Shown here: positions 1 to 64,000 of the stretch, piece by piece
Position numbering within the stretch: the stretch's first letter is position 1
Layout: each line of letters starts with the position of its first letter
Assembly: GCA_025526935.1 (NCBI GenBank)
Contig: JAHLKD010000028.1
Coordinates: 62,001-126,000 of the forward strand
Length of the DNA stretch: 64,000 nucleotides
From: Cladochytrium replicatum
Lineage: Eukaryota > Chytridiomycota > Chytridiomycetes > Cladochytriales > Cladochytriaceae
Direction: 5' to 3'
The notes under the pieces: model-generated
What the model was told of the DNA's origin: nothing
The model's database searches: none
What the model saw: the letters and a program-made list of their open reading frames with translations, nothing else
Translations under genes and position numbers: made by a program

Positions 1-600
1 CGAGATGGTGATTTGGTCTGGCGACCTGAACTACAGGATCGATCTGCCCAGAGAACAAGTGATCGCCGCAATAAACCAAAGGAACTGGGATGTCCTCATG
101 GTAAGAAGCTTTTCCCGACACGTGCAACCAGTTTAATGACTTGCTCTGTAAGCGGTATGACCAACTCTTGGTCCAGCGGGCCACCAACTCCTTGTTCGCA
201 TTGAAAAGTTTCCAAGAGGGAGCGCTCAACTTTGCTCCCACCTTCAAGTACGACCCAGGTATCGATCACGATCGTTTGTATTACATTGAAAATCGTTGCT
301 GATGCTCTTCATAACAGGAACGGATCAGTATGACACTAGCGAAAAGCAAAGGACACCTGCTTGGTGTGATCGAGTAAGCGTACGTGACTCTAAATCCCAA
401 TATGTCACTGATCCGGTTGTCCTTCAAAGATCTTGTTCCGAGGGGGTGGAGTTGAGCAGACGTACTATAAGCGATATGAGTGCCGCATATCCGACCATCG
501 GCCGATTGCATCCGGTTTTCTCGTTAGAGTTAAATCCGTTGACAAAGATAGCAAACGAGCAGTTTATGAGGATATTCTACGAATGGCTCAGAGAGGTTAA
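1..600 (+). CDS. Inositol polyphosphate 5-phosphatase, C-terminal part (5' end outside window)
   Basis: This is the catalytic IPPc domain (endonuclease/exonuclease/phosphatase fold) of an enzyme that removes the 5-phosphate of inositol phosphates or phosphoinositides. Four exons join without a frame break: 2-100, 153-258, 318-373 and 430-600, with GT-AG introns of 52-59 bases. In order the product shows GDLNYRI, FAPTFKYDPG, then SEKQRTPAWCDRIL and the closing SDHRPI motif that carries the family's catalytic His. A tail of about 35 residues follows and ends at TAA 598-600. The PAWCDRIL form differs from the PSWTDRVL form in the decayed copy at 3.6-5.1 kb, so the two loci belong to different subfamilies. 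The N-terminal half, including any SAC or WD40 domain, lies before base 1. The family is certain; the subfamily is not. Confidence 0.9.
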
Positions 601-2295
601 TCTCACCAATGCAGTTGTTAACTATGTTTGATTGTTGCTAAACTTTTTCATGTTTTTGTTTTATGCGTTAATCGTATTTCATTTATGCGAGTACATGACA
701 CCACTATCCTGATTTTCTTCTAGCAATCACCCTACTTCTGGAAACAAAATAAACACATTAGCCAGTCGCCAATCTTGGTCGGTGAAGAGGGAACAAAGAT
801 GTTAATTGGGCTCAGATGGGTTCGCCGTTGGCGAGGTTTAACCACTGCTCAGAAGTCTTAAGACCGTCGTGAGATAATAATGGGTATCATCACTACCAAA
901 CACTTTGATGAAAGAAGGAACTAAACAGAGACACTCACCCTCTTAGGATATGAAACAATCTCCGGAGCGGGTTTTGCAGAATTGCGTGCTAGAATCTGTA
1001 GAAAGTGGGTCAGTTAATATTCTGACCTGAAGTGATGATTGTCAAACTTGAAGGTGTCAGAATGAAAACTTTCTCGACATACAATTCCGACATATGCTTG
1101 TCTCAATATTTTTCTGATATCATCTCGCACCACTCCAATGGAAGGTTTATGATATCCACGCTCACCTAGTGTTGTCGTGCTCGCTGTTTAAGACTCGTTG
1201 TGGGAGAGCAGTGCAGACGGCACAGTCTGTAAACAGACGGTAAGAAAGGATACTGGGTCCAACGATGATGTCGAATGAGGGACGAGTGAGATCAGGTAGA
1301 TGCATGAATGGTATAAAGTGTTGTCAACATCGAGAAACTCGAATCTGACTCGTCATCGTTTCATCATCTCAACTTGCAAGAAAGGAGGGAAGTTGCAAAG
1401 TGCAATCGCTTACCAATGGGTCATCCTTGTAATATACAACCTGAGAACAAAAATTCGAGTTAGAGACGAATGACCATGTGAGGACAGGAGAAAGAAGGGG
1501 AGGAGGATTCTCAGTGCCGTGATGGAAAAGATTATCAACATATGAGCTTTCTGTGCCCAGTGCTTTTACGACTTCGTTCTGTCTGAACGAGCATCCCAGA
1601 AAAAACACATATGGAAGAGAAAAGGATGAATGACTTACGTTTCACAGTCTTGGGTACGCATCGAACGGACTTGGATGTAGCAAGTGTGCGAACAAGCTTG
1701 CTCAGGAATCTAGACTGATACAAACGGTTAGCATAACGGTATGAACAAACAGCGATCAAAAAGAGTTTCAAAAACGCTCAGTTCGGCTTGGTTCACATCA
1801 ATATAAATCAGCCGGTAATTCCAGCGTATATAATATGTGCAGCTAACCTCATCTCTGCGTAACTCACAGTCTTCCAATGCGGCATTGAAACTTACAACAG
1901 TGTGTGATCTTGTGAATCACAGATTGAGAGGCAATGGCAAAGATTGAGCATTATTCTTCATCCGGTTACTAAAGAGACGGTTAGAACGATTGCGAATGAA
2001 AGAGAGGCTTTGTTGCAAACAACGGTGCGTTCAGATCACTGATGTTGTTTCACGGTCCGGTATCTAACTCCGGCCTCAAAGACTCTAGTTTGTATGTGTA
2101 TGTGTCATGGTCATCCCTACCGCACGCCGTCCCATCCCCCAGCAGCCCTCTCTCACCCGCTCCCGTACCTTTTCGTCTGGGAAAGAAAACCCCACTAGCT
2201 CCACGTGACGAGTTGATATTGCCCTTTTAAACCTTCCCAGCTCAGCGCCACGGCCACCGCGACTTCCCACTTGAACATTGATATTCAATTCCCAA
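601..2295. other. Region with possible unassigned minus-strand exons
   Basis: No recognisable gene. Several short open stretches on the minus strand between about 1800 and 780 sit next to splice-like sites. One (about 1710-1640) reads RFLSKLVRTLATSKSVR, which resembles a mitochondrial presequence; another (about 1000-950) reads ILARNSAKPAPEIVSYPKR. I could not join them in one frame, because the phase at about 1580 does not fit, so no product is claimed. From 1990 to 2295 I see only the upstream region of the next gene. Confidence 0.25.
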
Positions 2296-3263
2296 ATGAT
2301 GGTAGAAGCCGCTGTCGCTGATGCCCTTGGTGAAGCATTGGCGAAAACACCAGGTCCCGAGCCAGAGGTTGCACAGAGATTGGTGTACGAGTACCTCGTT
2401 CACAATTGCTTCAGCGAGACCGCAAAATCCTTCGGAAACGCCTGCCAAATCACTGCCGTCGGCGCTGCTGCATCTGCGCCCGCTTCGCGGAAGAGGAATA
2501 TTATGTCTGCTGCTGGAGACTCGGGGGACGCGAAAATGGAGGTCGACGGAGGGGCCGTTGATGGAGAGGGTGATATGGAGATGACACCTGCTGATTCTGG
2601 AAAGGAAGAGGCAGCGCGGAAATGCTTTTCTGACCTTTCGTTTCCCCGTGATCCGGTGCAATCATTGGATGCAAGGAAGCATTTGTATAATCTTGTTGCG
2701 GCCGGCAATATCGTCGATGCACTGGCTTTTTGTAATACAGCATTTTCCCATGGTGAGACGCTATCTGTTGTCACATCATGGTTTATTTATGCTTTGATTC
2801 AGTTTTATCAAGCGAAACGCCTGAGTCACTGGACATAGCCTTTGAGCTTCAATGCCAGCATTTCATCGAAAGTGCGCGAAAGAGTGCATCAGATGCCTTG
2901 CGATTTGCACAAGAAGGTTTTTCTTTATATATATGGCTTGCACTTTATGAGTCTGAACGCATGGGTTTCGCAGAGCTTGTAAAGTTCGGTTATCTCAATC
3001 CTCGCTACCTGACTGTGCTGCAAGACATAGTCACAATTATTGCATACGAGGATCCTTCCAGCTCTCCAGTCGCTTCATATTTGTCTCAGGAAAGGCGCGA
3101 GGAAGTAGCTCGGCGACTCAACAGCTATATTTTATGTAAATATGTATTGATTGCGTTGAGGTGCTTCATTTACATCACTGATTTAGCATTGGAAAGCATG
3201 CCCACAGAAACGTCAATTGCAAAAGTAGCGAGGCAGCTTACTGGTGCGACTATCAAAGATTGA
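2296..3263 (+). CDS. LisH-CTLH-CRA protein of the GID/CTLH ubiquitin ligase type (Gid8/RanBPM-like)
   Basis: Four exons (2296-2752, 2803-2916, 2974-3135, 3187-3263) give a 269-residue protein. The N-terminus holds a LisH dimerisation motif around residues 20-50 (VYEYLVHNCFSETAKSFG). A low-complexity acidic insert rich in Ala, Asp and Glu follows. The CTLH/CRA part starts near residue 115 (LDARKHLYNLVAAGNIVDAL), continues with IAFELQCQHFIE, and ends with the CRA signature IAYEDPSSSPVASYL. In known fungi these proteins build the GID E3 ligase scaffold that targets gluconeogenic enzymes in the cytoplasm and nucleus. There is no SPRY domain, so Gid8/TWA1 fits better than full-length RanBPM, but the long insert after LisH is more RanBPM-like. 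The start is the first ATG of the open frame; a second ATG follows directly. Confidence 0.85.
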
Positions 3264-3619
3264 GTTTCTTGATCCGCTGTAATTTTTTTCCACCAGTTGT
3301 AGCAGATTTACTGGCTACTGATTCCGCCAAAGACAGAAAGTCGACAACGAAGCACGCACGCTTTCACCTTCAAGATTTTATTGGCAGCAATACTGGGGAC
3401 GACATAAGATATTGATTCATTAACATCGAATGTTTTTTAAATATATCCTGTACAGAGGAGGAAATGAAAACATGAGTTTCTACTGGAGAGAGATACAAAG
3501 AAAAAGAACATACCGGATGCGACTATGTGTCAACCAACGTCAGTAGGCTCGTGAACGAACTTTTTTAGTAGATCGCTACTGAGAGTGATGAGCTTGATTG
3601 TGTGTTGTTGTTCTTTGGT
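3264..3619. other. Intergenic, no feature seen
   Basis: This is the 3' flank of the LisH-CTLH gene and the approach to the decayed 5-phosphatase. AT-rich stretches occur (for example 3425-3450), but there is no coding frame with recognisable content. Confidence 0.5.
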
Positions 3620-5110
3620 GATTGTGGAAAGAGAGATTGGAGGGTAAACGAAATCGCACTGGGTCGGCCAGAACAGGGGGGATGTCATTACGCACGGACC
3701 ATCAATTAAGCTCGGCTAGGGTGGTTGAAATGTCTTGGCGATCGGTGCAATTGCCCCATCCATCGCCAAGACCTATCGTTACATCGTTACGTAAGAGGAT
3801 TGTGCCTTCCTCCCGTCATCAGCGAGGTATTACAACATTCTCGTCTTTGGCTCTCAGGAATGTCAGCAGAGCCTCGAGCGCTCTGTAGTATTACCGGCGG
3901 TACCGAAGGACCTGTGGGAAGCACCATTGCAGAAGGAACTCACATCGCCAGAGAAATATGCAATGGTTGCATCAGAGACGCTGGCTGGACTACATTTGTG
4001 CGTGTTTATTCCGAAAGAGCGATCGGAGGATGTAAAGAGTGAGATCAAATTCATTTCAATAATGCATAGGAAGATCAAATCATCCATTCTAGAACATCGA
4101 GTACGGACGAGTACCAAAGGGGTTGGCCAAGTTTTGGGAAGGGAGCAGTTGCTATCAGTCTGTCGTTCGCGGGTTCGAATCTATTATTCATTTGCTGCAA
4201 TCTTTCTGGTATAATCTGTGAGTGTTGTGTGTCCCTAATTCGCGCAACAGCGCATCAAAACAACATCGGCCAGCGAAACGATGACTGTGCAAAAGTATGT
4301 TCAGAGCTTAGACTTTCCCCAGCTCCACCCGGTAAGTGATTTCAATCTGGATCCCAACGAGGAAATTGAAAACAGATTGACCACCAGCAGCCGCGAGAAC
4401 GCTTCTCAAATGTAGGAACACTTGTTCGAAAATCCAGTAACCTATCAACGGGAACCCTCCGTCATAGAGAGAGTGTGTTCTGGACAACTTCGACTAACTT
4501 TTCCTGTTCGGTGATCTCAACTATCGCACGAACGGAAATCGTGCCACTGTTGATTGCTGAACAACGGTTGGAGTTGGTTGAAACAGAAAATTGTAGGTTA
4601 TAATTGCTAAGAAGGTTTATTACCCTCAGGTACTTCTTAACAACGAACAACTCCGGATTGAAATGGACAAGGGCAAAATTCTCTCCGGATTCCACGAAGC
4701 ATCCATCAGTTTTCCTCCAACTTTCAAGTTTGATCTTCCATCGGTAGGAGAGCTCTCCAACCCTTCACCTGCATCTGCCTCAAGCTTGACGACTCCAACG
4801 TCTCCAATCGCCACGGAACCTACATGTCTCTCTCGTGGGAAGCTTCCGTTTCCAGATAACATTCCTTGGGACGGTGGATCATAGACTCTCAACACATCTC
4901 CGAAAGCACGAATCCCATCTTGGACCGATCGCGTTTTGTACAAATGCACACGACCGATTTACACAAGTCCCTTTTACCTCGCGTTCGTCGAGGTACATCA
5001 CGGACATTTGACGAAGGGATCGCTCAGCGTCTGGTTGTGGATAGTACAGGGCGTGCATTGGCGTCAGCGGCGCTGATCATGCACCTGGTGTGTGTCCATT
5101 CACCCTGTAC
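3620..5110 (+). pseudogene. Decayed inositol polyphosphate 5-phosphatase (second IPPc locus)
   Basis: Most IPPc motifs can be read in order, but not in one frame. They are an N-terminal YNILVFGSQECQQSLERS block (about 3829), YAMVASETLAGLHLCVFIP (about 3957), STKGVGQVLG followed by AVAISLSFAGSNLLF (4110-4195), HQNNIGQRNDDCAK (about 4253), FGDLNYRTNGNRATVD (about 4510), LLNNEQLRIEMDKGK then FPPTFKFD (4630-4735), and SPKARIPSWTDRVLYKCT (about 4900). Ordinary introns explain some joins, such as 4330-4390 and 4597-4629. They do not explain an in-frame TAA just before FLFGDLNYR, a shift right after NGNRATVD, a TAG before TLNTSPK, or loss of a clear SDHRPV end. Family assignment is firm. Pseudogene status rests on at least three breaks with no splice signal, so sequence error must be excluded. 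Confidence 0.75.
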
Positions 5111-5470
5111 CTAGAAAGTTCTCATGAGGATGGTGTCAGTCGATCGTCGAGTGAGGATGATCGGGTGAGAGGTAGTCGAGAGCGCTGAGAAAGGCGGAGT
5201 GCGGCAGAAGCGCGCTGCGTAATATTGTGACATAATGCAAAACACAACATGGATCTGGTGGAACGTTCTTCCGTAACAGCTTCAGGAATGAGTTCATATA
5301 AAGACATATATTGAAATATATAATCTGAACATAAGGAGCTTCAAAACACTGCATAATCAATACTTAATGGTAAGAAAATGAGATTCATTCGTATCCTCAA
5401 CAATGGAGAGCACACGGAAAAGGTTTTCAGACATCTTCCATAGAACGAAGGAAGGGCATATCTGCGTCGC
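5111..5470. other. Intergenic, no feature seen
   Basis: Convergent 3' flanks of the decayed 5-phosphatase and the His/Pro-rich protein gene. Nothing recognisable. Confidence 0.5.
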
Positions 5471-6231
5471 CTATTCTTCGTCCACATCCGAGGTTGGCTT
5501 GGGTTTGGGGGGTCCACGGTGGGGAGGCTTTCGGTGAGGAGGGTGGGGAACACCGGTTGGCCTCGGGGGAAGGTCAGTTGGACGAGGACCGTGAGGAGGA
5601 CCGCGGTGGGGTGGAGGAGGGGGGGGAGGAGGGTGGGGGTGGTGTGGAGGGGGGGGAGGAGGGTGGGGGTGGTGTGGAGGGGGGGGAGGAGGGTGGGGGT
5701 GGTGAGGAGGGGGAGGAGGAGGAGGGGGGTGAGGAGGGCGGCGATGAGGCGGACGGGGTGCATCAGTTCCCTCGGGTGGCGGCGGAAGGTGAGGAGGGTG
5801 GTGAGGGTGATGAGGTGGGACGGGGGTATCCCCTTCGTTAGCGTGATCAGGCGAAGAGTCATAGTCGGGCATCTCCCATTCCACTTCACTGCTTTCCCAG
5901 TCCTCACCAGCAGTGATCAAGTCCGTCTGAACGTTTAAAACCAATGGAAGCGGTTTTAGTATGAGAAATACAGTCGATGAGCTTGAGTAGATCCTACCTC
6001 TGTGAAGCAAACTCGACGCGGGACCACGAGACCAATGACAACAATAGACGCAAGAGCAAGCAACACAATCTTTCGGAGAGCGCCGATGTGGCGGGAACGG
6101 TTCTCCACCATTAGCCCATCGCGTCGGTCGTTTTCGACCTTTTCGAGGAGCCCATGCTTCTCGTCAGTGTACTCGGGAAGGTTTCCTTCGAGATCTTCCT
6201 GTGGCATCTGGAGATTATGATGTCCCAACAT
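5471..6231 (-). CDS. Single-pass membrane protein with His/Pro-rich repeat tail, unknown function
   Basis: Two exons (6231-5998 and 5926-5471) give 229 residues; the intron runs 5997-5927. The N-terminal 60 residues are charged (LEGNLPEYTDEKHGLLEKVE). One membrane helix follows (LRKIVLLALASIVVIGLVV), then a short acidic stretch after the splice (GEDWESSEVEWEMPDYDSS). The rest is a low-complexity tail of Pro and His in about ten-residue units (PPPPPPHHPH). There is no signal peptide before the helix, so a type II or signal-anchor topology is likely. The tail could bind metal ions or WW/SH3 partners, but that is inference. I recognise no family. The tail is encoded by the 30-bp tandem repeat listed separately. 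Confidence 0.65.
5585..5730. repeat. 30-bp G-rich tandem repeat inside the His/Pro-rich gene
   Basis: On the plus strand a 30-base unit (GGTGTGGAGG followed by a G-run, AGGAGGG and TGGGGGT) occurs in near-perfect tandem copies at about 5611-5730, with more degenerate copies on both sides. The unit length is a multiple of three, so copy changes keep the reading frame of the minus-strand gene. The purine strand is almost pure G with interspersed A and T, so G-quadruplex formation is possible. Confidence 0.85.
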
Positions 6232-6949
6232 GACTAACAGGGATAGTTGGACAGCTGAGCTTTTATACAAATCAAAATATATAAGATATCGTAAACACAC
6301 TGCCTAGGCTGGGCAAACAACCTCGAATGTGCCAATGCAGAACCCTCTATGTCTAGCCTCCCATCTGGCACAGAGAAACAATCAATGGGCGGACTAATAT
6401 TTCCAGCCTTCGAATGGACGTTTCCTGGGGAAGAGATATTTCCAGCCATTCTTGACTTCCTGTTTGTGTCGCAGTTCGATGTTTTTCATATTTAACAGTC
6501 TGCAGAAGAAATATGGGTAGAATAACTCCCGTGACAACGAAGGCAAACACCAGCGAACAAGGCCAAACACCTGCACACAGTGCTTAAATCACAACTTGTG
6601 GACGACATGGTAAGGAATTTGTGGCCAGAATGCATTGGAATTGAAGTGTTGGCGGCGAGCAAATCTGGTTTGATATTTTGTTGTGTGAGTGATTGAAATT
6701 GGAAGCATGTTTGCAAGAACAATGGGTAAAAGCTCCATTAAAAATTGCGTTCCACAGAAGCACTGAAGCATTATGGAACGAAACCAAAAAGAGAAGGAAG
6801 AGAACAAAACTAGATTAAAGTTAATCCAAAAATAAGGTGCGAGAAAACGCCTTTGTCTATGAATGAAATCGCCACAACAAACCGCTACAAACATAAACTG
6901 CAGATATCGTTGGCTCCAAAAAAATTTGGGAAGGAAGAAAGAAAGTGGG
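6232..6949. other. Intergenic / 5' flank of the His/Pro-rich gene
   Basis: No recognisable gene. Open stretches on the minus strand are short and without known motifs. A near-repeat of ATATTTCCAGCC occurs at about 6399 and 6437. Confidence 0.4.
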
Positions 6950-8068
6950 CTATGCCCAAACAACCGCAGAACCCATCGATGTCATTGGCGTGACAAATAG
7001 CTCTTCTTGATCTGAAGTTGGAGTTGGAAATCCTCCTTGCTCGGCCCGCGATACCATAAGCTCCGAGTCTGGTGATACGTCATTCATTTCCACATCGTTC
7101 GGGAACACCGACGGTAAAGACTCCCGCAAACCTTGCGAGTCTCGCTTCCTCTCCCGAAGAATTTGCTCGAACTCAGCCAGCTGACCGATCAAGCTCATGT
7201 TTGGCGAGATATTTGGTGCACGGCCCTTGACAAACGCGTACGCTTGTGCCAAGCTGAGATTGCATGTGCGCATCACGTATGCAATCACCAGCGACGCAGA
7301 TCGAGAGATCCCTTGCTGGCAAGCGACGAGAACGCAGGGAGCGCTTGGTGAACATCGAGCCGAGTCGATGTAAGCAAATGCAGCATCCAGATCGGCCAAA
7401 AGGTTTGGGTCGTGCGACCATGAAAGCTTGCGGTAAACTGGGATATCTCTTTGAGAGTTTGCTGGTGTTGTTGGGGAGATGGGCGACATGGGTACATCGC
7501 TGTGTTGGTTCTCCCATGAGCGGTATGTAGGTCGAGAGAGGTGGACTGAGGTTGTGCTATGCGGATTGTCGATCTCCTTGGCGACATTGAGGACGTACTG
7601 GACGTTGAGGGATTGGAGAAGAGGGGCATTGGCCACGTTCCACGAGCTGCCTAGGTATAGTTGGGGTAGAATTCTCGCAGGACCGTCGGAGTAATATCGG
7701 TCTTCACCGGGTGCGCCTGCAATGTCTGCATCCATAGCTGTTTTCGGAGCGCGGATGGACAATCTTCTGAGCACCGCGGGTCGAGAAGGAGCAGCAGGTT
7801 GTGGGGATACCGCGGGAAGGTCATTGGAGAAATTGCCGGCTGATGGAGAGTGTGCGATGGATACGAGTGTGAATGATTGATGAACACGGGAGACTGAGTT
7901 GGAGGCAAGGTCGCCTTGTGGGATTGCTGCTGAGAAAGGTGCTGAAGGTGAAGTGCGAATGTTTCGTAGTGGTGGTGGTTTGTTTGTTGCAATGCGAAGG
8001 CCAGGAACTGCTCGTTTCGTCTTGACGGACGAGCAAGCTACAGACGCTGTTTCTCCAAACGCGGACAT
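6950..8068 (-). CDS. Dual-specificity protein phosphatase with altered P-loop His
   Basis: An intronless frame of 372 residues from the first ATG (8068-8066). The N-terminal 130 residues are Ser/Pro/Thr-rich. The phosphatase domain starts near residue 140 with RILPQLYLGSSWNVANAPLL, then VQYVLNVAKEI. It contains the general-acid Asp region DIPVYRKLSWSHDPN and the P-loop VLVACQQGISRSASLVIAYV. Cys and Arg of CX5R are present, but the residue before Cys is Ala instead of the usual His. Downstream come SLAQAYAFVKGRAPNISPN and an acidic tail. The layout resembles fungal MAP-kinase phosphatases (Msg5/Pmp1 type), which dephosphorylate Thr and Tyr of MAP kinases. The target cannot be deduced here. The domain call is strong; activity is uncertain because of the Ala. 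Confidence 0.88.
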   Translation of the reverse strand: MSAFGETASVACSSVKTKRAVPGLRIATNKPPPLRNIRTSPSAPFSAAIPQGDLASNSVSRVHQSFTLVSIAHSPSAGNFSNDLPAVSPQPAAPSRPAVLRRLSIRAPKTAMDADIAGAPGEDRYYSDGPARILPQLYLGSSWNVANAPLLQSLNVQYVLNVAKEIDNPHSTTSVHLSRPTYRSWENQHSDVPMSPISPTTPANSQRDIPVYRKLSWSHDPNLLADLDAAFAYIDSARCSPSAPCVLVACQQGISRSASLVIAYVMRTCNLSLAQAYAFVKGRAPNISPNMSLIGQLAEFEQILRERKRDSQGLRESLPSVFPNDVEMNDVSPDSELMVSRAEQGGFPTPTSDQEELFVTPMTSMGSAVVWA

Positions 8069-10461
8069 GCTGAAGGTCTGTCGTTGAGCCGTAGAGACGG
8101 AAATGCGAATTCGCCCAAGCAACCCTCGAAAGGTTTCCGAGACGGCGAGGGCAGACACGCGTCTTTCTATGAAAGCAAAATGCGTAATATTGCCGCTTTT
8201 GGAAGGGATCCTGCGGCACGGTGCCACACTGCAGCTCAGCCACAAGCAGTGCTTGCGGCAACAAACGGCACGGTGGCTCGTGCGGTGGAGAGGCTAGGAA
8301 GACAGCGCAGTCTTTTCCGGGATGGATCACCACATGTCGAACTCACATCGACCTACTCCCATAACTCTTCTCTCGGTTTAAATGTGTGACAATCCAAAGC
8401 TCGTGATAGATGATCCCCCCTGTCAGATGAACATCAAACATCCAAATGAAAGGCAATGCCCCATGTGTGGCTAGTGTGCATAGTCATTCCACGTGTAATC
8501 TCGCCCCCAACCCAGGGATCACTCACGGCAATGCGGATTGTACTCTAACACGGAGATTACTAATCAAACTGGCATGGCAATCGCTCTTTTTCTCATGCCC
8601 CTCTCACCATCTCAATTTCGATTGTTTTGTCCATTTGGGTTGTCAAGTCCAAAATCTCGGGCGAGAAACTTCGGCAAATAATTGAGAGAAATTGTTCGAG
8701 AGGCGGCGGGTTCTGTGGAATTTGGGGAAAGGCGGTGCGACAGAGATTGTTTTTCAACTTCTCCCACAAGTTATGAGTGTTCCATGCAAGAGACAGAGAT
8801 GCCTACCACTTGCGGGAAGCACTGGAAAGTTATATCTAAATATTGACTTCTCGCAAGTTCGCCCTTTTCTTGCACCAAGTAATGAGGGTCAAGCACTGAG
8901 TTTGCTGAAATTTTTGGACCGACCAATTAGTTTCATGAGCAATCCAAGGTTGCATGGGTCGCGAATGGCCCTCACCAGCAACTCACCGAAGCTTCATTGC
9001 CACCTGCTTCGGCTCTTGACCACAACCAACGAACCCTATCCAAATACGATACAAGCAGGCCGTCCAATCGCCCCAGCACCTTCTGGTAGTCGCCCAGTAC
9101 AGTTCGGAAGACACCAGCACAGTCCACTCGGTCAAACGAAGAGCGTGATACTCTACTTAACCTCATTGGCAAATTTAACGATTGTCCAGTAATAATAATA
9201 ATATAATAATAATATAATAATATAATATAATATATCATACCATATTACTTATCCCAACTCCCAACACAAGTGCTACAGCAGCACCATGGCCTGTGAAGTC
9301 GAAAGTCGAGCATTCTGAAGTATCGCAACGCTGTGAAAATGCTGCAGCGGACAGGAAACGGGCTCACGGAGGACCATCATAAGAAAGGGTATGCAACGTT
9401 GGATCAGAATTTGCACTGTGATTCCTGAGAATCATTCTTTGCAAGAGACATGCAAATGAAGCCGCATCGTTTTTTGCAGAAGCTTTCAGTTACCAAAACC
9501 GCATTCGATAGGATAGTGATCAAAATCAAGGATCATCCAATTATTTTTTTTGAAAAACCACAGATATCCGCAAGAGCTGAGATCTGCAGAGTTTCAACTT
9601 GCGATTAGCTTCTACCGTTTTGGACGCGATGGAAACTGTTCCTCTATCTTCTACATTTGCCGATGCTTGGGACATAGGGGGGACTGTGAGTCTCTGTACT
9701 TGACAGGTGATTGTTGCACTCAGAGTATCTGAACTTGCCGGACAAAACCGAACGGCAGGAAATCAAAGTGGCAATAAGAAACGAGCACGGCTTTTCTGAA
9801 GGTCTTGGCTACATAGATGGGGTGCAACGCCCTTCTAAGCAAGGTTAAGAGTACTGGAATCGGAAGCACTCCCACTCATTGGACACACTAGTTTGTGATA
9901 ATCAAGGCAGAGCTTGCCACACCTAGTTCCATTTACTGGCTTAGCACACGATTCCAGAGTTTTGCAGTCGCCTTCAAAACACTTCGCTGGAAAAGAGTAT
10001 CTGCTTGCGGACAGTGGATATTCACTCTCAAACACAATCATTCCAGTCTACAAACAACGCGGTAACAATATATAGAAAGAAAATAGGAAAAGATGGGGAT
10101 TAGAGATAAAGTTGCTACTAGATAGAAAGATAGAAGAAAAGGAGGGATTCTGTCCCCTTTGAAAACATCAATCTGGGGGTCAAGAAATAACCCAGTTGAC
10201 TAGTGATCATGACCATCGTGAGGATCATTGAGCTATATCCATATTTGCATAAAGATTGCAGAATGAGATATTTCGACCGAACAACTGCTTTCTACACTGG
10301 TTCAGAACAGCTACAACGCATCAATATACAGCAGGTTTGGTTACTTTCTTCAGCAGGTTCGGTTATATTTCTTCCTTTACAGTGGCAGTGTCCAGTGGCG
10401 TTCATCACATCCAATAAATTAATCACAAAATTTGCGCCTCGACTGAGCGACAACAATTTGA
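8069..10461. other. Long stretch without a recognised gene
   Basis: About 2.4 kb between the phosphatase and the SH3 membrane protein. A plus-strand frame of 166 codons (8692-9192) has no recognisable motif and ends in an AT microsatellite. A minus-strand frame at 9835-10041 encodes a short stretch with six Cys (AKCFEGDCKTLESCAKP, CGKLC) but lacks a signal peptide or clear exon borders. The last 260 bases may hold 5' exons of the SH3 protein, because several acceptor-like AG sites lie there (for example 10381). Confidence 0.4.
9189..9236. repeat. AT-rich microsatellite (AAT/AATAT units)
   Basis: About 48 bases of TAATAATAATATAATAAT-type simple repeat. No other function is evident. Confidence 0.9.
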
Positions 10462-11763
10462 ATGTCAACGAACGATCTTCTCGAAGCATGTGCGAACTGG
10501 TGCAAGGCTCTGCCTGCCTGCGTTGGCGCTAACAAGCGCTGGCAATGCGGTACCGGTGGTCTCACAAACCTCACATTCACCGGTGTCAATGTAACTGGCA
10601 CCACCCTCTCACCTGTGCCATCCCCTACACCGGGCACCAAGATTTGTGGCCTGTGCGGATGCGGCGCGCAGGTAACGAACCTCCTCGATTGCAACGTACT
10701 CGCAAACTCTCTGGTCACTGCCACCAGCTCGGGAGTCGCAAGCACTGCCACGAGCACATCCACGAACACCACCGACAACAACAGCTCCAATGACGGGAAG
10801 GGGTCAAACTTGGGCCTTATTGTCGGTCTCGGGGTCGGCTTGTTCATTGTCGCTTGCATCGGGTTCGGTGTTGTTGTGGTCTGGTTGAGAATGCGAAGAA
10901 ACGCCGAGCGTCGTCAAGAGCGCGAGAAACGCATTGGGAAAGATGCCGACGGGCCAGCACCCGTCGCACCAGGTGCAACAACCGTTCCGAAACTCGGAGA
11001 CATGTATCTATCCCCTCAAACCCTCAATAACGCCGGATCACGACCAACCAGCCCGTCCGCTTACCCAGCTTACACCGGAGCTCAGTCTCTGCAACAATTG
11101 AGCATGCACTACCCTCAAAACGCGTACTTTGATCCATCTCAGACGCAATTGCCCCCCCAGCCTGGCCCTGTCTACGCTCAGCCAGAACAGCCCGTCTACC
11201 TCGGTGTTCCTCCTCCAGGTGCCACAGTTCGAACTCTCTCCCCTGCTCCCGTCGCCGTTCGAACCCTTTCTCCCGCTCCCCAACCTCAAGGTCAGTTCTA
11301 CGCTCCCCACGCACCAGAGCAATTCTATCAGCCACAACAGCAATACATATCACCAGGGGCGACGGCCAACCCAGATCCTGCTGCTGAAGTGAGCTCTGCA
11401 GCTCCAGCCGCATCTTCGTCTGCTGCCGAGAAAGCCCGTGAAGAAGCCCTCGCTGCAGTCGAATCGATCTCCCACGCCGCCCCCCCATCTTACTCTGAAG
11501 ATTTCTCCTCAAGGTCTTACGTGTGCATAGTCCCAACAACGCCGGCATCTCAAGGCGAGCTCCTTATGAACGAAGGTGACAGTATCATGCTCACACGAAC
11601 AGTTGGCGACGGTTCCTGGGCTTTCGGGACAAACTTGCAGTCCGGAGACTTTGGGGCGTTCTCGATGTCCTCGGTGAAGCTGACTACTAGATCAGGTGGA
11701 GCCTCTTCCTCGGCTGCGGAGGGCGGATCGACGGAGTACCCATCGCTGCCTGAGAAGCGATAA
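10462..11763 (+). CDS. Membrane protein with Cys-rich outer part and cytoplasmic SH3 domain
   Basis: One exon of 433 residues. Residues 1-75 are Cys-rich (CANWCKALPACVGANKRWQC, then KICGLCGCG). A Ser/Thr-rich stalk leads to one membrane helix near residues 118-142 (LGLIVGLGVGLFIVACIGFG) and a basic stop-transfer block (RMRRNAERRQEREKR). A long Pro/Gln/Tyr-rich cytoplasmic linker follows, then a C-terminal SH3 domain (about 350-405: YVCIVPTTPASQGELLMNEGD, then GSWAFGTNLQSGDFGAF). Fungal proteins of this layout act at the plasma membrane in polarity or stress signalling, but no direct equivalent is recognised. A TGA lies directly before this ATG and no signal peptide is present. A signal-bearing first exon may lie upstream, or the N-terminus may be truncated. 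Confidence 0.78.
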   Translation: MSTNDLLEACANWCKALPACVGANKRWQCGTGGLTNLTFTGVNVTGTTLSPVPSPTPGTKICGLCGCGAQVTNLLDCNVLANSLVTATSSGVASTATSTSTNTTDNNSSNDGKGSNLGLIVGLGVGLFIVACIGFGVVVVWLRMRRNAERRQEREKRIGKDADGPAPVAPGATTVPKLGDMYLSPQTLNNAGSRPTSPSAYPAYTGAQSLQQLSMHYPQNAYFDPSQTQLPPQPGPVYAQPEQPVYLGVPPPGATVRTLSPAPVAVRTLSPAPQPQGQFYAPHAPEQFYQPQQQYISPGATANPDPAAEVSSAAPAASSSAAEKAREEALAAVESISHAAPPSYSEDFSSRSYVCIVPTTPASQGELLMNEGDSIMLTRTVGDGSWAFGTNLQSGDFGAFSMSSVKLTTRSGGASSSAAEGGSTEYPSLPEKR

Positions 11764-12122
11764 GCTTGTTTTGGTATAGTAATTTTTCCGTTTTGCTGTT
11801 ACCGCTTTCTTTTTTGCTTGTTTGCCTTTTTACATTAAGTTTTGGATTGCTTTGGCTCAATGAAAGCAGGAATGCGCGAAGTTGCCTTTGTAAGAATTAG
11901 GTTGATGGTGAATACAGTCATGGATTAGCATAGTTTTATTAGCGGAGAGTGTAAATTATCCATGTTCGCGGCAAGCCAACAAACATTCTCATAGAAATGG
12001 GGTAGCATTAGAAGAGAAATAATTAAAAGATTCATAGGAGGCAGCCGCATTCCGGGTTCACTAAAGGCTAATAGAATGGTCGAGGTCGGCATTTCTTCGT
12101 TATCGGGGAATTATTACCATGC
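11764..12122. other. Intergenic between convergent genes
   Basis: 3' flanks of the SH3 protein and the Cip1-like gene. T-rich and AT-rich sequence; no coding content seen. Confidence 0.5.
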
Positions 12123-13467
12123 TCAGACGCACTGGGAGTAGAAGTCTAAAAGAAGAAAGCAAGATGAGTGATGATTGAAATGATGGACATTTGGGAACTC
12201 ACCATTCAGTTTGTTACTAATTTCCAGTGGGGGAATGGAAGTTTGTTAAAAATGCAGCTTTGAGATGAGCGACAAGCCTACCAAGTGGATCCACTGACAC
12301 AGCACGTAGGGCCAGCCCAGCCTTGTCCGCCGCACTGTTGAAATGCGAAGGCCAAAATCAGGCACTAGATTCCCACGTAATAACAAAGCATACCTGAGCG
12401 TATTTGGCAGAACATGTACCAGACGGAGGGCTAGGGCTCGCTGAGGCTGTGCTAGTCCTAGTCGCAGATGTAACCGTGGATGCGCCCCTGGTGGTCGTGG
12501 TTGTCGACGGCGGGGGCGAAGTCGGAGGAACAGATCCACCACATCCGATCCTGCTCGACCCGATGACCACGTCGTCGTACCAGACCGTGTTCGAAGCGCT
12601 CGCGTAGCTCTCCCAGCCCAACCTAAGCACAGAGACTTTTGGAGCCCAGTTCGGTTTCCCACTGACCCAAGCCGCGTCTATATCCGTCGTCGCGACGCCG
12701 TCGACGGTCATTCCAACGATCGCAGCCTCGTTCAGCCACGCCGAGAGCTTTCCGGTGTTGCTGATCATGTACTCGAAGCACTGCCAGCTGTTCGTCGGGA
12801 GCGTCACGGTCTGCGCGATGCCGTTCGGGCTGAGCGACGGGCACGTCGCGTCGTCGCTCTCGCGATTCCAGTCAAGAATGCCGCTCTGGCCGCCCATGCG
12901 GATGTTGCGCCCGCCGTCGTTGTCGTCGACCATCGTGATGAAGGTCGTGTGGTCGGTCGGGAGCGCGGTGGTGTGGTAGATCCAGAAACGGACGTACGCG
13001 GATCCACTGGATAGGCTGCTGATCGCTGAGGTTTCGGCGAAGATGTGATTGCAGAAGCTTCCAGCGCCGTTCACTTTGAGGGACTTGGAGCCGGTGCGGG
13101 CGAAGCTGCTGTCGATGGCTGCGGTGCCGCTGCCGGCGCAGGTAGGCTGGACGAGCGTCCAGGTGGATCCAAGGCCGTCTTCGAAACCATCGGAAAACAC
13201 AACTCCCGTTGCACTGTTTGTCTGGGTCGAGGTGGGTGGCTTCGACGTCGTCGTGGTTGTCGTGGTGGTTGTGGTGGTCGGGACGACCGAGGTGGTGGTC
13301 GTGGTCGTGGTCCTAGTTGTCGTGGTAGTCGGAAGAACTGATGTTGAGCGAACCGTTACAGTCACCGTAACAGTCGCAGTCAGGGTTGTAACCGGGCATG
13401 ACTGTCCATGCACTCCGCTCAACAAGAATGCGCTGCACACCAAACTGACAAGCGCTGAATACTTCAT
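12123..13467 (-). CDS. Secreted Cip1-like protein with C-terminal CBM1 cellulose-binding module
   Basis: Four exons (13467-12394, 12334-12282, 12216-12203, 12145-12123) join in phase to 387 residues. Order: signal peptide MKYSALVSLVCSAFLLSGVHG; a Thr-rich linker (residues about 30-85); a beta-jellyroll-like core (about 88-310) with FSDGFEDGLGSTWTLVQP, FWIYHTT, GQSGILDWNRESDDATCPS and VWYDDVVIGSSRIGC; a second Ser/Thr/Pro linker; and a CBM1. The CBM1 is assembled across the last introns as CGGQGWAGPTCCVSGSTC then DFYSQCV-stop, with all expected Cys. The third exon is only 14 bases. The core resembles Trichoderma Cip1, a cellulose-induced protein of the polysaccharide-lyase-like fold; that assignment is by eye. 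The protein is secreted and would act on plant cell walls. The CBM1 is certain; the core's activity is unknown. Confidence 0.85.
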
Positions 13468-13858
13468 TGCAACTCACGAAATAAGCGCACGTTGGTTGCT
13501 TTTCTTTTATATTGCAGGGACTCATGTTGAAAAGCGAAGAAATTATGCTAATCGCATAAACGCCCATTCTGAGAACAACTACTTGTTCGTTTTTGAACGT
13601 TTGAAAGATCTCCCAATGTTACGTGCAAGGGCAATTCTGCTGTCATACTCTTAGTGCACACATCAGCGATTCACAACCACTTTTGCCGACCAGCCATTAG
13701 TATTGGCTAAACGGTTCAATTCACGCACCAATTTGCTCATCTGACCAAGCAAAACCGTCCAGCGGTATTCAATCTTTCGATCATATCAAACGAGCGGGAA
13801 ATACCAAGATTTAAACTGTTTGATTAAGACATTGCATTTTTAAACAGAAGAAATCAAA

Positions 13859-15355
13859 TCAGAGAGTCGGCTGGGGTGAGTTGGATTTGTGGCCAGCAAT
13901 TCGCTTCTCAATCTCCGGTCGGAAGTGGCGAATCAAACCTTGTACGGGCCAAGCGGCGGCATCGCCCTGCAAAGAAAAGATGAAAATGGAATTATCACTA
14001 AGGGTAAAACAACATACCAGAGCGCAAATGGTGTGACCCTCAATCTGGCGCGACAACTCCTCAATCATGTCAATCTCATCCACCCGACCATGACCCTTCT
14101 CGAACCGAGCCATCATCTTTGCGAGCCACCCGGTACCTTCACGGCAAGGTGTGCACTGTCCGCAACTCTCGTGCTTGTAAAAGGCTGAAAGACGTGCGAT
14201 GGCGGCAACAATATCAGTAGACTTGTCCATGACAATGATGGCAGCAGTTCCGAGACCAGATTGAACATCCTTAAGCGCGTCAAAGTCCATCAAAACGTCA
14301 TTGCAGATCCTCTGCGGCAAAACTGGCACCGACGAACCACCAGGGATGATGCCGAGCAAGTTGTCCCAGCCACCACGAACACCACCTGCATGGCGCTCGA
14401 TGAGTTCTCGCAGCGGGATCGACATCTCCTCTTCAACCGTTACAGGGTTGTTTACATGTCCAGAAATGCAGAACAACTTGGTTCCAGCGTTCCTCGGGCG
14501 TCCGAACTGTGCGAACCACTTCCCACCGCGACGGCAGATAGTGGGAGCGACAGAAACGGTCTCGACATTCGCCACAGTGGTGGGGCATCCGAAAAGACCA
14601 ATGTCAGCCGGAAATGGCGGTTTCAGACGGGGTTTGCCCTGCTTCCCCTCGAGCGACTCGATGAGGGAAGTCTCCTCACCGCAAATGTACGCGCCTGCTC
14701 CACGGTGGACGTACACATCGAAATCGTATCCCGAACCACACGCGTTCTTTCCAATCAAGCCAGCTTTGTAAGCCTCGTTGATCGCCTCCTGCAAGTGCGA
14801 AGCCTCATTGTAAAACTCTCCGCGGATGTAAATGTACGCGGCGGTAGCGTTCATGGCACGACCAGCAATGAGACAGCCTTCGACAAGAGTGTGGGGATCG
14901 TGTCGCATAATTTCCCGGTCCTTGCAAGTGCCAGGTTCTCCCTCGTCGGCGTTCACGACCAGATAGCGAGGACGGCCGTCGGGTCCTCCTGGTTTGTTCA
15001 TGAAAGACCACTTCAGACCCGAAGGGAATCCAGCCCCACCGCGACCACGGAGACCAGAGTCCTTCATCTCGTTGATAATCCAATCGTGGCCCTTCAAAAG
15101 GATCTCCTTTGTCTTATACCAGTGACCACGCTTCATGGCACCAGCAAGACGGTAGTCATGTCGGCCGTAAAGGTTGGTGAATATTCTGTCCTCATCTTTC
15201 AGACCTCCATACTGTCGTGTGGAAGTAGGTTCAGGTGCAACACTAGCGAGAGTCCGGGCGGTTGAAGAAGTTGCGGCGACGATTGAGGCAACGGGGAATC
15301 GCCGACCTAACGAGGCAGATCGGGCTGCCGCAACGGTAAGCAGTTTTGCGCTCAT
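13859..15355 (-). CDS. NDUFV1: NADH:ubiquinone oxidoreductase 51-kDa flavoprotein (complex I, FMN subunit)
   Basis: Two exons (15355-14018 and 13966-13859) give 481 residues. The intron happens to stay open, so an unspliced reading would add 17 residues. An Arg/Ala/Ser-rich mitochondrial presequence (about 1-40) is followed by [13 protein letters not shown] and the FMN/NADH-binding glycine-rich [19 protein letters not shown]. Then come [19 protein letters not shown], the AYIYIRGEF region, [20 protein letters not shown], and the 4Fe-4S ligands [15 protein letters not shown] plus the fourth Cys in HTICALGDAA. The protein sits in the matrix arm of complex I, oxidises NADH and passes electrons to FMN and cluster N3. 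Length and motifs are typical of the family. It is transcribed away from the GT14 gene. Confidence 0.98.
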
Positions 15356-15669
15356 GTAAGTAAATAACGGACTAAAACTAGATTAAGAGACGATAGAGTG
15401 AGCGAGCGACGTGGAACTAGTAAGTGGATGAGGCCGAGATAAATGCGATGCAGCACCTCTCCAGCTCTCCAGCTCTCTAGCGATCCGGAAGCGCCGAGTC
15501 TCAAATATTTTTTAAAACTAATAATCACCTGGCGCTGAAGAGGTTAGATCGGTGGCAGTGCTGGCGAGCGAATCTGAACTTCCCACGCTTCGTGTTGCCA
15601 TTGCGTGGAGTTGGGCCGATCACCGCATCTGCGCTGGAGATCACCAAGCAATCTCGCGACGACGCAACC
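15356..15669. promoter_or_regulatory. Shared divergent upstream region of NDUFV1 and the GT14 gene
   Basis: 314 bases separate the two start codons. An AT-rich box (TCAAATATTTTTTAAAAC, about 15500) lies near the middle. No specific factor site is claimed. Confidence 0.5.
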
Positions 15670-18311
15670 ATGAAATTCAAAAGGAACATCCGGAACCACT
15701 CCCTCAGAAGCCTGCAACTACTCTCATTCGTTTCTCTCCTCATCATTCTCAGAATCATCTCAAGTGAATCCTTTCGCCAATCCGCTGATACCAACGATAA
15801 GATCTATGGTTTTCCTGCTGCCAAATCTCAAGTTTTAAATTCCACACAAAATTCACGCGTGATTCTTCCAACTTCCGCTCCGAGCAGCTTTCGTCTCGCT
15901 CCACTACCATCGACCAAAGACCCTTGCATGTGGGGCGGACTACTGACTAATCTTGGATGTATATGTCCCATCTGGACTCACGGCTCTCGATGCGAGCGCA
16001 TACTTCTCTGCCACAAATCCAAGGATCCAAGTCCGACTCTCGAGGCAACATATCTGGACACAACTCTAGACAATCATCATCCAGAGTATCTCAAAAACAT
16101 TGCAGTTTCTAGGCACAGAGATGGCATTTTTCGAATGCCGTTCGTGGGAACACGGCGTTGGAGAGCAGCATCAGATCATCCCGACTTGTCGCAAAATTGG
16201 AAAGAGATCATGACCACCAGCAGAGTTCTGGTGTTATGGCGAGACGGTGGCGAGCTAAGAATTCCAATTAGAGCACTGACTACCACTAATCAAGAGCCAA
16301 ATGGCAGCGAAGGAACTCGTTCGATGTTGGAATGGCTTTACGTCGTGTTAAGAAGTGGGGCACTGCAGGCACTCAATGAAGAGCGAAAAGATTCTGGTAA
16401 TGTTTACTACGAGCATCCTGGTCCCGCATTTTCTGGGGATGAGAAATGTTTACGATGGAAGAAACATAAACGCGGGCTTCCGACAACGATTACAACTCAA
16501 AAGGTTCAACAGCGCTTTTGGTCCGAAACAAAGTTTGAAAATTGGATAAAGTGGATGTACAAGGTGAAAACTCGAGCAAATCCCGTGCCTTCAGAATCCA
16601 TTGAGCAATATTGGAGTTTGGACGAAAGTGATCTCCAGCTTGTTTTCAATCGCTCCCTTGGCACGATGGAACGAATCATGCTTCATTCAGGACCTTGGAA
16701 ATCTAAAAACATGCGGATTCTGCTCAACGAGGCGACCGCCCTTACAACGCATATCCAGTCCAATGCTATAGAGAACGTAACTAATCGCGATCTCCAGTTA
16801 CAGTCGCAATCGCTCGGACAAGAGACATTGTCTAGCAGAGCCTGTGCTCATGATGGCAGCTCTTCAAGGATTCTGTTTGTAATATTGATACACGACAAAG
16901 ACACAGCTCCGTGGCGGACTCCCAAACGCCATCATCTGAGAATATTCGATGCCCTTTTGGGATCACTGTACAGCACCAGGCATTTCTATGCGTTTCATGT
17001 GGACCACGGCGCGAGTGACGAGTTCTTTAACAAAGTTTTAGCCATTATTGAGAAGCATACAAACGCTGACGCTGACCTTGGCTCTCGAAATTTCTTGGTA
17101 ATCCCAAGAAACTCAAGCATTACTGGAATCTGGGGATCAGCTAGCCTCGTGTGGTCCGATTTCATAACATGGACGCATGCTTTTCGAACGAATTGGGATT
17201 TTGATTACATTATCAACCTATCAGCGGTAAGTGCTTAGATCAAGTTTGTTGTAAGCAACCATGATTCACTATGTGAATTGCTTTTCAGCGCGACATTCCG
17301 TTGACGTCGTCCAAAAACATCACCAGAATTCTATACGAGTCCTTTCCTCCTTTCACTTCCTTCATTCCTTACACAACCTCAAACACTGCTGACCGATCAA
17401 CCTACATCTACCACGACAAGTACCACCTCATCACAAACCAAACATCCTTCCCTTTACTCTACACACATCGCAAGCTCCTCACAACCAGCAAAAACTCATC
17501 ATCGCCGCCGACGCTCACCCTCGCACGAGGGAAACAGTGGTACATCATGAACGTGTCATTAGCAAAGCGGATCATCGAGACTCCGGTGCTGATCGAGCTG
17601 CTCTTTTCGACTCAGTTCATGATGGTGCCCGACGAGATGTTTTGGAGCACTGCGGCGATGCATCTTGGCGAGGACCTCGAAAAACTTCCCAGAGATAAGT
17701 GGGGATTGACGTGGAATGCGTGGACTTGCAACCCTAAGCTCCGACAGAAAATCGCAGGAGACCTGCACAAATCTTATGAACGTGAGATTGCGCAGAAGCA
17801 GCATAAGCAGCCCACGCAGGGTGGTTCGAAAGCCGACGAGGAGGAAAAGCAGGAATTGACACCACTATGGAATGCAAATTCCGCAATCGAGCTGACTCCA
17901 CCGCTTTGGATCCACAGAGACAATCTACGGCTGGCCAATTTCACGCGCCATGGAGTTTTACTGCACGAGAAGACCGTCATCCGACTCATGGAGAGTCTGC
18001 CGCTGATTGCCAGCGCCGTGCGCCAGCTCTCGATCACAAACAACTATACTGGTACGGTCGCGAAGTTCCGCGATAGGGCTGGGCATGGCGGGATCTTGGA
18101 GGAGTGGCTATCCGGGCTGCCGACATGGAATGTGCCAAATATGGTGCTGATCGCGCGCAAGTCGGCATGTGCGGAGATGACTTGTAGGATGGGATACTTG
18201 TCCAACAAGGGGCTGGATCGAAGGCAAGAAGCCGTGAACGCGTGCGAAAAGTATGATGATGATGATGATGCTGAAACTGGATCTGAACATGTTGGATTTT
18301 TCTTCAAGTGA
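15670..18311 (+). CDS. GT14 family glycosyltransferase (xylosyltransferase / core-2 GlcNAc-transferase-like) with EGF-like region
   Basis: Two exons (15670-17226 and 17289-18311) give 859 residues. The N-terminus has a short basic stretch and a signal-anchor helix (LQLLSFVSLLIILRII), predicting a type II Golgi protein. Near residue 88 is an EGF-like motif (CMWGGLLTNLGCICPIW then GSRCE). The catalytic part starts near residue 400 (RILFVILIHDKD, then FYAFHVDHGAS). The family signature is built across the splice as YIINLSARDIPLTS, and further on GKQWYIMNVSLAKRI and MMVPDEMFWSTAAM match the conserved acceptor-site block. GT14 enzymes transfer Xyl or GlcNAc from UDP-sugars to proteins or glycans. 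The insert of about 250 residues between the EGF region and the catalytic core is unassigned. An upstream in-frame reading exists, but this is the first ATG. Confidence 0.85.
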
Positions 18312-18519
18312 CCATATTATTCTTCCATTATTGCGCTCCACAAGTTTGTGCAAAAAATGTAAAGTTTCAATTTGTTCCTAAAGTTATAATTTGTTCCTAA
18401 ATAATACTCCCATCAGTCCCAAAAACGTACGAGCTCGACTCATTGCAGCTAATGTCTTCGCATGTTGTAGCCCATAAACCAACCACAACGAATTCACCGC
18501 TCTCTCCCTCCACTTCACC
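18312..18519. other. 3' flank of the GT14 gene
   Basis: Convergent with the decayed SET/MYND locus. A direct repeat of TTTGTTCCTAAA occurs at about 18371 and 18391. No gene. Confidence 0.4.
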
Positions 18520-20262
18520 GCCATCACCTCACATTCTTCCGCATCTCCACCATCAGCAACCCCAATTCTGTCCTCCCAAACCATAAACGGATCCGCTCCC
18601 GGTCCCCCTCCAGCCACTCCCTGAACACCATCGCCCTAATCTCCGCCAACTCGCTCAGGAACAGCGCGTGGTCAGCATACTCGTGCCAACCTCCGACTTC
18701 CACGTCGCAACCGAGTATCCGCGAGCGCGGCATGATCCTAACGAAGCATTCGGAGCACGCGAGTGCTAGCCGGATATCCCCTGCACTGGTGCCGCAATCC
18801 TGAGCGCGTGTAGTGTGTTGAACGTCGTGTGGTGGTTCGGATGTAATCGGAGGTGATCTGTAGAGACGGGTTCGGCGTGGAGGATTGGGCCAGAAACCAC
18901 GTGGATCCAAAGAGAAACCGCGTGGATCCAAAGAGGAAGGCGTTGGGGCCGGCCCAAAATTCGAAGTCGTAGGATTTGAGGTAGCGCGGGATCGCGGACG
19001 CAGCGAGAGCAGCCTGACCAGACCCCGTTAACTCGAATGCGCTTTTTACCTCCCGTGCCGGGATTTCTTGGAAAGCGTCGTGGATTGACTTTGGGAGCCC
19101 ATGATGTCATTTGCGACATTTGTATAGTTCGCGGGGTCAACAGGAACATACAGGTCCACTCGACATCTTGCGCACACAATAGCGTTTAATAAAAGATCGA
19201 TCTCCGCCGCTGTACGCGTATTGGTGAGAAGCTCATCCGGTGGATCGCTGGGGGTCGAGCCAGACGAAGTGATAATCGCCTCGCAACGCCCGGTACTGCA
19301 CCCAAAGTTGTTCGACTTGAGGAGCTCGAACCGTCTTTCTTGTTTCGGCAACATCAGATTCACGTAACTCAAGCAGAGCTCTTCCCCCTCTTTAACATCC
19401 TGGTTCGTTCTCACCACCATGCGCCGTCCGCAGCTCGATGCATTTCGTCCTGCTCGAGACCAGTGTGCACGCTCTCGACAACGTAAGAGCAATTTGGAAT
19501 GCAGCTGTGGTTGAGCATCGATGCAAGCGGAAACATGCCGACTCCAATCGTCTTGTTGGGAGACACAGAGGATGTTCCTCCACCAGACCCAAGCAAGCAT
19601 TTCCCGTTTTCTTTCGACTTGTTCTCGTCAGCTTTCGATGTCGATTGTAGCTTTTCGTCAGCCTTCTTCTTGTTTCGACATTGGGTCCGTCACTCCATGC
19701 GAGTTTGTATTGACGTGATAGGCAAGCGTCACAAGCTCATCCACGCTCCTGTCCATCCCCGCACTCAAGTTCCATGAAGGTCCTGTGCAGGTTTCGACTC
19801 CGATGCGCCAAAAGCTCCCGCACAAACACAAACGACGGCGAAAACGCGATCGACTCTGAAAACACTCGCATCCGTCTGCTCTTCAAGCGCCCTCTGTGCC
19901 AGTGCACCGACCAGAAGCTGGAGGGGCTCGTAATCGACCGAGCATCCTAGAATTTTCGGGGAGGTGCCCCACGATGGCGCATTCGACCGAGTGCCGTTGG
20001 GACTTTGGTCCTGGCAATGATTGTGTGCAATAGGACGTTTCCTTCGCGCAGCCTTTGCAGATGTAGGTGTGCTTTTGGAACTGGGATGGTGCGAAGACGA
20101 GCTCGTCCGTGAAATATTTGAAGAGCACAAAGGAGGTTCCGGTGTCGCTGATCACCGTCGTGCCGGCATTGAGGTCGTGTTTGGCCACAACATAGCTGCA
20201 AGCTGGGAAAGGGGTTGTGAATTGGTGGTTGTCTATGAACTCTGATGAACCGTTCACTTTAT
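18520..20262 (-). pseudogene. SMYD-type SET/MYND protein, reading frame broken several times
   Basis: Pieces of a SMYD-family lysine methyltransferase are readable in order on the minus strand, but in changing frames. They are an N-SET start (VVAKHDLNAGTTVIS), a MYND zinc finger (YICKGCAKETSYC, then SQRHSVECAI) near 20100-19990, DYEPLQLLVGALAQRAL (about 19930), VDELVTLAYHVNTNSHG (about 19735), the SET core IGVGMFPLASMLNHSCIPNC (about 19540), and the C-flanking DVKEGEELCLSYVNLMLP with FGCSTGRCE (19405-19280). Shifts occur after ECAIVGHLP, near 19790, near 19660 and near 19450, and none has a splice pair of plausible length. No ATG opens the first segment. C-terminal helices may extend to 18520. 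Intact homologues methylate histone or other lysines. Either a decayed gene or a poorly resolved stretch. Confidence 0.7.
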
Positions 20263-20590
20263 GGGCCACTCTAAAAGGACTCAGTTGTATCTTTCTTTCT
20301 TTTCCCTGGCTCTTTTGCGTTTAATTTCATCGCAACAGTGATCAGTAAGAGTCGAAAGTTTTGTGAAGAGCTGCGTAAAAAAATATCCCCGTGAAAGCAA
20401 CGATTCCGTTAAATGAACGAAAGGTGATCTAGCGAAGCCATCGACTTTGTGTTATGCATTATATTTTCTAACCACAACCTGCCCGCGCTACCATCTCCCC
20501 ACGCAATTCGAACCTGATCGCAAAATATTAAGCGGTCCTGGGCCATTAGAGTTCATACAACTCGGCCAGCATTTCCACCCTTCGATCGAC
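20263..20590. other. Intergenic, no feature seen
   Basis: Between the 5' side of the SET/MYND remnant and the 3' end of NDUFS5. No recognisable coding content; an upstream exon of the SET/MYND locus could be here but was not found. Confidence 0.4.
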
Positions 20591-20933
20591 TCATCCTTGT
20601 GCTGCTATCGTTGTTCCGGTTTTGTTATGCTTTTCTGCCGCTTTTTTCTTCAGGTAATGCTCCTGTACGATTTCAAGTCTTGCGAGCTGGACCAGTACGA
20701 ATAATTATGCAGCGTCGAATCAAAACCGATCGAAAATTGCTTTGCATTAGACAATTTGTTTCAATATGTTGACATCCACGCACCTCCTTCCTATGGTACA
20801 GACATTCCTGGTAGTCCTCGAATTGCAAGCGGCACTCTTCTCTATTGTCCGCCTGTGCGTAGCATTTCATGAACTCCTGGAAGAACGTGAAGCATCGGTT
20901 GCGACCTCCGTTGAGACCGAATCCGGAGGACAT
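20591..20933 (-). CDS. NDUFS5: Complex I 15-kDa subunit (NDUFS5-like, twin CX9C)
   Basis: Two exons (20933-20784 and 20686-20591) give 81 residues. The start MSSGFGLNGGR is the family's typical N-terminus. Two CX9C pairs follow (CFTFFQEFMKC and CRLQFEDYQEC), then YHRKE joined by the splice to LARLEIVQEHYLKKKAAEK. This accessory subunit sits on the intermembrane-space side of complex I and is imported and oxidised by the Mia40 pathway. The length matches the family. The intron donor is GTGCGT. It lies 119 bases downstream of the MMADHC stop on the same strand. Confidence 0.93.
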
Positions 20934-21052
20934 TGCTCATGCACTGCCACATTTGAGAGATTCGAACCACTTTCAACCAAGATTTCTATGGTTGAAGAAA
21001 AATGTCTATAAATCAGAGGCAGCTACAATAATTAAAACAAGAAAAGTATTGC

Positions 21053-21931
21053 TCAAAGCGAGGGAACGATTTCAATTCCCGACGGCCATTCTGCCACCGT
21101 CGCTGCGAACTTCAAAGCAGTTGCAAGCTGCTCAACCGATGCTCCCGCGACAAATAAGGTCCCGGGATAGTTCTTTGTCCCCCACAACGGATGTTGCAAA
21201 ATCTTGCAGCAACCAGCAAGCACAGTGTTGTACTTCATCAAGCGAACCCCTCCGTCAACATCAGGGTAAAGAGAGGCACCACGTGGACTCCAGACAGGGT
21301 ACCCGGAGGCTGGGTCTGTGAAGTCCACCCAGCATCTTGGCTCTTGACCGTTTTTGTTGTCACTGGAGAGCAGCTGCTTCACACGTGTTGCAAACTCGAA
21401 ACACTATCCGTTCAATAAACGCAATGAGCATTTTTACCCTTGATATATAGAGTTTAAATGAATACTTACGCATTCCAAGAGAATATCGCGCTCGTAGTTC
21501 GATTCACCAGTTACAGCAACCAAGTCGCATGTGCTCTTCCAGAACAGCGGCACGACAAAAAAGTTGTGTCCATCAGATCCACTTTCGCCAGCCTTCGAAC
21601 CTCCACTAAAACGACAAAACGCTTCCCGAACGGCAGGATGCGATACGTTCGAGAACACATGGAAAAGTTCACGGAGAAGAAAACGTCCCGGAGAGTGGAT
21701 GGAGTACTGCAGTTCCCTTGTGACAGCGATACGCTTCCCTACTGCATATTCGTCCGAGTTTGGTGACATGTGTGCGTAGGTTGTGATGCTGAGTGTGACA
21801 GGAACGACTGTAGAAGGGTGCAGTTGTGTGGGACGACCAGAGCTCTTTTTTTGCGAGCGAGGCGACGACGAGTCGTCCATGCCTGCCATGAAGTCTGCCC
21901 GTGCCGGAGTTCTGATGCAGACCTGCTGCAT
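21053..21931 (-). CDS. MMADHC: MMADHC-like cobalamin (vitamin B12) trafficking protein
   Basis: Two exons (21931-21470 and 21403-21053) give 270 residues. The C-terminal domain is diagnostic: FFVVPLFWKSTCDLVAVTGE, then NYERDILLEC joined to CFEFATRVKQLL, then RCWVDFTDPASGYPVWSPRG and LAGCCKILQHPLWGTKNYPG, as in human MMADHC (cblD). That protein partners with MMACHC and directs cobalamin to cytosolic methionine synthase or mitochondrial methylmalonyl-CoA mutase. The N-terminus (VCIRTPARADFMAG) could be part of a targeting signal, but this is not clear. Most Dikarya lack the B12 pathway, so an intact gene suggests B12 use in this organism. Both introns and frame are clean. Confidence 0.88.
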
Positions 21932-24407
21932 TGTGGGTGAGAATCGATTCCGATGCGAAAGTTCAAAGTCGATTTGGGTTGATTTAATTTATGGGGTTGA
22001 GCAGTCAGTGAGGCGCGTGTATAATTAACTGTTAATTAATTAATTGGAGATAGAGCGTGGCGCTCAGCAAATGATATGGTCATTAGACAGTAGTTAATGG
22101 CTCACTATTCACCAATTTCTTCTTAAAAAATACTTCTGCTGGAGTTATTCGTCCCCGACCTCCTCGATGTGAATATCTTCATACACAACTCCCTCCCTTC
22201 CTCCCTCGAGAGCCTCCATAACATCCAAAACTCCTCCATGGTTGGGTGCCTATCGAACCAGTCGTACTCCCACAACCTCCACTTCCAACCTTAAGGACGT
22301 CCCAGGCCAATTCTTTTCCCCACTACGGCGCCGTGGAACCAGTAGTGCTTGCGCCGGCGCAGCGATCGCCTTGGACTCCGGCAGTCTCGCGACCATAGCC
22401 ATTCGCGGACCTCTTGCTGGACACGATGTCTGCTCGTCAATGCAGCGGTCTCCAATGTTCGTAGCCCTGCTGCTCACTGGGACGATACTGAGCCAGTCGG
22501 AAACAGAGATGCATCGGCTCGTGTAATATGATGAGCCTGGCTCGGTTGAGATCACAGACCGAGGTGCGAGCGCAGTTGTGCCTTCCGTCCGCTTAGACGA
22601 CGATGATGGTAGCCTATACCCTGTAGATCAGCGATGTGCTTTACAACTACACTTATCCATATCTACTCACACAAGATGCTCGCTGTGAGATTCCACGTCT
22701 GCTACTTCCACGCCACCCTTTGAGCACATGGATCCGGAGCCCATGTCTTCCCCAAGAAGCACCTGAAGACTAGCGATGTGTGCCATGGAGGTTCGACTGA
22801 ACCCAAACTCGTGAGTAATTTTCGAGAGCGCTGTCGTGACGTTGGAAACAGGTGTCAGCGGTAGTTCGATGTGGAGAAAAGCTTCGAAAGGATACAATCA
22901 GAGTCAAAAACACTTTCGCTCGACAAGTAATAAATGCTCTGCAGAGGCAGCTCTGTGCTACGCAGTTACGTTCTTGAACAGGATAATCCCTGATATGGCC
23001 GAAAATTTTCGTTTTGAAAAGGTTTGCAGCATGAAGTACATGGAAAAATATTCGACGAAGTTCGTGAACATCGACAGCGAAGCCGCCGACGACTTGACGA
23101 ACCTTTCCAGTTGGTCGGATTCAAGCTGGCTGATTACGATTCCACAATTGGTGTGGTTCAAGCTGGCTGATTACAGTTCCCCTTGCGAACTCGATCGCAC
23201 CCGCTGGATTCATTGCAGATCCAAACCGCATCACGAACTTTCTTCATTCAAGATTCTGCGCGTACTTGCCGCCGGTGGCTTTATCATATCCAGTGCAATT
23301 GCAAAGGCATTTGGAGCCGACGAGGAGGAGTCGCTCTCTGAGCATCCAAACTTCGTCTTCGTCGTACCCCGTGCGACTCCGCTGGGCCAGGGAAGGCAGT
23401 TCCCGTACACGATCTGGTGTTTTACTTGACAAACTTTCATGATTGACCGCTTGAGGAGTAAGATTGAGTACTTCAATGGAGGTCTCATACGGAAAGTAAA
23501 TGTGAAGCACAGTCCACTTTCACCGAGTAGGCTGGGCGAGCTGTGGATGGTACCATCTCCCATTTGGAATGGTTCACCGTGGTACAACCGAACTCCCCAG
23601 TGGAACGGTAACCTGAGCCCAACATCAGAACACAAAAGCACCAGCTGGAACGGTTATGGCGGCAAACTTGACTCGATGAAAACTGGGATGCTGCACCAGG
23701 CAAGAAAATTCCGTAGCGCTTGCGAGAGAGAACCAGCAGAAATCATTTCGACGACAATAGAATTTGTTGATGACCACGACAGCGAGGTGGACAAAATCGA
23801 GGTGAACTTTATGTACAAAAGTGAAGCAGCGAGCCCAAAACATACAATTCCAAACATAAATGGAAATCGGAGCCACAGAAAGTCCCCCGTCTCGAAATCT
23901 TCAGTGCGAAGTCCAAAGATTGCTGCAGAAAGGATTCGAAGTTAAAACTTGAGAAACCTCCGTAGCAGCAGGGTCTCCATCTCAATCAATCCTAGCCGAA
24001 TATGACAATGAACCAGTTATGGTTGCATTCCTACCATCACCAAAATCCCAGACAGAATCATTTTTTGCCGTCACAGGAGAGCCCAACATCCCTGTCGGTT
24101 TCCAGGAACACATCTCCATCACCAACCCGATCTGTCTCCCACGATGACCAAATCGATTGTGATCGTCACCGCGACCGGTTTTATGTCGATTCGATGTGGT
24201 ACAACGCTCTTTCGAAAATATGTCCGCCAGGTCTCCCACAAGAAGGATGGGTTGCGCAGCCAAGAGACTTTTCAGAACATCTTCCTCTGTTGGGGAATCA
24301 ATCGTGTGAATGGCGGCGGAACAGAGCAACACAGCATGAAATATATCGCAATATTGTGAATAAATTACAAGTCGTTGTATTGACCGCAGAAACAGATGTA
24401 GAAAAGT
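21932..24407. other. 2.5 kb of unresolved, possibly decayed coding sequence
   Basis: Both strands contain frames of 130-200 codons that look partly coding but do not join. On the minus strand, 22640-22148 reads through one TAG and ends with an acidic tail (LDVMEALEGGREGVVYEDI). On the same bases another frame reads WEYDWFDRHPTMEEFWML. On the plus strand 22836-23429 and 23439-23945 are open, and 23950-24130 reads EYDNEPVMVAFLPSPKSQ then FFAVTGEPNIPVGFQEHISI. On the minus strand 23640-23500 includes GESGLCFTFTFRM. I recognise no family and cannot choose a strand. Confidence 0.3.
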
Positions 24408-26898
24408 TCAGTCCAGTGACCCTGAAGCTCTCGCCAACATCTGAGCTTTCTTGATCTTTTCAATCACAGCTGATTTCTTCTCTTTCTTGATTTCTTTCGC
24501 TTCTCTCTGCAGACTTGACCAGTCATCTTCATCATCACTATCGCCGAAATCCGAATCGGAATCACCATCTTTTCGCTTCTTTGGATTTTCAGAGTTGATC
24601 TTCGTTGTTGGGTGACCAAAGGTCCCTTCGTTTTTGGCCTTGGCGATTGCCTCCCTCTTCTTCACTTTCTTTTCTCTCCGTTCGTCTCTTCGTTCCTTCC
24701 GCTCCTTCTGGTCTGACCATGACTGGCTACCCTTTGCAGTTTTCAGCTTTTTCTGAGGTTGTTGGTCGGTTGTTGAAGAGTCCTCGTTCGCTTTCTTAAT
24801 GTCAATTTCTTTCGCGAGTTTCGCAAGGCGCTGCTTTTCGCGTGCTTTGTCTTTGTATTTGATGCTCGGAATCTGAATAACTAAATTAAGCTTCGTGTGC
24901 TTGGGTTTGTAGCATACTTACATCAACGGCTGGTGGGGTAAACTCAATCTTTTTATTCTTGAGCTCGGGCATTTTGGGAAGCTTCAAAAAAGAAATTAAG
25001 TCTTTGTCAATTGACCATAGTATCAACTTTCAATGGAGCAACGTACCCTCAGCAGACCGAAAGATCTAGCCAAGGCGGCAACATCAACGTTTTTGAACTG
25101 GAAGATGTAGCTCGCCTGATGTTCATTGTATGATCGAACCCAGCTAACGAATGCTTTGGTGCTCTAAAAATTGCCATGTGAGGTCTTCAACAACCATACA
25201 CCAGATGCTAACCTTCTCAAATAAGTCTCGATCGTTTATGTTTGCTTTAACAAGCGAATCCAGTGCCCCAGCGACCGTGATACAATTCTTTTGTGAAACA
25301 TCTTCGTCAGCGTGTACGCTCATTTCAGTCATTGGAACTTTGCGAATCTTCAGAAATTCTGTGTGTAATTTAGAATGAAAGTTGCAAATTCGAAGCTAAC
25401 CACGCACCAATGTATGTGTCTTCTTTTGGTGTCAAAAATACGACAGCATTCCCTTCTCGGCCGAGTCGTGCGGTTCGACCACACCGATGAGTAAATGCTT
25501 TTGGATCCTGCGGAGGATCAAATTGAATAACCCAATCCACATCTGGAAGATCAAGACCTCGAGCGGCCACGTCTGTGCACAACAGTATTCCCTTGTCGGC
25601 TTTTGAGAACTTTTCATAAACAGCTTCTCGATAATCAGCGAAGGCATAGAAAATGGGAACTTGGTTCTACCTTCTCTGCGTTTGGGATCCATCTTTCCGT
25701 GGAGGGAGAGCATTGCGAATGTCTTTAGAAAGGCAAAAGTGCCTAAAACCTTTCGATTGTTTTGTAAGCATCGAGCACCAACAGTGGATGAAGTTAATTA
25801 CCTTGTAGAAGTAGTCAACACAGGCACCAGTACAGAAGTACACCATGAACTTGCTTGAATCGTGCATTTTGAACAGGTGAAGAAGTTGCGCAAGCTTTTG
25901 ATCTGGTTCGCAGAGCAAGTAGGTTACAGCCAAGCTACAGGATCAATGCATGAAATCAGCATGGAGTTGTACATTTTTTAAACTATAGTGAGACCATACC
26001 TAGTAGGAATTCGCTGTTCTTCCATATTTTTGTTTTTGCTTTCCACCTTAACCACAATTCTTGCAGGATTTCGTAAACCAGCACGGACCAGTTCATTCAA
26101 CGCGTCAGTCATAGTCGCAGAAAACAACCCGGTTCTCCGTTGTTTTGGCAGCCTCGAGATGATGGCATTGAGAGAGTTCTCGAAACCCATGTCGAGAAGC
26201 CGATCCGCTTCGTCCATTACCAGAACCTCCAGCTCTTTCGTCACAATAGAGTTCCTTTTCAGTAGATCTTCCAATCTACCAGGGGTTCCTATGATGATGT
26301 CTGCTCCATCTCTCGAGAAGTCTTTCAGGTCGTCTGCCACACTGCTTCCACCGATGAAAAGAAGATGTCTTATTCTTCGAGTATCTGGCATGGAATTTGT
26401 GAGTTCCAAAAACTTTCCAAATACATCGTATATCTGTTTGGCCAACTCGCTATGCTGGTTAAGCGATATGAGTGAGTATGGATTAACTTTGTTTTACCGA
26501 GTTGGAGAGATAATCAATGCTCCAATCTCATTTTTAAGGAGAGGATCTTCGCGTCGAAGCAACTTCTCGAGGACTGGAATCACAAAAGCAAGAGTTTTTC
26601 CAGAGCCAGTCACAGCCTTTGAAAGCAGAATTAGCCTGGTTTCTCCCGAAATAAAAAAATACAACTTAATTAATACCTCTACAACAACATCTTTGTTTCC
26701 AATGAATACAGGAATCGTTCCAAGTTGGACTGGAGTCATCTGTGAGAATCCTTGCGATTTCAAAGCGGCCAAGCTTGATAAAATGTTAATGAGTTATTCA
26801 AACCTATTATATACGCATGCTTACATTGGTGGTGAGAGCGCAGGCTTCAGTTTGTCCCACTGGCCAGCAGCGGAAACAAAGTCGTTCTTGGTAGCCAT
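24408..26898 (-). CDS. SPB4: DEAD-box ATP-dependent RNA helicase Spb4 (DDX55)
   Basis: A gene with about nine introns; the first exons (26898-26825, 26773-26677, 26616-26498, 26449-26000) join in phase. Helicase motifs appear in order: Q motif region [22 protein letters not shown] (I), PTRELA (Ia), [11 protein letters not shown] (Ib), [13 protein letters not shown] (II), FSATM (III), [16 protein letters not shown] (IV), [19 protein letters not shown] (V) and [13 protein letters not shown] (VI). The Spb4/DDX55-specific [10 protein letters not shown] and [19 protein letters not shown] blocks follow, with a Lys/Glu-rich tail ending in [10 protein letters not shown]. Spb4 acts in the nucleolus in 60S ribosomal subunit assembly and 27S pre-rRNA processing. 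It is divergent from CMC4, with 420 bases between the two starts. Confidence 0.96.
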
Positions 26899-27318
26899 GA
26901 AAAACTGGCGGGCAATCACAAGCCACAGCAAGTTGTTAAAACAAGAACTATTCAGAGTAAATAAATTAGACAGGAGCCTTATTTTCTGCCAAAGAAAGCT
27001 CCGACTCGAATTCTATATCGTTTTCATTTTTGAGGTCGCATTCATCTGGTCTTTATTTTCTTATAATTCATTAATATATATTGCGTCCGGCTTCAGCTGA
27101 TTATTTAGCACATCATATTAATAGTCAGTCTTATACAGCTTTCTTTCTAGCCCATAGCCGCGTACTAATTTAAATAGATTAATTTAGGTCTGTATTATTA
27201 TTATGGCCCATTCTGATTATCTCTACCACTTCGTAGTGAATATAATAATGTGCGTCACATCGTATTATTTACCATAAACAATTTTTGTAAAAACCTACAT
27301 CACCAAGCCACGGACGCG
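26899..27318. other. Divergent upstream region of SPB4 and CMC4
   Basis: AT-rich, with several short A/T runs at 27040-27290 and no coding content. The open frame in front of the CMC4 ATG probably reflects leader sequence or an intron ending near 27308. Confidence 0.45.
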
Positions 27319-27555
27319 ATGTATCCTTGCAAGCGATTTGCCTGTGCGATTCAGGAATGCCTCGTATCTCACAACTACAGGAGCGAAAAATGCAAGGCGG
27401 AAGTTGCGCGACTGGAGGAATGCTGTCTGGCTGCACGAAAAGCCGCTGCCACGGCAGATGAACTAGATCGTGCGAGAGAAGCTTGCGGAACAGTGTGGAG
27501 GAACTACGATCATCGAACATCAATCCAGCAAAGTAACGGAACCAACAAACAATGA
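27319..27555 (+). CDS. CMC4: Cx9C motif-containing protein 4 (Cmc4-like)
   Basis: A single-exon frame of 78 residues starting MYPCKRFACAIQEC. Two CX9C pairs (CKRFACAIQEC and CKAEVARLEEC) with an extra adjacent Cys match the Cmc4 pattern of yeast and mammals. A third Cys-containing helix (DELDRAREACG) follows, and then a short polar tail. Members are small intermembrane-space proteins oxidised by Mia40. Their exact role in respiratory-chain assembly is not settled. The ATG was chosen because it places the first Cys four residues from the start, as in relatives. Confidence 0.88.
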   Translation: MYPCKRFACAIQECLVSHNYRSEKCKAEVARLEECCLAARKAAATADELDRAREACGTVWRNYDHRTSIQQSNGTNKQ

Positions 27556-27892
27556 AAGCAATCAATTTGATCCAAGTACTATTATATTAAATCAAATTGA
27601 TAACATTCAGCGGCCTCCACTGTTTGCTTGCCGTTAATGCTGTTCAGATACAATTCGATAAAACTTACAATTCAGACATATCACCGTCATCATCTATTCC
27701 CTGATGAATTGACAAGGTGTCGAGCGCACCGAGTGCCTCTGAAAAGAAGTCCTATACAAAAAACATTAGTTAGCATGGTTTATCGCTATTCTGTGACAAA
27801 TCATACAGATGCACGTCTTTGGTTGCGCTTTTCGGGTGGAAACTTCTTCGCTACAATAGTTGCCTGTTGGGAAAATGAGACACATGTTCATA
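27556..27892. other. Intergenic between convergent genes
   Basis: 3' flanks of CMC4 and the PARP-like/B-box gene. An inverted repeat ATCAATTTGATCC / ATCAAATTGAT lies near 27558-27601 and could form a hairpin. Otherwise nothing recognisable. Confidence 0.45.
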
Positions 27893-30228
27893 TCAAGAGT
27901 TTTTGATTACTGGAAAGTTTGGTTGGGGATCAGGAGCGTAGGGTTGTGTTGTGTACGTTGCACCCCTAGTTGGGACTCTTCCTGGACCGCTTTGTCTTGG
28001 AGACCCAGGCATTCCTGTGATGCTTTTGGCATACCCAGCCATTGGAGCACCCATGTTGCTCAAACCAGCCAATCCACCACCTCCAGGTGAAATCGGAGAT
28101 GTTACTGTGCTTGACATTATACTTCCTACTGGACCCGACCCGTTCGATCTTGCCGGAGTCGTAGTAACATATGCTGGGCCAGGGTCCTGTACAACTGTTA
28201 TACCGCCAGTCACCTGCCAAAACCAATCAGAATGAAAAAGCAATTGATGATAGGCGATTACTGCGACGATTACTGCGACAACTCACTTTGACATCAAGCT
28301 GGACGTCAATTCCGTCCCGAAAGAATCTGAAGTCATGCAACTCTGACCGGTACTGCTGGTTGCGAGCCCATGTGAAGAGGAAGTGAGTCGCATCGCCGGT
28401 CTGAATGTAGCGAATGAAATTTTCCACTCTGTCGACTTCACCGATCTGTCTCTTCAGCTCGAGCTCGTCTCCAAGCAATATATCGAGCTATACGAAGTTG
28501 TTAGCATATGAGTAAAGCTTACATGTTTCATGCTCACTTTCGTATTTGTGATGTGCTTCAGCTCAGCCAGAGCTCGTTTATATATTTCTTCAATGTGTGT
28601 CTCGACACTCGCAGCCATTTTCTCCACCGCTTTTGCCCGCGAATGTATTGCAGCGATCTGGTTGTTGATCTCTGACCGTCGGCTTTGGAAAACAGGATCA
28701 TGCTGAACCAGAATAAGAAAAGAGATATTTGACCAAACAATCGTTACACACCGTCAGTGCTTCTTGAAGAACCGCTTGATAGGCCTCCGTGACGCTGACT
28801 AGCTGATGCTTTGCTGAGTCACCATTGGCATGGTTGCCTACCATTTTGCAATACACGCAAACAGGAATATGGCATTGGGAGCAGAAGAACTCGACAAGTT
28901 TATCCGTATGGTGGCGACAAAATCCGAAGACGTCTGTGCCCTTTCCGATGGGTGTTCTCACATGCCTGCTTGCCAGCTTGGACGAGTGCAGCTGAGTGTC
29001 GCATTTGTTGCACAGATGGGCTGCATCAGCTGCACAATGGACAGTTGCTTCCGCCTGCTCGCAATTCTCACACTTTGCTCTCTGGGGCAAAATTTAGAAG
29101 AGCTTCGAGTAGCCGATTGGACAAGTGATGCTCACCTCTCTTGCTTTCATTTCTTTCGCTGGATCAAATTCATACTGCACAAGGTATTGAGGTAGGATCT
29201 CGAAATTTCTAAACATTAGACTGCGTTGAGAGATATGCGAGACCATGTACCTGAGCAGAATTTTTGACATAGTAGACATGGCGGTATTCATCGCTTGACT
29301 CTCCTGTTTGAGAATGATCTTACATAGAAATGAGATACTGTCTGAAATGCAATAAAATGGCGAACCTTTCAGATAAAAGCTATCATATCCTTCTGGAACT
29401 GGCTCCCGGTCTGCCGTAATTGCGTCATCACAAACAAACGCTCGTCCGACTCCTATCTTGCACACCAATGCGCGATGAATTATCTTCTGAGGTTGCTGCG
29501 GGATCACAGGAGCTCCAGATACGACCAATGAGCATTTCGAAATGTCCACCAGAACCAGACAAATCACCTTTATCACGTAATTGACGCAGAGAAGAGCCCA
29601 CAACAAAAGTCATTCCACTAGCTGTGCCGCTCATCAATCCGCCGCTAACCCCAGCTGTACTTCCTTGCGGGGTGGATTGAGTTGCGACTTGCTGCTGAAC
29701 TGCAGAACCTCCATTTGATGAAGATGAGACGACGGAACTGGGTTTGAACTGAAATCCCCTGCGGATGACTTCTTCTTCTGTGCTTGATCCCCCCAGTTGC
29801 GAAACATCTGTCCACGACGTGAGTGTGAGAATATCCTTTAGGATGGATTTAAGGATTGATTAAAACCGATGAGTTTGTTAATATGCCATAATTCCTAACC
29901 TTGCATCGTTTCTCGAATTGAATGGAGATGTGAGGGTTCGAGATGGCATGAGCTGTCACAATTCGAGCTGTGGATGCCTTCAAGGTAAGCTGTAATCCAT
30001 ATTCCAGGTAAGCGTATTCCGGAGTGGTCGGGCTAAGTTGCGTTCGTCCAATCTTCTCTGCCATGATTCGAGTTTGCTTGGCTCGATACACGCCAGTTTC
30101 CAAGTTTGAGTCCACCACGTCAGCTCGGGCACGCGAACCAATTTACCCCAGTTTGGCAAGTCTGTGTTTCCCAATGGACAGACCAACCCGGTGAGTTTGC
30201 GAGAGGACGAATCGAGGGAGAAGCTCAT
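27893..30228 (-). CDS. PARP-like ADP-ribosyltransferase-fold protein fused to B-box zinc finger and coiled coil
   Basis: A multi-exon gene from ATG 30228-30226 to TGA 27895-27893. N-terminal part: MSFSLDSSSRKLTGLVCPLG, a helical block (about 30110-29900), then SSTEEEVIRRGF and a Ser-rich loop. The middle part matches the end of a PARP catalytic fold: IIHRALVCKIGVGRAFVC, VPEGYDSFYLK, then across introns EYRHVYYVKNSAQ joined to ILPQYLVQYEFDP. A B-box zinc finger follows (RAKCENCEQAEATVHC, CDTQLHSSKLASRH, then HTDKLVEFFCSQCHIPVCVYC), then coiled-coil helices (KAVEKMAASVETHIEEI) and a Gly/Pro/Ser-rich tail. The usual catalytic His-Gly and the Glu before the YxxxQ-like strand are not evident, so it may be inactive or mono-ADP-ribosylating. 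The layout is TRIM-like with an ART domain in front. The join near 30110 and that near 29520 are the least certain. Confidence 0.72.
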
Positions 30229-30289
30229 GCTCTTGCCAAAGGAAAAGAAAGCAAGTGGATTACACTGAAAACCCTCCGGTTAACTTTGA

Positions 30290-31776
30290 GGTCATTGTGA
30301 ACAACGATGATTTCCTACACAAAAGTCCAAGAAATCCAGCTCCAAATCCGTGAAGACAGAAACTGAACGCCAGAAGAAGCGAAGTCAATCAGAAGCATCG
30401 GATGCCTATGAAATGCAAAACATGGACGCTGAAGAGAAGGCGAGGGAATATGTCCCAGAAAAAGCCACGAAATCATGGCCCTTCAACTATAGTGATTGAT
30501 CAATTTTGTGTCGGCAAGACAGATAGTGACGGAGATGATGATGAAGACTTTGGTCGTCAGGCACACAATACAAAGCCATCCAAACGGTAAAGAGGATCAT
30601 TGTCAATATATTACTAACGGTCGAATACCCATATCTTTCAGTAACGAAAGACAACGACTCAGTCTGATGGTAGCCCATGAACTTTGAGGTTAATTCATTT
30701 GAAATGAAACAGATCTTCCAGGAGCGAAAAGAGCTGGCTGATATTGAGCATGCAATTCAACTCTCGAGAATGTAGATGACGGTCGATCTCACCTACAGCT
30801 CCCCCAGGAAGAAGCATGAGACCATTCCGTCGACTTCACAGCTGACGCCTGCACGTAGCGAAATTATATCGCGAGGCGGATCAGAGGGAACGCCACGAAA
30901 GAAAGCAACTGCACAATCGATGAACTTCTATATTGAAAATGAGCACCGTCGATAAGTGGCAGTAGTTCCCGACTCAGCTCAAACGCCAAACGCCAAACTC
31001 GAATTTCAATATCAAGTCGATTGAATCCGTTGCTATTGAGAGCCCAGTGACCACCAAAGCAGAAAAGCCTAAAAAGCGAACACAAAGAAAGAAGTTCGAT
31101 GACGATTCGGACGATAACCTCGAGGATTTTGCGGAAAAATTGGACTGGGATAACGACTCGCACGACGATGATTTTGGTGGACGAAACAAACCCAAAAAGC
31201 CAAAAGCGCAACCGAAAACAAAAGTAAACCAGTCCCCTACAACTACGTCTACAGCAAAGTAGAATGGGGTTAAGAACACCAAAGCCGCTGCAGTCTCCAT
31301 CTGCAGTCTCCATCGATTCAAATCATGAAGATTTTTCTACATCCAGCAATATTCCAGATCAGGAGAACACCCGAACGTATGAGACGCCAGAGAAGAAAGC
31401 AGAGAGTTTGCACGTTTCAGGAGAGGACAGTGTGTCCACGCCGTTAGCTGTAACCAAAACATCTTCGCACTCAAGAACTGCGATGAAGCATACCCCTTTT
31501 CAGCAGCCAGTGTTTGCTGGCTTCAATTCTGCCCCAGCTGGAAAAAGGAATGTCCGCCAAGCTCTAGGTGGAGCCGATCAAAGCGCAAATATTTCTAGCC
31601 CAAAGTCAAGTTCGCCTACACGAAAAGAGCAAGTACGTTATGTAAACAACTTTTTGATGTTTCTTTCTTAATCCATTATTTCTCAGGGTATGGCAGCAGT
31701 ATCATTTCCTCATTTGCGAGTTGGGCTGTCCAGGAGAGGAAATGTCAAACCATTACATGCATATCTTAAAAAATGA
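30290..31776 (+). pseudogene. RAD51AP1-like locus with disrupted frames
   Basis: Features of RAD51-associated protein 1 are visible. An N-terminal block KATKSWPFNYSD, with a one-base shift, is followed by DQFCVGKTDSDGDDDEDFG, resembling the family's NYSQF plus acidic DDDF start. A UIM-like helix ERKELADIEHAIQLS lies at about 30724. A Lys/Ser/Asp-rich middle has more acidic patches. The C-terminus (spliced at about 31629-31686) carries LRVGLSRRGNVKPLH, the RAD51-binding motif of RAD51AP1, ending at TGA 31774-31776. RAD51AP1 stimulates RAD51 D-loop formation in homologous recombination. At least three joins (near 30495, 30775 and 31262) need a base change or skip a stop, so the locus is either decaying or misassembled. 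The diagnostic ends are intact; the middle is not. Confidence 0.55.
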
Positions 31777-31796
31777 TCTATTTTTTTGTGTTCTAT

Positions 31797-33890
31797 TCAT
31801 GCAGATACATTCTCGTTTTGAGCTAAATTTAGTTGTGAAAGTTGATTCACCAGACGCCCATTGTCCTGCAACAAAATCGCCCATGGTCCCCTCATAGCAT
31901 CGTCGTACGACGGAGGGCAGCCTAACAGAACCAGAGTCTTCAAGCTGGGATTTACACGCAAATGTCCATCATTTGCGCCGATCGCACGGAAGTATGGCAA
32001 GTAAACCTCTTGAATCGCTCGAGATGGATCAGGGTTTGACTTTATGAAGACTTCCAACAATCGATTTGCGAGGCGAAGGATAAGGCGACGACCCCCGTTC
32101 ACGTCGCTATCCTGCTTTGAAGCCTGGTCACTGTATACGGTGTACTTGTGCCCTTCCTCGAAGTAAAACGTCATCTTCTCCCAATCTTCCTTCTCAGCGT
32201 GGAATCCAAACATGTCTGATATAATACGCTTGTCTGGTGACATGTCATACATCGTTGTCATTTCGTTATACCAACGATCAGCACCCGCAAGGTCGCCGTG
32301 GATTCCATGAGACGTCATCAGTTGTCCAAAGACCGCTCGGCGTGGAGGAATCCCCTTTTTGAGCATCTCTTCAAAGTACCCTTTTGCGGCTTCCAAATCG
32401 CCGCGGAAACCAAACGACGAAATGAGAATACCATAAGTTGTGTCGTCTGGAGGGATACCGCTGTTACACAAGCGCTCGAATGTCGACCGCACTCCTGCCA
32501 GATCATTCGCATTCCGGTAGCCATCCATAAGCGAGTGGTAAGAAACATTGTCTGGCGCAAACGATGCTCCTTCTGGGAGTGCACCAGCGGACACCATTGC
32601 CGCAAAGATCTTCTCGCAGTTGTTTGGTTCGCCACGCTTTGCAAACATGTTGAGAAGAGTGTTGTATGTCACCAGTGTTGAGGCGACATGTGGCATTCGC
32701 TTGGCATCCTTCTTCATGGTTGCGAGGATCGCCATTGCACCGTCAACGTTTCCAGATAATGCCTCTGCATCGAGAAGGATGTTGTAGGTGAAGATGTTGG
32801 GGAAGAGCCCGTGACCACCTTTTGAGACAGGCAGTGTCATCTGCTTGAGAACCTTCTGGAGTCCTTCAATGTCACCAGCCTTTCCAAACGCGGAAAGTAG
32901 GTGGTTATAGAGAGCAAGTGTTGGTTTTGTTGGACTCAAAGACTCATCCAGAGATTCAGCTTCTTCTTTGTTCGCCTTTCCCTTTTTTGGCGACCGCTTG
33001 CTATCTGCGACCATTTCTTCAAAGGTCTTCATTGCACCCGCAGGATCTTTGGCATTGCAATACGCCGAGATGTAGAGTTTCCACGCTTCATGATCAGGCT
33101 GAACCACGGGGTTTTGGTGCAGATGTGTGAATACGCTGTTCGCCAAGCTGAGGTCTTCCCGCGATGCGACTTTCAGAATGCTGTGATAAAAAGGGAGCTG
33201 GATCTTAAACGGTGGAGGTAATTTCCGCGTCGCCGACGCACCGCTTCTACTCCCAGAGATAACTTCAGCAGCGTTCCACGTCTTTACATCCATCGCCACA
33301 GCATAGTCCCAAATTTCTCGCACCATATGCAAACTGTCTTTTTCATCAAACATCTCGATGAAAGCAATGCAGATGTCTTCGGGAACGTAGCCGCGCATTG
33401 CCTTCCCCTCATTCGGAATCTCAAACATATCGCGATAGATCCGCTCAAGGATCACAACCCACTGCTTCCCCAAGAAATTAATCGCTCGAGCCGCCGTGTG
33501 ACGTTTAGCGGACTTTCGCTTTGAGAGAACCTGGGAGTAAACGAGTCGGACGAGATCAAAGTAGTCCTCGCGCTGGAGAACGTGCAGCATTCTCATCGAC
33601 TTGAGGGCGTTGTACGCGTCCAGTGCGACTGCACGCTTCCCGTCGAAGCATGCGCTTCTAAACAAGTTGAGATTGAGCGCGGCCTGCGGGTTCCTGTTCA
33701 GTGCTTCATAGTCTGAGACGTCTCGATGGCGGATTGTTGAAACTGTCGCGAACGAATGCGACGGAACTGAAGATCTCCAGTTTCCCATCGTTGGATATCG
33801 AAGTTCCAGTAACACAGCAGAGTATTGGGATTGACATAGGCTGCTTGATGGTCTGATCCATGCGTACCGTAATACTCGGCTGGTTGACAT
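31797..33890 (-). CDS. Mitochondrial pentatricopeptide repeat (PPR) protein
   Basis: An intronless frame of 697 residues. The N-terminal 50 residues are rich in Ser, Arg and hydrophobic residues without acids, as in a mitochondrial presequence. From about residue 230 to 560, PPR units repeat: WKLYISAYCNAKDPAGAMKT, LYNHLLSAFGKAGDIEGLQK, TYNILLDAEALSGNVDGAM, TYNTLLNMFAKRGEPNNCEK, SYHSLMDGYRNANDLAGVRS and TYGILISSFGFRGDLEAAKG. PPR proteins bind organelle RNA and act in its processing, stability or translation. The target cannot be read from the sequence here. The stop lies 20 bases from the convergent RAD51AP1-like stop, and the start is only 30 bases from the divergent TXNDC9 start. Confidence 0.92.
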   Translation of the reverse strand: MSTSRVLRYAWIRPSSSLCQSQYSAVLLELRYPTMGNWRSSVPSHSFATVSTIRHRDVSDYEALNRNPQAALNLNLFRSACFDGKRAVALDAYNALKSMRMLHVLQREDYFDLVRLVYSQVLSKRKSAKRHTAARAINFLGKQWVVILERIYRDMFEIPNEGKAMRGYVPEDICIAFIEMFDEKDSLHMVREIWDYAVAMDVKTWNAAEVISGSRSGASATRKLPPPFKIQLPFYHSILKVASREDLSLANSVFTHLHQNPVVQPDHEAWKLYISAYCNAKDPAGAMKTFEEMVADSKRSPKKGKANKEEAESLDESLSPTKPTLALYNHLLSAFGKAGDIEGLQKVLKQMTLPVSKGGHGLFPNIFTYNILLDAEALSGNVDGAMAILATMKKDAKRMPHVASTLVTYNTLLNMFAKRGEPNNCEKIFAAMVSAGALPEGASFAPDNVSYHSLMDGYRNANDLAGVRSTFERLCNSGIPPDDTTYGILISSFGFRGDLEAAKGYFEEMLKKGIPPRRAVFGQLMTSHGIHGDLAGADRWYNEMTTMYDMSPDKRIISDMFGFHAEKEDWEKMTFYFEEGHKYTVYSDQASKQDSDVNGGRRLILRLANRLLEVFIKSNPDPSRAIQEVYLPYFRAIGANDGHLRVNPSLKTLVLLGCPPSYDDAMRGPWAILLQDNGRLVNQLSQLNLAQNENVSA

Positions 33891-33920
33891 AATTTTTGGA
33901 CTAGAAAAAGGTGTGGCTTG

Positions 33921-34771
33921 ATGGCAAGATGGGAAGGTTTGTTATAGAATATTGAGTTTTTTTGATTTCTGAAGGACATGCCAGCAATCTGGAGAACGAC
34001 GACTACGAAGGTGCGATAGAAGCTACAGACAAAGTACTAGATGATGATGAGCTGCTCGAGGAGCTGGAGAAGGGCGAAGACACGGAGGAATCATATTTGC
34101 GCGAACAGAGGATTAGGGAGCTCAGGGGAGAGTATGGACCATTACAGCACGTATCCGAGATTATCTCTGAGGCAGCTTCTTGTTTCAGAATGGAGAGAAT
34201 AAGGACGATGAAAGAAAATGCTCACGGAACTTATCGACGGATAGACCTTGAGAAGGAGTTGATGCAGATCACAACAAATACAAAGTTATGTGTGGTTCAC
34301 TTCTTCCATAAAGAGTTCCGGAGGTGCCAGATAATGGATTCGCATTTGGAGGTGAGTAACGATTTGGTGATTCTCGAGAAAAAAGACCTCATATCTCTTT
34401 CAATCACAAGAAACTTGCAAGAAAGCATTTCAAAACGCGATTCATGAAGATCGACGTTGAGGATGCACCATTCCTGGTGGATAAGTTGAAGGTCAAGGTT
34501 TTGCCAACCGTGATATGCTTTGTGGACAGTGTTTCAGTTGATCGGTGAGAAGTACAGCTAAATCCAAACCATTATCGTTGCTGAGGAAATGAAAAGCATC
34601 ATCGGGTTTGATGAACTGGGTGGAACCGACTCGTTCAGCACTGCAAACTTGGAGAAGAGACTATTGAAAGCGAGTAAGCTTTCTTGTGTGTGTGCCTCTA
34701 CAATCGATGTTTTAATCATCCTGCACAAAGAGGTTATTCTCCTCTCCGATTACGAAGACGACGACTGTTGA
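33921..34771 (+). CDS. TXNDC9: Thioredoxin domain-containing protein 9 (phosducin-like, TXNDC9/Plp1 type)
   Basis: Six exons join in phase to 195 residues: 33921-33936, 33975-34131, 34189-34351, 34411-34544, 34597-34673 and 34731-34771. The first exon is 16 bases (MARWE plus one base). An acidic helical N-terminus (DDDELLEELEKGEDTEES) precedes RIRELRGEMERIRTMKEN. The thioredoxin-like fold follows with LCVVHFFHKEFRRCQIMDSH, RFMKIDVEDAPFLVDKLKVK, VLPTVICFVD and IVGFDELGGTDSFST. The CXXC pair is absent, as in the family. Homologues act with the cytosolic chaperonin CCT in folding of tubulin and actin. The C-terminus is acidic (SDYEDDDC). The short exon and the phase-perfect joins make the start credible. 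Confidence 0.93.
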
Positions 34772-34849
34772 GTTCACACAATCTTCCTCCTCTCTCTATT
34801 GCTCTTAATACATTCTCGTGGATCCTCGTCTGTGAAGAAATAAAAACAA

Positions 34850-36219
34850 TCAATCCGAATTGGTTACAGTACCCTTCTGCCCACATGTTCTATGCCACAT
34901 GACTGTTGACTGTCCATCCGCATAGTCATCAAGAACACCATCCAGCAACGCTTCCCAGTTTCCAACAGAGATGCCTAGAACCGCACACAAGAATTCAGGA
35001 GCCGCCATGTACCCAGCTTTAATAGATGTGCGCATCAAGTTTCCAACTTCGCCGTCCCACCCAATCGGAGTCTGTGCGCTCGATCTCTCGATGTTTTTGA
35101 ATCCGCTGACTTTCTCGAGGATGTCCTCAAGGTGGATAGATATCGCTGCGTCCAAGTCTCGTGCTGAGAGTATGGTCATTATTGTCTCGGCAAATTTCGC
35201 GGACCGTGGAGTCGGAGATTCGGGAGGGAATATTTCCGCCTAATGGTTGGTCAGGATACACAGCATCAGAATGGCGGATGTGAACACCTCAAGCAAATCT
35301 ATGTGGCCATCCGGCTTTAAAACTCTTCGGAGTTCAGCGATCACGCCCGGCCACTTCGATTGGGGTATCGCGAGCAACATGGAGCTCTGGTGAACTGTAA
35401 GTTTGGTTAACGAAGAACGGTACGCCCCAAAATAGCTAGATCATACTGTAATCGAACATGTCGTCTTCAACTGAATAAAATGTGTCGGTTTCATCTCTGA
35501 AATGATGTCAAACAGATTCAAACCTACATGGTAAACGGTCAAGGACGTCCCCAAGCGTTACGTCAATGTTTGGGTGAGGATGCCTGCTTAATTTTTCGAC
35601 CATGTAGCTCGAAACATCCTGCAAGTTCTCTCAGCTGAGATCACACATGATCGTAGGATTTAATCTCACAACTCCGTGGTACTTGCTTTTGGGAAATTCA
35701 TGGGCCATTTCGTGCAGCCACTTTCCTGAACCACAACTGCCATAACAAACATCAACTGAAGCATTTAAATGGTTGTCCGTCCGCTCACCCAACATCCAAG
35801 ACCGCGATTCCACTCTCCAATTGTGATCGGGACACACCGAAAAAGTTCGATCGAAAAGTCTGCTTCACTATGTAGTGAGAGACGTTCAACCTCATGCTTT
35901 CCATGTCATCGTCCTGTCCATGTTCGTTAGCGATACACAACCGTGCGCCATGTGTTTGGCTCACTGGAAGAATGTAATTCGAATCCTGTGGTTGGCTTTA
36001 TCAGCTTTCTGAAGTAAATATGAAGGTGGTGGAGATGCTCACTTCAGTATAGTGATATTGCCTTTCTGCATCAGCGAAATCCGTCGAATCGAACAGATTT
36101 GCATATTCGATTGCTTCCTCCTTGTCGGTTCGCACCACCGTTCGTCGAGGTGCGGTGGCAGATTTTTCAGGGTCTGATCCTGCCGCATGAGACGACAAAG
36201 ACGAAAGCAGCGTACCCAT
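34850..36219 (-). CDS. SAM-dependent methyltransferase (fungal UMTA-like class I)
   Basis: Multi-exon, from ATG 36219-36217 to the stop at 34850. Order: a Ser/Thr-rich N-terminus, DSNYILPVSQTHGARL, a HYIVKQTF helix, and motif I built across an intron as AVLDVG joined to CGSGKWLHEMA. FPKSKYHGV then carries the acidic-loop strand. NIDVTLGDVLDRLP is motif II-like. SMLLAIPQSKWPGVIAELRR plus VLKPDGHIDLLE is the post-motif helix and strand typical of this group. A C-terminal helical part (AAISIHLEDILEKVSGF, then WDGEVGNLMRTSIK) completes it. The substrate is unknown; relatives include many uncharacterised fungal methyltransferases. Convergent with TXNDC9 at 78 bases. Internal exon borders between 35630 and 35380 are approximate. 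Confidence 0.82.
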
Positions 36220-36742
36220 TGGTGTCAGCGAGTGTTGATATCAGATGGGGATGGGGAGATGTGGGTCACTCACACATAATACGATTCCGAAACTAAAGAG
36301 TCAAAATTTGTTTGTGGTATAATGTTTCGGTGTTGGCTGGCCATTTTGAGCTTTTTTCTTGAGCACAGCAAATTGAAGACGTGCCAATTAAAAATATTTT
36401 GCTGAAATATGAAGCGGGATTGCCGATCGATCATCCAGAAGTTGCACTCTGACGAGCCCTGGATGCTCACATGTATCGTGACTTCGATTCAACATACAGA
36501 TCAAAAATGATCTGGATGTTTCCAGATTACCTGCGAATGGGTGCCATAAGACAAGCGAAACATGGATTGAATCACAACCATATAAAAATCCTTTTAGAGA
36601 AACTCTAATGGTATCTAAGAAACGGTTTTGACGAATAATAACAACACCGGCAATTATACCGCTAATCAGGGTACAAGTCTATTCTCCAGCACCAGTCCCC
36701 ACAAATAGAAGTAAACAGGGAAGGTGAAAGCAAAATCAAAAC

Positions 36743-38512
36743 TCACACCTTCTGCTTATTGGGTGCACTGTTAAGCATATGGTTCCTAACCCAAACAACA
36801 GTGTAAACTAGTCGATCGTTAGTGAAATTTTCTTGGGAATCCTTTGCGGTCACTTACAGGTCGCCGCATTTGTTGGGAACTGATTGCCGAAGGAAAGTGG
36901 AATGAAGATCATGAGCACAATGAATGAAACAAGAAAAAAATCGAAAGAACTTACAGCACGGATAGCTGTGGCGGACATGCCACTGAAAAACACACGAATT
37001 CCTTCACGGCCGTATGTTTTTACAAAGCAATCCGCCATACCACGATATTGTGGGTTGAAATCTTGTTGCACTATATGAAGCCGTTCAACTTTGCCTCAAA
37101 AATAGTTAGTGTTGCACTCGAGTACCTGACTGCAACCTAGTCTTAACCTGAGAACATGTTTATGAGAAAATCATAGCGGAATACAGAGAGAGAGGCGCTT
37201 ACCACGTCAAAGGGGTAAGTAACTAGCCATGCTACCTTTAGGGAAATCATCAACACATTGGATCGTTCGTTGATATTGTTTAACTCACAACTCCCGCAAG
37301 GCCTCCTGCTACCAGCAAAGCAGGTGTGGGAACATTTGTTGGTGTGCCCGCAGGTACAAGTTTCCTGCAGAGAAGCTCGTACGATGCGAAGTAAGCTAAG
37401 CAACAACAAATAAGCATTTTGAAAGCAAGCTGAGTAATTCACGCACCTCCGTAACTTGGAGTTTCCCGCCACATTGTGCAGTGCATCGCTCGATAGAAAC
37501 CGCCAATCCCTACATTGACGTGTGAAAAATAGATAGGTTGCGGGATTTTGTTCTAGCTCACCCGCACGTTGGTATATTTGTCGGATGCAGTCAACGGGCC
37601 CTGGTTAAGCGTTAAAAGTTGAGTGAAAACAGAGCTGAAGATCCTCTACCTCGGTATAATGGGTATCCAGAGTTAGCGACTTGATTTTGCAATCTGATCT
37701 TCACTGTTCGTAACCAAATTAAGAATTCGTCAAAAACGAATTTCAGTTGCACTCACCGAGTTCCATGGGACAACTGTCAGGATTTCGAAAAAAGATCTCA
37801 GTCAAAAAACAGAATAAGATGTAGCGTTAATGAACGTACGCAACAAAACTGTTGACAAATCCCGATACTGAACCAGCAAGGTATATGCTCCTTAGTGACG
37901 GATCTGTGCCTCTAGGAGATTTTTCGATATGCCGTAAAGCCCAACCGTACACTCCAAATAACAAACTTCACCTGGAGTTGAGTAATACTGCATATAGGAA
38001 GCCCAAAGAATTTACCTGTTGATCACCGCAACACCTACAATTGGGGACGCCATTCCTGAAGTGAAAGGGTTAAAATATGATCAATGCACCAAGGTGAATG
38101 CGACCTTTATAAAACCCTTGTGGACCCTCTTCTTTCGCAATTCTGATAAAGGTATTCAATGGATTCCGGTAGATTGCTCCGAGATTTGCATCCTGCAGCC
38201 GGACTCTGTCAAGCTGTTGAGCTTCCCGATCGAGGTCGTTCGCTTCTAACTTACTTTATTGTGTCCTGAAGTGAAGGTTAGCCAAGCTTAAAGATCCTAC
38301 CCAGTCTGGATGACGTACCAATGGATGTCCAGCTAGAACTCCGGCACAACCTCCAAAGACGCCGGCTGAAGAACCAAGGGAATAACATGAGAAAATTGAA
38401 CAGAGCAAATAAATGGAAACTTGGGGGACGTACCGACAAAATCGACAGCGGGATGGACATCGACTTCGCCATGGATGTCAACTGTGAATACGTTTGCTTC
38501 AATCTCTGACAT
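36743..38512 (-). CDS. Mitochondrial carrier family protein (SLC25)
   Basis: At least eight short exons between ATG 38512-38510 and TGA 36745-36743. Three carrier repeats are visible: AVDFVAGVFGGCAGVLAGHP joined to LDRVRLQ; NSFVACPMELVKIRLQNQ; and GGLAGVVSWLVTYPFDV, each with the PX(D/E)XX(K/R) type signature. The matching even-helix blocks are FIRIAKEEGPQGFYKGM, YRAMHCTMWRETPSYGAYF and CFVKTYGREGIRVFFSGM, then AFPTNAATF. The protein would sit in the inner mitochondrial membrane and exchange metabolites. The pattern is closest to the amino-acid/carnitine-type carriers (YMC1/ORT1/SLC25A29 group), but the substrate cannot be fixed. The extra Leu at the first splice leaves that border slightly uncertain. 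Confidence 0.88.
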
Positions 38513-39270
38513 GGTTTGTGCGCCAGATCAAGCACCAGCGCACCAATCTTATGATCAGTCAGGTGTGAGGCAGGTGTTTCAAGATCCAGCTGTGGGGTCG
38601 CAGGATCACGGCCTGTGTCTCAAATTGGAACACTCTCCACCACCAGGTCGTGAGAAGCCGTTCGGCCGGTATCTGCAGTGGCGCAGATGATTTAAAAATT
38701 TTAGCGCTATTTTTAAGATACCAACTGCATTTGTTTTGTATACATTTCTCTGTCGGACGTACTCGAAATCATAACTGATGTAGTAACTCTTTCAATCTCA
38801 CTTCCTTGTCTCTCGCTACCTTTTCAACCATCCATAAACATCAATTGATAAATAAACTCAATGTCTGCCGCTTACCATTCATTAAAGTCGTTTCCAAACA
38901 TGCGTTCAAATATGACACGGTTTGAAGAGAGAGCAGCTGCAAACTACGTCATTCATAAATCAGCTAATGTGGGACAACTACTCTATGCGCACTTACTGTC
39001 TTCGAATACTCGTCATATGAGATATTGTCATTTGAGCATTCATCCTCATCAGCAATAGCTCATCCCCACGATTTTGGTCAGCAACATCTTCCCAGTGCTC
39101 CTGCAATGGATCGTGACCGTGCACACTATGAATCTGTTCGAGGGAACAGATGCCCGTTCCCATAACAACTGGATCGCAACTGAAGGAGGGGTATAGTGAA
39201 GCTGTTCGTCATCAATAATCAGTCAAGTTTTCAAAGCTGATCGGTGTCAATACAAGATGTTGCAATGACA
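38513..39270. other. Intergenic, small unassigned frame
   Basis: Upstream of the carrier gene and before the mobile-element block. A 65-codon plus-strand frame (38861-39058, MSAAYHSLKSFPNM) has no recognisable motif. No other content. Confidence 0.4.
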
Positions 39271-40156
39271 AACATTTTCGGGTCAGATCCGGGTCGGGTA
39301 TTGGGTCCAAGAGCAAAACCTACTGGGGTCAAGATTCAGACCCGAGTAAAACCCGATGTGATAAGGAAGCTAAAACGAAGCTATTGTTCTTTCTGTACAC
39401 GTGGACACTTTCCAAGAAGATGCAATATAAGTTTTGTATGATCAAACAATTTGCATCACAACAGACATCGAGGCATGTATTTTCTGTCCACCCGGACACT
39501 TTCTCAACTCATTGACTGTACCTCAGTGATCTCTATCAAGTACAACTAACCTCTCTCTCAATGTTACTAGCAATACGATTCTGTCCACCAGGACACTTTC
39601 CAAGAAGTCACAACAGAAGTTCTGTAACAAACAGTTTCTGCCACGATAGACCTCGAGAGCTGTGCTTTCTGTGCACCTGGACACTTAGAGTCAGTAACGT
39701 TCCAGCACCAGAGCAAAAATGGACGCCGCCTTTGTTAAACCACAGCGTAAGGCAGCACCCGACGCAAGCGAAAGACTGATGGACAGTCATCCGCTTGACA
39801 CACGGAGTGAAGTCTGCCAGCCCCCCAAATTTCAGCAGGGTCTGCCACGAGTCAAATCGTTTATTTGATTTGTCAATTTTATTTTCACTAATTTGTGCAA
39901 GTCAAATCGAGGGGAGCTCCCTTATTTGCTCAAATAGGCCGCAAGGCTTGGGCAAATATTTGTCAAATATTGTGTGTCGTAATATGTTTCCAGACTCCCC
40001 ACCCAACATTAATACTCTTACACTCCCGATTCCCCATTAAACAGTTTGTGCTGTAACTTGGACTTTCATTGATTGTTCTTGTAATTTGAGGTAGACATCA
40101 AGCAAATGCCAAAAGAAAAAGGGAGGTAAGTAGGAATTTCAGGCTTGTAATGATAC

Positions 40157-40522
40157 TTGACTTACCTAGGATACAGGTCAAAGAGATCGAAGAAACAACA
40201 AAATAAGGGCAACGTCTACAATGAAGAACCAGAGGATATTGATAAAAGTTCATCAACTTCTTCACCCCTTGAAAAAGAGAGGGAAACCCAGAACAACGCC
40301 CTCAATCGTAAACGACGCAAGTTGAATACTTCACGCAGATCATTGTCAAGCTCAGCACAAGCAGTTGAGGGTGAGGTGGAGGCTGATAACCAGGGCTATT
40401 TTACTGCAGCAGAACCAACTTCTGAACTTGGCATGGCCCAAGATGCTGCCAGAGTCGGGACTGATACAAGATTTTCATCGCTGTGGTCTCTGGTAAAACC
40501 TGATTTAAAGTTATATTCTTAG
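40157..40522 (+). CDS. Frame of 121 residues in the inverted-repeat arm, unknown (possible hAT N-terminal fragment)
   Basis: Basic and Ser-rich product (RSKRSKKQQNKGNVYNEEPE, later NRKRRKLNTSRRSLSSSAQA). It is repeated almost unchanged in the right arm. No domain is recognised. Basic N-terminal regions precede the BED finger in some hAT transposases, and a hAT C-terminus lies at 46.3 kb, but a direct link is inference. It lacks any catalytic segment, so it is probably not a functional transposase. Confidence 0.4.
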   Translation: MTYLGYRSKRSKKQQNKGNVYNEEPEDIDKSSSTSSPLEKERETQNNALNRKRRKLNTSRRSLSSSAQAVEGEVEADNQGYFTAAEPTSELGMAQDAARVGTDTRFSSLWSLVKPDLKLYS

Positions 40523-40734
40523 AACATATTTCTAAATATAATTATTATAGTTATTTCAGCATATTGATTCTTTCCGAATCTTCATAATCTGTATTTATTT
40601 CCAACCAATACATATCACCTGCTGCTGCAAAATTAAAATACAAGTATTAAACTTTTGTTTCTTCCTTTTTTTAGTACATATCTTTTGATGATAAAATGCA
40701 TAACAAAAAGTAGTTTTTTTTGAACAATGTTATT

Positions 40735-41009
40735 TATTTACTTTGCACACACAATGCATAACAATAAAAAACACCCGAAGTGCCTTACAAGATGGTCATG
40801 GAGCAGCACATAGTGAAGCTCGCTCATCATAAGGAAAATCAAGAAAGCAAAACAGAGGAAGTATTTTTTTTAACAATATTATTATTTATTTTGCACATAC
40901 AATGCATAACAAAAAACAACACCCAAAGTGCCTTACAAGATGGTCATGGACCAGCACATAGGGAAGCGCGCACAGCATAAGGAAAAGCAACAAAGCAAAA
41001 CAGAGAATG
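40735..41009 (+). repeat. Two tandem imperfect repeats of about 145 bp
   Basis: Each copy runs from a T-run followed by AACAAT, through GCATAACAA, TGCCTTACAAGATGGTCATG and CAGCACATAG, to AGCAAAACAGAG. The copies start at about 40729 and 40865 and are mirrored at 44715-45010 in the right arm. Confidence 0.85.
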
Positions 41010-41043
41010 TAAACTCAAACCTGTGGCTACCCGTCAGATACTG

Positions 41044-43289
41044 CTAAGGTGCCAAAAAAACAGGTGAGTAATAAATAATGAGAAAAGAAAACGTTAAAGA
41101 TCCACAAATGCAGGGCCAAAGAGGGAGTCTGGAGGAGAAACTTCTAATGGCAGAGTGAAGCCAAATCTTATGGAGACAACGAAAAACTAGATACCACGGT
41201 GCAAGATTCGCTGGGTTGACAATGCGAAGTGGACGAAGGCTATCAATTGCAACATCAAGCGGAAGTTGTAAAACAGGAACAGGAACAGGAGGCAACAATA
41301 GGTCAAGACGCAAACATTCTGAAACATGAGATCTAGAGAGAGTTGCAGTGCGGCAGTGACAACACTGCTTGCGGGGGTGATAAAACAAACGTCCAAGGCG
41401 ATACTGCAGAAGCCTCAAGATTGACGAAATAGGGAAGCATGGAGGAGCAATTGCTAGCGCATGAGGGTGTGCAGATGCAAGGGGAGCAAAGCTAGCAGCT
41501 ATAGAACCATAGGCAGATGAGGCTACTTGGTGAAAGTGATTTGCGATAACATCAGAAGGTTTGGGAACTACAACATTTGCAGCCGGGAAGAGGAAGTGAT
41601 TGTTGAAAGGGACAGGAGAACAACGAAAGTGCTTTCCCTGGTGAAGAAAGAATGACAAAATAGAGTGAACCATATCAGGGGCATCATCATCCAGCCAACG
41701 TTGAAACATCTGAAACTGCAGATATTGAAGCGGAAACTGAAGGTCAGGAAACTTAAAAAACAGTAAAACCCCAGCAATTGAAGTAGAAAATGAAAGGCGA
41801 AGAAATTGACACAAACATTGGTGAATAAAAGTCCGAACTGGTTTGCACACAGCAACAGAGGGAAGAATAAAATATAAACCAAATTCAAGCGTAGGTCGAA
41901 TAAAAGACAAAAACAAATGACGAACCACAACCAGAGAATGAGAACCAAACATCCTTGAAAAAGAAAGCAAAGCATCCAAAGTAAGTGCAAACAAGGCCAA
42001 ATCATCTGCAAATAAAAAGAATTATATCGTGGTTTGGCAGGATGAAAGAGTGTTATAGGTGGGGCAAATGGTCGGAGGAGCCCAGGTAGAGGATCAAGAA
42101 AAGTGATATAGAGAAGTGGACTGAGAACAGAACCTTGAAACAAACCTCTAAACAAATCAAAAGCATCTGAAAAACAATTTGCAACAACCACTCTGGAAGA
42201 ACAAAAATCAAACAGAGACTTCAAAACAAAAACAAATGGCAACGGTACTCCCCTAGAAAGAAGCTCAGCCCAAAGAATTGCACAATTTGTGGTGTCATAA
42301 GCTGCTTGAATATCTAAAAGACCAGCAACCCAAGGAACCTTGGCATTAGACGCACGGGAGATACATGCCTGAAGACCAAAAACACATTCCATTCCCGAGC
42401 GGTGTGACTGAAATCCCGCATGGGCAGCATCAAGTGGGCGTTGAGACGTGATAGCAGAATAAAGATGTGGCAACAAAGCTCGCTCGAAAATTTTTCGGGC
42501 AACACACGAAAGAGTAATGGGGCGATAATTAGTAATATCACCACGCGTACCACGTTGCTTCCACTCTGGGTGCAAAAGCCCAAGATTCCATGAAGTGGGT
42601 GTAAGACTACTGCGAAAAATGGACTGAGAAAGTTGCAAGAACAATGGAGCAAGAATAGCTGAAATTGGGCGATAAAGTTCTGCAGGCAGACGATCATGAC
42701 CCGGGGCAGACTCCAAAGGGCAGTCCCTAATAGCTAGAACAAAAGCTTCAACATCCAATGGCAGCTGAAAATCACACAGAACAATTGAAGGTGAAACTGG
42801 GTCAGCAGCTTGAGCATTGTAGACACTAGCAAAATGATCAGAATATTTGGCTAGCAGCTGAAAATCACACAGAACAATTGAAGGTGAAACTGGGTCAGCA
42901 GCTTGAGCATTGTAGCCACTAGCAAAATGATCAGAATATTTGGCTAAAGACTGAGGATCAAAGTCTAAACCATTAGCTGAAGTACGAAAGTTAGCACAGC
43001 GCCGAGCATGAGACACATGTTTCAGAAGAGAAGGCACTGATGAAGAACTAGGGTCATCAAAAAAATTTGCTTCTGTCTTACTCCTGTGTGATCTCAGAGC
43101 TGATTTGAATGCTTTGTGACTATCTCGTTGGCGAGTTCTTAGAAAAGGAAGAAGAGGGTCAGAAGAATTGTGGAGCAAGAGGGAATAATAGTCACGGAAT
43201 GCTGAACGAGCCTTACTACGCAACAAAGCAATCTCAGGGGGCAAAGGAGTGGTCGCTGGTGCTCTACGACGAGGTGTTGGTGGTCCCAA
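41044..43289 (-). pseudogene. LINE reverse transcriptase with frameshift before the FADD box
   Basis: Reverse transcriptase blocks are clear: ESAPGHDRLPAELYRP, ITNYRPITLSCVARKIFERA, AHAGFQSHRSGMECVFGL, VAGLLDIQAAYDTTN, and FRGLFQGSVLSPLLY. The catalytic box appears as FLFADDLALFAL near 42010 in the next frame, so one shift separates it from the N-terminal part. Downstream is a thumb-like and C-terminal region with CCHCRTATLSRSHVSEC. An 87-bp in-frame tandem duplication near 42775-42950 repeats LAKYSDHFAS through LCDFQL. The enzyme would have primed reverse transcription at nicked target DNA. Not functional as it stands. Confidence 0.9.
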
Positions 43290-43291
43290 TG

Positions 43292-44225
43292 TCAGAACTG
43301 CTGCTGCCTCAACAAAATCAATTCAAATGCGGAATCAATTGCTCCCTGGGCCACTGCACGAGAAAGAGAAGTCCCCACAGGGACCTGAAGTGGTTCCAAT
43401 GCTGCTGTTAGCGCCTCTGATGTTGGAGGAAGCAGAATCTTAGCAGTTTCTCTGTGCGACTTACGAATAACTTCATCCTTTAACAATCGGAGATTCCAAG
43501 AAGGTAGAGGAGGAGGCACAGTGGCCTGAGGATCTGGGCCAGCTAAAGAAAATGAACAGGTCACTGCAAAATGGTCTGAAGGATGGGGAGCCATAGACTG
43601 GGGTTGATCATGCACTAAATAAGAGGAAGCTGTCACATAAGTAGAAGCAAAAAACAAATCAATAATTGAACTCCCTAAGTGGGAACGAAAAGTTGGGCGA
43701 CGAGCTGAAGAAGAAGCTGGGACAACCAATGAAAGTGAGTGGGCTGTAAAAAAAGGAAGAAGTGCTCTGGCACGGGCATTAGTAACATGATCACCAGTGC
43801 TCTGAGTTCTAAAATTGAAGTCACCCATCAAAACTACTGGTGTATCCGAATTCGAAACAAATTGAGGAAAATCAGATAATGCACACAAACAGTCTTCCGC
43901 AGTCCAACGTGGGGGAAAATAAAATCCACCAATCACGACCTGACGAAACCTAAACCACAAACCAAACCCAGAAGGAACTGATGCAATCAACCTAAATTGA
44001 TAAGTACTGCAACGATGTGGGTTAATAAGAAGAGCAACACCAGATGCCAAAGGAGCGTCTGGTGGAGGACGAGAATCAAACAACAAATACTCAGAAGAAA
44101 CACTGTCTAAAGTTAACTGATGAGTTTCTGTTAAACTAAAAAATGAAGCTGATGAGTAACAAGCCAAGCAAGTAAATCTGAAAAATCCAGAGGCAAACCT
44201 CTACAGTTGAAGGTTCCAGAACAAA
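43292..44225 (-). pseudogene. LINE APE-type endonuclease domain, frameshifted near its start
   Basis: The start GTFNCRGLPLDFSDLLAW (about 44210) lies one frame off from the main part. The main part shows SLTETHQLTLDSV, ALLINPHRCSTY, GGFYFPPR, PVVLMGDFNFRTQS (catalytic Asp and Asn) and PHPSDHFAVTCSF (catalytic Asp-His). These are the hallmarks of the APE endonucleases that nick the genomic target of LINEs. The break falls at a T-run (about 44137), so a homopolymer error is possible. Confidence 0.85.
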
Positions 44226-44234
44226 AAGTCCAAA

Positions 44235-44708
44235 TTAATTGCGAGATGTAGGTTCAGAACGCGAAGAACGGGCTAAAGAAACAGTAGCTTCAAAGTCTGC
44301 AGCAGGAAGATTAGAACGAAGATAATGAAAAACTGCAGGATCATGAGTAATTCGCAAGAGGTGAGCAAATCTTTTGTGAACAGCCTTTGCTACAGCAACT
44401 TGACGTTGCTCAAGTGATTGAACAGACCCAGAACGAAGCTGCCCAGGGTCAAAAAGATCAACGGGCACCTCATCACCTGGAAAAATGTCCTTGCGGAGCT
44501 TGTCAGCACAGTCAGAAGTACAAATAAACTCAGCAGTGTTACGCCCAATAAAACTAATCTGGCGAATGTCACGCGAAAATTGAGGGTTTCCAGAAATTCG
44601 ATTAATCAGAGTGCGGAGCTGATTAAGTGGCTGACGACTAATTTCCTTAAACCTCACAGTAGCAAAACCAGCAGCACGATCACGAACAGGCTGAGGAGGA
44701 TTGATCAA
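44235..44708 (-). CDS. LINE ORF1-like C-terminal fragment
   Basis: A frame of about 157 codons ending at 44235, with FATVRFKEISRQPLNQLRTL, IGRNTAEFICTSDC and a basic C-terminus (SLARSSRSEPTSRN). Its position just before the endonuclease and its RNA-binding-like composition fit an ORF1 end. The start is lost where the inverted arm begins. No specific domain is recognised. Confidence 0.5.
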   Translation of the reverse strand: MINPPQPVRDRAAGFATVRFKEISRQPLNQLRTLINRISGNPQFSRDIRQISFIGRNTAEFICTSDCADKLRKDIFPGDEVPVDLFDPGQLRSGSVQSLEQRQVAVAKAVHKRFAHLLRITHDPAVFHYLRSNLPAADFEATVSLARSSRSEPTSRN

Positions 44709-44715
44709 AAAAAAA

Positions 44716-46248
44716 ACTTACATTCTCTGTTTTGCTTTGTTGCTTTTCCTTATGCTGCGCGCGCTTCCCTATGTGCTGGTCCATGACCATCTTGTAAGGC
44801 ACTTTGGGTGTTGTTTTTTTGTTATGCATTGTATGTGCAAAATAAATAATAATATTGTTAAAAAAAAATACTTCCTCTGTTTTGCTTTCTTGATTTTCCT
44901 TATGATGAGCGAGCTTCACTATGTGCTGCTCCATGACCATCTTGTAAGGCACTTCGGGTGTTTTTTATTGTTATGCATTGTGTGTGCAAAGTAAATAAAT
45001 AACATTGTTCAAAAAAAACTACTTTTTGTTATGCATTTTATCATCAAAAGATATGTACTAAAAAAAGGAAGAAACAAAAGTTTAATACTTGTATTTTAAT
45101 TTTGCAGCAGCAGGTGATATGTATTGGTTGGAAATAAATACATATTATGAAGATTCGGAAAGAATCAATATGTTGAAATAATTATAATAATTATATTTAG
45201 AAATATGTTCTAAGAATATAACTTTAAATCAGGTTTTACCAGAGACCACAGCGATGAAAATCTTGTGTCAGTCCCGACTCTGGCAGCATCTTGGGCCATG
45301 CCAAGTTCAGAAGTTGGTTCTGCTGCAGTAAAATAGCCCTGGTTATCAGCCTCCCCCTCACCCTCAACTGCTTGTGCTGAGCTTGACAATGATCTGCGTG
45401 AAGTATTCAACTTGCGTCGTTTACGATTGAGGGCGTTGTTCTGGGTTTCCCTCTCTTTTTCAAGGGGTGAAGAAGTTGATGAACTTTTATCAATATCCTC
45501 TGGTTCTTCATTGTAGGCGTTGCCCTTATTTTGTTGTTTCTTCGATCTGTTTGACCTGTATCCTAGGTAAGTCAAGTATCATTACAAGCCTGAAATTCCT
45601 ACTTACCTCCCTTTTTCTTTTGGCATTTGCTTGATGTCTACCTCAAATTACAAGAACAATCAATGAAAGTCCAAGTTACAGCACAAACTGTTTAATGGGG
45701 AATCGGGAGTGTAAGAGTATTAATGTTGGGTGGGGAGTCTGGAAACATATTACGACACACAATATTTGACAAATATTTGCCCAAGCCTTGCGGCCTATTT
45801 GAGCAAATAAGGGAGCTCCCCTCGATTTGACTTGCACAAATTAGTGAAAATAAAATTGACAAATCAAATAAACGATTTGACTCGTGGCAGACCCTGCTGA
45901 AATTTGGGGGGCTGGCAGACTTCACTCCGTGTTTCAAGCGGATGACTGTCCATCAGTCTTCCGCTTGCGTCGGGTGCTGCCTTACGCTGTGGTTTAACAA
46001 AGGCGGCGTCCATTTTTGCTCTGGTGCTGGAACGTTACTGACTCTAAGTGTCCAGGTGCACAGAAAGCACAGCTCTCGAGGTCTGTCGTGGCAGAAATTG
46101 TTTGTTACAGAACTTCTGTTGTGACTTCTTGGAAAGTGTCCTGGTGGACAGAATCGTACTGCTAGTAACATTGATAGAGAGGTTAGTTGTACTCGATAGA
46201 GATCACTGAAGTACCGTCAATGAGTTGAGAAACTGTCCACGTGGACAG
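44716..46248 (-). repeat. Right arm of the 1.5-kb inverted repeat
   Basis: Mirror copy of 39480-41010. It carries the same 121-codon frame on the minus strand (45575-45210), the same pair of 145-bp repeats, and the same TGTCC...GGACA motifs (46049, 46137, 46234). Differences are few and scattered: single substitutions and one short indel in the AT tract near 45180. Confidence 0.9.
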
Positions 46249-46324
46249 AATCGTATTGCTAGTAACATTGATAGAGAGGTTAGTTGTATTGGGTAGAGAT
46301 AACTGAAGTACTGAGGAAAAAGAT

Positions 46325-46691
46325 GAACTGGATCGCTATCTTGGTGATCAGGTACTCCGCGGTATTAATTCTGATGGGAAGCCAATCAATATTATGGACT
46401 GGTGGAAGACCGTTGGAAGTGTGAACTTTCCAGCCCTAAGCCAGATGGCAATGGACTATTTAGGAATACCAGCAACAAGCGCTCCAGTTGAACGAAAGTC
46501 TTTCAGCCGGGGTTGATTTGGTACCTGCAACTCGCAATCGCTTTGCTCCAACAACAATAAATGCGTTAATGTGCCGTCATGACTGGTTGCATCAATTGAG
46601 TGCTGAAGAACCGTTCAAAAATGATTTCCTAGATTCAAAAAGTGATGTTAGTGGATTTTGTGAAGGTGCATATTTTTGGCGAGGATTTTGA
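46325..46691 (+). pseudogene. hAT transposase C-terminal dimerisation domain, frameshifted
   Basis: The frame from 46325 reads DELDRYLGDQVLRGINSDG, then MDWWKTVGSVNFPALSQMA, DYLGIPATSAPVERKS and a stop. The next frame continues GVDLVPATRNRFAPTTIN, ALMCRHDWLHQLSAEEPF. This is the hATC region (W.....FP.L...A...L.IPATS...ER.FS) that ends hAT transposases. One shift lies near 46500. The catalytic RNase H-like part and the BED finger are missing. Orientation is plus, the same as the left-arm frame. Confidence 0.85.
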
Positions 46692-46769
46692 TGTGGTCTC
46701 AGAGTTGGAAGCAACTGATGATAACCCAATCTTTTAAATAGAAATTGTTGTTTAGACTGTTCATCTGTT

Positions 46770-46995
46770 GAAGTACCGTCCAGGAGTTGAGAAAGTGTCC
46801 GCCTGGACAGAATCTATTCCTAGTAACATTGAAAGAGATCTGAAGTACCGTCAATGAGTTGAGAAAGAGTCCGAGTGGACAGAATCCTATTGCTAGTAGT
46901 ATTTGTAGAGAGGCTAGTTGTACCTGATAGAGATTACTGAAGTACCGTTAATAAGTTGAGAAAGTGTCTGGGTGGACAGAATCTGGGAGAATGAG
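46770..46995. repeat. Tandem units of about 98 bp with TGTCC...GGACA core
   Basis: Units begin GAAGTACCGTCAATGAGTTG, continue AGAAAGTGTCC, GGACAGAATC and CTAGTAACATTGA, and end in TAGTTGTA plus GATAGAGAT. Starts are at about 46770, 46842 and 46940. A related unit is at 46208, outside the hAT fragment. They flank the transposase end on both sides, as subterminal repeats of a DNA transposon would. Confidence 0.8.
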
Positions 46996-47159
46996 TGTCA
47001 CTGTGTGTGGGTAGACAGTTTCTTCCCTAGCTTATTATTATTTTCAGATTGGGTAGAAAACTATAGGTATAGTGTCAGGGAAGTATTATAGCATACATTC
47101 CTTTAACATTCCGGCTAAGACGCAGGGCCTGCATCTTCCCACAACAAACATTACCAACA

Positions 47160-48104
47160 CCATGCCTCAAACTACAAAGAAGCGAGCATTGAAACAATCC
47201 AAACCATCATCTGAAAGAGAATCAAGTGCAGAACTGGTGACTGCACCTGAAACATCTCTGGGATCGGGTTCTGAAGTGGGATGCTGACTATTTACTCATC
47301 GATGGACTCTGTCCTGCTTCAGACATACGACTTTGGTATCGAAAATTCAAAGCAAGCGGCCACAGCTACGACTCGGAGTACTTCATCAGCAACTGTCAAA
47401 CAAATCATGATGAATGCGGCCCAAGATTTGTTCTTCAAGGGTTGATCGACTGACACAACTCTGACAGCAAGCTAGTTCGTCAAGCCCTGAATGAAATTCA
47501 TGATGAATGCAGTGGACAAACGGAGTTCATAACAGCAGCAAACGCCTATCGTATGGAGCGCTTGAAAAGCTCTTCCTTTCAGAAGGCAACAACATTTCTG
47601 GACTTTTACAGGCGGCAGGGACACAAGTACCACATTTACAGAGGAATGCCTGTCACTGCAAAGGTTGACGAGTTCCAAGTGACCATCGAACGAGCAGATG
47701 AGGACCGTGAAAGGACAAAACAGGTCCTCAAACAGTCGGAACGACTGTTGAACATGACAAAAGATCTTGAAGAGACGGCAATGAACAAGAGAAGGACCCG
47801 CATTGCAGCAGAAGTGCGAGAGAAGGCCCTCATTGATGAATTGGGCAGGGCGGGTGGATTGATTCAACATAGCGAGCACGAAGAGCTCGCAAGATTCAGG
47901 GAGATCACCGATGCAATCCAAAGGGAGAAGCAGGCGGCTTCCCAGGAGATTTCGCAATGGAAATCATGTGTGACTGCCCTGGAGGGAGAGCTTGCTGCTC
48001 TGAAACGACAGGCTGGTCATTCACAAGCTGCTACACCTGCGGCGCCAACATCAACGAGCGGCCCAAAAAGCATCTCGTTGGCTTGCATAAGATCACTGAG
48101 GTGA
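47160..48104 (+). pseudogene. Unrecognised coiled-coil protein frame inside the mobile block
   Basis: An interrupted reading: MPQTTKKRALKQSKPSSE (47162), then DADYLLIDGLCPASDIRLWY (about 47280), then after a stop at about 47445 a long frame from 47553. The latter is strongly helical and heptad-rich (ERADEDRERTKQVLKQSERL, VREKALIDELGRAGG, EISQWKSCVTALEGELAALK) and ends near 48104. No family is recognised. It could be cargo or an ORF1-like protein of an element. It lies between hAT and LINE remnants and has no flanking host gene. Confidence 0.4.
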
Positions 48105-48960
48105 TTTATGACCTTAAATTGCTATCTCTTCCACCATCAATCAAGTTTGTCAGCGTTAACTACGAAGTCCTCTCCCGAAATGAGTTCTCCTCAAGCAGCT
48201 CTGTATATTCCTTCCATTTTACCACAGTGGCATTCATCTTATCTATCCTTTTGACTTGGTCCACCTTGTGTGATTTGTGCTGTGGAGATGCCCATTCCGC
48301 AAACTCCACTACAACCGGCCCATGGTCAGAAACCATTCCTAACGGCAGTTCTCTTTCAACATAGTACATTCCTGTTTTGTGGACAGTCTGGAAGTAGTAG
48401 CCCAGATCTGATCAATTTGGCTAGTACTCATTTGGCCCAAACTCCTTTCGTTATGTTGTTCATTGGTTCGCAGGCTGCGCCAATGTCAACCATTCCCACA
48501 TTCAGGAACCATTTAAGCAACAGTGATGGCTGATACGATTTTCTGTCTGGTTGTCCATCAGGGGACTTCCGATCAGCCTCTCTCCGTGTGGAGTTGAAAT
48601 CACCACCACAAATAATGTCAACTGCTCTCTTCATTGTTACTGATCTCTGATGAATTTATCTAACGTTCTTCAGCGTTTCTGACTTGTGGCCAGTACAGGT
48701 TATTGAGCCATATTTCTCTACCCCTCATGCACGGGCAGATTGCTATCATCACCCTGGAATTTGTATTGTTCTTGAATATTGAACACACCGTGCACCTTTG
48801 TTAACAAGAATCCCCACTCCTCTTGCTCTCTGCTGTTCATCCACACAAACGCAGCATAGGACTACAAATAGTCTGCCTGCTGTTGAAACATAAAAATTCT
48901 CTGTGGGTCTTGATCTGTCACTCCGAATTCCTGAACCATTAAAATCTCAATTTTATTGAT
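48105..48960 (-). mobile_element. Remnant of a second LINE (APE endonuclease fragments)
   Basis: On the minus strand, VDIICGGDFNSTRREADR (about 48620) gives the APE Gly-Gly-Asp-Phe-Asn motif. LPLGMVSDHGPVVVEFAEW (about 48340) gives the SDH motif. Both are in broken frames, with another decayed piece upstream (to about 48960). The residues differ from the LINE at 43-44 kb, so this is a separate, older family. Confidence 0.65.
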
Positions 48961-49097
48961 ACTTGCCCAACTAACACAAGGTATCCCCTTCTGAGGCCAT
49001 CCTCCACCACAATCCCACTTTGCCAATTTCCAGTACTGTGTCCTTCCTTGACAATTCTGTTCACCAACAATGTCACAAATTGCTCTCCACGACTGAC

Positions 49098-49632
49098 TAA
49101 GGTTTGGCGGGTCCGGGTCAGGTCCGGGTTAGAAAGTCGACCCAAAAAAAAGCCGAACGTTGGGTCGTGTATGTCCTGGGACCCACTGGGTCACTGCTGG
49201 TAGCAGCGCCAATCCCGGAAACGCAGTTATCGAAACCTGTACCCAACCCTGACCCTGTCCGTTTTGCGTTTTAACTTGAACTACAAGAAGGTAAAACAAA
49301 ATCTCAATTGTGTCTTCTTGGGAAGTGTCAGGGTGGACAGAAAGTGCAGCTCTCGAGGTCTGTTGTGGATAGAAAAATTTGTTACAAAGCAATTATTGTC
49401 ATCTGGAAAGTGTCCGGGTGGACAGAAAATACAAATTGCTTCCTTCTATCATTTCTCATGAGATCGGGTTTTACACGGGTCAAAAGCTCAACCGGATAAG
49501 GGTTTTGCTTCTGGACCCGATACCCCCCAGATCCGACCCAAAAACTTTCCTGAAAAACCCACTGGATCGGGTACATTTGGTCAATGGACCCGAACCCCGG
49601 AGGATCCGAACACCCGCCAACCCTTACCGCTG
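49098..49632. mobile_element. Short non-autonomous hAT-like element (MITE-type)
   Basis: The left end reads AAGGTTTGGCGGGTCCGGGT. The right end on the minus strand reads AAGGGTTGGCGGGTGTTCGG. This gives inverted termini over about 16 bases and a length of about 535 bases. Inside are two TGTCC/GGACA motifs (49328, 49410), and no transposase. The GC-rich GGGTCGGGT-like termini match those at 39.28 kb. An exact 8-bp target duplication was not found. Confidence 0.6.
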
Positions 49633-50937
49633 ACAATTCCCCATTTCATGCACACTCAAAGATCCCACTCTATTAGCGTGGGTTTTGGTGCCCACTACTT
49701 GTGATTGACGCTGAATTCGACCACCTCCCTGGTTGCGAGATGACTCTCTCCATTGACGCTTTCCAGCTGAAATTTCTTGGCAATGGACCTCTGGACTGCT
49801 TGCGTGACTCCTGCTTCCACCACTGCAGCATCGGGGCTAGATAGCCGGAACATTGTGAAGTTGCTGAACTGAGCCTGTGTCCAACAAACCTACAGGAACT
49901 GGACCCAATCCTAATACATGGCGGGTTGCTATCTAGTGACCCATAATCTTGTCCAGGTACCTTCATTGTTCTTCCCCGCCATTCCTTGCGTCTTCCAGAA
50001 TCTTTTGGCTTTCCGACTGTACCGCAGTTGCAGCTGCATCTGCTACTCTGTCCCATCGTGAAAGCAAGAGAGACAGTGACCATTCCACCAGCAGATTCTT
50101 CAAAATGAACGTAAGTTGAAATCTCGTCGCAAGAGCACTGCAGGAGACGATTTCAAGCCCGCTGGAATTTCCTTTGTGTCATCGAGCAGTGCATGTTACG
50201 GCAGCTTGAGCGGTGGCATCGATATGTTTTCTTTATGAGGTTGATTGTAGTCGAGGCTCTCAAACAGACGAATGCATCCGTCTCGCTTGCGAATGGGACC
50301 CGTGAATGTGCAGATCGAGTCACTCATCAATGATAGTCTTGGTCTCATGTACGTTTCATGAATCCAATCGACATTTGAGCTGTTGAGCACATTGACCTCG
50401 ATCGAAATATTCTTGCAAGAATCCGAGAATATTCAGTTTTCTCTGTTGACTGTGTTTCTCTGTTGACTGTGGACAGCTGTATTCATTCTTCTGGGACGAA
50501 CCCGCAATGGAGAGCAAGTTTTCCGGAAACCTAGCTTACTTGGATGATCTTCTGAAGCTGTAGCATAGTTATTCGCTGATCGCAATCAACAATGTTAACC
50601 ACAAGCTCATTAGCGTCAATATTGACCCTCCAGAATATTGGGAGTTTGTCCAGGCTATTGATTGCTATGATTCAAAAGTCCAACTTCAACATAGAAGAAA
50701 TTCGATAATATTTAACGCAAATTCAAAGATCAGATCTGTTTTGCCTGTTCGTCACCAGCATTTCCGGTTTGGATTTCGTGGTCGATTACCAGAACTATTG
50801 TGATCATGTTCTTGGACGCCACGGCAAACAAAAGCAATGAACCAATTGAAAGGTTTCGAAGAGAAACCTCGAATTAAAATCGAAGATCAAATAGCAAAGA
50901 AATGCAAAAATCTATAGTTAGGCAGTTCATTGGAATA
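49633..50937. other. Degenerate sequence without an assigned gene
   Basis: Weak frames on the minus strand include PVPVGLLDTGSVQQL (about 49900, like an aspartic-protease DTGS box but next to stops) and NVDWIHETYMRPRLSLMSDS (about 50370). On the plus strand NVNHKLISVNIDPPEYWEFV appears at about 50590. None can be extended to a gene. Probably further mobile-element or gene debris. Confidence 0.35.
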
Positions 50938-53900
50938 TTAGTCTCCGAGCTCAATCTCCTCATCGTCAAGGGATATCTCAACATCTTCCAATCGAGCTAC
51001 GACAATCTTGTCCAGCGAGTCGCTCGATCCAAGGTCCCCATCGTCATCATCGTAGGGCTGGGTATCTGTCTTTGCTACATCAAACGTCCCATCTATAAGT
51101 GCAGAGCCATCCATCTGAAGTAGCGCATTTGGTCTTTGCCCAGACATAATGTCTGCCATCATATCATCGATTCCCGCATCGTAAGTCCGTCTATCGATCA
51201 CTAGATCTCCTTCCAACGTGGAAGATAGATCTTCGGACTTTCGCAGCTCTCGGTCGAATTCGTCGTAATCCGTCTCCACCATTGCTGACCTTGAAGTTCC
51301 CTCGTCAAGATCATCAATGGCAGAGCCCTGATAGCTTAGGACATTGCTGAACGACATTCTTCTTCCCTCGTCCGACGACCTCCTAGTCGCTTCTGTCTGC
51401 GGATTCTCTCCTGCAAACTCATCCTCTGTATCTTCCCTTTCGTATTGCGATTCTTCGCTCGAGCCAGTGTCATAAGGCGCTCCTCCGCGCGAACTCATCC
51501 GTCGCCACGTATGTGAACTCTCTCCAGCCCACGTTCCGTCATCATATCCTCCACCAATGTCTTCGTCGCTCGCACTCGGGCTCTGCTTCCCTCCCAACAC
51601 CAGCTCCTGCCACACAGGATCCACTTCAGCACGGCGCTCGACAAACTCCCGATCACGGGCGTCAATCTCTGCGCGGTCTTCCCAGATAATACGGTCGCAC
51701 TGGAGCCGGTCAGCGGGCCTTCTGAGGATGTATAACGGAAGTGTCAGTTCGATCGTGGTGGGAGTGTTGCTGATGTGACCTCTGTAAAAGTGCTGCACCA
51801 CTCCGATACTCTGAGGCTCGGACATCAGCGTGTGGGTTGCCGACGAAACCGTTCCACGCTCCGCGTGCGACCCTCGAGATATCGCAGATTGGTACCCCCC
51901 CGACGCTTGGTGTATGCTGTTTCCGCGGGACTGTGGTGCTTCGCCTCCATCGCTTTGTTTGTGCCCATCACCGTTCGTGGTTGGAGCTTGTTCAAAGCGC
52001 TCGACTTCGTCATCCCTTGTGGAGCTCTCGGGCGGATGCGTGTTGGTTACAAATGTTATCTTTGCCTTGAGGTAGTGTGAGAACCCAACAACATCAAATT
52101 CGCCAGACGGGTTCACGTGGGAAAAAATGGTGAGCTGACCGCTTTCTGATGCGGAATCGCTCATGGAAAAAGATTGAATCATGGGGTGTGGCATGGCTAC
52201 AGGTGCCATACGCTGTGTTCCTTTCGTTGTTGGTATAGAAGTGGCAGAATTGGGCTTCGGCAATATTGGCGGCAAGCTGGTCGCAGACCGTTGCGGCGAT
52301 ATCGTTCCATTTGCTGCTGTTGATGGAGTAAACCTCTTAGCCGAATGCGCTGACGTTGGAGGCCCTGGAGGTATTGGAATGGAAACCTGCACACAATCAA
52401 GCTCAGTGACAGTTTGGTGCAATTTGGGCTAGATCTGTAAGTTACCTTGCGCTCTTCTTGAAACTCGCCACGAACACCTTCACGCCTTTCCCAGCGAAGC
52501 ACTTCAACATCTTCTTCCACAGCATGTACAAGCGAATCCTTGATTCCGCGATTCCGTGCTTCGATCTTCTGTCGTTCAATTAAGCTTACTTGGAGCGACG
52601 CAATAGTCACCCATGCACCATCCTCATCGCTATCGGCAAATCGAGGAGCTATTCTGAATGTGAGGTCAAATGACTCCCCTGGCGACAGCACTCGTCGGTT
52701 GGTTGAAATAGAATAGCTCAATAACGGGTGAACGTGGCGAACAAAATATTGGGAAGATATAGCTCCCCCAGCCTCTCCTTCCTCTTCAGCGTGTCTATCT
52801 GTCCCAAAGGCGATCATGCTGTTTCGGTATTTGCAAGTGCAAGGTGGTAAAGCCGAAGAAGTCCATGAAGAAGTCCATGTGAAACCCCAATGACGTCTGC
52901 AGGGCTGACCAAACATACTTGTAACGATCTTCCTTCCCGTCAGATCTGGCAAATCTGAGCTTTGCGGGGACAAAACTCCAGGCGGCAAGAATGGCTCCAT
53001 CGAATGCACGAGAACAGCAAGCCATGCAGGATTAACGTACACGAAATCGAGGTCTCTTGCCACCTCGCTAACTCGAAATCGGCCAAGTGTGAACAAAAAG
53101 AGTCGCTCGCGGAAACTCGTGAGACGGCGTGTTCCAAGGATGTTATTTGCACCATTCCCGGCACCGTTGGCAGCAGCTGCTACAGATCCATCAAGATCAT
53201 GCGAGTACGCACACTCAGCTCGAACTTGGTATTCAATAAGTCCATAGTGCTCTTTTGTGGGATCACGACTGATTCTCGTTGTCGGTAAAATTCGAACAGC
53301 ATCTTCGTGCGTTGTCACCCTACCATCGGGAATATTAAGTCGTTTTGGCGGTCTCGGATACTGATCTTCAGCATCAAGTTGGAACGAAAAATCAAAATCA
53401 CGATATTCGCCTGCTTGTAAAATAAGGCCTCCGGTCGCAATAATTACAGGTGCCCCTCCTGAGCGATTATTCGTCGACTGACCATCATTTGCTGCAGTCC
53501 CATTCGCTTCATTTGACATCGAGTTACTTGGAGTCACGGCAGGAGATGCTCGGGGAGTAGATCTCAAACCATCAGCATCCTCATCTGGCGCGTAAAACGG
53601 TGCATCTGCCGTAGGATGCCCAATAAGTGTTAACCCTTGGTCCAGCAGAACTCGCCCATCGGTATTAACAACCTTTGTAGTCGAAGGCTTTCCGCCGATT
53701 ATAGGCCTTGTAACCACACATGTTTCAGATCGTCCTTTCAAACGAATGATGAGCTGTGTGACTGTTCGAACGCCAGCAGGTGTCTGCGGGGGAATCGACC
53801 GCGGTCGCTTCGGCGGCGGCCGAGTTTTGTTGGTGTCTATTGCATTCGATACAGCAGTCGTCGTTGTTGGTGCATTTACGGCGAATGAAGTGGGCTGCAC

Positions 53901-54257
53901 CTCACTCGAGATATCCACATCAACATAATCCTCTCCGGATCCCAATGGACCTTCTTGTGCAACGCTCAGAAATGGTGGTAGAAGGTCTGAGCCAGGAAGA
54001 CTGGCAGCGCTGCCTGCATTGGGAGTCGTAAGTGAAACAGATGAAGTTGAAGCGGATGCACCTGGAGTTGTCGAGGATGGGGCGTTCGCTGAGACGGATG
54101 CGCTTGATGTACCTTTAGCCTGCAGAGGTTTGGGCAGTGGAGTAGTATTTCTAACCCGTACGACGCCTTCCACAGTCACAATGTTTCCGGTACCCAGAAA
54201 GCCACGAACAAGAGACAAACAACCCGGCTTCGGGAGGATCTCGACTGAGACAGGCAT
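50938..54257 (-). CDS. Arrestin-like N-terminal domain protein with long disordered tail
   Basis: Two exons (54257-52446 and 52386-50938) give 1,086 residues. The N-terminus MPVSVEILPKPGCLSLVRG begins an arrestin beta-sandwich with a Ser/Thr/Ala-rich insert (about 45-160). The strands VTQLIIRLKGRSETCVVTRP, LLDQGLTLIG, LILQAGEYRDFDFSFQL and YGLIEYQVRAEC are the arrestin-N core. A second beta-rich half follows (HVHPLLSYSISTNRRVLSPG, SFDLTFRIAP, ASLQVSLIERQKI, later TIELTLPLYILRRP). The C-terminal 250 residues are acidic and Ser-rich, ending DDEEIELGD. Fungal alpha-arrestins recruit ubiquitin ligases to membrane cargo. A clear PPxY motif was not seen, so that role is inference. Confidence 0.82.
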
Positions 54258-54550
54258 GAGCAGAGATGCGAATCGATATACGACAATTAAATCAGCACTG
54301 AGAGCAGATCATAAAAGGTTGAGTATGAAACAGGGACCGAAGTTGCAGCCAATGGAGAGTTTTGAGTTGTTTTTGTAGAGGTGGCAATCACGTGTGTCTA
54401 GACTGAGGTGAGGCATCATAGGGAATGGCCGTTAGCTTGACTGCAGAAATAACGGTTTATTCAGATGTTTAGAAGCAGAACATAAATATCAGAGATAGAA
54501 TATGAGAGCACACAGATTGATAGTGAAGTGTAAAACATAAACTAAAATCC
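54258..54550. other. Intergenic / upstream of the arrestin-like gene
   Basis: No coding content recognised. Confidence 0.4.
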
Positions 54551-55625
54551 AATTGATTCACGAAATTGGTGATTCCCTCAAAGAACAGCTCAGGCTTTTC
54601 AATGTGCAGCGTGCAAAAGTTAGAACGTCATCAGTTGTACAGACATCAAGCTGCTTACTGATAGTGGCCAGCTTCATCAACAACCAACGTGGAAACCCAG
54701 CATCCGAACCGCGAGCTTCAATGCCGTCTTCTTGACGAACCCGACTTCCTCTTTGGGGTCTGCGAAATCAGGGTCTCCAGCTCCCATAACAAGCAATATG
54801 GGACTTTGATTCCTGGCACAGTTGTAAGCGCCTCCCAAGCAATTGCTTTCGAGGCTCGAACGTACTCGCCGATGGCGGCGACTCGACTCTTGTTGGCGGG
54901 AAGTGAAGCACTTAATCCAGCAATGTGAGAATCGATGTCGCCAGGAGGCGACTTATATCGAGTTTTGTAGTACGCGACCGACGTGGTGGTACCTCAAAGC
55001 TTTGGGAAGAGAATGTAGGAGATCGGACGGAAGTAGGTGTCTGACCAGGCAAAGAGATTCGTCAGGTGGGCAAGTTATATGTTCCGTCTGTTATTCTCAC
55101 CGGCTGGCATGGTCTGAAAAATCCTCCGATGGTGACTATCCGGCGACACATGCCGGCCTTCCAGCACTGGTGTTCGCAGCAATGAATGAGAAACTTGCTG
55201 CTGCGAACGAGCTTCCGACAAAATCACAGGCTTTGCTATGTTTTCGGCATCAAGAACGGCAAGAATGTCTGGCGCTTGATCTTGAACCGTGTAGCTTTTG
55301 AATCCGCTCGAGCTTTCACTCTCACCAAGAATTGCCGTCACGATCACGCGGTACCCGGCATCGCGAAATTTCGGTGCGAGGAATCTGTACTGCTGTCGAA
55401 CGTCACGTAAGATTTGCAAGGTAAATTCATCAAAAACTGCCTATCACTGCATTTGCACCGATGTTCGCTCACCAATTCCAGGGACACAGAAAAAAGTGGG
55501 TCGTTCTGATTCTCCAGAATCTTCGTATGCGATTTTCAACCCCGAAACGTTCACAAATTTTGTGGTTGATCCAGAGAACACTTGCGACAAGAACTTGAGT
55601 AGACACGTCGATGGCTGTCAAAGCT
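54551..55625 (-). pseudogene. Decayed alpha/beta hydrolase, tandem copy of the gene at 56.8-57.9 kb
   Basis: It aligns by eye with the intact copy along its whole length. Exon 1 reads SQVFSGSTTKFVNVSGLKIA and FFCVPGIG before a GTGAG donor. Exon 2 reads QQYRFLAPKFRDAGYRVIVT and QDQAPDILAVLDAENIAKP, then loses frame. The next frame gives VGSSFAAASFSFIAANTSAG, and a further shift follows near 55135. The last exon reads HIEKPELFFEGITNFVNQ. The middle has more changes (for example TAILGESES for TDIRGGGES). The nucleophile-elbow Ser survives only in the shifted frame. The copy arose by tandem duplication and is no longer functional. Confidence 0.88.
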
Positions 55626-56590
55626 GAGTTGATGTATCTTGAGGGTTAAGTTTGCATGCTTTCAAGGTTTTTGTAGCTCTCGGAAACCGCCGGTGATCTG
55701 ATCGAGATGCCACGTACCAGCCGTCATCTCTTTAGCGGAGGGTGGTGTTGTGTCCCACGGTTTTAATGAATCAATGCCTGGCGAGTGAGGCACGGTTATC
55801 GAAACGTATTAGCGCTCTGAGCAACGCTCTGTTGAAATTTGGTCTATGCTTCAGGGGCCTTTCACTAACCCTTTGCCCATATAGGACTTTACCTGTCTTT
55901 ACTGCCAGTGTGATATCTATCCAGCTTTTCAAAGGTCAACCAGAATTTCTCACATGTGCATTGTTCAAATGCCTTTTACAAAACTTTGCCATCAAAGAAA
56001 TGTGAAAGAACTGGCTAAGAGTCTGTCCCTTTGCTAGATTACCTTAAGCAACCACACCAAGGATACAAAAATCTGGAAAATTTTGTTCGTCAAACTTTCA
56101 AACTAAAACAAAATTAGCGTGGATCTGCCAATATTTCGTAGTTGCATTTGTCAGCGTTCCACATTTGTGCTTTCATCCTTAGCACTGCACAAAGCACATC
56201 AAATGCTGACAAAGGAGATATCAAACAGAGCAAGAAGGAATACCATTCTTCAGAGGAAGCCACGTACCGTGCGAGTTCATTTGGAAACAGTGACATGTTC
56301 TCATCATGCAAATATTCGAGAACCCTCCAAAAGATTCTTCCGAACGCTGAATCGAAAACAGAATCGTTCGGATCAACAAGTTTGATGATGCTAGTACGTT
56401 GATGAGCACCTGGAGGCTGTAATCTGATCAGTCGAATACCTCATGCGATGTCCGATCAGGCAGTGATGCAAACAAAGCGTGATTGGACGCTTTCTGCAGT
56501 GGCTACTTCTCTGGTGGGTCAAAGGTGGTAGCAGACAAGGGTTAAAATTAGGTGGACAGAAATGTACGGTTTTGTGGATCCCAGGACATT
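55626..56590. other. Intergenic between the two hydrolase copies
   Basis: About 1 kb without a recognisable gene. A solitary GGTGGACAGAAATGTAC at about 56551 resembles the subterminal motif of the mobile block at 39-49 kb. Confidence 0.4.
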
Positions 56591-56728
56591 ACACCATCTC
56601 TGGGTTCCCGTAACTCAACAGATCAAATTGGGAACTGTGCAAAGAGTATCAATTGTGGAAACACCATCTCTGGGTTCCCGTAACTCAACAGATCAAATTG
56701 GGAACTGTGCAGAGTATCAATTGTGGAA
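56591..56728. repeat. 70-bp direct tandem duplication
   Basis: Two copies begin ACACCATCTCTGGGTTCCCG, at 56591 and 56661, and are identical except that the second lacks two bases (GCAAAGAG versus GCAGAG). It lies just downstream of the intact hydrolase gene. Confidence 0.95.
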
Positions 56729-56813
56729 AAATACTTAATTTGAAACACAGATAAATTTTAGAATAGAGAAACATAGGTTGGCGTCGAAGCATAGATTATT
56801 GGCTCATAGAACC

Positions 56814-57877
56814 TCAAAACCCGATAGATTTAACAAAAGTTTTAATCCCTTCAAAAACTTCGTCTGGTTTTTCGATGTGCTGATTTCGAACGTTAGAATA
56901 CAATCGCTACTGCGTATATATAGAGTCCTGCTTACCGGATAATGACCGGCCGCTTCAACCACCAATGTGGAAACTCCGGATTCCGACCCGCGAGCATCGA
57001 TTACCGATTTCTTGACAAACTCGACTTCCTCTTTCGGGTCGGCGAAATCAGGGTCGCCCGATCCCATCACGAGAAACATTGGAGCTTTGATACCGGGTGA
57101 AGTTGTGAGAGCTTCCCAAGCAACCACCTTTGAAGCGCGAACGAATTCGCCAAGAGCAGAAACTCGATTCTTGTCGGAGGCAAACGAGCTGGTCAAGGCA
57201 GCTACGTGCGACTCGAAGTCCGCGGGAGGTGATTTGTAAAGTGTTCGGTAGTATGCGATCCAGCTGGTCGTTCCCCAGATCTTTGGGAATAAGAGGTACG
57301 AGATCGGACGGAAATATGTATCTGAACAAAACAATAAATCAGATCCAGCAAATATTTGAGCAGCTTTTTCTCACCAGCTGGCATGGGTCTGAAGAATCCG
57401 CCGATGGTGACCACACCGGCGACGGCAGAGGGCCGTCCGGCACTTGCGTTAGCGGCGATGTAAGACAAGCTCGCTGCAGCGAAAGAGTTTGCGACAAAAA
57501 CAACCGGTTTCGTGATTTGTTCGGCATCGAGAACAGCAAGAATGTCCGAAGCTTGGTCTTCAACGGTGCAGGTTGTGAATCCACTCGAGCTTTCACCACC
57601 TCCACGGATATCAGTCACGATCACTCTGTACCCAGCGTCGCGGAGTTTGGGAGCAAGGAACCTGTACTGCTGTCGCACATCACCTGAGCAATCAAAAGCT
57701 GATTAGTGAATGACATACAGCTCCACCGAACGTTATCTCACCGATTCCAGGGATACAAAAAATAATGGGCCGATCCGACTCTCCCGAATCTTCATAGGCG
57801 ATTTTTAACCCCGCAACGTCCGCAAACTTTGTGGTTGATCCTTCGAACACTTGAGAGAAGTTTTTCTGAGGCGACAT
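56814..57877 (-). CDS. Alpha/beta hydrolase, intact member of a tandem pair
   Basis: Four exons (57877-57742, 57683-57375, 57321-56936, 56879-56814) join in phase to 298 residues. Order: TKFADVAGLKIAYEDSGESD, oxyanion region IIFCIPGIGDVRQQYRFLAP, RDAGYRVIVTDIRGGGESS, helix DQASDILAVLDAEQITKP, nucleophile elbow VVFVANSFAAASLSYIA (Ser in NSFAA, in place of GXSXG), a lid-like part (FRPISYLLFPKIWGTTSW), the Asp strand APMFLVMGSGDPDFADPKEE, and VVEAAGHYPHIEKPDEVF with the catalytic His. The Ser-Asp-His set is therefore present with an atypical elbow. There is no signal peptide, so it is likely cytosolic. The substrate is unknown. Confidence 0.88.
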
Positions 57878-58521
57878 TTTGATGTGATTGGTGTGTCGGA
57901 TTTGGGTTGTTCGGAGTGGTCGTCCTTTTATGGAATCAGGGAAACCGCCTATCATCATGGAGGCCACGCAGAGAAGCGCAGCTTCGGTGGAAGGTAGTGT
58001 TTGTGTTCCACGGATTTTGGCCGATCAATTTTGCCGTCACTGGCGGTATGCTGAGCTTGTGGCACCCGGTGCGTGCTAGGCCTGAGCAAACGAATATCAA
58101 TACTGCGCTGGGTCTGGCCCGACCCTGCTGCGCTCGTCTCAGCATGGGCTTTCAGTCAGCCAGTAGTTTCGGGATCAGTCAGTGGAGAGACAACGTACGT
58201 GCCGAGTGGCAGGTTTATGTGCTGAGCAATGATGGACGATTAAAAAATTGGAGGTTGTATGACAAACAACAAAGCTATCCATTTATCAGAAATGTCCGAT
58301 CAACCCCAAGACCATCTGCGATCATGTTAGGAGGTTACGCCACTGCTCCCCGAAGTGCGGCTGGGTGGGAATGGCAAGCATCGCTGGGCTGAGCTTTACC
58401 CCACCTATCCCGGCTCTCTGATCTGTTGCTAGGCACTAGGACATCGACACCACACCTCTGATTCCCTCCTACATCAACATAGATTGGCTCACGCTCTTGA
58501 TCCATTGTCAACATACTCTTG
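57878..58521. other. Divergent upstream region of the hydrolase and carboxypeptidase genes
   Basis: 644 bases. A 161-codon plus-strand frame here (57907-58392) has no recognisable content. No regulatory site is claimed. Confidence 0.4.
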
Positions 58522-60630
58522 ATGCCCCCATTTCGCAAAAATGCATGCTCCTTGCTAGCGGTCTTACTGGTATCACATGCAATTTTCGTGAATGCCGGGA
58601 ACTGGACTATGCCATGGCTGGATGGTATTCTTCCGAATCGTATGTTGTTAACACTTTGTTAAACCCTGTGATCACCAACTGACATTAAATCCACAGGGGC
58701 AACATTCAGTGTCCCAAACATCATATACTTCCCTTCCTCTGTTCGACCAACTATTTTGAGTTCCTTCTCGGGATACATCGACGTCAGCCCAACAAATAAT
58801 CGGTCTATCGGTCACAACATGTACTTTTGGTACTTCCCGGCTGCAGCAAATGCAACTGCAAAGAAACAGCTGGTATGACAGGAGTTCAAATATTTATGTC
58901 ATTTTATTTATGGATTTTTAGATTCTTTACTTGAATGGCGGGCCAGGCTGTTCGAGCTTGGTGGGGCTGTTTCGTGTCAACGGCCCTGTGATGCCCAACC
59001 CATTGGCGACAGGAGGTCAGTTCGTTTCAAACCCAAGCAGTTGGCATTTAAATGCGGATGTTGTCTATGGTATGGTTATTGATAATCTCTAGTTTACTTA
59101 AGCTCAACTTGCTCAGTGGATCAACCGATCTTCACTGGATACTCATATAGCGTACGAGGTTCATTCGCACGGAACCAGAACCAAGTATCCAACTTAATGT
59201 ACAACTTTCTCGTTCGTTTTCTTTACATCTTTAGTGAACTGCAAGATCATCAGGCGAGTTAAAATTGTGAATAATATGATAAACGATAACATTCTGGCAT
59301 TGCAGTTAATCCTCTCTGGTGAAAGGTAAAAAAAAGGGAAGATGGGAAAGTCACCGTGGGTCGGCTAACTCCGCAATTCACCAGCTATGCAGGCCAGTAC
59401 ATACCGTACCTGGCAAGAAATATTATTTTTAGGAATACATTTGCAAGATGGTTCCAAAATAACGGGCTGGTAAGCGATCTCTTTACACTTATTGACCCGT
59501 TTCCGATTTCGCTCCTTGCAGATCAATCTTGCTGCAATCGGAATCGGCGCGCCATTCATAGACTCTGCTTCTCTGGTATGACAGCTTAGGAACGAGCCCA
59601 GGAGTAGCTTAAATTTTTAGTGTAGTATACGTCGTATTTACCTTTTGCACTACAATACGGGTTAGATTTTGGCAACGCAACGGCTCAGGTAGTTTCCAAC
59701 GTTTTACATTTGGAAGTTTCAGACATATTGAATATCGCGTCTTAGTCGTTGTACCGAAATCGTACGAATGAGTGTAACAACGCAATGACCCAGGTTGGGG
59801 ACCTCACATACATTGCGGAGTGCACTCGAATTATGGACGCGATTACGTCAACCGTTTCATCACTTCGCAATGGGTACTGCAGTAAATTGGCGGAACATCA
59901 AAACGCTAACTCCATTTAACCACTCCAGGAGCTGTTTCAACTATTATCAAATTCGTCGCGGGCTTCAGAGCCCAATTATATGCGTAGATACCGTTACAAC
60001 ACAAGACTATAACACATACTTGCTTGTCAACGTAGGGATCATGTAGTCACCTTGAGCCGGTACTCACCTATTTTAACCAGGACGGTGTTTTTCGAAACGC
60101 AGTGCACACCCCGTACGTGGCAGGATCCAAAGTCCCCCAGTTTTTCCAAACATGTTCCACCAATGTTTGGAACAATATGAGCCCAGACGGATCAAGGCCT
60201 TCGAAAGATACGCTAAAGCGGCTCCTCAGCACTGGGATTCCGGTCCATATCTGGAGGTTGGCATACACAAGTGACAAGATCTTGTTTTACTGAAGTTCAC
60301 AACTCTCAGTGGCACCGAAGACTTTATCATTAACTATATGGGGCTCGAAAGTGCTATCGAAAAGATGTGGACAAATGGCCAACTTCAGGTATTGATCTAG
60401 CCTTGTTCGTCGGTTTGACCAACTCATTGACTATTCATCTTCAGAATTCGCTTACAAACTGGGTTGTTGGTGGGCAGGTAGTTGGGAGAACAGCAAAAGT
60501 GAATGGGCTGACATACTATCGAATTTCGAACGTTGGTCATCTGACAGTGGGAGAAGCGCCTACGATTGGGAATCAGATTGTACAAAACCTTTTGGCAGAT
60601 GCAGCGGCATTTCATGCAGCAAAGCGTTGA
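58522..60630 (+). CDS. Secreted serine carboxypeptidase (family S10)
   Basis: A multi-exon gene. Exon 1 (58522-58639) encodes the signal peptide MPPFRKNACSLLAVLLVSHA, and exon 2 starts at 58697 in phase. Then come SSFSGYIDVSPTNNRSIGHN, YFWYFPAAANATAKKQL, LYLNGGPGCSSLVGLF (oxyanion region), NADVVYVDQPIFTGYSY, the nucleophile LSGESYAGQYIPYLA built across an intron at about 59327-59383, GTEDFIINYMG (catalytic Asp), and RISNVGHLTVGEAP (catalytic His). The end is at TGA 60628-60630. S10 enzymes remove C-terminal residues at acidic pH in vacuoles or outside the cell. No C-terminal membrane helix is seen, so it is not of the Kex1 type. About eight introns; the borders in 59580-60100 are approximate. 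Confidence 0.9.
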
Positions 60631-62991
60631 TGTTAGAAATCAGCTTTTATGAGCTTTAAGTATTTGGGGATTTACAAAGGGATGCTGGGGCTGCCTGAAG
60701 GTAGTATATTATTTCGGTTCGTTGAAGCATTCTTGTGCAGGTAGAAATTTTGTTTAATCATGCGGTTGTGCTCCCCCATAAAGAAACGAAATAGAAAATG
60801 GGCGATGCCAGATACCAAATTCATCTCGACTTTTGTTTGACTTCGGTTTCAATCTGGCTGGGATCAGCTGGTTGACATCAAAGCATGGCGGCACATTTTC
60901 AGGTTTGTGGCGACTGCTTTACAGGGAATAATAATAAACCACCGCGCCACCCAACAGTGATTGGTTGGTTGATCATCCCTTGATCGAATTTTGCAGACCT
61001 CCAGATTCTGATTTGTATCAGCGTCCTGGGAAACGCAAAGAAATCAAGCCAAACTTCTTCGAGTTTCTCATTCAAACATGGATGGAAAGAAAGTATTGAT
61101 GGGATGAAACGTCACGATGGAAAATCACACTGAACTCTCGTAAGCGCTTCACATGTTTTGGATCCCTACTGGGGACGGTTAAAATTACCTGGGCAATCCA
61201 ACCGAGAACAAACGATGAAGCATTGTCCGCCTTGTTTTGTGACCACGCAACTTATGTCAAAATCAAATCATACGAATGATTTTCTTAGAAAGATCAGGGT
61301 TTTCTGCTCGTCGCTTTCCGTTGCAAGGTTCATTATGATCCCTGTCCTTCTGAGAGAGCTTCTCGCTTACCTTCTCGCCAAGTCGGATGCTGAACGGGGC
61401 TGTCCTTACGATCAATAGCGGCATTAGTCTAGCTTTTCTTTTGTTGCTCGCAAAATCGTTGGAGCAACTGCGAAATTTTCCTCACCGCAGATGTCTGGAT
61501 ATGCTGCGGCTTCGAACTAAGCTGATCGGTGCAATCTTTTGCTTTCGGATCAACGGTGACAGTGCGCAAACAAACATTCACACAGGGGAAAATCTTGAAT
61601 ATGGTAGGATGTTATGCGAATGCACGTCCGTCTCATCATGGGTCCTTTGATCAGGTTAGCCCAACCCACCGCAAGCTACTTAAACTTTTGCCCAAAAACC
61701 TCATCTGCCGCTTAACCGTCCCGCTCAGGCTTTTGTCGTGAAATTAACTTCTTTATTCTTGGCACAGACCTTGTAGGAATCCCAGTTCAAAGCTAATGTG
61801 TCCATCTATCTGCTGCAAGTTTACCTCGGCCCCGCCATCTGGGCTGGCGTTGGAACGCTCTTGGGGGTCGTGCTGCTTCAGGTGGGATTCATAGTTTGCT
61901 CGCACAGGATGAGAGTGCACTGCTTGCCGCAAGTGATAAACGTTTGAATCTCCTTCGAGAGCTACTCTATGGTGAGCGAAAAGAGTCTCGTTTCCTGCTA
62001 CTTCTTGAATAGTGGCATAATTAGCTATGACGGTGGTTGATTGGAGTAAGTCCGAGAGTGGGCTGAAAATGAAGGACAATTACTACATGCCGATTTTGGC
62101 CCGCGGCAATGGGAAGACTGAAGTGCTCCAGTGGATGAATTGGAATCGATCGATAGATAACTCAATGAGGTTCTCGAATGGTGGAGAACATGGAGCTCAA
62201 GTGGTCGAAAGATTGTATCTGTGGAGCAGGTGGAAGGGGTCAAGCGGACTTCTGCAACGGTGGGGATCAAGCACGGAAACACTCTACAAGAAATGAGTAC
62301 AGATGCGAAGAAAATAATGAAATGGATTTGGAGATCTTCCTCTACTTCCCCGATTCATCGCCAGTGCTCGACAGGCTTCTTCACATCTCAACAGCAGAGG
62401 TTAAATTGGGGTTGGGCACCTTCATGTCTGACGGAGGAGATGTGGGCTCAATTTCCCCATGCCAGATCTGCCATGGTAGGGATAATTCACCACGAGAGAT
62501 ACGCTTTTCTCTTTTAAATACAATCAACTGTATTGTACTCCTTCGAAATAGGTGAAGATGAAGTGATAACGAGGCGGGATAAACAAAATCCAGTGCAGCT
62601 CCATGAAATAATAGAGAAGTATCGTTTTGATGAAAACGAAACATTCTGGAACAAGTTGTAGATAAAAAAGCCGAGTTAATAATGTCCATGAGCTACACTT
62701 TCACAAAACGCATCACATAAAAACATAAAATAAAAAACCATTGGGAATAAAAACCGCCCATGCAAAACAGTCCACATTGGAATGAGAGCACAAATATTGT
62801 GATCAAAGAATGGTTTGGAATCGGGGGTGTGGATCAGCAAAGGATGAAGGTCAAAAGAAAAGAAATGGTCGTAACACCACCAACCGGTTAACTCCGGAGA
62901 AGATGGCCGACTTATGGATTGTGACGGACGGCCGCTCTCGGCCATAGACATACTCTGAGCCTAATTGCTGCTGGTGCCCCCCATCCTTTAA
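60631..62991. other. Long stretch without a recognised gene
   Basis: 2.4 kb between the carboxypeptidase and ATG1. Open frames reach 125 codons (for example plus 62178-62555, with KLGLGTFMSDGGDVGSISPC-like text, and minus 62079-61753) but carry no known motif. AT content rises toward 62700. Probably intergenic, perhaps with an old gene remnant at 61.7-62.6 kb. Confidence 0.4.
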
Positions 62992-64000
62992 TCAAACACC
63001 AACGCCGGCACCGCCACCAGATGTCGCCCGACCCCCCTCGATCAAACGCTGCACGTTTTCCACTCTCGAATACAACTTTGCAACCACGCTCTCGACAACA
63101 CCACGATCGTCGTCGGAGATGTTTCCCCCACCACCTCCGGTCCCACTCGCCGGCGCAATTAGCAGTGCTTCGAGAAGCACCATGGCGGTGGTATACATCT
63201 CCTCCGCAAGATGGAGGTTCGCGCTCCCTTCGCTCTCACCGCTCTCCCCGCCCGACATCTGCTGCACCTCTTCGTCCACAGCTCCCCTCGACTAATGGAA
63301 TGAAACAGAAGCGGTTAGCGCTCTCACTAAAGAAAACCGGTTGGATCTTACAAGCTGCAGCGCTCGGTCATAGATGATCTTTTCCGCGGTCCTGGCGGAA
63401 GGCGGCACCACTTCCCTAAACTCTACCCCACGCGCGCTCGCGAGCGCCTGCTGAGCACTCAACCACGCCGCCTCCGCCTCGCTCATCCACCCCCTCGCAA
63501 CCTCTGCGTTCTCAAGACACCCATTGAATCGGTCGCGGATCCACACCACCCGCTCGCTAAGCTCCCCTTCCAGCCCCTTCGTGCTCGACATCTCCACCAC
63601 AGCCGTCGACCCCGAGTTCCGACCCTCCCAGATCACCTTGGCGATCTCCATGGCGAACTGGTACAGCCCCAACGTGAAGAGGTAAAGGTTGAGCGTTTCC
63701 TCGGATGCGACCCAGAAGGCCGCGGTGTTGTTGCGCGCGCCGCGGGCGATCGCGAGGGCTTCGTTTGCGAGCGAGTTGACGAGGTTCGCGGACTGTGTGC
63801 AGTTCTTGAGGGTGCGGAGGAGGGAGGTGGGGTCTTCGGCGATGACGTTCGGGACGTCGTTTCGGGGTTGCGGCGGGGAAGATGAGAGACTGGCAGGTGG
63901 GAAGGATTGGTTTGTTGGAGTAGATGCACGAGGACGTGAACTGGTTTGACGGGCGAAGGTGGGAGTTGGCTGGAGTGCAGGGCTTCCCTTTGGACGCAGC
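62992..64000 (-). CDS. ATG1: Autophagy kinase ATG1, C-terminal part (5' end outside window)
   Basis: Two exons (from beyond 64000 to 63352, and 63291-62992) join in phase. The first residues are a Pro/Ser/Thr-rich linker (STPTNQSFPPASLSSSPPQP), then the helical C-terminal domain of Atg1: SLANEALAIARGARNNTAAF, ETLNLYLFTLGLYQFAMEIA, VVWIRDRFNGCLENAEVARG, TAEKIIYDRALQLSRGAVDE, LAEEMYTTAMVLLEALLI and DDRGVVESVVAKLYSRVENV. This tandem MIT-like region binds Atg13 and targets the kinase to the phagophore assembly site. The kinase domain lies beyond the window end. A short Gly-rich tail ends at the stop 62994-62992. Confidence 0.88.

Follow-up and report, generated by a model that had tools for sequence, protein, structure and literature searches.

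Identification of a PCR4-like gene in a zoosporic fungus

We found in Cladochytrium replicatum a gene whose closest relatives of known structure are TgPCR4 and TgPCR5 (PDB 9ya0), two proteins of the Toxoplasma preconoidal rings. The gene occupies positions 30064–27801 on the minus strand of the window, the 64,000-nucleotide stretch of DNA analysed here (contig C28:62001-126000 of a 50.5 Mb genome in 198 contigs), and its corrected model comprises ten exons encoding 590 residues. We consider it probable (roughly 0.7) that the product belongs to the PCR4/PCR5 family and, as its fungal representative, is a structural scaffold that builds rings or plates, likeliest at the zoospore flagellar apparatus. 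The genome contains matches to the fungal-type families Chitin_synth_1N (7) and Fungal_trans (24), and to the ciliary families IFT57 (6, five of them on C97), PACRG-type (8, on C116, C19 and C61) and B9-C2 (8, on C40, C4, C52 and C73); among 14 prokaryote control genomes, the IFT57 model gave a below-cut-off signal in three, and the other four models in none. We take the first two families to mark fungi and the latter three to mark cilia, and on this gene content we read the host organism as a zoosporic fungus.

Gene structure

The exon ends were fixed by aligning the window gene with a duplicate gene on contig C6. Exon 1 (29900–30064, minus strand, as are all the others; residues 1–55) opens with the start codon at 30064 and aligns to the N-terminus of TgPCR4 from residue 23 on, while exon 2 (29568–29835, residues 56–145) contains a Ser/Gln/Gly-rich insert and is devoid of His-Gly. 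The PARP-like stretch begins in exon 3 (29366–29512, residues 145–194; ALVCKIGVGRAF...GYDSFYLK), which is preceded by a GAG acceptor. It runs through exon 4 (29251–29318, residues 194–216; DHSQTGESSDEYRHVYYVKNSAQ), where Val208 takes the catalytic Glu position and the DHSQTG motif is present in both copies despite differing DNA, and ends in exon 5 (29136–29198, residues 217–237; ILPQYLVQYEFDP), also preceded by a GAG acceptor. Exon 6 (28752–29081, residues 238–347) encodes two B-box zinc fingers (PF00643, with matches to CONSTANS and TRIM B-boxes), the Cys/His residues of which are 241, 244, 253, 261, 264, 269 and 277 in the first set and 292, 295, 304, 307, 312, 315, 321 and 329 in the second. 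Exon 7 (28538–28702, residues 348–402) is helical and coiled-coil-like, as judged by homology and by eye, and exon 8 (28287–28487, residues 403–469) contains the remainder of the helical stretch, aligning to TgPCR4 up to residue 527. A Gly/Pro/Ser-rich tail follows in exon 9 (27911–28213, residues 470–570), and exon 10 (27801–27863, residues 571–590 and the stop codon) supplies a basic C-terminus that lies outside the interval first annotated.

The initial annotation had joined GYDSFYLK, the YYVKNSAQ-ILPQYLVQYEFDP block, a B-box and a coiled coil into a single chain; one chain, on the minus strand, with a helical stretch at the last place, is confirmed by the minus-strand frames and the C6 comparison, but both annotated ends had to be moved. 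At the annotated start, 30228 (MSFSL...), the corresponding C6 stretch carries an indel and lacks a GT donor, and the annotated end, 27893, is intronic, the last exon being 27863–27801. The MSFSL start was rejected because it is not conserved in C6, whereas the ATG at 30064 is and all 55 of the 55 exon 1 residues are identical. An alternative intron with its donor at 29601 was dropped after the same comparison.

Homology to Toxoplasma PCR4 and PCR5

Searched against the PDB, a profile of the two copies matched TgPCR4 with an E value of 2.2e-54, collinearly in two stretches (profile positions 14–208 and 211–461), and TgPCR5 with 3.7e-33, the next best being plant CONSTANS B-boxes (4.7e-13); TRIM63 was also matched (9.3e-5). 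Both halves contribute to this result: the N-terminal half alone matched TgPCR4 (2.1e-13), and the C-terminal half alone matched TgPCR4 (8.5e-32) and TgPCR5 (1.2e-30) ahead of the CONSTANS and TRIM B-boxes. The N-terminal half of TgPCR5 was left unmatched in the PDB searches with the N-terminal half or the two-copy profile. In the reverse direction, all four matches of TgPCR4 (a query lacking some residues and a loop) in the C. replicatum genome fall in the two copies. An alignment of the four sequences has 46 invariant columns, 14 of which are B-box Cys/His. TgPCR4, a single chain of 603 residues, matches the two halves one after the other, and they therefore form a single protein. The combination of a PARP-like half with B-boxes, initially thought to be a layout not described before, is not new, as Toxoplasma PCR4, the structure of which has been solved, possesses it. 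The surprise is the presence of the PCR4 layout in a flagellated fungus rather than the layout itself.

In the available part of PMC12819142, PCR4 and PCR5 are described as homologous proteins, two heterodimers of which sit at the core of every preconoidal P2 ring repeat (46 repeats estimated), and their role is given as structural, as part of the ring. The available part of PMC12663574 adds that deletion of PCR4 or PCR5 yields mature parasites that have no rings and do not start gliding, and that daughter cells lacking Pcr4 nevertheless start to assemble rings.

B-boxes and the helical region

B-boxes were the only Pfam family above the cut-off (PF00643, E 2.8e-13), and they occupy two stretches, so that the domain had been called correctly at first but its number is two, not one. 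The C-terminal half also matched TRIM63 (E 9.8e-5), TRIM3 (E 0.0067) and MID1 (0.0072) in the PDB, with the TRIM3 match extending beyond the B-box into the helical region. Of the TRIM-style organization originally proposed, the B-boxes hold and the helical region is putatively TRIM-like; a RING is absent: three Cys (54, 162 and 172) precede the first B-box, and no RING family was returned by the Pfam search. An AlphaFold2 model of exon 6 alone had a mean pLDDT of 51.3 and was set aside. Seven B-box matches were found in the genome, four in the two copies and three in further stretches elsewhere. A duplicated protein (L045 on C24 and L046 on C9) has a single B-box, after which comes a conserved KAGTWFLERSKYIPMRL block.

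The similarity of the B-boxes to plant CONSTANS and TRIM63 would also fit a cytosolic or nuclear TRIM-like regulator that has no role in a ring or flagellum, the PCR4 match then reflecting old ancestry with a changed role. We consider this unlikely, as the homology to PCR4 spans the N-terminal half and the helical region as well, and because there is no RING, ubiquitin ligase activity is not expected.

Duplicate copy, selection and splicing

A whole-genome search with the joined chain gave 14 matches, eight at the window locus and six on C6. The two proteins are identical at 542 of 589 aligned residues, and their differences number 45, 15 and 213 at the first, second and third codon positions. 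The dN/dS values are 0.038/0.94 (NG86) and 0.043/0.76 (YN00), a ratio of about 0.04–0.06. Because most codons keep their amino acid and the differences fall mostly at silent positions, we conclude that purifying selection has acted; the codon-position test is pairwise, and so it names neither copy as the constrained one.

The acceptors of introns 1–4 are AAAG, GAG, TAAG and GAG in the window copy, taken as such because the reading frames require them, and GTAG, AAAG, ACAG and AAAG in the C6 copy. The GAG acceptors of introns 2 (29567–29513) and 4 (29250–29199) are possibly weakened relative to the AAAG of C6, and the window copy is without seven residues adjoining intron 2 that C6 carries; on account of these two features, it may be poorly spliced. 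The same features would be expected of a duplicate in decay that has ceased to yield a correct product, but the frame is intact across ten exons and the differences between the copies, although counted pairwise, lie mostly at third positions, which makes decay distinctly improbable.

The duplication extends beyond this gene. Positions 1–62000 of the window form a duplicated block with G000:C6:408270-461402 at ~78% nucleotide identity, with order and direction nearly all kept (blastn; 34.6 kb aligned, summed over partly overlapping pieces). Further duplicate pairs in the genome include a PACRG-type protein, CLU and the single-B-box protein (C24/C9), and the block together with these pairs suggests a whole-genome duplication or a hybrid origin. 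Additionally, positions 41047–44200 on the minus strand of the window hold reverse-transcriptase and endonuclease-like ORFs of the non-LTR retrotransposon type, as recognized by eye. The 38.7–50 kb interval that includes them has no blastn counterpart in the compared stretch of C6.

PARP-like stretch and catalytic residues

A profile–profile comparison (hhalign) of the family with six PARPs aligned family columns 158–234 (residues ~152–228) with a score of 34.6, a P value of 1.1e-4 and a probability of 56%. Among 300 column shuffles the score was at most 18.5, so none reached 34.6, and the reversed control gave 13.0. The comparison gave a score of 38.8 with four PARPs after the plant pair was left out (P 2.6e-5, probability 75%) and 35.0 without tankyrase (P 9.3e-5); P was 0.0068 against tankyrase alone and 0.14, not significant, against RCD1 and SRO1 alone, and a first comparison with three PARPs gave P 0.0016 over 17 columns. 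Given the P value of 1.1e-4 and the 0 of 300 shuffles, residues ~152–228 resemble PARPs beyond chance. A plain HMM of the six PARPs scored 6.8–8.9 bits on three family members, which is not significant against 8.8 bits for the best of 900 shuffles, and therefore does not decide the question. The Pfam PARP family was recognized at 11 places in the genome, all of them away from the two copies, and did not match the chain, whole or in parts, even at E values of up to 10; the first, donor-binding part of the N-terminal half aligned to PARPs by neither HMM nor hhalign. The resemblance to a PARP fold proposed in the initial annotation is thus supported for the end of the fold and not for the whole N-terminal half, on which Pfam is silent and the HMM not significant.

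The classical catalytic residues that the initial annotation did not find evident are indeed missing. His-Gly is absent before the first B-box (residues 1–237) in both copies, and eight positions ahead of the conserved Gln both copies have Val (Val208), TgPCR4 has Asp and TgPCR5 has Leu; at this position tankyrase and two PARPs of the C. replicatum genome have Glu, and PARP12 has Ile. PARP1-like catalytic pieces at L025 (C78) and L027 (C42) keep both His-Gly and Glu, so PARPs with the classical residues coexist in this genome with the presumably inactive relative. Judged from its residues, a catalytic role of the PARP-like domain is unlikely; in our reading, the domain is ART-like but does not catalyse, and it forms part of a scaffold that has no RING. 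The idea of an atypical mono-ADP-ribosyltransferase whose active site has been rearranged and whose B-box and helical half take it to its substrate could draw on the profile similarity over residues ~152–228 and on the Ile of PARP12, a named mono-ART, but is very improbable in view of the missing His-Gly, the donor-binding half that cannot be aligned to PARPs, the equally Glu-less TgPCR4 and TgPCR5, and the structural reading published for PCR4/5 (available part of PMC12819142).

Searches for relatives elsewhere

The family searches covered C. replicatum as the one eukaryote genome. In viral contigs, the single-protein query matched 5 stretches and the alignment query (A2) 40, and in prokaryote genomes the alignment query matched 74; none was confirmed as a relative. 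In the literature covered, outside which most subscription papers fall, we found no paper joining preconoidal and chytrid, and none with B-box alongside two or more of conoid, zinc finger and preconoidal; the top titles listed included none on a PARP-like plus B-box layout in fungi. The available part of PMC13358043, which deals with 394 reference flagellar proteins in fungi, makes no mention of B-box, PARP, zinc finger or Toxoplasma, which speaks against the proposed reading. A fungal PCR4/5 member thus seems undescribed in the literature covered; unannotated ones may well already be present in sequence databases.

Proposed role and a candidate partner

As a fungal PCR4/PCR5-family scaffold, the protein would work in three parts. 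The N-terminal half would be a catalytically dead ADP-ribosyltransferase-like domain that binds proteins as a rigid module, two chains would pair through the helical region, and the B-boxes would help neighbouring dimers to join into a ring or plate. To our knowledge, fungi have no conoid, and flagella are common to zoosporic fungi and the ancestors of apicomplexans; for these reasons, the likeliest site would be the zoospore flagellar apparatus (basal body, transition zone or root). The flagellar apparatus is also the probable source of part of the apicomplexan apical complex.

In Toxoplasma, the Clu-type neighbours of PCR4/5 in the P2 ring are CGP and PCR10. A protein on the minus strand of G000:C24:271001-280000, which is not one of the CluA-like pair found on C42 and C107, shows PH (23.3 bits, below the cut-off), CLU, eIF3_p135 and TPR matches. 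Without its TPR part, it has four PDB matches, led by CGP (E 0.001) and PCR10 (E 0.013), the next having E values of 0.4 and 0.62. With the TPR part, it matched 19 sequences, of which 14 are kinesin light chains and the others two ZMYND12 chains, an EF-hand protein, CGP (E 0.003) and PCR10 (0.0089), and neither CGP nor PCR10 was retrieved by a shorter query whose start was wrong. In the reverse comparison, for which CGP and PCR10 segments had been selected because they match C24, two C24 pieces cover nearly all 110 residues of the CGP segment and the CluA-like loci at best 17. One PCR10 segment scores higher with C24 (23.9 bits versus 17.3 for the CluA-like loci), and the other with the CluA-like loci (43.9 and 43.1 bits versus 26.9). 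We regard the C24 protein as a lead towards a putative CGP-like partner. Tentatively, and with the odds against it, we propose that the PCR4/5 ring core is of ancient eukaryotic origin, that a CGP/PCR10-type Clu-TPR partner accompanies it in flagellated fungi, and that apicomplexans re-used it for the ring with which gliding and invasion start.

Significance and comparison with known systems

The preconoidal ring has been studied as a device for parasite motility and invasion. The fungal relative with its shared domain order suggests that part of the Toxoplasma apical ring may be older than the parasites. If it is a true homologue, a core subunit of this ring either predates the alveolates or has passed from one lineage to another. 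A zoosporic fungus would offer a non-parasitic setting in which to test the original job of PCR4/5, and Val, Asp and Leu at the Glu position form a natural set for following how a PARP-like domain becomes part of a scaffold.

Among known systems, TgPCR4 (TGME49_201220; PDB 9ya0 chain AB; 603 residues) is 33% identical over part of the alignment and shares the order of the N-terminal block, the LLCQVGVGRS, YDS and SSQVLPRFFLLFEMDP blocks, the two B-boxes and the helical region. It differs in having Asp where the fungal protein has Val, and the fungal Ser/Gln-rich insert and Gly/Pro-rich tail are without an aligned counterpart in it. TgPCR5 (TGME49_242320; PDB 9ya0 chain AA) shares the end of the PARP-like half, the B-boxes and the helical region, but it is 1,073 residues long and has Leu at the Glu position. 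It also bears an extra C-terminal GTPase-activating domain, as stated in the available part of PMC12819142. TRIM63, TRIM3 and MID1 have B-boxes in common with the fungal protein, and the TRIM3 match extends into the helical region after them; unlike TRIM proteins, the fungal protein has no RING and carries a PARP-like half instead. Finally, although the profile comparison with them alone is not significant, plant RCD1 and SRO1 offer a parallel in use: their PARP-fold domain is described as inactive (PDB name of 5ngo), and the same kind of use is proposed here for the fungal domain.
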